Source: Acinetobacter pittii
Lineage (GTDB): Bacteria; Pseudomonadota; Gammaproteobacteria; Pseudomonadales; Moraxellaceae
Assembly (NCBI RefSeq): GCF_034067285.1
Contig: NZ_CP139286.1
Span: 744,001 to 808,000 of the forward strand
Direction: 5' to 3'
DNA length: 64,000 nt
The stretch's first letter is position 1; each line of letters begins with the position of its first letter. The notes under the pieces were generated by a model. The model was given only the letters and a program-made list of their open reading frames with translations, searched no databases and was not told the DNA's origin. Positions 1 to 64,000 of this stretch are shown in pieces. The position numbers and the translations under genes are program-made.

Positions 1-329
1 TAGTCTAACCAAGAAGACCAACCCACCATAAAACCAACATTAGGATGAATTGATTTTTGGGCATAAGTATAGGCTGACCCAGAAGAAGGGTAGCGCTTAA
101 TCATATGTCCATAACTGATCGATGTTAATAAAATTGCGACTAATGCAAAGATGTAGGAAGTTGGTACATGACCGCCACTTCGCTCTGATACTAAACCAAA
201 AGTATCGAATAACGTTAATGGCTGAATGTAAGCTAAACCAATAATAATAATGTGCCAAAGCACAAGATTCTTTTGAAGTTTAGCTGTTGGTTTAGTCCCA
301 GATAAATTTGTCAACGGCGTTATCCTCAT
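1..329 (-). CDS. APC family amino acid permease, N-terminal part (runs off window)
   Basis: Reading leftwards from an ATG at 327-329 gives about 109 residues with no stop before the window edge. The sequence has a short polar N-terminus, then hydrophobic stretches such as LVLWHIIIIGLAYIQPL and SYIFALVAILLTSISYG, followed by RYPSSGSAYTYAQ and GFMVGWSSWL. The P-x-GSAYTYA pattern and the G-F-x-V-GW motif after it are typical of the first transmembrane segments of APC-superfamily amino acid or polyamine permeases of the inner membrane. The substrate cannot be told from this fragment. It lies upstream of, and on the same strand as nothing else in the window; the next gene, an alcohol dehydrogenase, ends at 580 with its own terminator between them, so the two look separately transcribed. 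Confidence 0.8.
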   Translation of the reverse strand, partial: MRITPLTNLSGTKPTAKLQKNLVLWHIIIIGLAYIQPLTLFDTFGLVSERSGGHVPTSYIFALVAILLTSISYGHMIKRYPSSGSAYTYAQKSIHPNVGFMVGWSSWLD

Positions 330-516
330 AATCGTTGATCAAGGATCAGCTTGGTGTTAAGGATCGTTTGAGACGAACGATCCCCCCTACAGAAAAAGAT
401 AAAGTGCGCCAATCTATCCTAAATTGATGCAAATTGTCAGTACTTTCATCGATTTTTTAGCAAATTTTTTGCCATATTTCCAAATAAAATGATGAGCAAA
501 AATTCATGACTATAAA

Positions 517-549
517 AAAGGTCTGATTTTGTTTAAAAATCAGACCTTT
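517..549 (-). terminator. Rho-independent terminator of the alcohol dehydrogenase gene
   Basis: A 14-bp perfect stem (517-530 with 536-549) with a 5-nt loop is followed, on the minus strand, by a run of six T (514-519). It lies 30 bases downstream of the alcohol dehydrogenase stop codon. Confidence 0.85.
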
Positions 550-579
550 AGAATTGAGGTTCAAATTTAACTTATCGAA

Positions 580-1764
580 TTACCATGCTTTTTGTAAGAT
601 ATCTCGAATATCTTTTAAGCTAGCTTCTTTAGGATTGTAAATAATTGAGCCATCATTTAGTGCTTTTTCTGCAATTTCATCGAGCTGAGCTTCATTTACT
701 TTACCTGTTTCGCGTAAAGTGCGTGGTAACTTGGTTAAAGTAAATAGACGGTCACGCATTGCCAAAATCGTAGCAATTGCTCTATCTGCACGTTGAGTTG
801 CTGGAGTTTGTGCATAGATATCAGCACCAGCTAACGGTAATAGTAACTCACCAACTTTCTGCCCATTTACCTGCTTATTATATTCAAGCACATAAGGTAA
901 GAATAAATTCATGCATAACCCATGGGGCAGGTGAGCAACAGCACCTAAAGCATGTCCTAAAGAGTGTACAAGTCCTACCATTGAATTAGAAAATGCAATT
1001 CCCGCCATTGTTGAGGCTTGTGCTAGTTCTAAACGACCTTGCTGGTCATTTGGATTTTCTAAGACATTAAATAAGTTTTCACTAATTTTCTTAATCCCCG
1101 CACTTGCATATGCATCACTTAATGGATTAGCAGCCAAACATGTATAGGCTTCAACACAATGCGTTAAAGCATCCATACCTGTCATTGCGGTTAAATGAGG
1201 TGGTAGTGTAAGGGTCATGCGTGGATCTAAAATCGCTGCATGTGGCATGAGGTAGGCAGATGTGAATGCTAATTTAACATTCTTTTGTGTATCTGAAACC
1301 ACAGCAACCATAGTCACTTCAGATCCAGTACCTGAAGTTGTGGGAATTACAAAAAATGGTTTTAATGGTTTTGGTAAGTTATGTGCGCCAACATATTGCA
1401 GAAGGTCATCTCCACCTTCAGATACTAAAATGTTAGTGGCTTTAGAGGTGTCAATAACTGAACCACCACCTACTGCAATAATCGCATCACATTTATTGGT
1501 GCGATAAGCTTCTGCTGCCAAACGAACCACTTCTAAACTTGAATCAGGTGGTACATCATCAAAGACATGAGCAATAACAGTATCTGTGGTACTAAATGCA
1601 GCTTCAATCGGGGACAACAAACCATTCGCACGTACACCTTTATCTGTAATGATAAGAGGACGTTTTGCACCTAAAGTTGCAAGTTCAAATGGAATATGTT
1701 CTAACGCAGCGTTACCAGCAATGACTTTTACAGGACAAAAGAATTCGTAATATGGTTTAGCCAT
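580..1764 (-). CDS. Iron-containing (group III) alcohol dehydrogenase
   Basis: The 394-residue product has the usual length for Fe-dependent alcohol dehydrogenases (YiaY/FucO/EutG type), which interconvert primary alcohols and aldehydes with NAD(P). Visible family marks are the nucleotide-binding GGGSVID near residue 98, the PTTSGTGSEVT motif near 141-151, and the metal-binding segment GMDALTHCVEAY followed by HSLGHALGAVAHLPHG, which supply the Asp and His ligands. The start follows directly after the stop of the SCP2-like gene (one base between), so the two form an operon transcribed leftwards and ending at the terminator at 517-549. The alcohol substrate cannot be assigned. Coupling to a lipid-binding SCP2-like partner hints at a hydrophobic substrate, but that is inference. 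Confidence 0.9.
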   Translation of the reverse strand: MAKPYYEFFCPVKVIAGNAALEHIPFELATLGAKRPLIITDKGVRANGLLSPIEAAFSTTDTVIAHVFDDVPPDSSLEVVRLAAEAYRTNKCDAIIAVGGGSVIDTSKATNILVSEGGDDLLQYVGAHNLPKPLKPFFVIPTTSGTGSEVTMVAVVSDTQKNVKLAFTSAYLMPHAAILDPRMTLTLPPHLTAMTGMDALTHCVEAYTCLAANPLSDAYASAGIKKISENLFNVLENPNDQQGRLELAQASTMAGIAFSNSMVGLVHSLGHALGAVAHLPHGLCMNLFLPYVLEYNKQVNGQKVGELLLPLAGADIYAQTPATQRADRAIATILAMRDRLFTLTKLPRTLRETGKVNEAQLDEIAEKALNDGSIIYNPKEASLKDIRDILQKAW

Positions 1765-1765
1765 G

Positions 1766-2299
1766 TTATGCGCTCCGCTTGAAATAGGATTTGGCTACTT
1801 TTAAGTAAATATTTGCAGCCTCGTTGAATTTTTCTTTTAGGGTAAGTTCTGTTGGGTATTCTTTGACTGCAAGTGACGCAACCAATTTAGGTAAAATAAG
1901 AGATTCCATTCTATTTAAACAACGAACAAAGCGGATTCCAGCAGACACATCACCATCGGCGATCATACGATCATTAGCAAATGCCTGAGCAGTACTTTCT
2001 TGAAAAGAAAATACTATAAATGCATGAGTTACATGTTTGAATGTGATGGTTAAGTCCGGCTTTCTTTCAGCTCTTTTGAGTAGCTCTAACTGTTTGTCTT
2101 CTGTGACCCGAGCAAAAAATGCTGGTCCATTTGGGAAAACATTCATTGAAAGTACAAAGTGAACAGGAAATTTAGATACTTCCTCTTGTATTTCAGTGTC
2201 CACTTGACTCGCCATGACTAAGCCACGACCAATAACATCCATCATGAGCTTAACATAGGCAAGTTGCAGAGTAGGCTTTACAGCTTTTGTCGAAATCAC
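1766..2299 (-). CDS. SCP2-like sterol/lipid-binding domain protein
   Basis: This 177-residue soluble protein has no signal peptide or membrane segment. The middle part (about residues 45-120: FPVHFVLSMN, then KPDLTITFKHVTHAFIVFSF, then ANDRMIADGDVSAGIRFVRCLN) follows the pattern of SCP2-type lipid-binding domains, in which a beta-strand PDLTIT element precedes a helix and an I-x-x-GD segment. No catalytic function is evident. It is the first gene of a two-gene operon with the Fe-alcohol dehydrogenase, one base apart. A perfect 18-bp palindrome lies 36 bases upstream of its start (2336-2353) and may be its operator. An alternative is simply a conserved protein of unknown function; the SCP2 assignment is moderate. 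Confidence 0.7.
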   Translation of the reverse strand: MISTKAVKPTLQLAYVKLMMDVIGRGLVMASQVDTEIQEEVSKFPVHFVLSMNVFPNGPAFFARVTEDKQLELLKRAERKPDLTITFKHVTHAFIVFSFQESTAQAFANDRMIADGDVSAGIRFVRCLNRMESLILPKLVASLAVKEYPTELTLKEKFNEAANIYLKVAKSYFKRSA

Positions 2300-2335
2300 T
2301 CGCGTATCCCTTGTTAAAATTATGCAAAAGCAAAT

Positions 2336-2353
2336 TTAGAGTAATTACTCTAA
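2336..2353. promoter_or_regulatory. 18-bp perfect palindrome upstream of the SCP2/ADH operon
   Basis: TTAGAGTAATTACTCTAA is a perfect inverted repeat with no spacer, centred about 45 bases upstream of the start codon of the SCP2-like gene and in the short gap after lipB. Its position and symmetry suggest a dimeric repressor or activator site. No T-run follows on either strand, so it is a poor terminator. Confidence 0.5.
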
Positions 2354-2380
2354 TCCATTTTTATTTCATCGCAAAGCGAT

Positions 2381-3034
2381 TTATTCAGATTTGACTTCTG
2401 GGTCATTAAAGTACCCAGTATTCTTAATATACTCAATAAAGTCTTGGCAAAGTTGAGTGAATGATGGATAGGGAGTCACTAAATCTTGTATGCGGACCAT
2501 TTCTAAACCTGCATAACCGCAAGGATTGATAGTTTGGAACCCATCTAACGCACAGTCCAAGTTTAATGCTAATCCATGATAGCTACGGCCACGACGAATT
2601 TTAAAACCTAAAGAACCAATTTTACGACCATCCACATATACTCCAGGAGCATCGGGCTTGGCATATGCTTCAATTCCGTATTTTTTCAAAATATCTATCA
2701 TGAATTGTTCAGCAAAACTGACCAATGTACGTACGTTCCATTTTAGACGATTAAGATCAAACATGAAGTAGGCAACGAGTTGACCTGGTCCATGCCAAGT
2801 TACTTGCCCACCACGGTCAGTTTGTACTACGGGGATATTTGATGAAATTAGGATATGTTCAGGTTTACCAGCTTGACCTTGGGTTAAGACATTATGATGT
2901 TGAAGTAACCATAACTCATCAGGCGTATCTTGATCACGCTCGTTTGTTAAGAGTTTCATGGTTTCAAACTTGCTTTGATAATCTTGTAAATCGTTCCATT
3001 GCCGAATGATCAAGTTGGGTTTATCAAGGCTCAT
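2381..3034 (-). CDS. lipB: Octanoyltransferase (lipoyl(octanoyl) transferase)
   Basis: LipB moves octanoyl from acyl carrier protein to lipoyl domains, the first step of lipoate attachment. That is relevant to the 2-oxoglutarate dehydrogenase encoded in this window. The 217-residue product shows the family signature [20 protein letters not shown] near residues 75-94, the lysine motif [19 protein letters not shown], and the catalytic cysteine in [11 protein letters not shown] chose the ATG at 3032-3034. A GTG one codon upstream is also possible; AGGAAG lies 8 bases upstream of the ATG and 5 upstream of the GTG. It lies downstream of a ybeD-like gene on the same strand, but a good terminator (3188-3220) separates them, so lipB probably has its own promoter in 3035-3185. 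Confidence 0.95.
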
Positions 3035-3187
3035 CACAATATCTTCCTATAAGTTAGTTTATGCGGCATCCAGTTAACATCTACTAGATAAAAGCCGAAA
3101 ACTTTGTAATTTTAAAGGATTTTGTAAAAGGAATTCTAAATATTTGTAGGGCTTTTCGTGGCTTGTTAACTTTAAAATTTCCAAAAA

Positions 3188-3220
3188 AATACCACAGTAA
3201 GAATATCTAACTGTGGTATT
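3188..3220 (-). terminator. Terminator after the ybeD-like gene
   Basis: An 11-bp perfect stem (3188-3198 with 3210-3220) around an 11-nt loop is followed on the minus strand by a T-run (A-run 3183-3189 on the plus strand). It separates the ybeD-like gene from lipB. Confidence 0.8.
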
Positions 3221-3237
3221 CATTGAAGAACTTAAAA

Positions 3238-3525
3238 TTAAAGCGCAGTTCTAATCTGCGGGCAAGCAGCCAAGTCGGCATAAAGTGCATGAACTTGTTC
3301 TAATTCTTCAAAGCGCAATTGTGCTGTTAAAGAATGATACTTGCCGGTGCGAGATTCTTGAACTTTTAATGTTGAGTCATCAAAGTCTGGGAAATGTTTC
3401 ACCAAAATATCGACTACTGCAACACGTAATTCTTCACCCGCATCGCCAATAAGTTTAATTGGATAATCCATCGGAAATACCCAAAGATGTTCTTGTAGTT
3501 CGCGAGATGGAGTGCGGTCTAACAT
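3238..3525 (-). CDS. ybeD: YbeD-like DUF493 family protein
   Basis: The 95-residue protein has the short ACT-like fold pattern of the YbeD/DUF493 family: FPMDYPIKLIGDAGEELRVAVVDILVKHFPDF, then a strand ending SLTAQLRFE, then a helix before a final strand. The molecular role is not established. In enterobacteria ybeD is the neighbour of lipB, and that linkage is kept here. A strong ribosome site, GAGGT, lies 5 bases before the ATG at 3523-3525. The gene is bounded by terminators on both sides (3188-3220 and 3544-3569), so it is probably monocistronic. Confidence 0.85.
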   Translation of the reverse strand: MLDRTPSRELQEHLWVFPMDYPIKLIGDAGEELRVAVVDILVKHFPDFDDSTLKVQESRTGKYHSLTAQLRFEELEQVHALYADLAACPQIRTAL

Positions 3526-3543
3526 AAGTTACCTCATGATTTG

Positions 3544-3569
3544 AAACGCCTGCATTATCGCAGGCGTTT
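3544..3569 (-). terminator. Probable terminator of rpoD
   Basis: A 10-bp perfect GC-rich stem (3544-3553 with 3560-3569) with a 6-nt loop lies 54 bases downstream of the rpoD stop. The T-run after it on the minus strand is short, so termination may be partial. It also lies just upstream of the ybeD-like start. Confidence 0.65.
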
Positions 3570-3622
3570 ATAGCTCTTTCTATTAAATGGGGCTTGGTTT
3601 TGAAATTTCAAGCTTTCAAAAA

Positions 3623-5509
3623 TTAGTCATTTTCCAAGAAAGAACGTAAGTGTTCAGAACGAGAAGGGTGGCGTAATTTACGCAATGCTTTCGCTTCAAT
3701 CTGACGAATACGTTCACGTGTTACGTCAAATTGTTTACCTACTTCTTCAAGTGTGTGATCGGTTGGCATATCAATACCAAAACGCATCTTCAATACTTTC
3801 GCTTCACGTTCAGTTAAGTTTTCCAATACTTCACGAGTTGCTTCTTTTAAGCCTTCTGAAGTCGCAGCATCAATTGGAGAAGTGATGTTTTGATCTTCAA
3901 TGAAATCGCCAAGATGCGAATCTTCATCATCACCAATAGGTGTTTCCATCGAGATCGGTTCTTTCGCAATTTTAAGTACTTTACGAACCTTAACTTCATC
4001 CATTTCTAAACGTTCACCTAATTCTTCAGGTGTTGGTTCACGGCCCATTTCTTGTAACAATTGACGAGATACGCGGTTGATCTTATTAATCGTTTCAATC
4101 ATGTGTACTGGAATACGAATTGTACGAGCCTGATCGGCGATCGAACGGGTAATTGCCTGACGAATCCACCAAGTTGCATAAGTCGAGAATTTATAACCAC
4201 GACGGTATTCAAACTTGTCTACAGCTTTCATCAAACCAATGTTCCCTTCTTGAATCAAGTCAAGGAACTGTAAACCACGGTTGGTATATTTCTTCGCAAT
4301 CGAAATTACCAAACGAAGGTTGGCTTCTACCATTTCTTTCTTGGCACGACGTGCTTTCGCTTCGCCAATTGCCATACGTTTAGAGATATCTTTAATTTCA
4401 GCAACGCTTAAACTAAGCTCTTTCTCAATATCTGCAATCTTTTGCTGGAATGCTAAAACATCAGGACGAACTTTTTCTAAATGTGCCTTGATTTCAGCAG
4501 GAGCTTTAGCAATTTGTTCGTCTAACCAAGCTGGATTAGATTCTTGTTTAGGGAAAGATGTACGGAATTGAGTACGGTCCATACGGCCACGACGGACTGC
4601 ATAACGCATGATTTCACGTTCATTGGCACGAATTTGCTCATGTGTACCACGAATCATTTCAGAAATGATATCGAATAAACGAGGTGTAAATTTAAACATC
4701 ATGAATACAGTAGCTAAAGCTTCTAAAGCTTCTTCAGCCTCTGGGCTATTACGACCATGTTTTTCAACTGCAGCTTTTGTTTTAGCCCAAGCAGCTTCTA
4801 GTTCAGTAAAACGAACTTTCGCTACTTCAGGGTCTGGACCTGAATCACCTTCAGAGTCATCATCACCTTCAGACTCTTCTTCTTCATCGTCATCATCAAG
4901 CTTAACTTCTTTGGTTGATTTTGAAGATGATTCGTCTTCTTCTTCAAGCTCTTCAACTTCTTCTAAAACTTCTGGAATATCTTCATCAGTTTCAGGATCG
5001 AGATAACCAGATAAAATATCGGCAAGACGACGTTCGCCAGTTAGGAAATCATTATATTCTTTTAATACAACTTCAACAGCATTTGGCCAGTAAGCGATTG
5101 AATTAAGGACATCACGGATACCTTCTTCAATACGTTTGGCAATGCTGATTTCACCTTCACGGGTTAACAGCTCAACTGTACCCATTTCACGCATGTACAT
5201 ACGTACAGGGTCTGTCGTACGTCCAGGCTCATTTTCAACCGATGCAAGTACGGCAGCAGCTTCTTCTTCAGCAACCTCATCAGTTGCTTCAGCCGACTCA
5301 CCGAACATGGTATCGTCAGATTCAGGTGCACGCTCGTGTACAGGAATACCAACGTCTTGAAGCATTTGAATAATGTCTTCAATCTGTTCGCTTTCAGTAA
5401 TCGAGTCCGGCAGATGATCGTTAACCTCAGCGTAAGTTAAGTAACCTTGTTCTTTGCCTCGGCTAATCAGAGCCGCTACTTGAGAAGTAGGGGAATGCAT
5501 ATCGCTCAT
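3623..5509 (-). CDS. rpoD: RNA polymerase primary sigma factor (sigma-70)
   Basis: The 628-residue protein is the housekeeping sigma factor. Region 1.1 occupies roughly the first 80 residues, region 1.2 follows at [11 protein letters not shown], and a non-conserved region carries a very acidic tract (about residues 185-230, mixed D, E and S). Region 2 includes [20 protein letters not shown] and then [20 protein letters not shown], the -10 recognition and melting segment. Region 4 ends with [20 protein letters not shown], the -35 recognition helix-turn-helix. Length and motif order match gamma-proteobacterial RpoD. Unlike the enterobacterial rpsU-dnaG-rpoD operon, no rpsU or dnaG lies next to it; its upstream neighbour is a divergent small acidic gene. 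Confidence 0.97.
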
Positions 5510-5867
5510 CTTTGCTTACTCTTTGTTGAATCTGTGGCAGTGAAAAACCGTGCATGATAGCACAATTTGCTTGAAATGTTTTGGCTTTGATCAGTAACCG
5601 TTAAATAAAAAATATCTTTGAATTCACGTCTGTTTTTTGAATATTGGGCTAAAATCATTTTTTTCAAGCTTAAATCATCGAAAAGATCATAGAATTTTTT
5701 TTTGTTCAAAAAAATAGTTCAGGTTTATAAATACACAATTTTTTGGGTGAAAAAAAGTACAAATATGCAGTTTAATGAAAAAAATATAAATAAAACTTGA
5801 CACGGTTAAATAAGCAAGATAAATAGCGGCTAGACCCATTCACATTTTTTCATTAGAGGTAGTTTTA
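5510..5867. other. Divergent intergenic region rpoD / PA3496-like gene
   Basis: This 358-bp AT-rich stretch holds the upstream regions of rpoD (leftward) and of the small acidic gene (rightward). A clear plus-strand sigma-70 promoter is at 5797-5825. Short ORFs across it have no ribosome sites or family resemblance and I do not regard them as genes. Confidence 0.5.
5797..5825 (+). promoter_or_regulatory. Sigma-70 promoter for the PA3496-like gene
   Basis: TTGACA at 5797-5802, a 17-base spacer, then TAAATA at 5820-5825. The -35 is perfect and the spacing optimal; the predicted start is about 35 bases before the GTG start codon. Confidence 0.65.
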
Positions 5868-6074
5868 GTGTCTTCTACAGATTTTGAATTAGATGATAAC
5901 TACGGTGATGATGATGATGTCGGTTTTGATGAGTCATCAGGCAAAATCACTGCGAAAGAATCATTAGAAAAACGTAGATTAATTGATGATCTATTGGCTC
6001 AACGTCGTTTAGAGCGTGAGTTAAAAGATTTTGATTACGATTTAGACGATGATGATCTTGATGATGAAGACTAA
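5868..6074 (+). CDS. Small acidic protein, PA3496-like family
   Basis: The 68-residue product starts at GTG, with AGAGGT seven bases upstream. It has two acidic ends (NYGDDDDVGFDE near the start, DYDLDDDDLDDED at the end) flanking a charged helical middle, EKRRLIDDLLAQRRLERELK. This layout matches small proteins annotated as the PA3496 family, for which a role in envelope integrity has been suggested. No signal peptide or membrane segment is present, so I cannot place it in the envelope from sequence alone. It has its own promoter (5797-5825) and is followed 74 bases later by a YecA/YgfB-like gene on the same strand, possibly co-transcribed. Confidence 0.7.
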   Translation: MSSTDFELDDNYGDDDDVGFDESSGKITAKESLEKRRLIDDLLAQRRLERELKDFDYDLDDDDLDDED

Positions 6075-6148
6075 TCAAATCTGAATAGGGCATCGTCAGC
6101 TTAGATGCTATGCTATCGTAGATTTCTTTTTTATAGTCAGGTAACACA

Positions 6149-6673
6149 ATGAGTGCGTTAGATTTAGACCAATTAAGTGAATATCTAGATGGAGACCACA
6201 ATGAGTATGGTCTAGATTTCGCTGCAACTCATGGTTTTCTGTGTGCAATTGCAGTAGGCCCTCAGTTTGATCGTTGGTTGGATGAATTATTTGATAATAA
6301 CCATAAAAAGGTTCCTGCCGAAATTATTCAGCAGATCAAAGCATGGTTAGAGTCAATTCGACAAGACTTAGCAAATGAAAATGGGATTGAATTTCCGTTT
6401 GAAATTGAAGAAGCCGATGTTGAGTCTAGCTTAGGCGACTGGAGTGTTGGATTTGTTGATGCAATGTTCTTAAATGAAGATGCATGGTTTGCACCTGAAT
6501 ACGAAGAACAACTAATTGATTTAACTTTACCAATGATGGTATTTAGTGGAATTGATGAAGAAGATCCTCAGATGGAATCTTTCCGTCGTAATGGACAGTT
6601 AATGGATGAACTGGCAGAAGAAATCCCAGATAATTTGAATGAATTATACTTGATGTATCATACGCCAAATTAA
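6149..6673 (+). CDS. UPF0149 (YecA/YgfB) family protein
   Basis: The 174-residue acidic protein matches the UPF0149 pattern: a start that reads L-x-x-L-x-E-Y-L-D, then ATHGFLCAIAVGP near residue 28, a helix-rich middle, and GDWSVGFVDAMFLNEDAW near residue 95, where family members have a conserved W-x-x-GF element. The C-terminal cysteine-rich SEC-C zinc motif found on some YecA proteins is absent; the protein ends shortly after EEIPDNLNELYL. Function is unknown for most of the family. A terminator at 6696-6715 ends the transcript. Confidence 0.8.
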   Translation: MSALDLDQLSEYLDGDHNEYGLDFAATHGFLCAIAVGPQFDRWLDELFDNNHKKVPAEIIQQIKAWLESIRQDLANENGIEFPFEIEEADVESSLGDWSVGFVDAMFLNEDAWFAPEYEEQLIDLTLPMMVFSGIDEEDPQMESFRRNGQLMDELAEEIPDNLNELYLMYHTPN

Positions 6674-6695
6674 TTTATTAGAAGAAATAATAAAT

Positions 6696-6715
6696 AACGT
6701 CCTTTCTAGGGCGTT
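6696..6715 (+). terminator. Terminator after the YecA/YgfB-like gene
   Basis: A 7-bp stem with one G-U pair (6696-6702 with 6709-6715) and a 6-nt loop is followed by T residues, 22 bases after the stop codon. Confidence 0.75.
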
Positions 6716-6749
6716 TTTTATTATGAAAAATTAAGTGATATAAAATAAA

Positions 6750-6779
6750 AAAGGGCATTTAGAAATCTAAATGCCCTTT
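6750..6779 (-). terminator. Terminator of trhO
   Basis: A perfect stem of 13-14 bp (6750-6763 with 6766-6779) with a very short loop, followed on the minus strand by a T-rich stretch, lies just downstream of the trhO stop codon. Confidence 0.85.
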
Positions 6780-6797
6780 GAAAACTATTTTATATTT

Positions 6798-7730
6798 TTA
6801 TAGACGTTTACGCTTTGCAGCAGCAATTTGTGACTGGCGCATACGGAAACCAGCTTTTTGCTTTTCAGTGGTCTTGTCGATGCAATAAACGCAAGAAACA
6901 CCGTGTTCATAACTAGGTAGAGCCGACTCTTCAGGAGTTAAAGGCCAACCACAAGCATGACATTTAATGTTAACGCCTTCTTCGACGCCATGAGTTACAG
7001 CAGTACGGCCATCAAATACAAAACATTCACCTTCCCATAAACTTTCATCAGCTGGGGTTTCTTCTAAATACTTAAGAATACCGCCTTTAAGGTGGTAAAC
7101 CTCTTTAAATCCTTCTTGAAGAAGTAAAGAAGTTGATTTTTCGCAGCGAATACCGCCAGTACAGAACATCGCAATTTTTTTATCTTTATGTTGCTCTAAT
7201 TCTTTCTTAACGTATTCTGGAAACTCACGGAATGTTTCTGTTTTAGGATCAATTGCACCCTTGAACGTACCTGCTTTATATTCATAGTCGTTGCGTGTGT
7301 CGATTAAAATTACATCATCACGTGCAATTAAATCATTCCATTCTTTAGGATCAAGGTAGTGACCCACTAAGTCGCGTGGTTTAACTTCAACGCCTAAAGT
7401 TACAATTTCTTCTTTAAGCTTAATTTTCATTTTGCGGAAAGGTTTGTCAGAGCTATGGGATTCTTTGTATTCCATAGAGCCGAAGCCTTCATTGAGCAAA
7501 AATTGATGTAACGTATCAATTGCTACGCGATCGCCAGCAACAGTACCATTAATTCCTTCACCTGCTACAATCAGAGTTCCACAGAGGTTAATTGTTTTCA
7601 CTAAGTCTAATAAGCGTTGTTGAAGATCGGCAGGATCTTGAACTTCTTTAAATTGATATAGTGCGGCAACAACCCAACCTGCGGTCGCTTGCTGTTCTAC
7701 AGGTGCAAGCTGTTCTACAGTAGCGTTCAT
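6798..7730 (-). CDS. trhO: tRNA uridine(34) hydroxylase, rhodanese-type (TrhO/YceA)
   Basis: This rhodanese-domain protein of about 310 residues belongs to the TrhO (YceA) family, which makes 5-hydroxyuridine at position 34 of tRNA. An N-terminal acylphosphatase-like domain (AGEGINGTVAG) precedes the rhodanese domain (DTRNDYEYKAGTFKGA). The active-site loop FCTGGIRCEKST carries the catalytic cysteine. The C-terminus has two CxxC pairs (CHACG and CVYC), also typical of the family. I start at the ATG at 7728-7730: a TTG four codons upstream would sit inside TTGGAG, which is better read as the ribosome site for this ATG. It is transcribed leftwards and divergent from the DUF1289 gene. Confidence 0.9.
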   Translation of the reverse strand: MNATVEQLAPVEQQATAGWVVAALYQFKEVQDPADLQQRLLDLVKTINLCGTLIVAGEGINGTVAGDRVAIDTLHQFLLNEGFGSMEYKESHSSDKPFRKMKIKLKEEIVTLGVEVKPRDLVGHYLDPKEWNDLIARDDVILIDTRNDYEYKAGTFKGAIDPKTETFREFPEYVKKELEQHKDKKIAMFCTGGIRCEKSTSLLLQEGFKEVYHLKGGILKYLEETPADESLWEGECFVFDGRTAVTHGVEEGVNIKCHACGWPLTPEESALPSYEHGVSCVYCIDKTTEKQKAGFRMRQSQIAAAKRKRL

Positions 7731-7841
7731 GGAAAACTCCAAATGTATTAAGATAGAAATTTAAGGCGCATATTTTAGCGCGAAAATTTGTAATAAGCGA
7801 GAAAACCATAAAAAGTATATGGTTTATTTAAGGAGTTTGTT

Positions 7842-8327
7842 TTGAGTAATGATCATCGAACGCTCTCTCTCACCCCATGTGCAGGGCGTTGTTCAACAGT
7901 TTTTGGTGATCAGGTTTGCCGTGGTTGTCGTCGTTTTAACCACGAGGTGATTCAATGGAATACTTATACAGCAGAGCAGCGTTTGGCTGTATGGAAGCGT
8001 TTAGACGATCAGTTGAATCAAATCTTAGTACCGATGCTGCCTCATGCAGACTTACAGCATGTTGAGGGCTTCATTTTAAGTAAGCGTGTTCGGTTAATGG
8101 AAGGGGCGAGCCAAGGTCGTAAGCTTTATCACGCTTTAAAAATATGTGAAAAGAATAAACATCTTGCACACGAGAGTGGTTTGGGTATTTCGGAGTCTCA
8201 AGTCAAAACCATATGGGTAGAATTTGAAAGACGTGTTTTAGCTTTGGCTAAAGCGAGCTATGAATTGGCTTGGTTGCGAGCAGATGGAATTAGCCATCAC
8301 TTGTTAACTATGTATGAAGAAGAATAA
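7842..8327 (+). CDS. DUF1289 domain protein
   Basis: The 161-residue protein starts at TTG, with AAGGAG nine bases upstream. The N-terminus has the DUF1289 cysteine cluster: CAGRC, then VCRGCRRF, followed by a helical W-x-x-Y-T-x-x-QR-x-AVWKRL segment. The cysteines probably bind a metal, but function is unknown. The C-terminal hundred residues are helical and not recognised further. It ends at a bidirectional terminator shared with the convergent gltA. Confidence 0.8.
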   Translation: MSNDHRTLSLTPCAGRCSTVFGDQVCRGCRRFNHEVIQWNTYTAEQRLAVWKRLDDQLNQILVPMLPHADLQHVEGFILSKRVRLMEGASQGRKLYHALKICEKNKHLAHESGLGISESQVKTIWVEFERRVLALAKASYELAWLRADGISHHLLTMYEEE

Positions 8328-8356
8328 GTTTAGAGTAGAAAAAAGACTTAAATAAA

Positions 8357-8380
8357 AAAGCTGCCAGAAGGCAGCTTTTT
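8357..8380. terminator. Bidirectional terminator between the DUF1289 gene and gltA
   Basis: A 10-bp perfect stem (8357-8366 with 8371-8380) and a 4-nt loop are flanked by an A-run on the left and a T-run on the right. It can serve the rightward DUF1289 gene and the leftward gltA. Confidence 0.88.
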
Positions 8381-8402
8381 TTCATTAATTTTCTTTCAAA
8401 TA

Positions 8403-9677
8403 TTAACGTTTGATGTTGCGTTGAGTCTCACCAGTATAAAGCTGACGAGGACGACCGATTTTGTAAGGACCGCTGTGCATTTCTAACCAGTGGCTGATCC
8501 AACCAACTGTACGTGCAAGAGCGAAGATTACAGTAAACATTTCTGTTGGGATACCAATCGCTTTAAGGATGATACCTGAGTAGAAGTCTACGTTAGGGTA
8601 AAGTTTACGCTCAACAAAGTACGGGTCGTTCAATGCGATACGCTCAAGTTCCATAGCAAGTGCTAATTGAGGATCGTTGATACCTAAAGCTTCAAGAACT
8701 TCGTCACAAGTTTGCTTCATCACTTTAGCGCGTGGATCGAAGTTTTTGTAAACGCGGTGACCGAAGCCCATAAGTTTAACTTCTTTGCGTTTAACTTTTT
8801 CCATGAACTCAGCAACGTTTTCAACGCTACCGATTTCATCAAGCATTTTAAGAACTGCTTCGTTTGCGCCACCGTGAGCAGGTCCCCAAAGTGCAGAGAT
8901 ACCCGCAGAGATACATGCATACGGGTTTGCACCAGTAGAACCAGCAAGACGTACTGTAGATGTAGAAGCATTTTGCTCATGGTCAGCATGAAGCGTGAAA
9001 ATACGATCCATTGCGCGAGCAAGAACAGGATTTACTTTGTAATCACGGTCAGCAGGAGTTGCAAACATCATGTGCAAGAAGTTTTCCGCATAACTTAAAT
9101 CGTTACGTGGATAGATGAATGGTTGACCTACTGTGTATTTGTAACTCCAAGCAGCAAGTGTTGGAATTTTTGCAATTAAACGAATTGCAGTAATTTCACG
9201 GTGGTTGATATCTTCAATATCTAGGTTGTTGTGATAGAACGCAGATAATGCACCTACAACACCTACCATGATCGCCATTGGGTGAGCGTCACGACGGAAA
9301 CCATTGAAGAAACGGCTAACTTGATCATGAACCATAGTATGAGCACGAACTTTCGTATCAAACTCAACTTTTTGTTCAGCAGTTGGGAGCTCGCCATTTA
9401 ATAATAAATAACAAGTTTCAAGATAGTCTGCTTGAGTTGCTAACTGGTCAATTGGGTAACCGCGGTGTAATAAAATACCTTTGTCACCATCAATGAAAGT
9501 AATTTTAGATTCGCATGCGGCTGTCGCCATAAAACCAGGATCGAAAGTAAAATGACCTTCTTTCAGTATGCTGCTGACATCAATTACATCTGGACCTAAA
9601 GTGCCACTGTAGATTGGTAAACCAATTTCTTTGCCATCAAGATGTAATACGGCTTTTTTGCCATTTGCTTCAGACAT
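8403..9677 (-). CDS. gltA: Citrate synthase
   Basis: The enzyme condenses oxaloacetate and acetyl-CoA to citrate, the entry step of the TCA cycle. The 424-residue length is that of the large, type I hexameric enzyme of Gram-negative bacteria. Visible residues include [10 protein letters not shown] near residue 70, [14 protein letters not shown] (conserved His), [15 protein letters not shown] with the catalytic His, [14 protein letters not shown], and the catalytic Asp region NVDFYSGI. The ribosome site AGGAG lies 8 bases before the ATG. It is transcribed away from sdhCDAB across a long AT-rich gap. Confidence 0.97.
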
Positions 9678-9814
9678 TCAATAGATCTCCTGTCCTGGTG
9701 AATGTTGATCTGACTCGAAATCCTAATGTTCTCATGTGCGAATCAGACGGTGTCAAAATTTGCTATAAGATTAGTGAGTACTGAAATTTTGTCAATTATA
9801 CTTATGGATAAAAA

Positions 9815-9928
9815 ATGACGTTCCCACAGAGAGTTAGTCATCAAGACCCGAGCAAAAAAGTCAGTAAAATCACTGCATCGGGATGGTATAATAAGTCAAT
9901 TCAACAGGAACGTGCAGAAAAAAAATGA
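9815..9928 (+). CDS. Possible 37-residue small protein in the gltA-sdhC gap
   Basis: An ATG-initiated ORF of 37 codons ends in TGA at 9926-9928. The product is basic, with segments such as RVSHQDPSKKVSK and SGWYNKSIQQERAEKK. The patch is clearly richer in G and C than the flanking DNA, which is what a short conserved gene in an AT-rich spacer would look like. The only ribosome-site candidate is GGA about 7 bases upstream. I do not recognise the product. Confidence 0.3.
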   Translation: MTFPQRVSHQDPSKKVSKITASGWYNKSIQQERAEKK

Positions 9929-10486
9929 AGGGTGAGTACAATTGTAAGCAAATTTTTAAATTGAAATTCAAAATAATAAGACGGTAGAAAATGCCAATCT
10001 AATTAAAAAAATCATAAAACTCATGATGTAATTTAAAATTACTAATCAAAAAACAATGTATTTTTATTTAGTTGTAACAAAGAATATTGTTCTTTTTTTA
10101 AGTTTAATTGTATAAAAAATAGCTTATCAGACGTGATTGAAATAATAAGAAATTTTTTAAAATAGATTTAACTTTTTAAAAGTAGTGCAGATTATCTAAT
10201 ATGTATTTGAATATAAGTAGTTTCACTTATTTGAATTGTGGCCTGATTACAAAATATGAGGTATTGCCATCATTTTTCTATTTATATGAGGAATTTATAA
10301 CTTTATCTTTAGTCTAAAATAGACTTATTTAAAAGAAATTTCAGAAAAAATGAAATTAAATAAAAAGTTATTTTAAACAATGACATGATGTGTAGGGACT
10401 TCTTCTTTTTATAGGAGTAGTGAAGGAATATTGTTATGAATGATTCTTATTTAATGATTTTTTGCTGAAAAGGCAAAGTGGATCGT

Positions 10487-10515
10487 TTGTATTTTGATAC
10501 TTCGCGTTTTATAAT
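10487..10515 (+). promoter_or_regulatory. Sigma-70 promoter of the sdh operon
   Basis: TTGTAT at 10487-10492, a 17-base spacer, then a perfect TATAAT at 10510-10515. The predicted transcript starts at about 10522, so its leader includes the hairpin at 10532-10558 and about 95 bases before the sdhC ATG. Confidence 0.7.
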
Positions 10516-10531
10516 TCAGTGTCGTTTATAG

Positions 10532-10558
10532 GTTAGGCATGAGCTGTGCTTGCCTAAC
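10532..10558 (+). promoter_or_regulatory. Hairpin at the 5' end of the sdhC leader
   Basis: GTTAGGCA (10532-10539) pairs with TGCCTAAC (10551-10558). The 11-base interior can add AGC with GCT around a three-base loop. It lies about ten bases after the predicted transcription start and is not followed by a T-run, so it may stabilise or regulate the mRNA instead of ending it. Confidence 0.5.
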
Positions 10559-10617
10559 AATGCCAGCTTTCCTTGGAATTAATTCAACAAACTCCGGTCG
10601 GAGTTTCTACCTACAGG

Positions 10618-11019
10618 ATGCCCGCTGTGAAAAGCAACAGACCTGTCAATTTGTCCATGGGTCAGGTGTTAGCGGTAAATTTACGCTCACCCGTGGCTAT
10701 TGCATCAATTTTACACCGTTTATCAGGTGTCATCGTTTTCTTATTAGTACCAGTTCTCTTATGGATTCTAGATAAATCATTATCTTCACCAGAAGGATTT
10801 GACTACGTTAAAAATGTCGTTTTTGGAAATATCCTTGTACGTTTTGTTGTTTGGGTATTTGCAGCCGGCTTGATATTCCACTTTATTGCTGGAGTTAAGC
10901 ACTTACTTGCAGATTTAGGTTTTGCTGAAGAACTGCAAAGTGGTCGTATTGCAGCGACAATTTCATTGATCTTATCTGTGGTAGCCATTATCGCAGCCTT
11001 TGTATGGATTATGTTCTAA
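10618..11019 (+). CDS. sdhC: Succinate dehydrogenase cytochrome b556 subunit
   Basis: SdhC is one of two membrane anchors of complex II and holds heme b and the quinone site with SdhD. The product of about 133 residues starts MPAVKSNRPVNLSM. The RPVNL element, followed by SPVAIASILHRLSGV with its conserved Ser, His and Arg, closely follows E. coli SdhC. Three membrane helices are visible (about 30-50, 70-95 and 110-132). I chose the ATG at 10618 because the RPVNL motif then sits at the usual distance from the N-terminus. A TTG 45 bases upstream is in frame but lacks a ribosome site. The stop overlaps the sdhD start (TAATG). Confidence 0.93.
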   Translation: MPAVKSNRPVNLSMGQVLAVNLRSPVAIASILHRLSGVIVFLLVPVLLWILDKSLSSPEGFDYVKNVVFGNILVRFVVWVFAAGLIFHFIAGVKHLLADLGFAEELQSGRIAATISLILSVVAIIAAFVWIMF

Positions 11020-11384
11020 TGAAAAGTGCTACAGGTTTAACTGGTTCAGGTTCTCGTGATTGGTTTATCCAGCGTGTAAGTGCGGTTGTATTAGCGGCTT
11101 ATACTGTTGTTCTTTTTGGTTGGATTCTCTGCAAAGGCGGATTTGACTATCAACAGTGGGCTGGCTTCATGATGACATTACCAATGAAGATTTTTTCTTT
11201 ATTGGCAATTTTATCGCTTATCGCACACGCATGGATTGGTATGTGGCAAGTTTTCACTGACTATGTCACTACACGTCAAATGGGTCCTTCAGCGAAAGGT
11301 TTACGCCTTGTACTGACGACGGCTGTCATTATTGCAGTGTTTGTGTACGCAATCTGGGGTATCCAGATTTTCTGGGCGAATTGA
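11019..11384 (+). CDS. sdhD: Succinate dehydrogenase hydrophobic membrane anchor
   Basis: SdhD is the second membrane anchor of succinate dehydrogenase. The protein of about 121 residues starts MKSATGLTGSGSRDWFIQRVSAVVL. It contains three membrane helices and the AHAWIGMWQVFTDYV segment, whose His corresponds to the heme ligand region and whose D-Y is part of the quinone site in the family. I chose the ATG at 11019, which overlaps the sdhC stop codon. An in-frame ATG five codons upstream lies within sdhC and would add an atypical extension. sdhA follows 12 bases later. Confidence 0.92.
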   Translation: MKSATGLTGSGSRDWFIQRVSAVVLAAYTVVLFGWILCKGGFDYQQWAGFMMTLPMKIFSLLAILSLIAHAWIGMWQVFTDYVTTRQMGPSAKGLRLVLTTAVIIAVFVYAIWGIQIFWAN

Positions 11385-11396
11385 TAGGAAGATATC

Positions 11397-13232
11397 ATGG
11401 GCGCGATAACCCCTAAAGAAGATTATTCAAATATTCAAAACCTCACTTTCGATGCAGTTATCGTTGGTGGTGGTGGTTCTGGTATGCGTGCATCTTACCA
11501 ACTCGCTCAAGCGGGTTTGAAGGTTGCAGTGCTCACTAAAGTTTTCCCGACACGTTCGCACACAGTAGCCGCTCAAGGTGGTATCGGTGCGTCGTTAGGT
11601 AACATGCAAGAAGATAACTGGCATTTCCACTTTTACGATACAGTAAAAGGTTCTGACTGGTTAGGTGACCAAGACGCCATTGAATTTATGTGTCGTGAAG
11701 CACCAAAAGTTGTGTATGAACTTGAACACATGGGTATGCCTTTTGACCGTAACGCTGATGGTACAATTTACCAACGTCCGTTCGGTGGTCACTCTGCTAA
11801 CTATGGTGATAAACCAGTTCCACGTGCTTGTGCTGCAGCAGACCGTACAGGTCATGCGTTATTGCACACGCTTTATCAAAGCAACGTGAAAATGGGTACT
11901 CAGTTCTTCGTTGAATGGATCGCTCTTGATTTGATCCGTAACGAAGCAGGTGATGTTCTTGGTGTAACAGCGATTGACCAAGAAACTGGTAACATCGCAG
12001 TATTCCAAGCAAAAGCGACATTATTTGCGACTGGTGGTGCTGGTCGTGTTTACCGTGCATCAACAAATGCTTATATCAATACTGGTGACGGTCTTGGTAT
12101 GGCTGCTCGTGCAGGTATTCCATTACAAGATATGGAATTCTGGCAATTCCACCCAACAGGTGTTGCGGGCGCTGGTGTATTGTTGACTGAAGGTTGTCGT
12201 GGTGAAGGTGCGATCCTTCGTAATAAAGACGGCGAACCGTTCATGGAACGTTATGCACCGACTTTAAAAGACTTGGCTCCACGTGACTTCGTATCACGCT
12301 CTATGGACCAAGAAATTAAAGAAGGTCGTGGTTGTGGTCCAAAAGGTGATTATATCTTACTTGATATGACTCACTTGGGTGCTGATACAATCATGAAGCG
12401 TTTACCATCTGTATTTGAGATTGGTAAAAAATTCGCGAACGTTGATATCACTAAAGAACCAATTCCTGTAGTACCAACAATCCATTATCAAATGGGTGGT
12501 ATTCCTACGAATATGCATGGTCAAGTGTGCTTACCTGAAGCAGGTACAGACAATTACACTAAACCTGTAAAAGGTTTCTATGCAATTGGTGAATGTTCTT
12601 GTGTATCAGTACATGGTGCAAACCGTTTAGGTACTAACTCACTTCTTGACTTGGTTGTATTTGGTAAAGCTGCTGGTGAGCACATTATCGACTACGTAAC
12701 TAAGCATCATGGTGATGAATATGCACCGCTTCCAACAAACGTATTAGAGCAAACATTAGATCGCGTACGTAAATTGGATGAGTCAACTTCTGGTGAAAAT
12801 GCTCAAGAAGTTGCTGATGCAATTCGTGATATCGTTCAAGACCATGCTGGTGTATTCCGTACTCAAGCTTTGCTTGATAAAGGTGTAAAAGAGATCCTTG
12901 CTCTTGAGCCACGTGTACGTAATATTCACTTGAAAGATAAATCTAAAGTATTTAACACTGCACGTGTTGAAGCGCTTGAAGTTGAAAACTTATATGAAGT
13001 TGCAAAAGCGACATTAATTTCAGCTGCTGCGCGTAAAGAATGTCGTGGTGCGCATACGGTAGTTGATTATGAATTACCAGCTGATCACCCAACTTATTCA
13101 TACGGTCGCCGTGATGATGAGTGGATGAAGCATACTTTATGGTATTCATCAGACAACCGTTTGGAATATAAGCCAGTGCGCTTCAAACCGTTGACTGTTG
13201 ATGCAATTCCACCAGCACCACGTACATTCTAA
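11397..13232 (+). CDS. sdhA: Succinate dehydrogenase flavoprotein subunit
   Basis: SdhA oxidises succinate to fumarate and passes electrons to SdhB. The 611-residue sequence has the FAD-binding GGGGSGMRASYQLAQAG near residue 24, and RSHTVAAQGG near residue 53, whose His carries covalent FAD. Also present are FHPTGVAGAGVLLTEGCRGEG, with substrate-binding residues, PRDFVSRSMD with the catalytic Arg region, and HGANRLGTNSLLDLVVFG near the FAD adenine site. Length and motifs are typical. It lies 12 bases after sdhD and 14 before sdhB. Confidence 0.98.
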   Translation: MGAITPKEDYSNIQNLTFDAVIVGGGGSGMRASYQLAQAGLKVAVLTKVFPTRSHTVAAQGGIGASLGNMQEDNWHFHFYDTVKGSDWLGDQDAIEFMCREAPKVVYELEHMGMPFDRNADGTIYQRPFGGHSANYGDKPVPRACAAADRTGHALLHTLYQSNVKMGTQFFVEWIALDLIRNEAGDVLGVTAIDQETGNIAVFQAKATLFATGGAGRVYRASTNAYINTGDGLGMAARAGIPLQDMEFWQFHPTGVAGAGVLLTEGCRGEGAILRNKDGEPFMERYAPTLKDLAPRDFVSRSMDQEIKEGRGCGPKGDYILLDMTHLGADTIMKRLPSVFEIGKKFANVDITKEPIPVVPTIHYQMGGIPTNMHGQVCLPEAGTDNYTKPVKGFYAIGECSCVSVHGANRLGTNSLLDLVVFGKAAGEHIIDYVTKHHGDEYAPLPTNVLEQTLDRVRKLDESTSGENAQEVADAIRDIVQDHAGVFRTQALLDKGVKEILALEPRVRNIHLKDKSKVFNTARVEALEVENLYEVAKATLISAAARKECRGAHTVVDYELPADHPTYSYGRRDDEWMKHTLWYSSDNRLEYKPVRFKPLTVDAIPPAPRTF

Positions 13233-13246
13233 TCGGGAGTATAAAG

Positions 13247-13957
13247 ATGAGTAGAGGTACTCGTACATTCGAAATCTACCGCTATGATCCTGATAAGGAT
13301 AAAGCGCCGTACATGCAAACTTTCAAGCTTGAATTGACTGATAAGCACCGTATGTTGCTTGATGCATTACTTGCATTGAAAGTTCAAGACGAAACATTAA
13401 CATTCCGTCGTTCTTGCCGTGAAGGTATTTGTGGTTCGGATGGTGTGAATATTAATGGTAAAAATGGTTTGGCTTGTTTATGGAATTTAAACGACTTACC
13501 TGAGAAAATTGTAATTCGTCCATTACCAGGTTTGCCGGTTATTAAAGATTTGGTTGTTGATATGAACCAATTCTATGATCAATATGACAAAATTCAGCCA
13601 TTCTTGATCAATAACCAGCCAGCTCCACCTAAAGAGCGTTTACAGTCTCCTGAAGAGCGTGAACACTTAAATGGTCTGTATGAGTGTATTCTTTGTGCAT
13701 GTTGTTCAACTTCATGCCCATCATTCTGGTGGAACCCTGATAAATTCTTGGGTCCTTCAGCGTTGTTGAATGCATACCGTTTTATTATCGACTCTCGTGA
13801 TACTGCTACTGCAGACCGTTTAGCTCGTCTTGACGATCCGTTCAGTTTGTTCCGTTGTAAAGGTATTATGAATTGTGTGTCAGTATGTCCTAAAGGTCTA
13901 AACCCTACAAAAGCAATCGGTCACATCCGTAATATGCTATTAGATCAAGCGGGTTAA
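13247..13957 (+). CDS. sdhB: Succinate dehydrogenase iron-sulfur subunit
   Basis: SdhB carries electrons from the flavoprotein to quinone. The 236-residue protein has the plant-type [2Fe-2S] motif SCREGICGSDG with a downstream cysteine (GLACLW). It then has the ferredoxin-like pattern CILCACCSTSCPSFWW and CKGIMNCVSVCPKGLNP for the [4Fe-4S] and [3Fe-4S] clusters. It is the last gene of the sdh unit; a terminator follows at 13972-13998, so sucA has its own leader. Confidence 0.98.
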   Translation: MSRGTRTFEIYRYDPDKDKAPYMQTFKLELTDKHRMLLDALLALKVQDETLTFRRSCREGICGSDGVNINGKNGLACLWNLNDLPEKIVIRPLPGLPVIKDLVVDMNQFYDQYDKIQPFLINNQPAPPKERLQSPEEREHLNGLYECILCACCSTSCPSFWWNPDKFLGPSALLNAYRFIIDSRDTATADRLARLDDPFSLFRCKGIMNCVSVCPKGLNPTKAIGHIRNMLLDQAG

Positions 13958-13971
13958 TTCTGCACAAATGG

Positions 13972-13998
13972 AAAACGCGCATCCTTGATGTGCGTTTT
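13972..13998 (+). terminator. Terminator after sdhB
   Basis: A stem of about 12 bp with one G-U pair (13972-13983 with 13987-13998) and a 3-nt loop runs into a long T-tract continuing to 14003, 14 bases after the sdhB stop. Confidence 0.85.
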
Positions 13999-14526
13999 TT
14001 TTTAATTTTATAATGTAAACTTTAGACTTTGGTCGAAAAGAGCGAGGTTTTTATATATTGCACCATATATTAAAAGATAAAATCGCTTATGTATTTCGCC
14101 AATTTATAGGTGGTATGTGTCAAAAAAATCAATCGTTGTTTAAGAACATGATACGATTTGCCACAAAGTTATAGGTGAAAAAAGCGTATACTAGTAGAAT
14201 TAATTTAAGTAGCACGATCTTAGATCTGTGCTTAATTTTTATGGTTAAAGTCATTTTAGAAAAGTTAATTTTAAAGTTAATTTTTCTAAAAAGATTTGCA
14301 AAAAATTGCTCGGTTTTAATCGAGTATAAGGTGAGTGATGATGCCATTGAGGGCGTTGTGATTCATTAATTACCTATGGAGTTTTCTCTCTAGGTAGTAT
14401 GACGCCCCATGGTCTTAAAGACCTGTTGGGTAAGTAATGCCTTTTTTACCAATTTGGCATTATGCATCATGGGTATGCTTAAAAGGCAGCCTGTAATATT
14501 TTTTGCAATAGGAAATGGGTCCACAA
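13999..14526 (+). other. sdhB-sucA intergenic region and sucA leader
   Basis: About 0.5 kb with no recognised gene. Two direct copies of AAGTTAATTTT lie inside a TTTTAGAAAA / TTTTCTAAAA inverted repeat (14254-14263 with 14282-14291). Closer to sucA there are several self-complementary elements: GGTCTTAAAGACC (14411-14423) and AATGCC/GGCATT (14436-14441 with 14456-14461). Together these suggest a structured sucA leader. I see no confident promoter hexamers. Confidence 0.4.
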
Positions 14527-17367
14527 ATGCAAGAAGTTGCTGACGCATTGCGTCTTGACACTGAACTTTCCGCTGATAGTGCAGCGTATATTGAAGAACT
14601 TTACGAGCAGTACCTGACTTCCCCAACCTCTGTAGCTGAGGACTGGCGCCAATATTTCGATAAATATCCAAAGGGTGACCAACCACACAGCGCTGTGCGT
14701 GAGCAATTCCTATTACTAGGACGTAATGCTAATCGTGTTCAACCTGTTGTACAAAGTACGGTAAGTACTGAGCATGAGCGTCGTCAAATTGGCGTTTTAC
14801 AACTTATTGCTGCTTATCGTAATCGCGGACATCAAAAAGCTAAATTAGATCCATTAGGTCTTGCTAAGCGTGAAGAGATTCCAGATTTAGATCTTTCAGC
14901 TCACGGTTTAACCAAATCAGATTTAGACACTGTATTCAATACTGGCAATCTTGAAATCGGCAAAAGTGAAGCAACGCTTGCTGAAATGATTGAAGCAATG
15001 GAGGCAATCTATTGTGGTTCAATCGGTGTTGAATACATGCATATCGTGGACACAAAAGAAAAGCGTTGGATTCAACAGCGTCTTGAAAGTGCTCGTGGTA
15101 AATTCAATTACACAAATGATCAAAAGAAAGGCTTCTTAGAGCGTTTAACTGCTGCAGAAGGTCTTGAAAAATATCTTGGTAATAAATACGTCGGTGCTAA
15201 ACGCTTTGGTGTTGAAGGCGGCGAATCTTTTATTCCTATGGTAAACGAGATTATCCAGCGTGCTGGTGCTGTAGGTTGTAAAGAAGTTGTTATTGGTATG
15301 CCACACCGTGGCCGCTTAAACCTTCTTGTGAATATTATGGGTAAAAACCCTGCGGACTTATTTGGTGAGTTCGAAGGTAAATCAATTCATAAAAAAGGTT
15401 CTGGCGACGTTAAATACCACCAAGGTTTCTCAAGTAATGTAATGACTCCAGGTGGCGAAGTTCACTTGGCATTGGCATTTAACCCATCTCACTTGGAAAT
15501 TGTTGGGCCTGTAGTTGAAGGTTCTGTACGTGCACGTCAAGTACGTCGTAGAGACATTGGCGGTGATGACGTTTTACCAGTGATTGTTCATGGTGATGCG
15601 GCATTTGCAGGTCAAGGCGTGAACATGGAAACCTTCCAAATGTCACAAACTCGTGGCTATACGGTTGGTGGTACAGTTCATATTATTGTGAACAACCAAG
15701 TAGGTTTCACAACTTCTGATCCTCGTGATGCACGTTCTACAGAATACTGTACAGACGTTGCTAAAATGATTCAGGCACCAATTTTCCATGTAAATGGTGA
15801 TGATCCTGAAGCTGTTATCTTTGCTACTCAATTAGCACATGATTTCCGTCACGAATTCCGTAAAGATGTTGTTATCGATTTGTTCTGTTATCGCCGTCGT
15901 GGCCATAACGAAGCAGATGAGCCATCTGGTACACAACCATTGATGTATCAAGTAATTGCTAAGAAGGCAACTACTCGTACACTTTATGCTGATCAACTTG
16001 TTCAACAAAAAGTAATTGATCGTGCTGAAGCAGACCAAATGGTTGAAGATTATCGTTCTGATTTAGAAGCGGGTAATCATGTAGCAAATGCATTAATTCT
16101 TGAACCAAATACCAAAATGTTTGTAGATTGGACTCCATATTTGGGCCATGACTACACAGACGATTGGGATACTTCATTTGACTTAAATCGCTTAAAAGAA
16201 TTAGGCGAGGGCATGAGCAAACTTCCTGAAGGGTTTGTAATGCAGCGTCAGGTTCAAAAAGTAATTGAAGATCGCGTAAAAATGCAAACTGGTGAAACTC
16301 CTTTAAACTGGGGTGCAGCAGAAACTTTAGCTTATGCAACTTTACTAGATGAAGACTATCTAGTTCGTATTACTGGTGAAGACGTGGGTCGTGGTACCTT
16401 CTCACACCGTCATGCGAAATTGCATAACCAAGCTGACGGTTCAACTTACATTCCTCTTTGTCATGTTAAAGAGAACCAACCACGTTTTGCAATTTACGAT
16501 TCTTTATTGTCTGAAGAAGCTGTTCTTGCTTTCGAATATGGTTATGCAACTACAATTCCTAAGAGCTTAATTATTTGGGAAGCACAATTTGGTGACTTCG
16601 TAAACTGTGCTCAGGTTGTAATTGACCAGTTCATTGCTTCTGGTGAGACTAAGTGGGAGCGTGTTTGTGGTTTAACAATGTTGTTACCACACGGTTTCGA
16701 AGGTCAAGGTCCAGAACACTCATCAGCTCGTTTAGAACGTTTCTTACAGTTATGTGCTGAAGATAATATGCAAGTGATCACTCCAACGACACCTGCACAG
16801 ATTTTCCACGCATTACGTCGTCAAGCTGTACGCCCAATTCGTAAGCCATTGATTGTAATGTCACCAAAATCTTTACTTCGTCATAAACTTGCGACTTCTA
16901 CTTTAGAAGAGCTTGCAAATGGTTCATTCCAAACTGTAATTGACGAAATCGATCAAATTAATAAGTCAGATGTAACTCGTCTTGTACTTTGTGGCGGTAA
17001 AGTTTATTACGACTTACTCGAAAAACGTCGTGAACAAAACTTAACTAATGTCGCAATTGTACGTATTGAACAGTTGTATCCATATCCAGAGCAACGTCTT
17101 GCAGAAATCTTGGCTGCATATCCAAACGTGAAAGAACTTGTTTGGGCACAAGAAGAGCCGAAGAACCAAGGCGCATGGTTATTTATTGCACCTCGTTTAT
17201 ATGACGATATCTTAAAGTCTGGCAAACAAATCCGTATCAGTTTTGCAGGTCGTGAAGCTTCTGCTGCACCAGCTTGTGGCTCACCGTACTTGCATGCAAA
17301 ACAACAAGCTCAGCTAATTAATGATGCATTGGCAATCGAAGCTGAACAATCAGGAGATTCTCAATAA
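14527..17367 (+). CDS. sucA: 2-oxoglutarate dehydrogenase E1 component
   Basis: The thiamine-diphosphate enzyme decarboxylates 2-oxoglutarate in the TCA cycle and passes succinyl to SucB. The product of about 946 residues has the N-terminal [19 protein letters not shown], the [19 protein letters not shown] region, and [20 protein letters not shown]. It also has the ThDP-binding GDAAFAGQG with downstream NNQVGFTTS, and C-terminal transketolase-like motifs such as [20 protein letters not shown] chose the ATG at 14527. An ATG four codons upstream overlaps AGGAA and leaves no room for a ribosome site. The stop overlaps the sucB start by one base. Confidence 0.96.
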
Positions 17368-18560
17368 TGGCAACCGAAATTAAAGCACCGGTATTCCCAG
17401 AGTCTGTTGCAGATGGAACCATCGCAACTTGGCATAAAAAGGTGGGTGAACCTGTATCACGTGACGAAGTGATCTGTGATATTGAAACCGACAAAGTTGT
17501 TTTAGAAGTTGTTGCTCCTGCTGATGGTAGCTTAGTTGCGATCATTAAAGATGAAGGCGATACAGTTCTTTCTGACGAAGTGATTGCTCAGTTTGAAGCT
17601 GGTGCTGGTGCAGCAGCGGCTGCTCCTGCAGTAGAGCAAGCGGCTGCTCAGACTCAAGCTGGTGCGGCTCCTGTTGTTGAGCGTACAGAAACTGTATCTG
17701 ACCAAGCTCCTGCAGTTCGTAAAGCGTTAACTGAATCTGGTATTGCTGCTGCTGACGTACAAGGTACTGGCCGTGGTGGTCGTATCACTAAAGAAGATGT
17801 GGCAAACCATCAAGCTAAACCAGCTGCTAACGTTACTCCGTTAAGCGTAGCTGTTGGTGAGCGTATCGAAAAACGTGTTCCAATGACTCGTTTACGTAAG
17901 CGTGTAGCTGAGCGTCTTCTTGCTGCTACTCAAGAAACAGCAATGTTAACTACATTCAACGAAGTTAACATGAAGCCAATCATGGAATTACGTAAGCAAT
18001 ATAAAGATGCGTTTGAAAAACGCCATGGTGCTCGTTTAGGCTTCATGTCATTCTTTGTTAAAGCTGCTACTGAAGCACTTAAACGCTACCCAGCGGTAAA
18101 TGCTTCAATTGATGGCGATGATATTGTTTATCACGGTTACTATGACATCGGTGTTGCAGTATCTTCTGATCGTGGTCTTGTTGTTCCAGTATTACGTGAT
18201 ACTGACCGTATGAGCTATGCAGAAGTTGAAGCAGGTATTGCTGCTTATGCTGGTAAAGCACGTGATGGTAAATTATCTATCGAAGAAATGACTGGTGGTA
18301 CTTTCACAATCACTAACGGTGGTACTTTCGGTTCATTACTTTCAACTCCAATTTTGAATCAGCCACAAACTGGTATCTTGGGTATGCACAAAATCCAAGA
18401 GCGTCCTATGGCTGTAAATGGTCAAGTTGAAATCTTGCCAATGATGTATTTAGCGCTTTCTTATGACCACCGTATGATCGATGGTAAAGAAGCTGTAGGT
18501 TTCTTGGTAGCAATCAAAGAATTGTTAGAAGAACCAGCTAAACTCATCCTTGATCTTTAA
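17367..18560 (+). CDS. sucB: Dihydrolipoyllysine succinyltransferase (E2 of 2-oxoglutarate dehydrogenase)
   Basis: SucB moves succinyl from SucA to CoA through a lipoyl arm. The 397-residue protein has a lipoyl domain (about residues 3-77) with the modified lysine in [10 protein letters not shown]. An Ala/Gln-rich linker is followed by a peripheral-subunit-binding domain (about 112-150, [10 protein letters not shown] and [11 protein letters not shown]). The C-terminal catalytic domain ends in [19 protein letters not shown], with the catalytic His and Asp. CAGGAG lies 10 bases before the ATG. LipB in this same window supplies octanoyl for its lipoylation. Confidence 0.97.
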
Positions 18561-18578
18561 TTTCTTCGAATAATATTA

Positions 18579-18605
18579 CCGAGGTAGAGTGATCCTCTAT
18601 CTCGG
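18579..18605 (+). promoter_or_regulatory. Intercistronic hairpin between sucB and lpdA
   Basis: An 11-bp stem with one G-U pair (18579-18589 with 18595-18605) and a 5-nt loop ends five bases before the lpdA ribosome site (GGAG). It has no T-run, so it is more likely an mRNA processing, stability or translation element than a terminator. Confidence 0.5.
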
Positions 18606-18618
18606 ACCATGGAGATAA

Positions 18619-20055
<1,437 letters not shown>

Positions 20056-20058
20056 AAT

Positions 20059-20080
20059 AAAGAGCGGTTCTCCGCTCTTT
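20059..20080 (+). terminator. Terminator after lpdA
   Basis: A 9-bp perfect stem (20059-20067 with 20072-20080) with a 4-nt loop ends in five consecutive T, four bases after the lpdA stop. The separation from sucCD may be partial because the T-run is short. Confidence 0.75.
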
Positions 20081-20132
20081 TTCACATTCGATGGTGTGAT
20101 TAAAAAAGCATCAAGGTGAAAGACGTAGACAG

Positions 20133-20170
20133 CAATTTGCATATGCAACATGAGAATGTTGCGCAAATTG
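20133..20170 (+). promoter_or_regulatory. Strong two-part hairpin in the sucC leader
   Basis: CAATTTGC (20133-20140) pairs with GCAAATTG (20163-20170), and GCAACAT (20145-20151) pairs with ATGTTGC (20156-20162) around a GAGA loop, leaving only a four-base bulge. It lies 32 bases upstream of the sucC ATG and 50 bases after the lpdA terminator. Conserved leader RNA motifs upstream of sucC and sucA have been described in Pseudomonas; whether this is related is not known to me. Confidence 0.5.
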
Positions 20171-20202
20171 AAGACAACAAACAAAGTTAAGTAGGTAACT
20201 AA

Positions 20203-21369
20203 ATGAACTTACATGAGTATCAAGCTAAAGCGTTATTGAAAGAATATGGTATGCCAGTACAAGAAGGTATCTTGGCTACCAATGCAGACGAAGCAGTTGC
20301 TGCATTTGAACAGCTTGGTGGTAAATTCGCGGTAATGAAAGCGCAAGTTCATGCTGGTGGTCGTGGTAAGGCTGGTGGCGTTAAAGTTGCAAAATCTAAA
20401 GAAGACGTTATCGAATTTGCAAACAATATCATTGGTACTCGTCTTGTAACGTATCAAACAGATGCAAATGGTCAACCAGTAAACAGCATTATTGTTGCTG
20501 AAGACGTATACCCAGTTGAGCGTGAGCTTTACTTGGGCGCGGTTGTAGACCGTTCTAGCCGTCGTATTACTTTCATGGCTTCTACAGAAGGTGGTGTAGA
20601 AATCGAGAAAGTTGCAGAAGAAACTCCAGAAAAAATTATCAAAGTTGAAGTTGATCCATTAGTTGGTTTACAACCATTCCAAGCGCGTGAAGTTGCGTTT
20701 GCGTTAGGTTTGAAAGACAAACAAATCGGTCAATTTGTAAAAATCATGACAGCTGCTTACCAAGCATTTGTTGAAAATGACTTTGCATTATTTGAAATTA
20801 ACCCACTTTCAGTTCGTGAAAATGGCGAAATTTTATGTGTAGACGCTAAAGTAGGTATCGACTCTAACGCGCTTTACCGTTTACCTAAAGTTGCTGCTTT
20901 ACGTGACAAATCTCAAGAGAATGAGCGTGAATTAAAAGCATCTGAATTCGACCTTAACTATGTTGCTTTAGAAGGTAACATTGGTTGTATGGTTAACGGT
21001 GCTGGTCTTGCAATGGCAACTATGGACATCATTAAACTTTATGGTGGTCAGCCTGCAAACTTCCTTGACGTTGGTGGCGGTGCAACTAAAGAGCGCGTAA
21101 TCGAAGCGTTCAAAATTATCCTTGCTGATACATCTGTACAAGGTGTTTTAATCAACATCTTTGGTGGTATCGTACGTTGTGACATGATTGCTGAAGCAAT
21201 TATTGCAGCGGTTCAAGAAGTAAATGTAACTGTTCCAGTTGTTGTTCGTTTAGAAGGTAACAACGCTGAGTTAGGTGCTAAATTACTTGATGAATCTGGT
21301 TTGAAATTAATTTCTGCGAACGGCTTGTCTGATGCCGCAGAAAAAGTTGTAGCTGCAGTTAAAGCGTAA
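20203..21369 (+). CDS. sucC: Succinyl-CoA synthetase beta subunit (ADP-forming)
   Basis: SucC pairs with SucD to convert succinyl-CoA to succinate with ATP or GTP synthesis. The 388-residue protein begins [16 protein letters not shown], typical of the family. It has an ATP-grasp domain ([16 protein letters not shown] near residue 46, and later [11 protein letters not shown]) and a C-terminal CoA-ligase domain with GGGATKERV and [17 protein letters not shown]. It lies 14 bases before sucD. Confidence 0.98.
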
Positions 21370-21383
21370 GGGGAGTATCAATC

Positions 21384-22274
21384 ATGAGCGTATTAATTAA
21401 TAAAGACACTAAAGTATTGGTACAAGGTTTTACTGGTAAAAACGGTACTTTCCACTCTGCACAAGCTTTAGACTACGGTACAAAAGTTGTTGGTGGTGTT
21501 ACTCCAGGTAAAGGTGGTACTACTCACCTTGACCTACCAGTATTCAACACAATGAAAGAAGCTGTACGTGAAACAAATGCAGATGCATCTGTAATCTATG
21601 TACCAGCTCCATTCGTTTTAGACTCAATCGTTGAAGCGGTTGATTCAGGTGTTGGCCTAATCGTTGTGATCACTGAAGGTGTTCCAACAATCGACATGCT
21701 TAAAGCAAAACGTTATTTAGAAACTAACGGTAACGGTACTCGTTTAGTTGGTCCTAACTGCCCAGGCGTGATCACTCCAGGTGAATGTAAGATTGGTATT
21801 ATGCCTGGTCACATTCACCAACCAGGTCGTATTGGTATCATCTCACGTTCAGGTACATTGACTTATGAAGCTGTTGCTCAAACAACTAAGCTTGGTTTAG
21901 GTCAGTCTACTTGTATCGGTATCGGTGGTGACCCAATCCCAGGTATGAACCAAATCGAAGCTCTTCAATTGTTCCAAGACGATCCAGATACTGATGCAAT
22001 CATCATGATCGGTGAGATCGGTGGTACAGCAGAAGAAGAAGCTGCTGAATTCATCAAATCTAACGTGACTAAGCCTGTAGTAGGTTACATTGCTGGTGTA
22101 ACTGCACCTAAAGGTAAGCGTATGGGTCACGCTGGTGCGATCATTTCTGGTGGTCAAGGTACTGCTGAAGAGAAATTCGCTGCGTTTGAAAAAGCAGGTA
22201 TGGCTTACACTCGTAGCCCAGCTGAGCTTGGTTCAACAATGTTGCAAGTTTTAAAAGAGAAAGGCTTAGCTTAA
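21384..22274 (+). CDS. sucD: Succinyl-CoA synthetase alpha subunit
   Basis: SucD binds CoA and carries the phosphohistidine intermediate. The 296-residue protein has the CoA-binding Rossmann start [28 protein letters not shown], then [21 protein letters not shown] and [10 protein letters not shown]. The active-site histidine is in [17 protein letters not shown] near residue 245. It ends the TCA block at a strong terminator. Confidence 0.98.
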
Positions 22275-22293
22275 TCGCTTTATCCTGAATCTT

Positions 22294-22330
22294 AAAAAGC
22301 ACCGCATCTGAAAATGATGTGGTGCTTTTT
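22294..22330 (+). terminator. Terminator after sucD
   Basis: A 15-bp stem with one G-U pair (22294-22308 with 22316-22330) closes on a 7-nt loop and ends in six or more T, 20 bases after the sucD stop. Confidence 0.92.
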
Positions 22331-22396
22331 TATTTATTAAAGATAAATAAGCAAAATTTTATAAGTAAAGTTAAATCAAAAATAAAATATTTAGGC

Positions 22397-22570
22397 AAAA
22401 AAAATACGCAATGATTGGGGTGATCATTGCGTAGAACAACGAATCTGTAAAAACAGTTTCGGTTTAAGGAGAAATGTCGTGAGGCTCATATGATGTGACC
22501 TACACAGTGAATAATAGATACAGTTAAGATTATCTTCATTGCTATTAGCGTTAATAAGTGTTACTTCACG
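22397..22570 (-). ncRNA. aar: Aar-type small regulatory RNA (trpS-sucD spacer)
   Basis: Small RNA Aar was described in A. baylyi, Hfq-dependent and encoded between trpS and sucD; this is the same spacer. What I see: on the minus strand a terminator hairpin at 22405-22433 followed by a run of T, and just before it a hairpin at 22440-22461 (CGAA-CTGT pairing ACAG-TTCG). A UCUCCUU stretch lies at 22466-22472 on the RNA, and a possible promoter at 22576-22603. Together they predict an RNA of roughly 170-180 nt, close to the size I recall for Aar. Strand and ends are inferred from the terminator; no ORF with a ribosome site covers the segment. Confidence 0.6.
22405..22433 (-). terminator. Terminator of the putative Aar RNA
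   Basis: An 11-bp perfect stem (22405-22415 with 22423-22433) has a 7-nt loop. On the minus strand it is followed by eight T (A-run 22397-22404 on the plus strand). It cannot belong to trpS, which has its own terminator at 22655-22674, so an additional minus-strand transcript is implied. Confidence 0.8.
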
Positions 22571-22575
22571 TTAAT

Positions 22576-22603
22576 AGGGTAAAAGCATGTGAATAGTCAT
22601 CAA
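22576..22603 (-). promoter_or_regulatory. Candidate promoter of the Aar RNA
   Basis: On the minus strand TTGATG (22598-22603) and TACCCT (22576-22581) are separated by 16 bases. The -35 is fair and the -10 weak (3 of 6). It fits an RNA starting near 22570. Confidence 0.35.
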
Positions 22604-22654
22604 TACGTTAGTAATTCTAAAAAATGAATATTATAAAAATTAAAAAAATACAAA

Positions 22655-22674
22655 AAAAGCCCCGCAGGGCTTTT
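22655..22674 (-). terminator. Terminator of trpS
   Basis: AAAAGCCC (22655-22662) pairs with GGGCTTTT (22667-22674) around a 4-nt loop. The minus-strand side is followed by a T-rich run. It lies 15 bases downstream of the trpS stop codon. Confidence 0.85.
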
Positions 22675-22688
22675 AGTTTCAAAGAGAA

Positions 22689-23702
22689 TTAAAATCTAAA
22701 TAAACCTAAACCATCTTTAACTTCGTCTAAAGTCTGCTGAGTAATAAGTCGACACTTATCTGTACCTTGGCGTAAAACATCCATAATGTAGTCAGGATCT
22801 TTAGCAAGTTCTTCGCGACGTTCACGAATAGGCGTAATTAACTCTTTTAACACACCTTCAAGACGTTTTTTAACTGTACCATCACCAAGACCGCCACGAC
22901 GATAGTGAGCTTTTAACTCTTCAACTTCTTCTTTATTTGGATCAAATGCATCTAAATAGGTAAATACAATATTGCCTTCAACTTGACCTGGATCTTCGAT
23001 ACGAAGGTGGTTTGGGTCTGTATACATCGCATTTACAGCTTTTTTGATGTCTTTATCAGAAGCATTTAAAACGATGGTATTGCCTAATGATTTAGACATT
23101 TTCGCTTTACCATCAAAGCCAGGTAAACGTGCCATGTTAGAAAGTAAAGCTTTACATTCAGGCAAAAGATCTTGACCAATTTGACGGTTTACACGGCGTA
23201 CCACTTCGTTCGTTTGTTCAATCATTGGAATCTGATCTTCACCTACCGGAACGACAGTCGCTTTGAAAGCAGTAATGTCAGCCGCTTGTGCAACAGGGTA
23301 GCAGAGGAAGCCGGCTGGAATATCACGCTCGAAACCACGCATTTGAATTTCAGATTTAATGGTTGGGTTACGTTCTAAACGTGCAACAGTTACGAAGTTA
23401 AGATAGAGCATGGTGAGCTCATTCAGGGCTGGCAAGCAAGATTGAACACAAATGGTAGTTTTTGTTGGATCAATGCCGACAGCTAGATAATCTAGAGCTA
23501 CTTCCAAAATATTGCGACGGACTTTATCTGGGTTATCTGCATTGTCTGTTAATGCTTGTGCATCTGCTAACAAGAGATGTTGATGATGGCTATCCTGTAA
23601 ACCTACACGAGAACGCAAAGAACCGACAAAATGCCCAAGATGAAGTTGTCCGGTTGGGCGGTCGCCTGTCAAAATAATTGGACGCTGATCAACATTACTC
23701 AT
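22689..23702 (-). CDS. trpS: Tryptophanyl-tRNA synthetase
   Basis: The class I synthetase charges tRNA-Trp. The 337-residue protein has the HIGH-type signature in PTGQLHLGHFVGSL near residue 20. The Trp-binding region is around LLADAQALTDNA, followed by PVGEDQIPMIEQTNEVVRR. The KMSKS-type loop is KAKMSKSLGNTI near residue 205. Length and motifs are normal for bacterial TrpS. Confidence 0.96.
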   Translation of the reverse strand: MSNVDQRPIILTGDRPTGQLHLGHFVGSLRSRVGLQDSHHQHLLLADAQALTDNADNPDKVRRNILEVALDYLAVGIDPTKTTICVQSCLPALNELTMLYLNFVTVARLERNPTIKSEIQMRGFERDIPAGFLCYPVAQAADITAFKATVVPVGEDQIPMIEQTNEVVRRVNRQIGQDLLPECKALLSNMARLPGFDGKAKMSKSLGNTIVLNASDKDIKKAVNAMYTDPNHLRIEDPGQVEGNIVFTYLDAFDPNKEEVEELKAHYRRGGLGDGTVKKRLEGVLKELITPIRERREELAKDPDYIMDVLRQGTDKCRLITQQTLDEVKDGLGLFRF

Positions 23703-23910
23703 TATTTATTCCACTGTCTTATTGGCTTAATCAGGGGGTAGTAAGCCCTGCAATATAAAAGATTGGCATTATTGTACGGGAAATAAAAAAAATTCGTCAG
23801 CGATTGGATAAACTTTTCTTAAAATAATATTGTGAATTTATTCAGTAAAATTACAGAAATTCAAAAAAATCATCTTACAATAGCTTAATAAATACAAACT
23901 TGGATAAGAA

Positions 23911-24840
23911 ATGGCAAGTGGCTTACTTTTATTACTAGATGATATTGCAACAATTTTAGATGATGTTGCTTTAATGAGTAAAATGGCAGCGAAGAAAACT
24001 GCCGGAGTTTTAGGTGATGATTTAGCCCTGAATGCCCAGCAAGTAACAGGTGTTCGTGCAGATCGCGAACTTCCTATTGTTTGGAAAGTGGCTAAAGGCT
24101 CATTTGTTAATAAGCTTATTTTAGTTCCTTTAGCTTTATTAATTAGCGTGATTGCGCCTTGGCTCATTAATCCTTTATTAATGCTCGGAGGTTTATTTTT
24201 ATGTTATGAGGGAGTCGAGAAAGTTCTCCATACCATTATGCATAAAAAAGCTTCTACACAAGAAGAAGCAAAAGCAGAGCTTGATAGTGAAGAATTAGAT
24301 TTAGCAAATTTTGAGAAAGAAAAAATAAAAGGAGCAGTAAGGACAGACTTTATTTTATCAGCTGAAATCGTCGTTATTTCTTTAGGTACTGTGGCTACAG
24401 CTACTTTAATGACTAAGGTAAGTGTTCTCAGCATTATTGCCGTTGTCATGACAATCGGTGTGTATGGTCTGGTTGGCATGATTGTTAAAATTGATGACTT
24501 AGGATTATATTTAACTAAGCAAACTGCCTCTTTTAAACAAACTATAGGTCGAGGTCTATTGGCTTTTGCTCCTATTTTGATGAAATTACTTTCAATCGTG
24601 GGCACTATTGCAATGTTTTTAGTGGGTGGCGGGATTATTAATCATACAATTCCGTTACTTCATCATTTAACTGAAGACACAGTAGATCACGTAGAAACAA
24701 TACCAGCGGTAGGTAATATCATTGGTGCTTTAACACCGACACTGATTAACTTTGGAATAGGACTAGTTGCGGGTGCAATTGTTTTATTAATTGTAAGCTT
24801 AATACAAAAAATGTGGCCTAAAAAAGCATCGGGTTCATGA
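23911..24840 (+). CDS. DUF808 (YedI-like) inner-membrane protein
   Basis: The 309-residue membrane protein begins [42 protein letters not shown], the characteristic N-terminus of the YedI/DUF808 family. A reentrant or membrane pair near residues 75-110, helices near 150-195, and hydrophobic helices near 230-245 and 280-300 follow. The family is conserved but its function is unknown. The ribosome site is GGATAAG before the ATG. It is followed 27 bases later by a YpfJ-like peptidase gene, so the two are probably co-transcribed. Confidence 0.85.
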
Positions 24841-24867
24841 TGCCATTCTAAAAAGAAGAGGGAAATT

Positions 24868-25767
24868 ATGCGCTGGAAAGGTCGTCGAATTAGTAGCAAT
24901 GTGGAAGACCGCCGAGGTGGTGGCGGTGTTAGAGCGGGCGGTATCAGTATTATTGGTTTAGTTGTTGCGTTTGTTGCATGGAAGTTTTTTGGGGTCGATC
25001 CACAACAAGCTTATCAAGCAACGCAACAGGTTACTGCTTCCCAGCAATCAAATGCAACTGCACCGGAGAGTCTAACAGCCGAACAAAAAGAAGCCTCGGA
25101 TTTTGTTGGAACAGTTTTGGCTGATACAGAGGATACTTGGACTCCTATATTTAAACAGCTGGGTAAAACTTATACGCCACCAACATTAGTATTGTTTAGT
25201 GGAATGATTCAGTCAGGATGTGGTACTGCTCAATCTGCTATGGGTCCATTTTATTGCCCGGCAGACCAAAAGGTTTATATCGATACAGAATTCTTTAAAG
25301 ATATGCGTCAGCAAATGGGAATTTCTGGTGAACAAAACCAAACTGAACTTTCCAGGGAAGATCAGGCTGGCGATTTTGCACAAGCTTATGTTGTTGCACA
25401 TGAGGTAGGGCACCATGTTCAAACTCTGCTCGGTATTTCATCGCAAGTCCAGCAAGCCCGTGCACAAGTGAGTCAAAGAGAAGGTAATCAATTATCTGTT
25501 CGCCAAGAATTACAAGCTGACTGTTTAGCAGGTATTTGGGCTAACCATAATCAACAGCGAACTCAGTTTTTAGAGCAAGGTGACATTGAAGAAGCGATGG
25601 ATGCTGCTCAAAAAATTGGAGATGATTATTTACAGAAGCGTTCTACTGGTCAGATCGTTCCTGATAGCTTTACTCATGGTAGCAGTGAACAGCGAATGCA
25701 TTGGTTCCAAGTCGGTTTAAAAACCGGTGACATTAACCAGTGTGATACCTTCAATAATTCAATCTAA
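24868..25767 (+). CDS. ypfJ: Neutral zinc metallopeptidase family protein (YpfJ-like)
   Basis: The 299-residue protein starts MRWKGRRISSNVEDRRGGG, typical of the YpfJ family. One membrane helix (about residues 27-45) anchors it, and the rest is probably periplasmic. The catalytic zinc site is AHEVGHHVQ near residue 177, and a further conserved element is the ELQADCLAGIWANH segment, which supplies the third ligand. The family is predicted to be peptidase but its substrate is unknown. The ribosome site AGAGGGAA lies just before the ATG. It follows the YedI-like gene in a likely two-gene unit. Confidence 0.88.
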   Translation: MRWKGRRISSNVEDRRGGGGVRAGGISIIGLVVAFVAWKFFGVDPQQAYQATQQVTASQQSNATAPESLTAEQKEASDFVGTVLADTEDTWTPIFKQLGKTYTPPTLVLFSGMIQSGCGTAQSAMGPFYCPADQKVYIDTEFFKDMRQQMGISGEQNQTELSREDQAGDFAQAYVVAHEVGHHVQTLLGISSQVQQARAQVSQREGNQLSVRQELQADCLAGIWANHNQQRTQFLEQGDIEEAMDAAQKIGDDYLQKRSTGQIVPDSFTHGSSEQRMHWFQVGLKTGDINQCDTFNNSI

Positions 25768-26007
25768 ATATAGAAGGATGAGACTTATTAATATTATTTA
25801 AGAAGCTCATCCATCTTCCTTTAAATGTTAGCTATAAATAATGTTAAGAAATTTAACAGATTGATAGATTGTTCAATCAATTCGTTAAACTTGCATCCGA
25901 ATTTTCATTTTTTATGATCATGGCATTATTAATGCCTACATTTTGTTTAGTTTGGTCGACCTAGCAAAATTTTCTTATTTGGTCGTTGACCCAGAAGAAG
26001 GGTGTTC
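25768..26007 (+). other. Upstream region of the antiporter with two palindromes
   Basis: A GGATGAG/CTCATCC inverted repeat (25776-25782 with 25806-25812) could be a weak terminator after the ypfJ-like gene. Further on, GATTGTTCAATC (about 25868-25879) and the perfect 15-bp GGCATTA-T-TAATGCC (25922-25936) precede the antiporter start by 70-140 bases. They could be regulator sites. Confidence 0.4.
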
Positions 26008-27510
26008 ATGGGTAATTTTTTTCTACTACAAGCATTTACAGTGGTTTTTGCGCTATCAATCGCAACCACGATTTTTAATAAACGTATTTTGGGTTTTCCC
26101 CAAGCTATTGGTGTTCCTCTTGTTTCTGCGATTTTTGTCTTTATTCTACAGTGGGGTGCTAGCCTACTAAACGGTAACCAGTTTATCACCATTAATATTC
26201 ATAATATTGAAGAAGCAGTACGCCATATCGATTTTTATGATTTTTTAATTAATGGTGTTATTTGTTTTATTCTGACTTCTTCGGCACTCAAATTTAAAAT
26301 TTCAGATCTAAAAAGTTATTGGAAACAAATTAGTATTTTGGCAACGATTGCCTTAGTGCTTTGCGCCGTATTGTTTGGCAGTTTACTGTACGGATTCCAA
26401 TTACTAGTTGGATATCACGTGCCAATTCTGGTGTTGTTACTTTTAGGTGCAGCTTTAGGGGCAACAGACCCTATTGGTATTAAAGGTGTGCTTAGTTCGA
26501 TTCGTGCACCTCATCATTTAATTGTTAAGCTAGAAGGTGAATCATTATTTAATGATGCAATGTGTATTGCATTGTTTATGACTTTGCTCAATGTTTTGCA
26601 AGGTGAACATTTCTCATTGGTCGCAACCTTAGAAGCTCTACTCTATGAAATTGTTGTTGCAGTCGGGATTGGTTGGGCATTTGGGGTAGGGGTATTGCGT
26701 CTATTACGTGGTAAACACGAAATGGAATCCCTGATTTTAACAACCGCGCTACTCGCGAGTGGAGCATATTTGGTTGCTTTGTTTGCGCATGCATCAGCAC
26801 CAATTGCTTGTGTAATTGGTGGTTTAATTGTTGGGAACAAATGGAAAGAAATACGAGAAGAGCGTGAGATTCAAGAAGTTAACCATTTCTGGCACACTGT
26901 AGAAGGAATTATTAACTCCTTCTTATTTACTTTAATTGGTTTAGAGCTATTTATTCTTGATTTAAACTTCAGCCTGATTTTAGGCGGCATTGTTGCGTTC
27001 TTTATCCTACATATTTCTCGTTTTGCAGCTAACTTCATGGCTTTTGCTTTTTTTCCTACAATGCGTAGAACCAAAAGCTACAATGGTAGTTTGACCATTT
27101 TATCTTGGGGTGGGGTACGAGGGGGGATTTCACTTGCATTGATTTTGGCCGTTGCCAATATTCCTGCTTTAAGTCCTTATAGTAGTATTCTGATTGGATA
27201 TACCTTTATCAGTGTATTGTTATCCGGCATAGTCTGTGGTCTAGGTCTGCCAGCTGTGATGAATGCTTTTTATTACAATCCGAATGAAGAAACTGAAGGC
27301 TTAAAAGGTTTCTATCAGAGATTGTGTCATAAGATGAACCGAAGAGGTTTTCAGTATATTGTTGGAGAGGATGCACTGGGCAGAGAGACGATCACTGTTT
27401 TTAATCCAGATATTCTTGTTGACCAAAAAACTGAAGATGGAATTGCAACAATGCATGACCCAAATAAGTTACAAGAAGTAAAACGATTTGAGAGTCCTGA
27501 TAATTTCTAA
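26008..27510 (+). CDS. CPA1-family Na+/H+ antiporter (NhaP type)
   Basis: The product of about 500 residues has a dozen hydrophobic helices. It carries the CPA1 signatures ALGATDPIGIKGVL near residue 150, then VKLEGESLFNDAMCIAL, whose acidic residues form the ion site, and LSWGGVRGGISLALILA near residue 370. It exchanges sodium or potassium for protons across the inner membrane; the exact ion cannot be told. A soluble C-terminal tail of about 70 residues follows. I chose ATG 26008 over the GTG two codons earlier, because AGAAGAAGGG ends right before that GTG and is well placed for the ATG. The next gene is bap, after a long AT-rich gap. Confidence 0.9.
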   Translation: MGNFFLLQAFTVVFALSIATTIFNKRILGFPQAIGVPLVSAIFVFILQWGASLLNGNQFITINIHNIEEAVRHIDFYDFLINGVICFILTSSALKFKISDLKSYWKQISILATIALVLCAVLFGSLLYGFQLLVGYHVPILVLLLLGAALGATDPIGIKGVLSSIRAPHHLIVKLEGESLFNDAMCIALFMTLLNVLQGEHFSLVATLEALLYEIVVAVGIGWAFGVGVLRLLRGKHEMESLILTTALLASGAYLVALFAHASAPIACVIGGLIVGNKWKEIREEREIQEVNHFWHTVEGIINSFLFTLIGLELFILDLNFSLILGGIVAFFILHISRFAANFMAFAFFPTMRRTKSYNGSLTILSWGGVRGGISLALILAVANIPALSPYSSILIGYTFISVLLSGIVCGLGLPAVMNAFYYNPNEETEGLKGFYQRLCHKMNRRGFQYIVGEDALGRETITVFNPDILVDQKTEDGIATMHDPNKLQEVKRFESPDNF

Positions 27511-27967
27511 ACTTAAATAGTTTTAAATTTTAGAAACCATTTAAAAATTAGGTTTTAGTGTAATAGTAAAATATTATCTAAAGCCTTTTTTTTCTATATA
27601 TATCATTAATAATATATTTTGTTTTATTAAGATATTAATGGGTGTTATATAAATATTTTAATTAAATGATTTTTCAACAAACAGTAAATAATAAAATATT
27701 AAATTTGTTTTATATATAAAACGTTTAATGCAATTTTTTATTAAATTAACACAAGAAAAACCTAATAAAGACTTATATATAATTTGTATTAATTAATTTT
27801 TTTTCTTTAGGTACTTTAGTATTTGTTTTTTTTATTTTAAAGTGTTTAATGTAAAAATGATCACATTACTTAATGTTTTTAAGTTGTAGGTCAAAAACTT
27901 AGAAACATTAAGTAAAAAGAATTATACATAAAATCATTTAAATCAATAATATAAAAGGAATACAGAT
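27511..27967 (+). other. Very AT-rich upstream region of bap
   Basis: This 457-bp stretch is extremely AT-rich, with long T- and A-runs and no gene. It ends with a 20-bp hairpin-forming inverted repeat (27866-27915), a possible TATACA -10 element near 27923 and the ribosome site AAAGGAA at 27954-27960. Such DNA is a typical target for H-NS-like silencing, which is inference here. Confidence 0.45.
27866..27915 (+). promoter_or_regulatory. 20-bp inverted repeat immediately upstream of bap
   Basis: The outer 13 bp (TTACTTAATGTTT at 27866-27878 with its complement at 27903-27915) are perfect. The stem continues with one G-U and six more pairs, to a 10-nt loop at 27886-27895. It lies 52 bases before the bap ATG. 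No T-run follows, so it is not a standard terminator; it may be an operator or a leader RNA hairpin. Confidence 0.55.
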
Positions 27968-30900
27968 ATGCCTGAAATACAAATTATTGCTAAGGACAAT
28001 CATAAAACCTTAGCAACAACAGAGGGAACTTCTGCAAAACTTTCAGAAGCATCGGTCGTATTGGTAAAAGTAGCCGCCAGTGATGTGTTGGTAGTAAATA
28101 GGGAGGGTACCAATGCAGTTATTCGCCTGAAAAATGGCCAAACCATTGTTATTGAAGACTTCTTTAGCGGTACAGCTGAACCTAAAGATAACAGCCTTGT
28201 TTTTCAAGACGAAAATGGACAGTTAATTTGGGCAAAATTCAAAGATGCTGAAAATGATGCCGACGCAGATGCTGACGCAGATGCCGATGCCGACAGCGAT
28301 GTTGAACCACAAGCTCTGGTAGCAGAAGATTTACCAGCTGCTTTACCAGCAGAAGCACCACAAGAGTTGGTGTCTGATGTTATTTATCAACCTATTTCTT
28401 CAATTGAACCATTACTTTATCACGATGCAGGCATAAACCCATGGCTATGGGCTATCCCATTAGTTGCGGGTGGTATTATTGCTGCCGCATCGAACAGTGA
28501 TAGTGATGATGATTCTTCAACACCTACCGATACAACACCACCAAGTACAGATGGGGTGACCTTCACAGTTGACCCTGTTACTTCAGATAATGTAATTAAT
28601 GCATCGGAAGCAGCAGGCAATGTCACTATTACAGGTGTATTGAAAAATATTCCGGCAGATGCAGCGAATACAGTCGTTACAGTTGTTATTAATGGGGTAA
28701 CTTATAATGCAACTGTAGATAAAGCAGCAGGTACATGGACAATAAGCGTACCGGGTAGTGGTTTAACAGCTGATGCAGATAAAACGATTGATGCTACTGT
28801 AACGTTTACGGATGCGGCAGGTAATAGCAGCACTGTTAAAGATACTCAAACTTATACGATCGATACCACAGCACCAAATGCACCAGTAATTGACCCGGTT
28901 AACGGAACAGACCCGATTACAGGTACAGCAGAACCTGGTTCAACTGTGACTGTGACTTATCCTGATGGCACGACTGCAACAGTTGTGGCAGGCACAGATG
29001 GCAGCTGGTCGGTAACGAATCCGGGCTTAAATGATGGTGATGAAGTTACAGCAATCGCTACCGATCCAGCAGGCAACCCGTCATTACCAGGTACGGCCAT
29101 TGTTGATGGAGTTGGACCAAATACAGATGGCGTTAATTTCGCAGTTGATTCAGTAACAGCTGACAACGTGATTAATGCATCGGAAGCAGCGGGCAATGTC
29201 ACTATTACAGGTGTATTGAAAAATATTCCGGCAGATGCAGCGAATACAGTCGTTACAGTTGTTATTAATGGGGTAACTTATAATGCAACTGTAGATAAAG
29301 CAGCAGGTACATGGACAATAAGCGTACCGGGTAGTGGTTTAACAGCTGATGCAGATAAAACGATTGATGCTACTGTAACGTTTACGGATGCGGCAGGTAA
29401 TAGCAGCACTGTTAAAGATACTCAAACTTATACGATCGATACCACAGCACCAAATGCACCAGTAATTGACCCGGTTAACGGAACAGACCCGATTACAGGT
29501 ACAGCAGAACCTGGTTCAACTGTGACTGTGACTTATCCTGATGGCACGACTGCAACAGTTGTGGCAGGCACAGATGGCAGCTGGTCGGTAACGAATCCGG
29601 GCTTAAATGATGGTGATGAAGTTACAGCAATCGCTACCGATCCAGCAGGCAACCCGTCATTACCAGGTACGGCCATTGTTGATGGAGTTGGACCAAATAC
29701 AGATGGCGTTAATTTCGCAGTTGATTCAGTAACAGCTGACAACGTGATTAATGCATCGGAAGCAGCGGGCAATGTCACTATTACAGGTGTATTGAAAAAC
29801 ATTCCGGCAGATGCAGTGAATACAGTCGTTACAGTTGTGATCAATGGTCAGACGTACACTGCTACTGTAGATAAAGCAGCAGGTACATGGACAGTAAGCG
29901 TACCGGGTAGTGGTTTAACAGCTGATACAGATAAAACGATTGATGCTACTGTAACGTTTACAGATGCGGCAGGTAATAGCAGCACTGTTAACGATACACA
30001 AACTTATACGATTGATACTACAGCACCAAATGCCCCAGTAATTGACCCGGTTAACGGAACAGACCCGATTACAGGTACAGCAGAACCTGGTTCAACTGTG
30101 ACTGTGACTTATCCTGACGGTACGACTGCAACAGTTGTGGCAGGCACAGATGGCAGCTGGTCGGTAACGAATCCGGGTTTAAATGATGGTGATAAAGTTA
30201 CAGCAATCGCTACCGATCCAGCAGGCAACCCGTCATTACCAGGTACGGCCATTGTTGATGGAATTGGACCAAATACAGATGGCGTTAATTTCGCAGTTGA
30301 TTCAGTAACAGCTGACAACGTGATTAATGCATCGGAAGCAGCAGGCAATGTCACTATTACAGGTGTATTGAAAAACATTCCGGCAGATGCGGCGAATACA
30401 GCCGTTACAGTTGTGATCAACGGTCAGACATACACTGCTACTGTAGATAAAGCAGCAGGTACCTGGACAGTAAGCGTACCGGGTAGTGATTTAACAGCTG
30501 ATGCAGATAAAACCATTGATGCGAAAGTGACGTTTACAGATGCGGCAGGTAACAGCAGCAGTGTTAACGATACCCACACTTATACGATCGATACCACAGC
30601 ACCAAATGCCCCAGTAATTGACCCAGTTAACGGAACAGACCCGATTACAGGTACAGCAGAACCTGGTTCAACCGTGACTGTGACTTATCCTGACGGCAGC
30701 ACAGCAAGTGTAGTTGCAGGCACAGATGGCAGCTGGTCAGTAACAAACCCAGGCTTAAATGATGGTGATGAAGTTACAGCAGTAGCAACAGACCCTGCAG
30801 GCAACCCGTCATTACCAGGTACGGCCATTGTTGATGGAGTTGGACCAAATACAGATGGCGTTAATTTCGCAGTTGATTCAGTAACAGCTGACAACGTGAT

Positions 30901-33900
30901 TAATGCATCGGAAGCAGCGGGCAATGTCACCATTACAGGTGTATTGAAAAATATTCCGGCAGATGCGGCGAATACGGCCGTTACAGTTGTGATCAACGGT
31001 CAGACATACACTGCTACTGTAGATAAAGTAGCGGGTACATGGACAGTAAGCGTACCGGGTAGTGGTTTAACAGCTGATGCAGATAAAACGATTGATGCTA
31101 CTGTAACGTTTACGGATGCGGCAGGTAATAGCAGCACTGTTAACGATACCCACACTTATACAATCGATACCACAGCACCAAATGCACCGGTCCTTGATCC
31201 AATCAATGCGACTGACCCAGTGAGCGGTACAGCAGAAGCGGGTTCAACCGTGACTGTGACTTATCCTGACGGTACCACTGCAACAGTTGTGGCAGGTACA
31301 GATGGCAGCTGGTCAGTACCAAACCCAGGTAACCTGGTGGATGGCGATACAGTAACTGCAACAGCCACTGACCCTGCAGGCAATACCTCATTGCCAGGTA
31401 CAGGTACAGTGTCTGCAGACATCACAGCGCCAGTGGTTGCCCTTGATGATGTGCTCACTAACGACAGCACACCGGCACTCACAGGTACAGTGAACGATCC
31501 GTCAGCAACTGTGGTGGTGACTGTAGATGGTGTTGACTATCCAGCGACAAACAATGGTGACGGCACCTGGACACTTGCAGACAATACACTGCCTGCTTTA
31601 ACAGACGGCCCACACACCATTACCGTGACTGCAACAGATGCAGCAGGCAATGCAGGTACAGATACTGCAGTGGTGACCATTGATACCACAGCACCAAATG
31701 CACCGGTCCTTGATCCAATCAATGCGACTGACCCGGTGAGCGGTACAGCAGAAGCGGGTTCAACCGTGACTGTGACTTATCCTGACGGTACGACTGCGAC
31801 AGTAGTGGCAGGTACAGATGGCAGCTGGTCAGTACCAAACCCAGGTAACCTGGTGGATGGCGATACAGTAACTGCAACAGCCACTGACCCTGCAGGCAAT
31901 ACCTCATTGCCAGGTACAGGTACAGTGTCTGCAGACATCACAGCGCCAGTGGTTGCCCTTGATGATGTGCTCACTAACGACAGCACACCGGCACTCACAG
32001 GTACAGTGAACGATCCGTCAGCAACTGTGGTGGTGACTGTAGATGGTGTTGACTATCCAGCGACAAACAATGGTGACGGCACCTGGACACTTGCAGACAA
32101 TACACTGCCTGCTTTAACAGACGGCCCACACACCATTACCGTGACTGCAACAGATGCAGCAGGCAATGCAGGTACAGATACTGCAGTGGTGACCATTGAT
32201 ACCACAGCACCAAATGCACCGGTCCTTGATCCAATCAATGCGACTGACCCGGTGAGCGGTACAGCAGAAGCGGGTTCAACCGTGACTGTGACTTATCCTG
32301 ACGGTACGACTGCGACAGTAGTGGCAGGTACAGATGGCAGCTGGTCAGTACCAAACCCAGGTAACCTGGTGGATGGCGATACAGTAACTGCAACAGCCAC
32401 TGACCCTGCAGGCAATACGTCATTGCCAGGTACAGGTACAGTGTCTGCAGACATCACAGCGCCAGTGGTTGCCCTTGATGATGTGCTCACCAATGACAGC
32501 ACACCGGCACTCACAGGTACAGTGAACGATCCGTCAGCAACTGTGGTGGTGACTGTAGATGGTGTTGACTATCCGGCGACAAACAATGGTGACGGCACCT
32601 GGACACTTGCAGACAATAGCTTGCCTGCTTTAACAGACGGCCCACACACCATTACCGTGACTGCAACAGATGCAGCAGGCAATGCAGGTACAGATACTGC
32701 AGTGGTGACCATTGATACCACAGCACCAAATGCACCGGTCCTTGATCCAATCAATGCGACTGACCCGGTGAGCGGTACAGCAGAAGCGGGTTCAACCGTG
32801 ACTGTGACTTATCCTGACGGTACGACTGCGACAGTAGTGGCAGGTACAGATGGCAGCTGGTCAGTACCAAACCCAGGTAACCTGGTGGATGGCGATACAG
32901 TAACTGCAACAGCCACTGACCCTGCAGGCAATACCTCATTGCCAGGTACAGGTACAGTGTCTGCAGACATCACAGCGCCAGTGGTTGCCCTTGATGATGT
33001 GCTCACTAACGACAGCACACCGGCACTCACAGGTACAGTGAACGATCCGTCAGCAACTGTGGTGGTGACTGTAGATGGTGTTGACTATCCAGCGACAAAC
33101 AATGGTGACGGCACCTGGACACTTGCAGACAATACACTGCCTGCTTTAACAGACGGCCCACACACCATTACCGTGACTGCAACAGATGCAGCAGGCAATG
33201 CAGGTACAGATACTGCAGTGGTGACCATTGATACCACAGCACCAAATGCACCGGTCCTTGATCCAATCAATGCGACTGACCCGGTGAGCGGTACAGCAGA
33301 AGCGGGTTCAACCGTGACTGTGACTTATCCTGACGGTACGACTGCGACAGTAGTGGCAGGTACAGATGGCAGCTGGTCAGTACCAAACCCAGGTAACCTG
33401 GTGGATGGCGATACAGTAACTGCAACAGCCACTGACCCTGCAGGCAATACCTCATTGCCAGGTACAGGTACAGTGTCTGCAGACATCACAGCGCCAGTGG
33501 TTGCCCTTGATGATGTGCTCACTAACGACAGCACACCGGCACTCACAGGTACAGTGAACGATCCGTCAGCAACTGTGGTGGTGACTGTAGATGGTGTTGA
33601 CTATCCAGCGACAAACAATGGTGACGGCACCTGGACACTTGCAGACAATACACTGCCTGCTTTAACAGACGGCCCACACACCATTACCGTGACTGCAACA
33701 GATGCAGCAGGCAATGCAGGTACAGATACTGCAGTGGTGACCATTGATACCACAGCACCAAATGCACCGGTCCTTGATCCAATCAATGCGACTGACCCGG
33801 TGAGCGGTACAGCAGAAGCGGGTTCAACCGTGACTGTGACTTATCCTGACGGTACGACTGCGACAGTAGTGGCAGGTACAGATGGCAGCTGGTCAGTACC

Positions 33901-36900
33901 AAACCCAGGTAACCTGGTGGATGGCGATACAGTAACTGCAACAGCCACTGACCCTGCAGGCAATACCTCATTGCCAGGTACAGGTACAGTGTCTGCAGAC
34001 ATCACAGCGCCAGTGGTTGCCCTTGATGATGTGCTCACTAACGACAGCACACCGGCACTCACAGGTACAGTGAACGATCCATCAGCAACTGTGGTGGTGA
34101 CTGTAGATGGTGTTGACTATCCAGCGACAAACAATGGCGATGGCACCTGGACACTTGCAGACAATACACTTCCTGCTTTAACAGACGGCCCACACACCAT
34201 TACCGTGACTGCAACAGATGCAGCAGGCAATGCAGGTACAGATACTGCAGTGGTGACCATTGATACCACAGCACCAAATGCACCGGTCCTTGATCCAATC
34301 AATGCGACTGACCCGGTGAGCGGTACAGCAGAAGCGGGTTCAACCGTGACTGTGACTTATCCTGACGGTACCACTGCAACAGTTGTGGCAGGTACAGATG
34401 GCAGCTGGTCAGTACCAAACCCAGGTACTCTGGTGGATGGCGATACAGTAACTGCAACAGCCACTGACCCTGCAGGCAATACGTCATTGCCAGGCACAGG
34501 TACAGTGTCTGCAGACATCACAGCGCCAGTGGTTGCCCTTGATGATGTGCTCACTAACGACAGCACACCGGCACTCACAGGTACAGTGAACGATCCGTCA
34601 GCAACTGTGGTGGTGACTGTGGATGGTGTTGACTATCCGGCAGTGAACAATGGTGACGGCACCTGGACCCTTGCAGACAATACACTTCCTGCTTTAACAG
34701 ACGGTCCACACACCATTACCGTGACTGCAACAGATGCAGCAGGCAATGCAGGTACAGATACTGCAGTGGTGACGATTGATACCACAGCACCAAATGCACC
34801 GGTACTTGATCCAATCAATGCGACTGACCCGATCAGCGGTACAGCAGAAGCGGGTTCAACCGTGACTGTGACTTATCCTGACGGTACGACTGCGACAGTA
34901 GTAGCAGGTACAGATGGCAGCTGGTCAGTACCAAACCCAGGTACTCTGGTGGATGGCGATACAGTAACTGCAACAGCCACTGACCCTGCAGGCAATACGT
35001 CATTGCCAGGCACAGGTACAGTGTCTGCAGACATCACAGCGCCAGTGGTTGCCCTTGATGATGTGCTCACCAATGACAGCACACCGGCACTCACAGGTAC
35101 AGTGAACGATCCGTCAGCAACTGTGGTGGTGACTGTGGATGGTGTTGACTATCCGGCAGTGAACAATGGTGATGGCACCTGGACCCTTGCAGACAATAGC
35201 TTGCCTGCTTTAACAGACGGTCCACACACCATTACCGTGACTGCAACAGATGCAGCAGGCAATGCAGGTACAGATACTGCAGTGGTGACGATTGATACCA
35301 CAGCACCAAATGCACCGGTCCTTGATCCAATCAATGCGACTGACCCGGTGAGCGGTACAGCAGAAGCGGGTTCAACCGTGACTGTGACTTATCCTGACGG
35401 TACGACTGCAACAGTAGTGGCAGGTACAGATGGCAGCTGGTCAGTACCAAACCCAGGTACTCTGGTGGATGGCGATACAGTAACTGCAACAGCCACTGAC
35501 CCTGCAGGCAATACCTCATTGCCAGGTACAGGTACAGTGTCTGCAGACATCACAGCGCCAGTGGTTGCCCTTGATGATGTGCTCACCAATGACAGCACAC
35601 CGGCACTCACAGGTACAGTGAACGATCCGTCAGCAACTGTGGTGGTGACTGTGGATGGTGTTGACTATCCGGCAGTGAACAATGGTGATGGCACCTGGAC
35701 CCTTGCAGACAATAGCTTGCCAACACTCGCAGACGGTCCACACACCATTACCGTGACTGCAACAGATGCAGCAGGCAATGCAGGTACAGATACTGCAGTG
35801 GTGACGATTGATACCACAGCACCAAATGCACCGGTACTTGATCCAATCAATGCGACTGACCCGATCAGCGGTACAGCAGAAGCGGGTTCAACCGTGACTG
35901 TGACTTATCCTGACGGTACGACTGCAACAGTAGTGGCAGGTACAGATGGCAGCTGGTCAGTACCAAACCCAGGTACTCTGGTGGATGGCGATACAGTAAC
36001 TGCAACAGCCACTGACCCTGCAGGCAATACCTCATTGCCAGGTACAGGTACAGTGTCTGCAGACATCACAGCGCCAGTGGTTGCCCTTGATGATGTGCTC
36101 ACCAATGACAGCACACCGGCACTCACAGGTACAGTGAACGATCCGTCAGCAACTGTGGTGGTGACTGTGGATGGTGTTGACTATCCGGCAGTGAACAATG
36201 GTGACGGCACCTGGACCCTTGCAGACAATACACTTCCTGCTTTAACAGACGGCCCACACACCATTACCGTGACTGCAACAGATGCAGCAGGCAATGCAGG
36301 TACAGATACTGCAGTGGTGACGATTGATACCACAGCACCAAATGCACCGGTCCTTGATCCAATCAATGCGACTGACCCGGTGAGCGGTACAGCAGAAGCG
36401 GGTTCAACCGTGACTGTGACTTATCCTGACGGTACGACTGCGACAGTAGTGGCAGGTACAGATGGCAGCTGGTCAGTACCAAACCCAGGTAACCTGGTGG
36501 ATGGCGATACAGTAACTGCAACAGCCACTGACCCTGCAGGCAATACGTCATTGCCAGGTACAGGTACAGTGTCTGCAGACATCACAGCGCCAGTGGTTGC
36601 CCTTGATGATGTGCTCACCAATGACAGCACACCGGCACTCACAGGTACAGTGAACGATCCGTCAGCAACTGTGGTGGTGACTGTGGATGGTGTTGACTAT
36701 CCGGCAGTGAACAATGGTGACGGCACCTGGACCCTTGCAGACAATACACTTCCTGCTTTAACAGACGGTCCACACACCATTACCGTGACTGCAACAGATG
36801 CAGCAGGCAATGCAGGTACAGATACTGCAGTGGTGACGATTGATACCACAGCACCAAATGCACCGGTACTTGATCCAATCAATGCGACTGACCCGATCAG

Positions 36901-39900
36901 CGGTACAGCAGAAGCGGGTTCAACCGTGACTGTGACTTATCCTGACGGTACGACTGCGACAGTAGTAGCAGGTACAGATGGCAGCTGGTCAGTACCAAAC
37001 CCAGGTACTCTGGTGGATGGCGATACAGTAACTGCAACAGCCACTGACCCTGCAGGCAATACGTCATTGCCAGGCACAGGTACAGTGTCTGCAGACATCA
37101 CAGCGCCAGTGGTTGCCCTTGATGATGTGCTCACCAATGACAGCACACCGGCACTCACAGGTACAGTGAACGATCCGTCAGCAACTGTAGTGGTGACTGT
37201 AGATGGTGTTGACTATCCAGCGACAAACAATGGCGATGGCACCTGGACACTTGCAGACAATACACTTCCTGCTTTAACAGACGGCCCACACACCATTACC
37301 GTGACTGCAACAGATGCAGCAGGCAATGCAGGTACAGATACTGCAGTGGTGACCATTGATACCACAGCACCAAATGCACCGGTCCTTGATCCAATCAATG
37401 CGACTGACCCGGTGAGCGGTACAGCAGAAGCGGGTTCAACCGTGACTGTGACTTATCCTGACGGTACGACTGCGACAGTAGTGGCAGGTACAGATGGCAG
37501 CTGGTCAGTACCAAACCCAGGTAACCTGGTGGATGGCGATACAGTAACTGCAACAGCCACTGACCCTGCAGGCAATACGTCATTGCCAGGTACAGGTACA
37601 GTGTCTGCAGACATCACAGCGCCAGTGGTTGCCCTTGATGATGTGCTCACCAATGACAGCACACCGGCACTCACAGGTACAGTGAACGATCCGTCAGCAA
37701 CTGTGGTGGTGACTGTAGATGGTGTTGACTATCCGGCGACAAACAATGGTGACGGCACCTGGACACTTGCAGACAATAGCTTGCCTGCTTTAACAGACGG
37801 CCCACACACCATTACCGTGACTGCAACAGATGCAGCAGGCAATGCAGGTACAGATACTGCAGTGGTGACCATTGATACCACAGCACCAAATGCACCGGTC
37901 CTTGATCCAATCAATGCGACTGACCCGGTGAGCGGTACAGCAGAAGCGGGTTCAACCGTGACTGTGACTTATCCTGACGGTACGACTGCGACAGTAGTGG
38001 CAGGTACAGATGGCAGCTGGTCAGTACCAAACCCAGGTAACCTGGTGGATGGCGATACAGTAACTGCAACAGCCACTGACCCTGCAGGCAATACCTCATT
38101 GCCAGGTACAGGTACAGTGTCTGCAGACATCACAGCGCCAGTGGTTGCCCTTGATGATGTGCTCACTAACGACAGCACACCGGCACTCACAGGTACAGTG
38201 AACGATCCGTCAGCAACTGTGGTGGTGACTGTAGATGGTGTTGACTATCCAGCGACAAACAATGGTGACGGCACCTGGACACTTGCAGACAATACACTGC
38301 CTGCTTTAACAGACGGCCCACACACCATTACCGTGACTGCAACAGATGCAGCAGGCAATGCAGGTACAGATACTGCAGTGGTGACGATTGATACCACAGC
38401 ACCAAATGCACCGGTACTTGATCCAATCAATGCGACTGACCCGATCAGCGGTACAGCAGAAGCGGGTTCAACCGTGACTGTGACTTATCCTGACGGTACG
38501 ACTGCAACAGTAGTGGCAGGTACAGATGGCAGCTGGTCAGTACCAAACCCAGGTACTCTGGTGGATGGCGATACAGTAACTGCAACAGCCACTGACCCTG
38601 CAGGCAATACCTCATTGCCAGGTACAGGTACAGTGTCTGCAGACATCACAGCGCCAGTGGTTGCCCTTGATGATGTGCTCACTAACGACAGCACACCGGC
38701 ACTCACAGGTACAGTGAACGATCCGTCAGCAACTGTGGTGGTGACTGTGGATGGTGTTGACTATCCAGCAGTGAACAATGGTGATGGCACCTGGACCCTT
38801 GCAGACAATAGCTTGCCTGCTTTAACAGACGGCCCACACACCATTACCGTGACTGCAACAGATGCAGCAGGCAATGCAGGTACAGATACTGCAGTGGTGA
38901 CGATTGATACTAGCGCTCCAGTAGTATCTTTAGATGATGTCGTTACTAATGACACGACTCCTGCTTTAACAGGGGCGATTAATGACCCAACAGCAAGCGT
39001 GGTTGTGACTGTGGATGGTGTTGACTATCCAGCGACAAACAATGGCGATGGTACTTGGACGCTTGCAGACAATACACTGCCTGCGTTAACAGACGGCCCA
39101 CATACAGTGACTGTAACTGCAACTGATCCAGCTGGAAATACAGCTACAGATACAGCTACGCTTACTATTGATACCGTACCTGCAGACCTGATCGGTGCGA
39201 TTACGATTCCTGAAGACTTAAATGGCGACGGTATCTTGAATGCAGACGAGCTAGGCACAGACGGCACCTTCAATGCACAAGTGGCGTTGGGACCAGATGC
39301 AATCGATGGCACAGTGGTTAATGTGAACGGTACTAACTACACCGTGACAGCAGCTGACCTTACTAACGGCTTCATCACAGCAGCGATCCCTGTTACAGGC
39401 GAAGGCCCTGTAGCGATCCATGCAGAAGCAGTCGATCCACAAGGTAACGTGGATGTTGCAGATGCAGACGTGACAGTAACAGTTGATACCTTACCTGCAG
39501 ACCTGATCGGTGCGATCACGATTCCTGAAGACTTAAATGGCGACGGTATTTTAAATGCAGACGAGCTAGGCACAGACGGTACCTTCAATGCACAAGTGGC
39601 GTTGGGACCAGATGCAATCGATGGCACAGTGGTTAATGTGAACGGTACTAACTACACCGTGACAGCAGCTGACCTTACCAACGGCTTCATCACAGCAGCG
39701 ATCCCTGTTACAGGCGAAGGCCCTGTAGCGATCCATGCAGAAGCAGTCGATCCACAAGGTAACGTGGATGTTGCTGATGCAGACGTGACAGTAACAGTTG
39801 ATACCTTACCTGCAGACCTGATCGGTGCGATCACGATTCCTGAAGACTTAAATGGCGACGGTATCTTGAATGCAGACGAGCTAGGCACAGACGGTACCTT

Positions 39901-42900
39901 CAATGCACAAGTGGCGTTGGGACCAGATGCAATCGATGGCACAGTGGTTAATGTGAACGGTACTAACTACACCGTGACAGCAGCTGACCTTACCAACGGC
40001 TTCATCACAGCAGCGATCCCTGTTACAGGCGAAGGCCCTGTAGCGATCCATGCAGAAGCAGTCGATCCACAAGGTAACGTGGATGTTGCTGATGCAGACG
40101 TGACAGTAACAGTTGATACCTTACCTGCAGACCTGATCGGTGCGATCACGATTCCTGAAGACTTAAATGGCGACGGTATTTTAAATGCAGACGAGCTAGG
40201 CACAGACGGTACCTTCAATGCACAAGTGGCGTTGGGACCAGATGCAATCGATGGCACAGTGGTTAATGTGAACGGTACTAACTACACCGTGACAGCAGCT
40301 GACCTTACCAACGGCTTCATCACAGCAGCGATCCCTGTCACAGGCGAAGGCCCTGTAGCGATCCATGCAGAAGCAGTCGATCCACAAGGTAACGTGGATG
40401 TTGCAGATGCAGATGTGACAGTAACAGTTGATACCTTACCTGCAGACCTGATCGGTGCAATCACGATTCCTGAAGACTTAAATGGCGACGGTATCCTGAA
40501 TGCAGACGAGCTAGGCACAGACGGTACCTTCAATGCACAAGTGGCGTTGGGACCAGATGCAATCGATGGCACAGTGGTTAATGTGAACGGTACTAACTAC
40601 ACCGTGACAGCAGCTGACCTTACTAACGGCTTCATCACAGCAGCGATTCCTGTCACAGGCGAAGGCCCTGTAGCGATCCATGCAGAAGCAGTCGATCCAC
40701 AAGGTAACGTGGATGTTGCAGATGCAGACGTGACAGTAACGGTTGATACCCTACCTGCAGACCTGATCGGTGCGATCACGATTCCTGAAGACTTAAATGG
40801 CGACGGTATCTTGAATGCAGACGAGCTAGGCACAGATGGCACCTTCAATGCACAAGTGGCGTTGGGACCAGATGCAATCGATGGCACAGTGGTGAATGTG
40901 AACGGTACTAACTACACCGTGACAGCAGCTGACCTTACCAACGGCTTCATCACAGCAGCGATCCCTGTCACAGGCGAAGGCCCTGTAGCGATCCATGCAG
41001 AAGCAGTCGATCCACAAGGTAACGTGGATGTTGCAGACGCAGATGTCACAGTAACAGTTGATACCTTACCTGCAGACCTGATCGGTGCGATTACGATTCC
41101 TGAAGACTTAAATGGCGACGGTATCCTGAATGCAGACGAGCTAGGCACAGACGGCACCTTCAATGCACAAGTGGCGTTGGGGCCAGATGCAATCGATGGC
41201 ACAGTGGTGAATGTGAACGGTACTAACTACACCGTGACAGCAGCTGATATTACCAACGGCTTCATCACAGCAGCGATCCCTGTCACAGGCGAAGGCCCTG
41301 TAGCGATCCATGCAGAAGCAGTCGATCCACAAGGTAACGTGGATGTTGCAGATGCAGATGTGACAGTAACAGTTGATACCTTACCTGCAGACCTGATCGG
41401 TGCGATCACGATTCCTGAAGACTTAAATGGCGACGGTATCCTGAATGCAGACGAGCTAGGCACAGATGGCACCTTCAATGCACAAGTGGCGTTGGGACCA
41501 GATGCAATCGACGGCACAGTGGTGAATGTGAACGGTACTAACTACACCGTGACAGCAGCTGACCTTGCAAACGGCTTCATCACAGCAGCGATTCCTGTCA
41601 CAGGCGAAGGCCCTGTAGCGATCCATGCAGAAGCAGTCGATCCACAAGGTAACGTGGATGTTGCAGATGCAGACGTGACAGTAACAGTTGATACCTTACC
41701 TGCAGACCTGATCGGTGCAATCACGATTCCTGAAGACTTAAATGGCGACGGTATCTTAAATGCAGACGAGCTAGGCACAGACGGTACCTTCAATGCACAA
41801 GTGGCGTTGGGACCAGATGCAATCGATGGCACAGTGGTGAATGTGAACGGTACTAACTACACCGTGACAGCAGCTGACCTTGCAAATGGCTTCATCACAG
41901 CAGCGATCCCTGTTACAGGCGAAGGCCCTGTAGCGATCCATGCAGAAGCAGTCGATCCACAAGGTAACGTGGATGTTGCAGATGCAGACGTGACAGTAAC
42001 GGTTGATACCGTACCTGCAGACCTGATCGGTGCGATCACGATTCCTGAAGACTTAAATGGCGACGGTATCCTGAATGCAGACGAGCTAGGCACAGACGGT
42101 ACCTTCAATGCACAAGTGGCGTTAGGACCGGATGCAATCGATGGCACAGTGGTGAATGTGAACGGTACTAACTACACCGTGACAGCAGCTGACCTTGCCA
42201 ACGGCTTTATCACAGCAGCGATCCCTGTTACAGGCGAAGGTCCTGTAGCAATCCATGCAGAAGCAGTCGATCCACAAGGTAACGTGGATGTTGCAGATGC
42301 AGACGTGACAGTAACGGTTGATACCGTACCTGCAGACCTGATCGGTGCGATCACGATTCCTGAAGACTTAAATGGCGACGGTATCTTAAATGCAGACGAG
42401 CTAGGCACAGACGGTACCTTCAATGCACAAGTGGCGTTGGGACCAGATGCAATCGATGGCACAGTGGTTAATGTGAACGGTACTAACTACACCGTGACAG
42501 CAGCTGACCTTACCAACGGCTTCATCACAGCAGCGATCCCTGTTACAGGCGAAGGCCCTGTAGCGATCCATGCAGAAGCAGTCGATCCACAAGGTAACGT
42601 GGATGTTGCAGATGCAGACGTGACAGTAACAGTTGATACCTTACCTGCAGACCTGATCGGTGCGATCACGATTCCTGAAGACTTAAATGGCGACGGTATT
42701 TTAAATGCAGACGAGCTAGGCACAGACGGCACCTTCAATGCACAAGTGGCGTTGGGACCAGATGCAATCGATGGCACAGTGGTTAATGTGAACGGTACTA
42801 ACTACACCGTGACAGCAGCTGACCTTACTAACGGCTTCATCACAGCAGCGATCCCTGTTACAGGCGAAGGCCCTGTAGCGATCCATGCAGAAGCAGTCGA

Positions 42901-45900
42901 TCCACAAGGTAACGTGGATGTTGCAGATGCAGACGTGACAGTAACAGTTGATACCTTACCTGCAGACCTGATCGGTGCGATCACGATTCCTGAAGACTTA
43001 AATGGCGACGGTATTTTAAATGCAGACGAGCTAGGCACAGATGGCACCTTCAATGCACAAGTGGCGTTGGGACCAGATGCAATCGATGGCACAGTGGTTA
43101 ATGTGAACGGTACTAACTACACCGTGACAGCAGCTGACCTTACCAACGGCTTCATCACAGCAGCGATCCCTGTCACAGGCGAAGGCCCTGTAGCGATCCA
43201 TGCAGAAGCAGTCGATCCACAAGGTAACGTGGATGTTGCTGATGCAGACGTGACAGTAACAGTTGATACCTTACCTGCAGACCTGATCGGTGCGATCACG
43301 ATTCCTGAAGACTTAAATGGCGACGGTATCTTGAATGCAGACGAGCTAGGCACAGACGGTACCTTCAATGCACAAGTGGCGTTGGGACCAGATGCAATCG
43401 ATGGCACAGTGGTTAATGTGAACGGTACTAACTACACCGTGACAGCAGCTGACCTTACCAACGGCTTCATCACAGCAGCGATCCCTGTCACAGGCGAAGG
43501 CCCTGTAGCGATCCATGCAGAAGCAGTCGATCCACAAGGTAACGTGGATGTTGCAGATGCAGACGTGACAGTAACAGTTGATACCTTACCTGCAGACCTG
43601 ATCGGTGCGATCACGATTCCTGAAGACTTAAATGGCGACGGTATTTTAAATGCAGACGAGCTAGGCACAGACGGTACCTTCAATGCACAAGTGGCGTTGG
43701 GACCAGATGCAATCGATGGCACAGTGGTTAATGTGAACGGTACTAACTACACCGTGACAGCAGCTGACCTTACCAACGGCTTCATCACAGCAGCGATCCC
43801 TGTCACAGGCGAAGGCCCTGTAGCGATCCATGCAGAAGCAGTCGATCCACAAGGTAACGTGGATGTTGCAGATGCAGATGTGACAGTAACAGTTGATACC
43901 TTACCTGCAGACCTGATCGGTGCGATCACGATTCCTGAAGACTTAAATGGCGACGGTATTTTAAATGCAGACGAGCTAGGCACAGATGGCACCTTCAATG
44001 CACAAGTGGCGTTGGGACCAGATGCAATCGATGGCACAGTGGTTAATGTGAACGGTACTAACTACACCGTGACAGCAGCTGACCTTGCCAACGGCTTTAT
44101 CACAGCAGCTCTGGATGCAACAGCAGCAGATCCTGTGACTGGACAGATTGTGATTCATGCTGAGGCTGTAGATGCACAAGGTAACGTGGATGTTGCTGAT
44201 GCAGATGTAACAGTAACAATTGATACAACTCCACAAGATCTGATTACAGCGATCACGGTTCCTGAAGACTTAAATGGCGACGGTATCTTAAATGCTGCAG
44301 AACTTGGCACAGACGGTACCTTCAATGCACAAGTGGCGTTGGGACCAGATGCAATCGATGGCACAGTGGTTAATGTTAACGGTACTAACTACACCGTGAC
44401 AGCAACTGACCTTGCCAACGGCTTTATCACAGCAGCTCTTGCCGCAACAGCAGCAGATCCTGTGACTGGTCAGATTGTGATTCATGCTGAGGCTGTAGAT
44501 GCTCAAGGTAACGTGGATGCAGCTGATGCTGATGTAACAGTAACACTCGATGTTACTCCACCAGATATCACTACAACTGTGTTAGCAATTGACCCAGTTA
44601 CTGCTGATAACATACTGAATGCAGTAGAAGCAGGTGGTCTGGTGACCTTAACAGGTACCTTGACCAACATTCCTACAGATGCTGCAACAACAGAGGTTGT
44701 GGTGACTGTAAATGGTGTTGATTATACTGCAACCGTGGATGCAGCAACGGGTCTTTGGACCGTTGATGTAGCTGGTAGTGGCCTTGCTGCAGATCCAGAC
44801 TTAACAGTTGATGCAGTAGCAACCTTTACCGATGCGGCGGGTAACCCAAGCACAGTAGCGGATACACAAAGCTATACTCTTGCGGGTTCTATTCCTGCCT
44901 TTGACAACACTGATCATGCAGTTCTTAGTCCGAAACCAGCTCTTGTTGGTGATGATGTAAGCCTAGGCAGTACTTCTTATTTAGTACTTACATCTGTAGC
45001 AGGCTTAGACCTTCAACTTGGTGGTAATTCTCTAGGATTTACTGTCGCTGATGGTCATGAAGGTGATGTCACTTTCCAATATAGTGGCTTAATCGACGCA
45101 GCTGTACTTTCTGACTACAAACTAGTAGTTCAGAAATTCAATACAGCAACTAACCAATGGGAATCTATCCATGGCGATGCTGATTCATCTTTAATTAGCT
45201 TGCACTTGTTAGGTATTGGTACAGGTAATGTTCCTGGTGCAGTCCTTGATGGTTTAGATGCGGGTCAATACCGCGCATTCTTAGCCTACGATGGATTGTT
45301 AGGAGTTGGCGTATTAGGTACTCTTTCTGCCACTATGGATGATTATGACTTGTCTGTAGCAGGTGGATATGAAATTGGTAATGCTGAAGGTAACGTGATT
45401 ACTGATCCGGATCCAACAACAGGTCAAATCGATCAAGTAACTCCAGATACTTTTGTTTCATCAGTAAATGGTCATGCGATTGATGCTGATGGTGAGACAT
45501 TTGCAGGTACTTACGGAACAATTACTTTCTATCAAGATGGTAGTTATGTTTACGTACCAAATGCAGATGGTTCTGGTGTAGGTCAAACTGATGTATTCAC
45601 ATATACGTTAACTGACTCAGTAACTGGAGCAACTGGACAAGCTAATCTTAATATCGTGTTTGATTCGATTCGTGCAGCGGATAATCTTGTTGAGGTTGAA
45701 CTCAATCCACAATATCAATTGGTGGGTACAGAGACTGATTCGGCATTCTATGGTGTTCTATTAAATGTTGGAAATATTGTTGACTTACAACTCCTCACTG
45801 TAGATACAGTTGACTTTACTATCGCTGCTGGTCAGGAAGGCGTTGCAACATTCAACTTCAATAGTTTGATTGGTGCATCTGCTTTAGGTGACTACAATGT

Positions 45901-48900
45901 TGTGTTGCAAAAATACAATGATGCGACAGGACAATGGGAAGCTGTGAATGGTACAGGTGATCGTTCATTATTGAATTTAACCTTACTAGGAACTACACCG
46001 ACAGCACAGATTGCAGGACTTACTGAAGGCGAATATAGAGCATTCTTGTCATTCAGTGGTGCAGTGGGTGGCGCACTCGCAGTAACATTAAACGGCAGTG
46101 TAGATGTTTATAACCCTGCGGTTATTACTGGTTACGATGTTGTGGCAGCTCATGGCAATCTAATCTCTGATCCAAATACAAATGGTGATGTTGATATTGC
46201 TACACCTAACAGTATTATTAGTGAAGTCAATGGCATTGCAATTGGAGCATCTCCAACTGAAATTATCGGTGCTCACGGTACTTTACTCATCTATGCAAAT
46301 GGTGATTACACCTATACACCAAATGCTGATAGTGCTGGTTTAGGTCAGGTTGATCAATTTACCTATACCTTGTTAGACCCTGCTTCTAATACAACTTCAC
46401 AAGCTACGTTCTATGTACATCTAGATAGTAAAGCTGTGGATATGAATTGGGATGCAGCTGATCCATCACAACCTGCTACTGTAACAATTACAGCAGTGGA
46501 TGATGCTGTAAATGCTGCAATTGCTGCTGAGCCTCATTTAATTGAGGATGACAGAGCATTGGGTAGCGCAAGTTACCTTGCATTGTTATCGTTGGCCGGT
46601 ATCAATCTACAAGCTCCTTTACCATTCGTGAATAGTACTGTGGAGTTCAATGTAGGCGCTGGTGAAAACGGAACTGCAACCTTCAAATACAGCAGTTTAA
46701 TCAATGAAGGAGCGCTTGGTGATTACCAACTTGTAGTACAAAAATTCAATACTGCTACTAATAGTTGGGAGTCAATTACTGGTAGTAGTGAAGCTTCCTT
46801 GTTGAACTTGAGTGTATTGGGTATAGGTGTGAATGCGACACCAGGAGCGGTTGTTGAAGGACTTGATGAAGGTCAATATCGTGCCTTTATGACATACAAC
46901 GGCCTATATGGTAAGAGTATCCTAGGTACATTGTCTGGTACGATGGATGTTTATGATCCAAATCAAATTGACTTTACTGGTCTAGCAACAGAAGGCAATG
47001 TGATTACCGGACTTGGCGTAGGCACAAATGCCGATACAGTAACGGGCTTCACAATTGTTGATTCGGTTACTGTGAACGGTGTGACTACGAATGTTGATCC
47101 AAATACTGGCACAACTATTCAAGGTCAATATGGTACGCTTCAAATATTCGCAAATGGTGATTATAGCTATACACCGACTAATACGAATGCCAACCTAGGT
47201 CTAGTTGATCACTTCACTTATACATTGTCTGATCCTATGGGCGGCAATATTAGTGCAAGCCTAGACTTTACAATTGGTAATAGTACTCCAATCATCGCGG
47301 TTGATGACTTGGCTGTAGCAGTCATTAATCCAGAGTATTTACAACTCCAAAATGATGTGGCGGTAGGTAGTACTACGTATCTAGCATTATTGTCATTGAC
47401 TGATAATTTTGACTTCCAAGCTGGTGGTCAAAGCGTTAACTTTACTTTGACCGATAGCACCTTAAATGATGTGACCTTCAATTACGGTGCATTAATAGAT
47501 GCAAGTCTGCTTGCTGACTATGTACTCGTGGTTCAAAAATTTGATACTGCAACGAATCAATGGGTAGCTGTGAATGGTACTGGAGATGCTGACTTACTCA
47601 GTCTTGCAGCCTTTGGTGGAAACTCAGTGACATTGGAAGGCCTAGCAGCCGGTCAATATAGAGCTTATATGACTTATGCTGGTGGTGGTGTCGGAGTTAG
47701 TGTGCTAGGTACATTGTCAGTTCAAAAAGATGTATTTGATGCGACAAATATCACAGGCTACAGTACACAAGTCGCTGAAGGTAACGTTATCCATGATGTT
47801 GGCCTAAATGGACACGCAGATACTGCTTCTGGTTTCAGTACAGTGACTAGCGTTGACTTTAATGGCACGACATTTGCGGTTAATGCGACAGGTGTAACAA
47901 CAATTGTGGGTGACCACGGTACATTGTCAATCTACGCTAATGGTAATTACAGCTATGAACCAAATGGTGAGGCTGCAAGTCTTGGTCAAGTTGATCAATT
48001 TACGTACACCTTGTCAGATGGTGTAAATACATCGCAAGCGACCTTGTATCTACATATTGATAGTGATGCTATTGATATGACTTGGAATACAAGTGACCCA
48101 TCACAACCTGCAACAATTAATGCTGTAGATGCAATCGATAATGTGGTTTCTGCTGGTGTAGATATCGTTCCTCAAGCCACATTCGATGTAGCTATAGGCT
48201 CTGCAACTTATCTAGCATTGCTAGGAATTACAGAGGACTTTAATGTACCGGTATTAGGAACACCAAGTGTTGGATTTACAATTGACGCTGGTCATGAAGC
48301 TGAAGTTACCTTCTCATATGGTGCATTGCTATCAGTATCATTATTGAATGATTACAAAGTGGTATTGCAACAAAAAGGTGCCGATGGTTCTTGGTACAAT
48401 ATTGATGGCGGTACAAGTACTGGCTTACTCAACATTGGCGTATTGGGCAGTGGTGGCTTTGGTGCAACGGTTCAACTCGATCAAGGTGAATACCGAGCAT
48501 TTATGGTTTACACCGGCTTAGGTTTGGGCTTACTAGGTACAATGAGTGTAGTGAAAGATGACTTTGATTACACAGTTGCTTCTACTAATACAGCAGTAGT
48601 TGCAGAGGGTAATGTACTGACTGATGATGTAACGACATTAGCTACTCAGGTTACAACCGTAACTTCTGAGGTAGTGGGTGCTCTACCACAAACAGTAGGA
48701 ACAGATACAGTTATAAGCGGTGCATACGGTACATTGGTGATTTCTACAAATGGTCACTACACCTATACACCAAATACAGCTGATCTGAGTGCAATTGGTA
48801 AAGTGGATTCATTCACTTACACAATTCGTGATGCAATAACAGGAACTACTGATACTGCAACATTACATGTTCAGGTAGGTTCTCCAGACGTTACAGTGAC

Positions 48901-50110
48901 TTGGAATACTGCAGATCCTTCAGTAGATGGTATTGTTCCTGCACCTATCGCAAATCCGGATGAGATTACGGTCAACAGCATTTTAGTGAATGCAATGACT
49001 AATATTGATCCGCTTGATAATGGTCAAGGTTCGTTTAGTACACCACTAGGTACTCCGCTCACTCCTCGAACTGGCACAATGACATACAACTTCACAGTTG
49101 ATGCCAATGATATGAGTGATGTCACAATTTACGCAGTTCCTGGTGCAGGTTTGAGTGTGTTACCTTCTTACACAATCACTGTAACGAATAGTGCAGGAGT
49201 TGTGGTTGGTACAGTAACGGGTACTTCTCTAGCAAATGCTGTAAGCCTATTAGATGGCGGTGTTCGTTTGACCTTAAATGATTTAGAAGCTGGTACATAC
49301 ACAGCGACTATCTCTAGTCGAAACATCTTAGGCCTTGGTTATACCACTTCAGTATATATGGGTGAAACAATCACTCACCTAGATAGCTATGACTATACTG
49401 GTGCTAATGGTGGAGTGGTTTCTGGTAATGTACTGGAGGGTGATGCAATTGGAGGAGTTGCTGACATCGCTGAGGGTTCTCAACTATATGTATTGAATAC
49501 CACAACTGGTACATATGAACTTGCTTTAGGTCAAGCTATCGATACAGGTACAGGAACGCTACATATGTATGCGAATGGTTCGTATACATATCTGCCAAGT
49601 ACTTCTTCGACAGCGGCATCTGACGTAATTGAATATAAACTGGTATCAGGAATAACTGGTCAGGAATCTTCATCTAGCTTGACGATCAATCTAGATAAAG
49701 AATTTAACCTCAGCACGGGCGATGATATTGTAGTTAGCTCAGCTGGCCAAGATGTTCTTAACAGTAATGCAGGTGGTTCAGATACTTTAGTCTTTAATGT
49801 ATTGAATAATGCTGATAATGCTGGTGGCAATGGTGTAGATACATGGAATAACTTCCACGTAGGGCCAACTGCTTCCGATGCTGATGCTGACAAAATTGAT
49901 ATAAGTAGCCTATTGGTTGGTTACACTGGAAATGGTACTGCAGCATCATTTGCTGGATACCTCACAGTGACTTCTGATGGTACAAATACAACTGTTAGTA
50001 TTGATCGTGACGGAGCTGGAACAACTTATGCTACAACAGATTTACTTGTATTAAATAATACTGATACAACCCTAGATCAATTGTTGCAAAACAATCAAAT
50101 CATTTTCTAA
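27968..50110 (+). CDS. bap: Giant biofilm-associated Bap-type adhesin (7380 residues, type I secreted)
   Basis: The protein begins [20 protein letters not shown], as I recall for A. baumannii Bap, and has a BapA-type N-terminal domain (about 1-90), an acidic Asp-Ala tract, and a hydrophobic segment [19 protein letters not shown] near 157-175. From residue 194 come tandem Ig-like units: 4.5 of 192 residues, 15 of 172, a half unit, 17 of 105-109 with EF-hand-like loops, and one single Ig-like unit. Six domains of 250-280 residues follow, then a C-terminus with [22 protein letters not shown] and a final hydrophobic LLQNNQIIF, typical of type I secretion substrates. There is no Sec signal peptide. 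The ORF is uninterrupted. Known Bap proteins mediate cell-cell adhesion in biofilm and differ in repeat number among strains. No HlyB/HlyD/TolC-like genes adjoin it. Confidence 0.93.
28547..31165 (+). repeat. bap repeat block A: 4 units of 576 bp plus a 315-bp partial unit
   Basis: Units start at 28547, 29123, 29699, 30275 and 30851. Each codes for an Ig-like module starting TDGVxFxVDxVTxDNVINAS and a linker module ending in AIVDGxGPN. Units 1 and 2 are almost identical at the nucleotide level; units 4 and 5 have diverged (for example [11 protein letters not shown] in unit 4). The fifth unit is cut after its first module and joins directly to block B. Confidence 0.95.
31166..38905 (+). repeat. 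bap repeat block B: 15 tandem units of exactly 516 bp
   Basis: Units begin every 516 bases from 31166 to 38390, with no indels between units. Each codes for 172 residues: a module starting [18 protein letters not shown] and a module starting [15 protein letters not shown]. Variable positions define types (DPVSG/DPISG, PGNLV/PGTLV, PATNN/PAVNN, ADNT/ADNS), which are shuffled along the array. A diverged half unit (38906-39169) follows. Confidence 0.97.
39170..44548 (+). repeat. bap repeat block C: 17 units of 315 or 327 bp with EF-hand-like loops
   Basis: Fifteen units of 315 bp run from 39170 to 43894. Two of 327 bp follow (43895 and 44222), with a different second half reading [19 protein letters not shown]. 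Every unit contains [15 protein letters not shown] or a near variant, a D-x-N-x-D-G loop with Glu at position 12. Small changes (DTLPADL/DTVPADL, ADLTNG/ADLANG/ADITNG) mark sub-types. Confidence 0.96.
44910..49690 (+). repeat. bap block E: six long divergent C-terminal domains
   Basis: Six related domains begin near 44910, 45674, 46493, 47297, 48121 and 48946. Each starts with a segment like [14 protein letters not shown], has a middle [18 protein letters not shown] and GLDxGQYRAFxxYxG, then a second part reading AEGNVI, YGTLxIYxNGxYxYxPN and DxFTYTLxD, which resembles VCBS-like cadherin folds. They are only moderately similar, unlike blocks A-C. The sixth lacks several of the shared residues. 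Boundaries are approximate. Confidence 0.8.
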
Positions 50111-50128
50111 TCTGACAATCGACTTATA

Positions 50129-50156
50129 AAAAAAAGAGCCTTCGGGCTCTTTTTTT
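50129..50156 (+). terminator. Terminator after bap
   Basis: A 12-bp perfect stem (50129-50140 with 50145-50156), including a GAGCC/GGCTC core around a TTCG tetraloop, ends in seven T, 18 bases after the bap stop. Confidence 0.92.
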
Positions 50157-50255
50157 ACGTCTAAACAATACGTTAACTTAGCTTTTTACATGTTCATGTT
50201 ATGATGCATTGAAAACTTTATAGAACAACAAATAATGGATAGGGACTGATTTCGA

Positions 50256-51911
50256 GTGACAGCATTTTTAAACTTCCAAAGACAACTGAACCTTTGGTTA
50301 GAACATATCGCTCCCCATGTTTCAGATCTTCAGAAAGAAACAATTTTATTTATATCATTTGGTCCCAAAGACCAAAGATGTAACGTATGGCATAGTAAAA
50401 AGACAAGCTTTTCACAAGCAAAAAAAGAATTATTAGATTTCATTAATGATCAGTTTGCACAGGAAACACTTACTGATTATATAAAAATTGATGTTGCATA
50501 TAATTTAGCAAGACAAGCTTGGAAAGTAGTAGAGCAGCAGGTCCATCATCAATTTCATAACAACCACTATCGTCGAGGTATTGGATTTGATGAACAATGT
50601 TCGGTTGCATTTCTTGAGCAAGAGATTTATGGAAAAGCCATCATTCGAGGTTTGAGCTATGACAAACCCAATTTTTTTGATGAAACAAACCTAAATTACG
50701 CAGTTAAGCAAAAATATAATACGACTAAACCACAGATTAAACTACAAGAATTACAAGACATTTGGACTTTTGATACCTATGCAGCATTTTATGAAAATGA
50801 GCAATTCATTAATTTAGCGAGCCGCTATGATGCGAATGGTATTAGAGCGATTTCAAGCAATAAGAAACAGCATTTTCAGTCATTAATTGAAAAAAATTCG
50901 GCATTTTTGCATGATCAGATTCAAGAAAATGGCAAATTTATCTATGGCTATTTTTCTGCTTATGATCGGGACATCCGTAACTATAATACGGTACGCCACT
51001 GTACCTCGGTATATGCGTTGCTAGAAACATTTGAAGTGCAGAATAAGCCAGAGTATTGGCCCAAGGTACATGCTGCTATCCAATATGCGCTGACCAACTT
51101 TTATAAAGAAAAAGACCCTGAAACCAGTTTTATGATTGATGGTAAAGAAGGGGAGTTTGAAGTTAAATTAGGTGCCAATGCAGCTGCTATTTTAATGTTA
51201 ACTAAATATCAAGAAATTACCCAAAAAAATGATTATCAAAAATATGCAGAAAAACTAGCAAATGGTATTTTAAAATTAGTCGATTCAAATGGCTCAACCA
51301 CTCATGTATTAAATTATCCAGATTATGATTTAAAAGAAAAATTCAGAATTATTTATTATGATGGTGAAGCTGCTTTAGCTTTATTAAGGTTATATCAAAT
51401 TAACCAGAATTCTAGTTTATTAGAAACTGTTAAATTAATGTTTGAATATTTTATTAAAAATAGATATGAAAAATATCATGACCACTGGTTAAGTTATTGT
51501 ACAAATGAACTCACTAAAATATGCCCTGAAGATAAATATTTTATTTTTGGTTTAAATAATTATTTAAAACATTTTATTTTTATTCGAAATCGAAAAACGA
51601 CCTACGCAACTTTATTAGAAATGCTAATGGCTGCTTATAAAATGGTAAACCGTTTAAAAGAGCAGGGCCGAACGGTACTTTTAGAGCAGGCTTATATGTC
51701 TGAGCTTCAAAAGCTAATTGAGTTTAGAGCTGATTTCCAAACCACAGGCTTTTTTTATCCGGAAATGGCGATGTATATGGCGCGGCCAGATAAAATTTTA
51801 CACGCATTTTATATCCGCCATGACCGTTTTCGAGTAAGGATTGATGACCAGGAACACAACTTATCGGGCTACATCGCCTATGTAAAAGATTACAAAGGGG
51901 ATGAGTCATGA
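50256..51911 (+). CDS. Unrecognised 551-residue protein with helical repeats, coupled to a CapA-type gene
   Basis: The protein starts at GTG and has no signal peptide or clear membrane segment. The N-terminal 140 residues are not recognised. From about residue 240 onward there are recurring helix pairs: NTVRHCTSVYALLETFEV, then KLGANAAAILMLTKYQEI, YYDGEAALALLRLYQ, and FYPEMAMYMARPDKILHAFYI. These spaced amphipathic helices with conserved acidic and aromatic residues recall (alpha/alpha)-toroid glycosidase or epimerase folds, but I cannot assign an enzyme. Its stop overlaps the start of the CapA-type gene by four bases (ATGA), so the two products are very likely made together. Codon composition is AT-rich like the chromosome, unlike the more GC-rich bap repeats just upstream. 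Confidence 0.7.
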   Translation: MTAFLNFQRQLNLWLEHIAPHVSDLQKETILFISFGPKDQRCNVWHSKKTSFSQAKKELLDFINDQFAQETLTDYIKIDVAYNLARQAWKVVEQQVHHQFHNNHYRRGIGFDEQCSVAFLEQEIYGKAIIRGLSYDKPNFFDETNLNYAVKQKYNTTKPQIKLQELQDIWTFDTYAAFYENEQFINLASRYDANGIRAISSNKKQHFQSLIEKNSAFLHDQIQENGKFIYGYFSAYDRDIRNYNTVRHCTSVYALLETFEVQNKPEYWPKVHAAIQYALTNFYKEKDPETSFMIDGKEGEFEVKLGANAAAILMLTKYQEITQKNDYQKYAEKLANGILKLVDSNGSTTHVLNYPDYDLKEKFRIIYYDGEAALALLRLYQINQNSSLLETVKLMFEYFIKNRYEKYHDHWLSYCTNELTKICPEDKYFIFGLNNYLKHFIFIRNRKTTYATLLEMLMAAYKMVNRLKEQGRTVLLEQAYMSELQKLIEFRADFQTTGFFYPEMAMYMARPDKILHAFYIRHDRFRVRIDDQEHNLSGYIAYVKDYKGDES

Positions 51912-53638
51912 AGTATCAACCCGTTGAAATCAAATTATTAGCACATATCGAGACTACAAGTTTTGATGAAGCTGTATGGCAATTCGAAGTTGATGATGAT
52001 ATTTCAACGCTCTTACTCATCGACTATGCACTAGAACAATTTCAACAAAAAAAAGTACAGGCTCAAGACGTCTATGTCGTGCCACAAAAAATGAGTGAGC
52101 AAATTGGACAGCAAAATTTAGGTTTAAAAACAACGGAAAGTTATACATTTACCGAGCTATTGCAGTTCTTAATTTTTACTCAAGCAGCAGATGTAAAAGA
52201 TGCTTTAAGTAAGATGCTCTGCGGTACAAATGAGCAAGCATCTTTAATTTTCTCAAAAAGAGCCGCTACCTATCACTTAACATTAGAAAATGAAGGTAAC
52301 CAAAATCAGCTAAAGCATTTGTTTTTATTGCTCAGAAAAATTTTTAGTTACCCAATTGAAATAAAAAAACTTTTTTTTATTAAGGAACTTATTTTTAAAG
52401 GAAAGTCCTATCTTCCTCAGACCTCATTAATGGCACAGAACGTAGTAGAGGTCTTATATCTTACAAACTCATTTAGAAAAATTTATCTTACTTTCTTTGA
52501 AGAAAACCAAACGATTGGTTTCTTTTTATTCTTAGATGATATTCATCGTGCTGAGCACTTGATTCCTTACTATCATTGTTTTCAAGCACAGAATGTAAAA
52601 CCTAAAGTTTGCTCTACTCCGAGTGGCATTATTAACATTTTTGGGGATACCTACTTTGGGGAAATCTACACCGAAAAACGTAAGGCGAGAGGACAAACGG
52701 ATGCTCTGCAGCAATATGGGTATGACTATTCATTCGATAAAATAAAAGGCTTTTTAGGCGAAAATGACCTAAATATTGCTAACTTTGAAGCGGTCTTTGC
52801 TTTAGAAACTCAATCTCCTTTAGCACATAAAAAGCCATTCATTCTTAAAGCTGATGTTGAACAAACATTAGGTGCGTTCAAAAATATTCACCTTAACCAT
52901 GTTGTACTGGCAAATAATCATCTAAAAGATTATGGGGATCGTGGATTAATTTATACATTACAACAATTTGATCAAGCTAATCTTTCTTATATTGGGGCTG
53001 GCCTAAATCAAAAAGATGCTCATAGCTACTTTGAAATCACTTTTAATAACAAGCATTACGCTATTTTTAACGGCTATTGGCACAGAGACACGGCCTATTT
53101 AGATTATGATTTTTATGCTTTAGGTCATACAAATGGAGTTTCGTGTTTAAATGGAGTTTTGCTTGAACAAATAGGCCGTTATAAGCAGACTAACCCTGAG
53201 CATAAAATTATTGTTATTTGTCATTGGGGTGTCGATTTTAAGCCCATTACAAAAGAGCAGAGCAGACTTGCTAAGATTTTAACCCAAGCGGGTGCAGATC
53301 TTATAGTTGGCCATGGTGCTCATACTATTCAACCTCTTCAGATGATCAACCACAAGCCAGTCGTGTTTGGTATTGGCAATGCTGTCTTTAATAGTAATGG
53401 TGAATATGACGCACACAATGCTTTACCTTATGGCTGTATAGCAAGGTTAGATTTGTCAAAAGATCAGCTGCGTTTATATCCAATCTACACTAATAATCTG
53501 AAAACATTTTGGCAACCGTATCCAGTCAATGCTGAAGATTTCTTAAAGGCCAGTAGTTACATGACAACTTTACTAGCCCAAGAAAATTATTACACGGCAC
53601 AAGATGATTTAGGTTTTTACGTTGAAATGAGTTTTTAA
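51908..53638 (+). CDS. CapA-type metallophosphatase-like protein with an extra N-terminal domain
   Basis: The 576-residue protein has an N-terminal region of about 230 residues that I do not recognise. A CapA (poly-gamma-glutamate capsule synthesis) domain from about 235 to the end shows FGDTYFGEIY, NIANFEAVFA, VLANNHLKDYGDRGL, VICHWGVDF and DLIVGHGAHTIQPLQ. These Asp, Asn and His residues are the metal ligands of the calcineurin-like metallophosphatase fold. CapA-type domains occur in polyglutamate synthesis but also in many uncharacterised proteins. No CapB/CapC-like ligase is nearby, so a polyglutamate role is not supported. The start overlaps the preceding 551-residue gene by four bases. 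No signal peptide is visible. Confidence 0.85.
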   Translation: MKYQPVEIKLLAHIETTSFDEAVWQFEVDDDISTLLLIDYALEQFQQKKVQAQDVYVVPQKMSEQIGQQNLGLKTTESYTFTELLQFLIFTQAADVKDALSKMLCGTNEQASLIFSKRAATYHLTLENEGNQNQLKHLFLLLRKIFSYPIEIKKLFFIKELIFKGKSYLPQTSLMAQNVVEVLYLTNSFRKIYLTFFEENQTIGFFLFLDDIHRAEHLIPYYHCFQAQNVKPKVCSTPSGIINIFGDTYFGEIYTEKRKARGQTDALQQYGYDYSFDKIKGFLGENDLNIANFEAVFALETQSPLAHKKPFILKADVEQTLGAFKNIHLNHVVLANNHLKDYGDRGLIYTLQQFDQANLSYIGAGLNQKDAHSYFEITFNNKHYAIFNGYWHRDTAYLDYDFYALGHTNGVSCLNGVLLEQIGRYKQTNPEHKIIVICHWGVDFKPITKEQSRLAKILTQAGADLIVGHGAHTIQPLQMINHKPVVFGIGNAVFNSNGEYDAHNALPYGCIARLDLSKDQLRLYPIYTNNLKTFWQPYPVNAEDFLKASSYMTTLLAQENYYTAQDDLGFYVEMSF

Positions 53639-53644
53639 TAAAGT

Positions 53645-54361
53645 TTATGGATAGCGTTGATAGTTTTCTAAAATTGTTTGAAGTTGTACGGGCGTAAAAC
53701 CTAAATTTCTAAGTCCACCACTACCAAGTTTACATTCTGCGCTCGTCATGATGTTGGTTGGCGTACGTTTAGTTGCGTTCGGTGCACATACATGTTTTAG
53801 TCCAAACACATGGCCCATCTCATGTACGCTACCCGCCTGAATATTATAATTGAGACGGTTCCAGTCTAATAAAACAAAAGGTTTACCATTATTGCGAAAC
53901 GCTCTACTCGTTACATCCTCAAATTTCCACTTCGTTGAGTAGGCATCATAAATGAAAACAATAACCTCTTTGCTCGCAGTCCGCTTAGGAAAACAGGTAT
54001 TTACACTTGCAGGAATGGTCTCGGTCGTAATTGGGTAAGGCTGATTAATTTGTTGTTTTAAATCACAGCGTAATTTTGAGAACTCTTCATAAGGGATATA
54101 ACGATGTAATTTAAACTTGAAAATTTTATTATTTTTATCATCAACATAATATCTATTTAGTATTTTAATTTCCTTACGCATCTGTTGATAATTATCAAAC
54201 TTCGTCGCTTCTGGTGTATTGGTTGTAAAAACAAAAGTGACTGGAACAATAGGGCGACCATCTATAGATACTTTAGGGGGTTCTCCTGACGTAAAAGGAG
54301 GACGTGTAGTACAAGAAACGCATAGTAAAGTTCCAGTAACCACCAGTAATATTTTTTTCAT
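53645..54361 (-). CDS. Putative lipoprotein with a metzincin-type zinc protease site
   Basis: The chosen start (ATG at 54359-54361) follows GGGAG by 7 bases and gives MKKILLVVTGTLLCVSC, a lipoprotein signal peptide with a lipobox ending in Cys17. An in-frame start 33 bases upstream would spoil this signal. In the mature protein of about 220 residues the segment HEMGHVFGLKH near residue 180 is a full HExxHxxGxxH zinc site. NIMTSAEC about 24 residues later supplies the Met-turn of the metzincin clan. The rest is not recognised. It is probably a membrane-anchored peptidase of the envelope. It is convergent with the CapA-type gene, with six bases between the stops. Confidence 0.8.
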   Translation of the reverse strand: MKKILLVVTGTLLCVSCTTRPPFTSGEPPKVSIDGRPIVPVTFVFTTNTPEATKFDNYQQMRKEIKILNRYYVDDKNNKIFKFKLHRYIPYEEFSKLRCDLKQQINQPYPITTETIPASVNTCFPKRTASKEVIVFIYDAYSTKWKFEDVTSRAFRNNGKPFVLLDWNRLNYNIQAGSVHEMGHVFGLKHVCAPNATKRTPTNIMTSAECKLGSGGLRNLGFTPVQLQTILENYQRYP

Positions 54362-54454
54362 GCAGATCTCCCTCAAGCCCACCTTGGATTGCATTTAGTT
54401 TTAGGCAAAAATTTTTATATGATATGAATTATGTCAATTTTTATGGAGTCCATT

Positions 54455-54772
54455 TTGACAACTCAGTATGAACTACATCGACAGATTTTAGAAGTCATTG
54501 CTTTGATTCCTTACGGAAAAGTTGCAACTTATGGGCAAGTTGCTCGTATGGCAGGATTACCTAAACATGCAAGATTGGTGGGCTATGTTTTAAAACATCT
54601 TGAAGCTGATCATCAAGTTCCTTGGTATCGTGTGATTAATTCTCAAGGCAAAATTAGCCTAAGTAAATTTAATGAAAAGGGTGAAAATATTCAGCAATTA
54701 AAGTTGGAAGCTGAAGGCGTCTATTTGTTAAATGGTAAAGTTAACTTAAAGCAGTTTGCTTGGCAGCCTTAG
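54455..54772 (+). CDS. Alkyltransferase-like (ATL) MGMT-family DNA-binding protein
   Basis: The product of about 105 residues is the C-terminal fold of O6-alkylguanine-DNA alkyltransferase: IPYGKVATYGQVARMAG, then HARLVGYVLKHL, then VPWYRVINSQGKIS. Active alkyltransferases have PCHRV at the last motif. Here the acceptor Cys is replaced by Trp (PWYRV), the hallmark of ATL proteins, which bind alkylated bases and flag them for nucleotide excision repair without repairing them. I favour the TTG start at 54455, as GGAG lies seven bases before it. An ATG eight codons upstream is also in frame. It is divergent from the metzincin lipoprotein gene. Confidence 0.88.
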   Translation: MTTQYELHRQILEVIALIPYGKVATYGQVARMAGLPKHARLVGYVLKHLEADHQVPWYRVINSQGKISLSKFNEKGENIQQLKLEAEGVYLLNGKVNLKQFAWQP

Positions 54773-54945
54773 TGTTCAGATTAGAGCCTAATTACACATA
54801 AAAAATAATAAATGGTTTAGTGGAGCAATATGATTTTTAAGTTTGATGGCACAGATGAGTTATGCTGAAAAAGGGAAGCTTTAACTCAACCTTTTAAGAA
54901 ATAAAATCCTATCTTGCTCAATTTAGCCAGACAGGCAATCTTGCA

Positions 54946-55383
54946 TTAGCGCACAATTAAAACAGGAATATGGCTTTCACCTAAGACTTTTTGTGCCACA
55001 CTTCCTAATACAAGTTTTCGAACCCCTGTGCGACCATGTGAGCCCATAACAATTAGATCTGCATTTAAATCTTGGGCAGCCTGAATAATTTCCTCATGTA
55101 CGACGAAACCTTCCAGTAATTTAGTTTCAACAGTAAGGCCTTCATTAGAAAATTGTTGTTTTGCTTGTTCTAAAATATCAAGTAAATAAGTTCGTGTGCG
55201 TTCAATCAGCTCATTGGTTTTACCAGTTTTTACATAGGCATCAGCAATAAATGGATCAAGTGCCATCACCTGTACAACTGTAATTTTGCTATTTAGCGCT
55301 TTTCCCAGTTTGATTGCCTCTTTCATGGCAACCATAGACGTTTCAGAACCATCAATTGGTACAAGAATATGTGGATATAACAT
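54946..55383 (-). CDS. Universal stress protein (UspA family)
   Basis: The 145-residue protein has the single Usp domain: YPHILVPIDGSETSMVAMKEAIKLG at the start, and the ATP-type loop GSHGRTGVRKLVLGSVAQKVLGESHIPVLIVR at the end, matching G-x2-G-x9-G-S/T. It is probably a cytoplasmic nucleotide-binding stress protein. The ribosome site AAGGAAAA precedes the ATG. It is transcribed alone, leftwards. The exact stress cannot be told. Confidence 0.93.
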   Translation of the reverse strand: MLYPHILVPIDGSETSMVAMKEAIKLGKALNSKITVVQVMALDPFIADAYVKTGKTNELIERTRTYLLDILEQAKQQFSNEGLTVETKLLEGFVVHEEIIQAAQDLNADLIVMGSHGRTGVRKLVLGSVAQKVLGESHIPVLIVR

Positions 55384-55506
55384 GAGTATTTTCCTTATTG
55401 TAATGATGCTTATTTATTAATACTTTAAACTTATTTTTTGACGATTTAAATTCAAGCGCGTAATCATTTGTGGCTTTATAACAACAAATTTTTGTAGATA
55501 TATTTT

Positions 55507-56169
55507 TTATAAAATACGCAAATTTTCTACATGTGCAGATAAAGCATCTATATCATCAGATTGTAAATATTCGCGTATTTTTAAAATTTGCTTCTCATCT
55601 AAGTCATAAAGTTTTAAAGCAAGTAATTTGTCTATTCGTTCTTGAGGAAAGCGATATTTAATAATTTTCGCGGGCACCCCACCGACAATTGCATAAGGAG
55701 GAACATCTTTAGTTACCACAGCTCCCGTTGCGATCACCGCACCTTCACCCAGTTTGACACCTTGCATGATCATCGCACGGCTACCAATCCAGCATCCGTC
55801 AGCAATTACAGTATCACCAGCTGCCAAAAAACTTCGAGTATCAAAAGGAAAAGTTGAAATCCAGTCTGGTCTGTGAAGTTGGTTACCGCCCATCATGATC
55901 ACACACTCAGCGCCGAAACAAACAAAATTACCAATATAAAGCTGGTCAATTGGCTTGTCTGGCATAGAGGGCTTGTCATGTAAATAACGCACGACACAAC
56001 GTTCAAAACCCTGATCCCAATAGGCCGAATAGTAAGAATAATTTCCTTTAATATGGATATTTGGATTTCTTACAGTTTTGGAAATAAACTCAAATTCGCA
56101 CCAGTGACGAACAGGGGAGCCAATTAACTTTTCAGCCATAAGGGAAATATAAAAAAGAGAATACGCCAT
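55507..56169 (-). CDS. CatB-type hexapeptide-repeat acetyltransferase
   Basis: The 220-residue product has left-handed beta-helix repeats: LYIGNFVCFGAECVIMMGG, a loop HRPDWISTFPF, then GDTVIADGCWIGSRAMIMQGVKLGEGAVIATGAVVTKD and PYAIVGGVPAKIIKYRF. This matches CatB-related xenobiotic/streptogramin acetyltransferases, which use acetyl-CoA. The HRPDW region is where Vat and CatB proteins carry the catalytic His. True antibiotic modification is not established; many relatives act on other acceptors. A start ten codons further in (MAEKLIGSPV, at 56139) is possible, because a TATAAT sequence overlaps the first ATG. Confidence 0.83.
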   Translation of the reverse strand: MAYSLFYISLMAEKLIGSPVRHWCEFEFISKTVRNPNIHIKGNYSYYSAYWDQGFERCVVRYLHDKPSMPDKPIDQLYIGNFVCFGAECVIMMGGNQLHRPDWISTFPFDTRSFLAAGDTVIADGCWIGSRAMIMQGVKLGEGAVIATGAVVTKDVPPYAIVGGVPAKIIKYRFPQERIDKLLALKLYDLDEKQILKIREYLQSDDIDALSAHVENLRIL

Positions 56170-56250
56170 TATACCGAATTGCGATTCAAGCTGAACCCAT
56201 AATCTCAGCCCAGCCAGTGAATCAAATATTAAAGGAGGGGTTAATTTGAA

Positions 56251-56643
56251 CTAATTATTATGAGGAATACGTGCAATGACTTTAATTTCAAAATCAAAGC
56301 CCGCTAGCCAGGTTACACCAACAGCGGTCCAGTTGGGATAAGGCTTTTGTGTAAAGATCTGATTTTTAACTTTCATAATACTTTCAAACTGCCGTTCAGG
56401 ATCGGTATGAAAGGTGGTGACATCAATAATATCATCGAAAGTGCAACCCGCTGCTTTCAATGTCTCTGCTAAGTTTTTAAAAGCTTGTGTTACCTGTTTT
56501 TCAAAATCAGGTACAGGCGAGCCATCTTCAAGACTACCAACCTGTCCTGAAACAAAGAGTAAGTCTTTCGATTGAATTGCGGCTGAATAACCATGCTGTT
56601 CATATAATGCATGACGGTCTTGAGGAAATATTGCAGTTCTCAT
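56251..56643 (-). CDS. RidA/YjgF-family protein
   Basis: The 130-residue protein has the RidA pattern: YSAAIQSKDLLFVSGQVG near residue 20, FKNLAETLKAAGCTFDDIIDVTTF in the middle, and PNWTAVGVTWLAGFDFEIKVIARI at the end. The Arg before the PxWTAVGV motif seen in deaminating RidA proteins is not in the usual place, so imine deaminase activity is uncertain. It lies divergent from a TetR-type repressor with two operators between them, so it is probably the target of that regulator. Confidence 0.85.
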   Translation of the reverse strand: MRTAIFPQDRHALYEQHGYSAAIQSKDLLFVSGQVGSLEDGSPVPDFEKQVTQAFKNLAETLKAAGCTFDDIIDVTTFHTDPERQFESIMKVKNQIFTQKPYPNWTAVGVTWLAGFDFEIKVIARIPHNN

Positions 56644-56700
56644 CAGGTTTGTTCTCCTTCATTATTTAAATACCAAATCAGTAAATGTGGCTTAAGTTTA

Positions 56701-56745
56701 ACATACGCCTCGTATGTAAACATAATTGACATACGAGGCGTATGT
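56701..56745. promoter_or_regulatory. Pair of TetR-type operators between the ridA-like and tetR genes
   Basis: ACATACGCCTCGTATGT (56701-56717) and ACATACGAGGCGTATGT (56729-56745) are each 7-bp inverted repeats with a 3-base spacer and are exact reverse complements of each other. Centre-to-centre distance is 28 bp. They lie in the short divergent gap, and are ideally placed to control both genes. Confidence 0.85.
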
Positions 56746-56782
56746 CAATTAAAATTTTTATGATGATTCCTTGGTGAAATAC

Positions 56783-57370
56783 ATGTCTGTTCGTGAACAA
56801 AAGATGGCGGAAACCCGCAAGAAACTAATTGAAGTAGCTCGTCGTGCATTTGCTGAATATGGCTATGCCGATACTTCAATGGATAAACTCACGGCAGAAG
56901 CAGGTTTGACCCGTGGGGCGTTGTACCATCATTTTGGCGATAAGCGTGGTTTATTTGCTGCAGTGGTCGATCAAATTGATTCACAAATGGCAGAATATGC
57001 CCAGCAGCATCGAGAGCAACCTGATGATCTTTGGGGAGGATTATTACTTGAAGGGCAGACCTATATTCAAAATGCTTTGAATCCTGAGTTTCAGCGTATT
57101 GTGTTACGTGATGGACCTGCAGTGCTGGGCGATCCAGCGCATTGGCCAAGTCAAAATAGATGTCTGCAGTCTACCCGTGAGTGTGTTGAACAGCTATTGA
57201 CAGCAGAACGAATTAAAATTGTAGATCCTGAAGCGGCAGCAGTGCTTTTAAATGGTGCTGCCATGAACGCTGCATTATGGGTGGCCTCTAGTGAATATCC
57301 TGAACAGGTACTTCCTGAAGCATTAAATGCTTTTCAAATCTTCGCATCAGGTTTTTTAAAAGATGCCTAG
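56783..57370 (+). CDS. TetR-family transcriptional repressor
   Basis: The product of about 195 residues starts MSVREQKMAETRKKLIEVARRAFAEYGYADTSMDKLTAEAGLTRGALYHHFGDKRGLF, the TetR helix-turn-helix (residues 10-57, given here only as recognisable motif parts: ARRAFAEYGY, AGLTRGALYHHFGDK). The C-terminal ligand domain has no recognised specificity. I chose the ATG at 56783, with GGTGAA five bases before it; a TTG four codons upstream is less likely. It probably binds the two palindromes at 56701-56745 and controls itself and the RidA-type gene. Confidence 0.9.
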   Translation: MSVREQKMAETRKKLIEVARRAFAEYGYADTSMDKLTAEAGLTRGALYHHFGDKRGLFAAVVDQIDSQMAEYAQQHREQPDDLWGGLLLEGQTYIQNALNPEFQRIVLRDGPAVLGDPAHWPSQNRCLQSTRECVEQLLTAERIKIVDPEAAAVLLNGAAMNAALWVASSEYPEQVLPEALNAFQIFASGFLKDA

Positions 57371-57403
57371 TGAATTTTTTAATATTAGTCGGAAATATAA
57401 AAA

Positions 57404-57421
57404 ACCCCTCAATTGAGGGGT
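57404..57421 (-). terminator. Terminator of greA
   Basis: ACCCCTCAATTGAGGGGT is a perfect palindrome preceded on the plus strand by an A-run, so the minus strand reads hairpin then T-run, about 30 bases after the greA stop. It may also slow readthrough from the tetR side. Confidence 0.8.
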
Positions 57422-57450
57422 CTTATAACTTAAGTATATCTATTTAAAAA

Positions 57451-57927
57451 TTAAATATATTCTACACTTACGATTTCATATTCCACTTCGCCTTGAGGAG
57501 TAACGATTTTTACTTCATCACCTTCACTCTTGCTCAAAAGGCCACGTGCAATTGGTGAGTTCACTGAGATTTTATTGATTTTAAAATCTGCTTCATCATC
57601 ACCAACAATTTTATAAGTCTTGCGTTCTTCAGTATCAAGGTTCTCAATCGTTACCGTAACACCGAATACAACACGACCGTTTTGTTCTAAGTCTTTAACA
57701 TCGATGACTTGTGAAGCACCCAATTTACCTTCGATATCTTGGATGCGTCCTTCACAGAAACCTTGCTGTTCACGAGCAGCATGGTATTCTGCATTTTCTT
57801 TTAAGTCCCCATGTTCACGTGCCTCGGCAATTGCTTGAGTAATACGTGGACGTTCAACAGATTTCAGATGTTGTAATTCTTTCTCTAAGGCGATTTTACC
57901 TTCAGGGGTCATTGGATAACGTTGCAT
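57451..57927 (-). CDS. greA: Transcription elongation factor GreA
   Basis: GreA rescues backtracked RNA polymerase by stimulating cleavage of the 3' RNA end. The 158-residue protein begins [22 protein letters not shown], and the N-terminal coiled coil contains [22 protein letters not shown], where the two acidic tip residues D and E of DLKENAEY coordinate the catalytic magnesium. The C-terminal domain ends in [21 protein letters not shown] lies 6 bases before the ATG. It lies downstream of carAB on the same strand; a terminator between carB and greA (57975-57999) suggests mostly separate transcription. In Pseudomonas the genes form one operon. Confidence 0.97.
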
Positions 57928-57974
57928 TTCGGTCCCTCTTAAGTTGAGAAAACACAGTTAAAAAAATGAAAAAA

Positions 57975-57999
57975 TCCCGCCACCGATAAGGTGACGGGA
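57975..57999 (-). terminator. Terminator after carB
   Basis: A 10-bp stem (57975-57984 with 57990-57999; one pair is G-U in the minus-strand RNA) with a 5-nt loop is followed on the minus strand by T-rich sequence. It lies 17 bases after the carB stop. Confidence 0.8.
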
Positions 58000-58015
58000 C
58001 TTATCGGTAAAAAAA

Positions 58016-61000
58016 TTAACCTACAGTTAAATCTTGCAAGCGGTATACATCCATTGGCAATTTCACAGCAAAGGCTTGGCAAACAGCTTCTGCACCATTG
58101 ATTGTCGTTGTGTAATACACTTTGCCTTGTAGGGCAGCACGACGGATCATTGCAGAGTCATATTGAGCCTGTTTACCTTCAGTGGTATTGACAATAAGGT
58201 GTATTTCACCATTTTTCAAGCGGTCAACAATATGTGGACGACCTTCAGTAACTTTATTTACAGATTCACATTCTAAACCTGCTTCTTTAAGCACTTGATA
58301 AGTACCACCTGTTGCAACAAGCTTGAAGCCATACGCAACTAATTTCTTAGCGATATCAGCGATGTATTTCTTGTCAGATTCACGTACTGATAAGAAAGCA
58401 TGTTTTACTTCGCCTTCAGTTGGTAAGCCTGGTAAGCGTTCATTTGAGCCTAAAACAGCTTTATAGAATGCTTCACCAAATGTTTTACCTACACCCATCA
58501 CTTCACCTGTAGATTTCATCTCAGGTCCAAGCATTGGATCAACGCCTTGGAATTTTGCGAATGGGAAAACTGCTTCTTTCACAGCAAAGTGAGTTGGAAT
58601 GATTTCTTTAGTAAATCCTTGAGATTCAAGAGATTGACCTGCCATACAACGCGCAGCTACTTTAGCTAAAGAATCACCAATACACTTCGATACGAATGGA
58701 ACTGTACGTGAAGCACGTGGGTTAACTTCTAGAACGTAAATATCGTCACCTTTTACAGCGAACTGAACGTTCATCAAGCCAACAACACCAAGTTCTTTTG
58801 CCATTGCAATCGTTTGACGACGCATTTCATCCTGAATTTCTTTTGATAAAGAATAAGGAGGAATTGAACATGCAGAATCACCTGAGTGAATACCCGCTTG
58901 TTCGATATGCTGCATGATGCCGCCGATCACAACGTCTTTACCGTCAGATACACAGTCAACATCAACTTCAGTTGCATCATCTAAGAAACGGTCAAGAAGA
59001 ACAGGGGCTTCATTAGATGCCTGAACTGCTTCACGAAGGTAACGTTTAAGTTCTTCTTCGTTATATACGATTTCCATTGCACGACCACCTAATACATAAG
59101 ATGGGCGAACAACAAGCGGATAACCTACTTTTGCAGCTTCAGAGATACCTTCTTCAGCAGATTTTACAATGCTGTTATTTGGTTGACGAAGCTGTAAACG
59201 TTGGATCATTTGCTGGAAGCGTTCACGGTCTTCAGCACGGTCAATCGCATCTGGTGATGTACCGATAATTGGGGTACCTGCTTCTTCTAAAGCACGTGCC
59301 AATTTAAGTGGAGTTTGACCACCATACTGTACGATTACGCCTTTAGGCTTCTCGGTACGTACGATCTCAAGTACATCTTCAAGTGTTACAGGCTCGAAGT
59401 ATAGACGGTCAGATGTGTCATAGTCGGTAGAAACAGTTTCAGGGTTACAGTTCACCATGATTGTTTCATAACCGTCTTCACGCATCGCTAATGCAGCGTG
59501 TACACAGCAGTAGTCAAATTCGATACCTTGACCAATACGGTTTGGACCACCACCAATCACCATGATTTTGTCACGGTTTGATGGATTTGCTTCACATTCT
59601 TCATCGTAAGTTGAATACATGTATGCAGTACCAGACTCAAACTCTGCTGCACATGTATCAACACGTTTGTAAACTGGATAAACACCCAAGTTCCAACGTT
59701 GTTTACGGAATTGCTTTTGTGAAATGCCCATGAGGTGAGCAATACGAAGGTCAGATAAACCTTTACGCTTGAACGAACGGATGTTGTCAGCGTTTAAGTC
59801 ACCAAAACCTAAAGTTTTCACTTGAGCTTCAGTTTTAACGATGTCTTGAATCTGGATGAGGAACCAACGATCAATTTTAGTTGCTTCAAAAACTTCATCT
59901 AAAGAGAAACCATGGCGGAATGCATCCGCTACGTACCAGATACGCTCAGGACCCGGAACTTTAAGCTCTTTTAAAATGGTTTCTTTGGCATTTGTTGCAC
60001 CGGCTTCGATTTTTTCATCAAAACCGCTTACACCAACTTCAAGACCACGTAATGCTTTTTGTACAGATTCTTGGAAGTTACGGCCAATTGCCATGACTTC
60101 ACCAACAGATTTCATCTGAGTGGTAAGAACTGGTTCTGCTTGTGGGAATTTCTCGAAGTTAAAACGAGGAATCTTCGTTACAACATAGTCAATCGACGGT
60201 TCGAAGCTTGCAGGAGTCACGCCACCAGTGATGTCATTTTTCAATTCATCAAGGGTATAACCAACAGCAAGTTTTGCTGCGATTTTAGCAATTGGGAAAC
60301 CTGTTGCTTTAGAAGCAAGCGCAGATGAACGAGATACACGAGGGTTCATCTCGATCACAACCATACGTCCGTCTTTCGGGTTAATACCGAACTGAACGTT
60401 AGAGCCACCTGTCTCAACACCAATTTCACGAAGAACTGCAACTGAAGCATTACGCATCAATTGATATTCTTTGTCAGTTAATGTTTGAGCTGGTGCTACA
60501 GTAATAGAGTCACCAGTGTGTACGCCCATTGGGTCGAAGTTTTCGATCGCACATACGATAATACAGTTGTCGTTTTTGTCACGAACAACTTCCATTTCAT
60601 ATTCTTTCCAGCCAATTAATGATTCATCAATCAATAACTGGTGAGTAGGAGAGAGGTCGAAACCACGTTCACAGATCTCAAGGAATTCTTCACGGTTATA
60701 TGCAATACCGCCGCCCGAACCACCCATTGTGAATGATGGACGGATAATTACTGGGAAACCAAAGCGTGATTGGATTTCTAAAGCTTCTTCCATTGTTTCA
60801 GCAATGGCAGCTTTTGGACATTCCAAGCCAATTTTACGCATAGCGATATCGAAGAGTTTACGATCTTCGGCTTTCTCAATTGCGTCTTTAGTTGCACCAA
60901 TTAATTCAACATTATATTTTTCAAGAACGCCGTGCTCATCAAGTGCAAGAGCACAGTTCAATGCAGTTTGGCCACCCATAGTTGGCAATACTGCATCTGG

Positions 61001-61246
61001 ACGTTCTTTTTCAATGATTTGAGCAACTGTTTGCCAAGTAATCGGCTCAATATACGTTGCATCAGCCATTGATGGGTCTGTCATAATGGTTGCTGGGTTA
61101 GAGTTAACCAAAATAACACGGTAACCTTCTTCACGAAGAGCTTTACACGCTTGAGCACCTGAGTAGTCAAACTCACATGCCTGACCAATCACAATCGGGC
61201 CAGCACCAATAATTAAGATGCTTTTAATATCCGTACGTTTAGGCAT
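58016..61246 (-). CDS. carB: Carbamoyl phosphate synthase large subunit
   Basis: CarB makes carbamoyl phosphate for pyrimidine and arginine synthesis from bicarbonate, ATP and the ammonia supplied by CarA. The 1076-residue protein has two ATP-grasp halves: [15 protein letters not shown] in the first and [16 protein letters not shown] in the second. Each has its VNPRASRT or MNPRVSRSS metal site. A C-terminal MGS-like regulatory domain ([25 protein letters not shown]) is where UMP and ornithine act in the family. ACGGAG precedes the ATG. The gap to carA is 14 bases, a translational unit. Confidence 0.98.
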
Positions 61247-61260
61247 TATTCGCTCCGTAA

Positions 61261-62400
61261 TTACTGTTTAGATGCTTCAATAAGTTCGATGAAGTGATCG
61301 AACAATGGGGCACAATCATGTGGACCTGGGCTTGCTTCAGGGTGACCTTGGAAGCTGAAAGCTGGTTTGTCTGTACGGTGAATACCTTGTAAGGTGCCAT
61401 CGAACAATGATTTATGCGTTGCTTTTAAGTTAGCCGGTAAAGTTTCTGCATCTACAGCGAAACCATGGTTCTGTGAAGTAATCATCACTGTACCATCTTC
61501 AAGATTTTGTACAGGGTGGTTAGCACCGTGGTGACCATGGTTCATTTTTACAGTTTTTGCACCAGAAGCGAGTGCCAAGATTTGGTGGCCTAAGCAAATA
61601 CCAAATACAGGTAATGTTGTGGTTTCAACAATAGTTTTTACAGCTTCGATTGCGTAATCACAAGCAGCTGGATCGCCTGGGCCGTTTGAAAGGAATACGC
61701 CATCTGGATTAAGTGCCAAAACTTTCTCAGCCGGAGTTTCAGCAGGTACAACAGTGAGTTTACAACCGCGGTCTGCAAGCATACGCAAGATGTTGGTTTT
61801 GACACCGTAATCGTATGCAACCACGTGATATTTTAATTCGGGTTGAGTAAAGCCTTTACCTAATACCCACGAACCTTCAGACCACTCAAAGCCTGTTGGA
61901 TCACAGCATTCTTTTGCAAGATCTAAACCATTTAAACCACCAAAAGCACGAGCTTTGGCAATTGCTTCTTCTTCAGTAATATTTTCGCCAGCAAGGATGC
62001 AACCATTTTGTGCACCTTTGTCACGTAAAATACGCGTTAATTTACGTGTATCAATATCAGCAATCGCAACAACATTGTGCGCTTGTAAATATTCACTTAA
62101 AGACTGTTCAGCACGGAAGTTGCTGTGTAGTAGTGGAAGGTCACGAATAATTAAACCATTCGCCCATACTTTATGGATACGACCAGATTCAACGTCTTCC
62201 GCGTTGCAACCAGTGTTACCAATATGAGGGTAAGTTAATGTCACAATTTGTTGTGCATAACTTGGGTCAGTCAAAATTTCTTGATAGCCTGTCATGGCTG
62301 TGTTAAAAACGACTTCTCCAGTCGTACTTCCCGTTGCGCCGATTGACGTTCCTTTAAAGATCGTTCCATCTGCGAGGGCTAAAATGGCGGGGGTGCTCAA
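61261..62400 (-). CDS. carA: Carbamoyl phosphate synthase small subunit (glutaminase)
   Basis: CarA releases ammonia from glutamine for CarB. I place the start at TTG 62398-62400, with AGGAG seven bases before it. This gives [21 protein letters not shown], matching the family N-terminus. A longer reading frame from 62445 adds a tail that the family lacks and would lie inside the leader. The 379-residue protein has [20 protein letters not shown], and the glutamine amidotransferase motif [15 protein letters not shown] with catalytic Cys, then [11 protein letters not shown] with the His/Glu. The start codon overlaps the stop of a predicted leader peptide, and hairpins in that leader suggest attenuation. 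Confidence 0.95.
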
Positions 62401-62474
62401 ACCAAAGCTCCTGAATTTCGGCTGTAAAAAAGCGAGTAGACCCAAAAAAGATAGGCGATGTTGTGATAAAACAT
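62397..62474 (-). CDS. Predicted carA leader peptide (25 residues)
   Basis: On the minus strand, an ATG at 62472-62474 is preceded by the strong ribosome site AGGGAGGG (4-5 bases away) and opens a 25-codon frame. It begins [16 protein letters not shown] and ends SRNSGALV, rich in Tyr, Phe, Leu and Trp. Its TGA stop (62397-62399) overlaps the carA TTG start. The frame runs through the descending arms of two nested hairpins and their T-runs, so a translating ribosome would disrupt them. This layout resembles leader peptides of pyrimidine operons such as enterobacterial pyrBI, controlled by UTP-sensitive pausing. That function is inference. Confidence 0.6.
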
Positions 62475-62500
62475 GGCCCTCCCTATCGGTCTGCTCGCTT
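62430..62500 (-). promoter_or_regulatory. Nested attenuator-like hairpins in the carA leader
   Basis: On the minus-strand RNA an outer stem of 13 bp with one G-U (62488-62500 with 62430-62442) ends in a T-run and encloses an inner stem (62482-62487 with 62450-62455). The inner stem is itself followed by six T (62444-62449 on the plus strand are A). A third small stem (62470-62474 with 62458-62462) holds the leader ATG. Two possible termination points precede carA. Confidence 0.6.
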
Positions 62501-62515
62501 GTAACTTAACAGCGC

Positions 62516-62544
62516 ATTATACGCATGGAACCTTAAAAAGTCTA
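62516..62544 (-). promoter_or_regulatory. Sigma-70 promoter of carAB
   Basis: On the minus strand TAGACT (62539-62544), a 17-base spacer and a perfect TATAAT (62516-62521). Transcription should start near 62509, just ahead of the leader hairpins. Confidence 0.7.
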
Positions 62545-62712
62545 TTTATTTTCTGCTAAAAAATATAATTCATTGCTTGCTTTTTACAAAAAAATTATCC
62601 ACTCATCCGAATCAAGTACTTTTGATAAATTGTCTAACAATTTGCAAGGTCGATTTTTAGAACTGGATTTATTGTATTGTTAGTTAAAAAATAACCAATA
62701 CGAGGAAATAGC

Positions 62713-63300
62713 ATGAGTAATAATCAAGTTTCAAAAGATGTGAGTGAAAAAGCTCAAGCTGTTGTTGATTCAGCAAAAGCCGATGTGAGTGAGGTGAAAG
62801 AAACCGTAGCTGCTACTACGACTAAAGCTAAAAGAGCAGTCACTGCTAAAACTGCACAAGTAAAAGAAAGTGTTGCTGAGAAAACCGAGCAGATTAAAGA
62901 AGTTGCTATAGAAGCGAAAACTCAGGTAAAAGAGGCTGTCGCTGAAACTCAAGAACAGGTCAAAGAAGTCATAAGTGAGGCTCAAGAAAAAATTGAAGCT
63001 GAAACTCATGAGTTAAACAAAAATATTCAGAATCAATTTATCCAAATTAAACAAGATATTTTGCAACGACTAGATGTGATTAAAGCTCAGTTTAGTACTT
63101 CACAAGAAGGATTGTCTGAACTTAAAAATGCTTTGAAAGCAGAAATTAATGCACTTATTGAAGATTTGACTAAAGTCAGTAAAGAGCTTAAAGGTGATAT
63201 TAGCCAGATTTCTTTAAAGCACAAAGATTCTTTAAGTGAAAGCATTAAACGTACTAAAAATAATGCAGTCGAAGCTTGGAATAAAGCGCGGGATAATTAA
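62713..63300 (+). CDS. LEA-like/apolipoprotein-like helical repeat protein
   Basis: The 195-residue protein is almost entirely charged amphipathic helix with no Cys and few aromatic residues. Residues 1-100 repeat an 11-residue rhythm such as VKESVAEKTEQIKEVAIEAK, VKEAVAETQEQ and VKEVISEAQEK, typical of LEA group 3 and hydrophilic desiccation proteins. Residues 105-180 form a more coiled-coil-like segment. There is no signal peptide. Relatives can stabilise proteins or membranes during drying; whether this one does is inference. GAGGAAA lies seven bases before the ATG. It is divergent from carA and convergent with the DOMON-like gene, sharing the terminator at 63324-63354. Confidence 0.75.
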   Translation: MSNNQVSKDVSEKAQAVVDSAKADVSEVKETVAATTTKAKRAVTAKTAQVKESVAEKTEQIKEVAIEAKTQVKEAVAETQEQVKEVISEAQEKIEAETHELNKNIQNQFIQIKQDILQRLDVIKAQFSTSQEGLSELKNALKAEINALIEDLTKVSKELKGDISQISLKHKDSLSESIKRTKNNAVEAWNKARDN

Positions 63301-63323
63301 TAGTTCCAGTTTTTCTAAGCTAT

Positions 63324-63354
63324 AAAAAAGCGAGAATTAATTTCTCGCTTTTTT
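63324..63354. terminator. Bidirectional terminator after the LEA-like gene
   Basis: A 13-bp perfect stem (63324-63336 with 63342-63354), GCGAGAA core, 5-nt loop, with six A before and six T after. It can end the LEA-like gene and the convergent DOMON-like gene. Confidence 0.9.
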
Positions 63355-63358
63355 ACTT

Positions 63359-63895
63359 TTAAAACTGATGTAACCAGTCACGCTTATTATGGAAATCTGC
63401 ACTTTTTCCACTATGCTGCATTGCATAGTATTGAATACCTTCTTTGGTTTTTAAAACTGCAGTTAAACCTAAATAAAGGTTTGCCCATTTCAAGCGATGC
63501 TGTTGCATAAATTGTCCCAAATCAAGACTAACATTTAAGCCATAATGAGTACGCTTGAGATGGTTCAGTTCAATATCGTAAGCAGCAAGGGGAGGCATAC
63601 TTTCTGGATAGCGATATTCTTCAAACTGATAAGACTGCCATGCTTGAGAAGGGGAAAGGTTAATTTCCCGATAATAATCTTCATCATGCACGCCAACAAA
63701 AATTTCGAAACAAGTTTCTTCCCACAAAAAATCCTGACGAGGATGAGCCGCGACTTCTTGGGGCCAGATAATGAGTTGATTTGGATCACGAATCCAAAAA
63801 CCGACATTTAAGGTGTGCGGTGCCTGCTGTTCAATTGCGCCAACAACAGAAACAGCATGAAAACGATCAAAAGCTGAAAGTTCGTAACTTGCCAT
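63359..63895 (-). CDS. DOMON-like domain protein
   Basis: The 178-residue protein has the pattern of small DOMON-like proteins found beside cell-wall or housekeeping genes: FWIRDPNQLIIWPQ near residue 35, DFLWEETCFEIFVGVHDEDYYREINLSPSQAWQSYQFEEYR in the middle (in parts FEIFVG, YREINLSPS, WQSYQFEEY), and LYLGLTAVLKTKEGIQYYAMQHSG near the end. DOMON folds bind heme or sugars in other proteins, but no heme ligand can be named here. Function is unknown. It lies 16 bases after another gene on the same strand, probably in an operon. Confidence 0.78.
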   Translation of the reverse strand: MASYELSAFDRFHAVSVVGAIEQQAPHTLNVGFWIRDPNQLIIWPQEVAAHPRQDFLWEETCFEIFVGVHDEDYYREINLSPSQAWQSYQFEEYRYPESMPPLAAYDIELNHLKRTHYGLNVSLDLGQFMQQHRLKWANLYLGLTAVLKTKEGIQYYAMQHSGKSADFHNKRDWLHQF

Positions 63896-63911
63896 AGTTT
63901 GTCAAATCAAA

Positions 63912-64000
63912 TTAGTTTGCTAGGTGAGCGTGGCGAACAAGATTAGACAAATGCTGGTTTTGTTTAGCTGCTTTTTTGTAAAGTAAAACAATTTTACCAA
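63912..64000 (-). CDS. C-terminal fragment of an unidentified gene (runs off window)
   Basis: On the minus strand an open frame from the window edge ends at TAA 63912-63914 and gives 28 residues, including VLLYKKAAKQNQHLSN and the end LVRHAHLAN. It has the composition of coding sequence, whereas the other frames do not. The gene lies 16 bases upstream of the DOMON-like start and is probably in its operon. I cannot identify the product from this tail. Confidence 0.5.
   Translation of the reverse strand, partial: GKIVLLYKKAAKQNQHLSNLVRHAHLAN

Follow-up and report, generated by a model that had tools for sequence, protein, structure and literature searches.

A conserved hairpin upstream of carAB in Acinetobacter, a likely transcription attenuator of the Pseudomonas kind

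The leader between the promoter and carA in Acinetobacter pittii contains a nested hairpin with two T-runs, and we consider it very likely that this element is a transcription attenuator of carAB. We read it as the Pseudomonas kind of carAB attenuator in enlarged form. By analogy, the attenuator is probably pyrimidine-responsive; that a ribosome relieves the termination is a plausible but slightly less than evenly supported proposal. The complete reading, in which a pyrimidine-responsive carAB attenuator is opened by a ribosome seated in the hairpin while peptide and frame are immaterial, we judge to be evenly balanced between right and wrong. carAB serves both pyrimidine and arginine synthesis. 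The comparison with relatives separates what is kept (stems, T-runs, and the SD-like tract) from what is not kept (peptide, frame, and start codon), and it raises the question of whether a leader peptide is needed at all for pyrimidine attenuation in these bacteria. The window is the whole stretch of 64,000 nucleotides that was analysed, and the features are given in its numbering in Table 1.

Table 1 Features of the carAB leader region and the adjoining genes in the window
Feature	Position	Strand	Basis
carA promoter TAGACT-17-TATAAT	62516..62544	-	10/12 consensus matches; conserved in genus
Outer stem, 5' arm AAGCGAGcAGACC (AAGCGAG-C-AGACC)	62488..62500	-	Fold, covariation
SD-like tract GGGAGGG inside hairpin	62477..62483	-	SD-like match in 79/87 distinct leaders
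Inner stem-loop, leader ATG inside	62447..62484	-	Minimum-energy fold
T-run 1 TTTTTT, 5' of outer 3' arm, proposed pause site	62444..62449	-	Pausing inferred
Outer stem, 3' arm GGTCTaCTCGCTT (GGTCT-A-CTCGCTT)	62430..62442	-	Fold, covariation
T-run 2 TTTTTT, terminator U-tract	62426..62431	-	T6 in 82/82 extracted leaders (the extraction pattern itself demanded at least 5 T)
25-codon leader frame, not conserved	62397..62474	-	ORF; comparison with relatives
carA ribosome site AGGAG	62408..62412	-	Sequence
carA, carbamoyl-phosphate synthase small subunit, TTG start	61261..62400	-	TIGR01368, 475.9 bits
carB, large subunit	58016..61246	-	NF003671, 1771.7 bits

Locus: The open frame on the 5' side of the promoter (62713-63300) is divergent from carA. 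Hence, the hairpin can terminate carA transcription only, as no upstream transcript needs a terminator, and the possibility that it is the terminator of an upstream gene was ruled out. We infer a carA transcription start near 62510. Promoter-grade matches occur at chance level within the window (6 seen vs 5.0 expected), yet a -35/-10 pair of the form TRGACW-17-TAYARt with a 17-nt spacer is present in all 82 extracted Acinetobacter leaders. A second, terminator-like inverted repeat lies at 63313-63365, between the convergent frames 62713-63300 (+) and 63359-63895 (-). The repeat carries the same AGCGAG...CTCGCT letters together with T-runs, and its Rfam matches are at chance level only.

The 87-nt leader has a predicted folding energy of -31.0 kcal/mol, and the z-score is -6.0 against 200 dinucleotide-shuffled versions (mean -15.1, sd 2.65), all of which folded less stably. 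The inner stem (62484-62447) overlaps T-run 1. A terminator scan of the window, which considered loops of 3-8 nt only, did not have this hairpin in its output. The earlier note had described two stems, each with a T-run, between a good promoter and carA, and had read them as an attenuator of carA. Sequence and fold (z -6.0) confirm the stems. The promoter also stands, as its 10/12 matches would be at chance level alone but are kept throughout the extracted leaders. The attenuator is supported by the divergent neighbor and by the conservation, the covariation, and the core in common with the carA leader of Pseudomonas, which are described below.

From 101 Acinetobacter loci, we obtained 87 distinct 140-nt leaders upstream of carA. 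Extraction and folding of the hairpin succeeded for 82 of them and failed for L054, L058, L140, L144, and L145. T-run 1 has at least six T in 80/82 extracted leaders. The core stem and T6 are conserved among the Acinetobacter leaders, and the loop is variable. For the alignment and the covariance model, 41 rows were picked for variety, comprising 38 of the 87 distinct Acinetobacter leaders plus L086, L092, and L099; L058 and L140, which had failed extraction, were added to the alignment by hand. Across these 41 rows, 98.7% of the outer-stem cells are paired, compared with 33-57% in slid controls. Two-sided changes occur at 3/11 outer-stem pairs, a value equaled by 1/500 shuffles; each of them comes from one sequence, two of the three from L058, and a slide by -2 likewise gives three. 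The covariation of the outer stem is therefore modest.

The covariance model matches 170/175 Acinetobacter genomes, some of which supplied model rows. In this genome, it scores 78.8 bits at carA, and the next best site reaches 29.2. Among the unmatched genomes, G031 and G232 yielded no full-length carA, and the leaders of G049, G141, and G191 (L054, L144, and L145, respectively) are decayed. The latter three are Acinetobacter genomes of 2.4-2.6 Mb in which most of the carA leader hairpin is lost.

To follow the hairpin beyond the genus, the 200 nt before carA were scanned for a hairpin with a T-run, and regions shorter than 150 nt as well as identical regions were dropped. It was present in 87/92 distinct Acinetobacter regions, 21/42 regions of other Moraxellaceae, 26/32 of others of the order, 16/16 of named Pseudomonas, 13/16 of a set labelled Halomonas/Marinobacter that includes further genera, and 1/19 of the Vibrio/Aeromonas/Alteromonas/Shewanella type. 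The same 200-nt scan gave 0/7 in Enterobacterales. Shuffled regions gave 1, 1, 0, 0, 0, 0, and 0 over the seven sets; on the reverse strand, there were 11/32 in the others of the order, 6/16 in Pseudomonas, and none in the remaining sets. Ten of the 80 named loci stayed ungrouped (L181, L197, L201, L204, L208, L210, L213, L217, L231, and L242). Of the Moraxella- and Psychrobacter-type loci missed by the scan, some carry the core farther upstream, with a large loop. In leaders of this type, an ATG sits in the large loop, a few nt above the outer-stem base (GCGAGNNNNCATGA-like) (L090, L091, L094, L097, L105, L115, L117, L119, L123, L125, and L223).

Acinetobacter has the core AAGCGRG...CYCGCTT with a T-run before carA in common with Pseudomonas, with Halomonas, and with a large part of the order. 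Of 17 loci belonging to other groups or genera, the Acinetobacter model matched 14 at E <=1 and five at E <0.01, namely L184 (Alkanindiges), L221 and L216 (Pseudomonas, E ~0.002-0.003), and L223 and L224 (Psychrobacter). The match to L203 had an E of only 0.43, and L207 (Marinobacter), L174, and L200 gave no match among the 17 loci tried. The proposed homology with the Pseudomonas leader is hence based on position and shared core letters and not on a strong model score. We take the stop signal to be old and shared with Pseudomonas.

For Pseudomonas, excerpts of PMC4997734 describe this type of control. According to Kwon et al. 1994 as cited there, P. aeruginosa carAB has a single promoter and a leader stem-loop, its pyrimidine response is lost on removal of the stem-loop, and a leader peptide is reported. 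In P. syringae, a short RNA ends at the hairpin, expression is up without the hairpin, and uracil lowers the expression of the full carAB fusion; a start codon was not found in the leader, arginine and uracil together had little effect, and qRT-PCR was unchanged (excerpts of PMC4997734). As far as these excerpts describe it, the attenuator of P. aeruginosa, P. stutzeri, and P. syringae P32 has the same order of single promoter, hairpin, and carA as Acinetobacter. The two genera also share the core with its T-run, and the TTG start of carA is common to the window and the Pseudomonas loci examined. They differ in hairpin size, which is ~34-36 nt (tight) in Pseudomonas and 64-71 nt in Acinetobacter examples, and in the nested second hairpin with its own T-run and SD-like tract of Acinetobacter. 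Among the open-licence papers searched, none was found to describe an Acinetobacter carA attenuator. The whole words carA and carAB are absent from the main texts of the Acinetobacter RNA papers PMC11472050 and PMC12802169, and carA/carAB are absent from the TSS-EMOTE main text (PMC5094136).

A hairpin that ends a constant fraction of transcripts, without any sensing, would also keep its core stem and T6 but not its loop, and many relatives outside the Moraxellaceae have the plain tight hairpin only. Such a constant brake is quite improbable, as the pyrimidine response in Pseudomonas reportedly depends on the hairpin (excerpts of PMC4997734) and a plain terminator needs neither a conserved SD-like tract nor T-run 1.

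PyrR control finds no support, as none of the eight PF00156 (phosphoribosyltransferase) matches of the genome is PyrR (seven were typed, and purF was assigned by eye). For a PyrR binding RNA, Rfam gave nothing at the end of the window except five sub-threshold matches to unrelated families, which we take as chance. By eye, a nested leader like that of carA was not seen in the 260 nt upstream of pyrB, pyrE, and upp in this genome; the upstream regions of pyrB and upp have plain hairpins resembling the ends of the preceding genes. It is very doubtful that an RNA-binding protein or a small molecule, and not a ribosome, sets the hairpin open or shut. The CsrA kind is a GGA-binding protein, and a binder of this kind would suit a leader with a conserved GGA-containing purine tract and no conserved start codon. 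The start-less P. syringae leader that is lowered by uracil (excerpts of PMC4997734) would also fit; against this stand the absence of PyrR among the PF00156 matches and of any Rfam family at gathering score in L001.

The E. coli pyrBI attenuator is a terminator in the leader of a pyrimidine operon, with T-runs and a frame crossing the terminator. The window is alike in its T-runs and its terminator-crossing frame. In a strict mechanism of this type, the 25-codon frame would be translated through the terminator, pacing a polymerase slowed by low UTP, and would melt the stems. The window has the full anatomy for this, with an SD, an ATG, a frame over both T-runs, and a stop on the carA start, where the TGA (62399-62397) overlaps the TTG (62400-62398, minus strand). 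Excerpts of PMC4997734 report a leader peptide in P. aeruginosa, which also favors it. Unlike in E. coli, the Acinetobacter frame is not kept in close relatives, and SD and start lie within the terminator hairpin itself.

A start codon (24 ATG, 9 GTG) 3-4 nt beyond a 5-nt SD match is found in 33/87 distinct Acinetobacter leaders, and six further leaders have a TTG 2 or 6 nt after the SD match. A stop follows by codon 5 in 11 of the 33. The other 22 (22/87 overall) extend past T-run 2, which speaks for the pyrBI type, but they do so in three different frames: nine have their stop on the carA start, 12 have it at six further positions, and L018 continues in the carA frame. In the species nearest to the window (L002, L004, L072, and L074), codons 4 and 11 of this frame are TAG in a gap-free alignment, and the stems are retained despite these stops. 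Among the six full-length frames of the complex, the residue is altered at 3/4 variable codons. The CarA tree comprised 53 Acinetobacter rows with full carA (of the 101 loci) and three outgroup rows; by a quick method, long and short frames change at least six times among its start-bearing rows, and start and no start at least three times. The window CarA shares 97% identity with its A. calcoaceticus counterpart (L166), and both group together on the tree. The conserved arm and T-run are stop-free in all frames, so an open frame is cheap.

An ATG or GTG within the hairpin is more frequent than in shuffled hairpins, which again favors the pyrBI type: 47/74 vs 19.3 in Acinetobacter, 18/26 vs 8.6 in others of the order, 11/11 vs 7.1 in Pseudomonas, 9/12 vs 3.7 in the Halomonas/Marinobacter type, and, as a slight excess, 9/15 vs 7.3 in other Moraxellaceae, with kinship ignored in all of these counts and the excess limited by the fact that the ATG frequently belongs to stem letters. 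Taken with the lost frames, the strict pyrBI type is rather unlikely. Judged from the aligned leaders, the peptide does not appear to be what selection keeps, and the 25-codon frame is best read as a local variant. In the window genome, the small peptide is probably not the sensor, though a peptide-coupled mechanism may still operate in the window's own species.

Sensing of Tyr or Phe through the leader peptide was already disfavored, and we consider it extremely improbable. The frame in the window has 3 Phe and 4 Tyr among its 25 codons. These codons arise where one of the three frames passes over the T-runs and the letters of the stem. Relatives have that frame closed at codon 4 or reading differently, with no conserved run of regulatory codons. 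Of the proposals in the earlier note, the supply of Tyr or Phe is therefore rejected, and a translated leader peptide as a working part is not supported as a conserved mechanism, given a start in 33/87 leaders and frames that differ between clades. The frame ending on the carA start is present in the window and is not kept in relatives (TAG at codons 4 and 11). The likeness to pyrBI keeps the T-run before the terminator end (80/82) and loses the terminator-crossing frame (22/87). The comparison with relatives, which the earlier note had suggested, found stems and T-runs kept and the leader frame lost. Its "strong" ribosome site was overstated: the SD-like tract is long, but the spacing is only 3 nt, and the fold has both the tract and the ATG in stems.

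SD-like tract: GGGAGG (62483-62478) precedes the leader ATG by only 3 nt, a spacing below the usual optimum, and both are paired in the predicted free RNA. The median anti-SD pairing is -12.1 kcal/mol, compared with -5.6 for base-shuffled loops, of which 0.3% reach the median; like the other shuffle comparisons, this one leaves kinship uncorrected. The tract doubles as a stem arm, with at least 5/6 bases paired in 76/79 leaders; thus, pairing could account for part of its conservation. Its pairs comprise 205 G-U, 125 A-U, and 123 G-C, although A pairs better with U, and Alkanindiges-type leaders retain AAGGAG though the opposite arm is without a long T-run. Both observations hint at a constraint beyond pairing, and neither is proof. 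Eight leaders are without the tract (L046, L054, L057, L058, L133, L140, L144, and L145), all of them absent from the CarA tree. The outer stem is retained in L046, L057, and L133 among these, which counts against a ribosome.

We propose that the polymerase would start near the inferred position and that the leader would fold into the outer stem and T6 terminator ~80 nt downstream, where transcription would halt unless the fold is blocked. Plentiful pyrimidines would lead to termination and scarce pyrimidines to read-through. Slowing at a T-run alone favors termination, which is the wrong direction for an operon needed at low pyrimidine; hence, something must block the stem, and the ribosome is an economical candidate. 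When UTP is short, the polymerase would slow at T-run 1 with the outer 3' arm still unmade, and this pause would let a ribosome occupy the SD-like tract and hold the stem open.

When the bases under an initiating ribosome were blocked, the fold changed from -31.0 to -6.1 kcal/mol, and only a 7-pair base of the outer stem remained. In the start-less L051, a 26-nt block left -5.7. A ribosome at codon 10 abolished the outer stem, which also favors the pyrBI type. Placing the ribosome at codon 3 or codon 6, or covering 16 nt at the SD with a 30S, left a fold of -16.5 to -16.8. The codon 3 position corresponds to the 11/33 start-bearing leaders that stop by codon 5, and there the outer stem still formed (-16.8 for the leader of the window, -15.5 for L002), which counts against the proposal. 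Hence, initiation could open the hairpin, while a ribosome parked where L002 stops (codon 4) would open it only in part (-15.5). The lack of a start codon at the usual place in most leaders and the short spacing between SD and start also count against a ribosome. The P. syringae results weigh against the complete reading as well, with qRT-PCR unchanged by arginine plus uracil and no start codon seen in the leader (excerpts of PMC4997734). A variant in which docking of a ribosome or small subunit on the SD-like tract, without any translation, would prevent termination at low UTP is distinctly unlikely; if true, it would tie attenuation to ribosome loading and not to a leader peptide.

Polynucleobacter has a carA motif, SRC-12-1, that is described in excerpts of PMC8632094 as an imperfect hairpin beside the carA ribosome site with a proposed translational role. 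This beta-proteobacterial element is a structured leader before carA as here and is set apart by that published description. Rfam RF01676 (P31) is called over the carA leader, but on the strand opposite to carA, in the two Pseudomonas loci tested (L203:1420-1501 and L216:1423-1502), and it had no match in the Acinetobacter locus (L001) or the Alkanindiges locus tested. In these two Pseudomonas loci, P31 may be annotated antisense.

In Alkanindiges-type loci (L184 and L086-L089), a GTG ~90 nt before carA follows the SD-like AAGGAG, and its frame is continuous with CarA; it would add a 29-residue N-terminal extension across the terminator. Genomes of g45, e.g., G136, G144, and G150, have a CarA match of E ~1e-98 compared with ~1e-165 to 1e-178 elsewhere in the genus code, possibly due to an insertion splitting the match. 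L204, labelled as a Klebsiella pneumoniae MAG, has the same carA leader as G066, which belongs to the window's order, and is probably a mislabelled bin.
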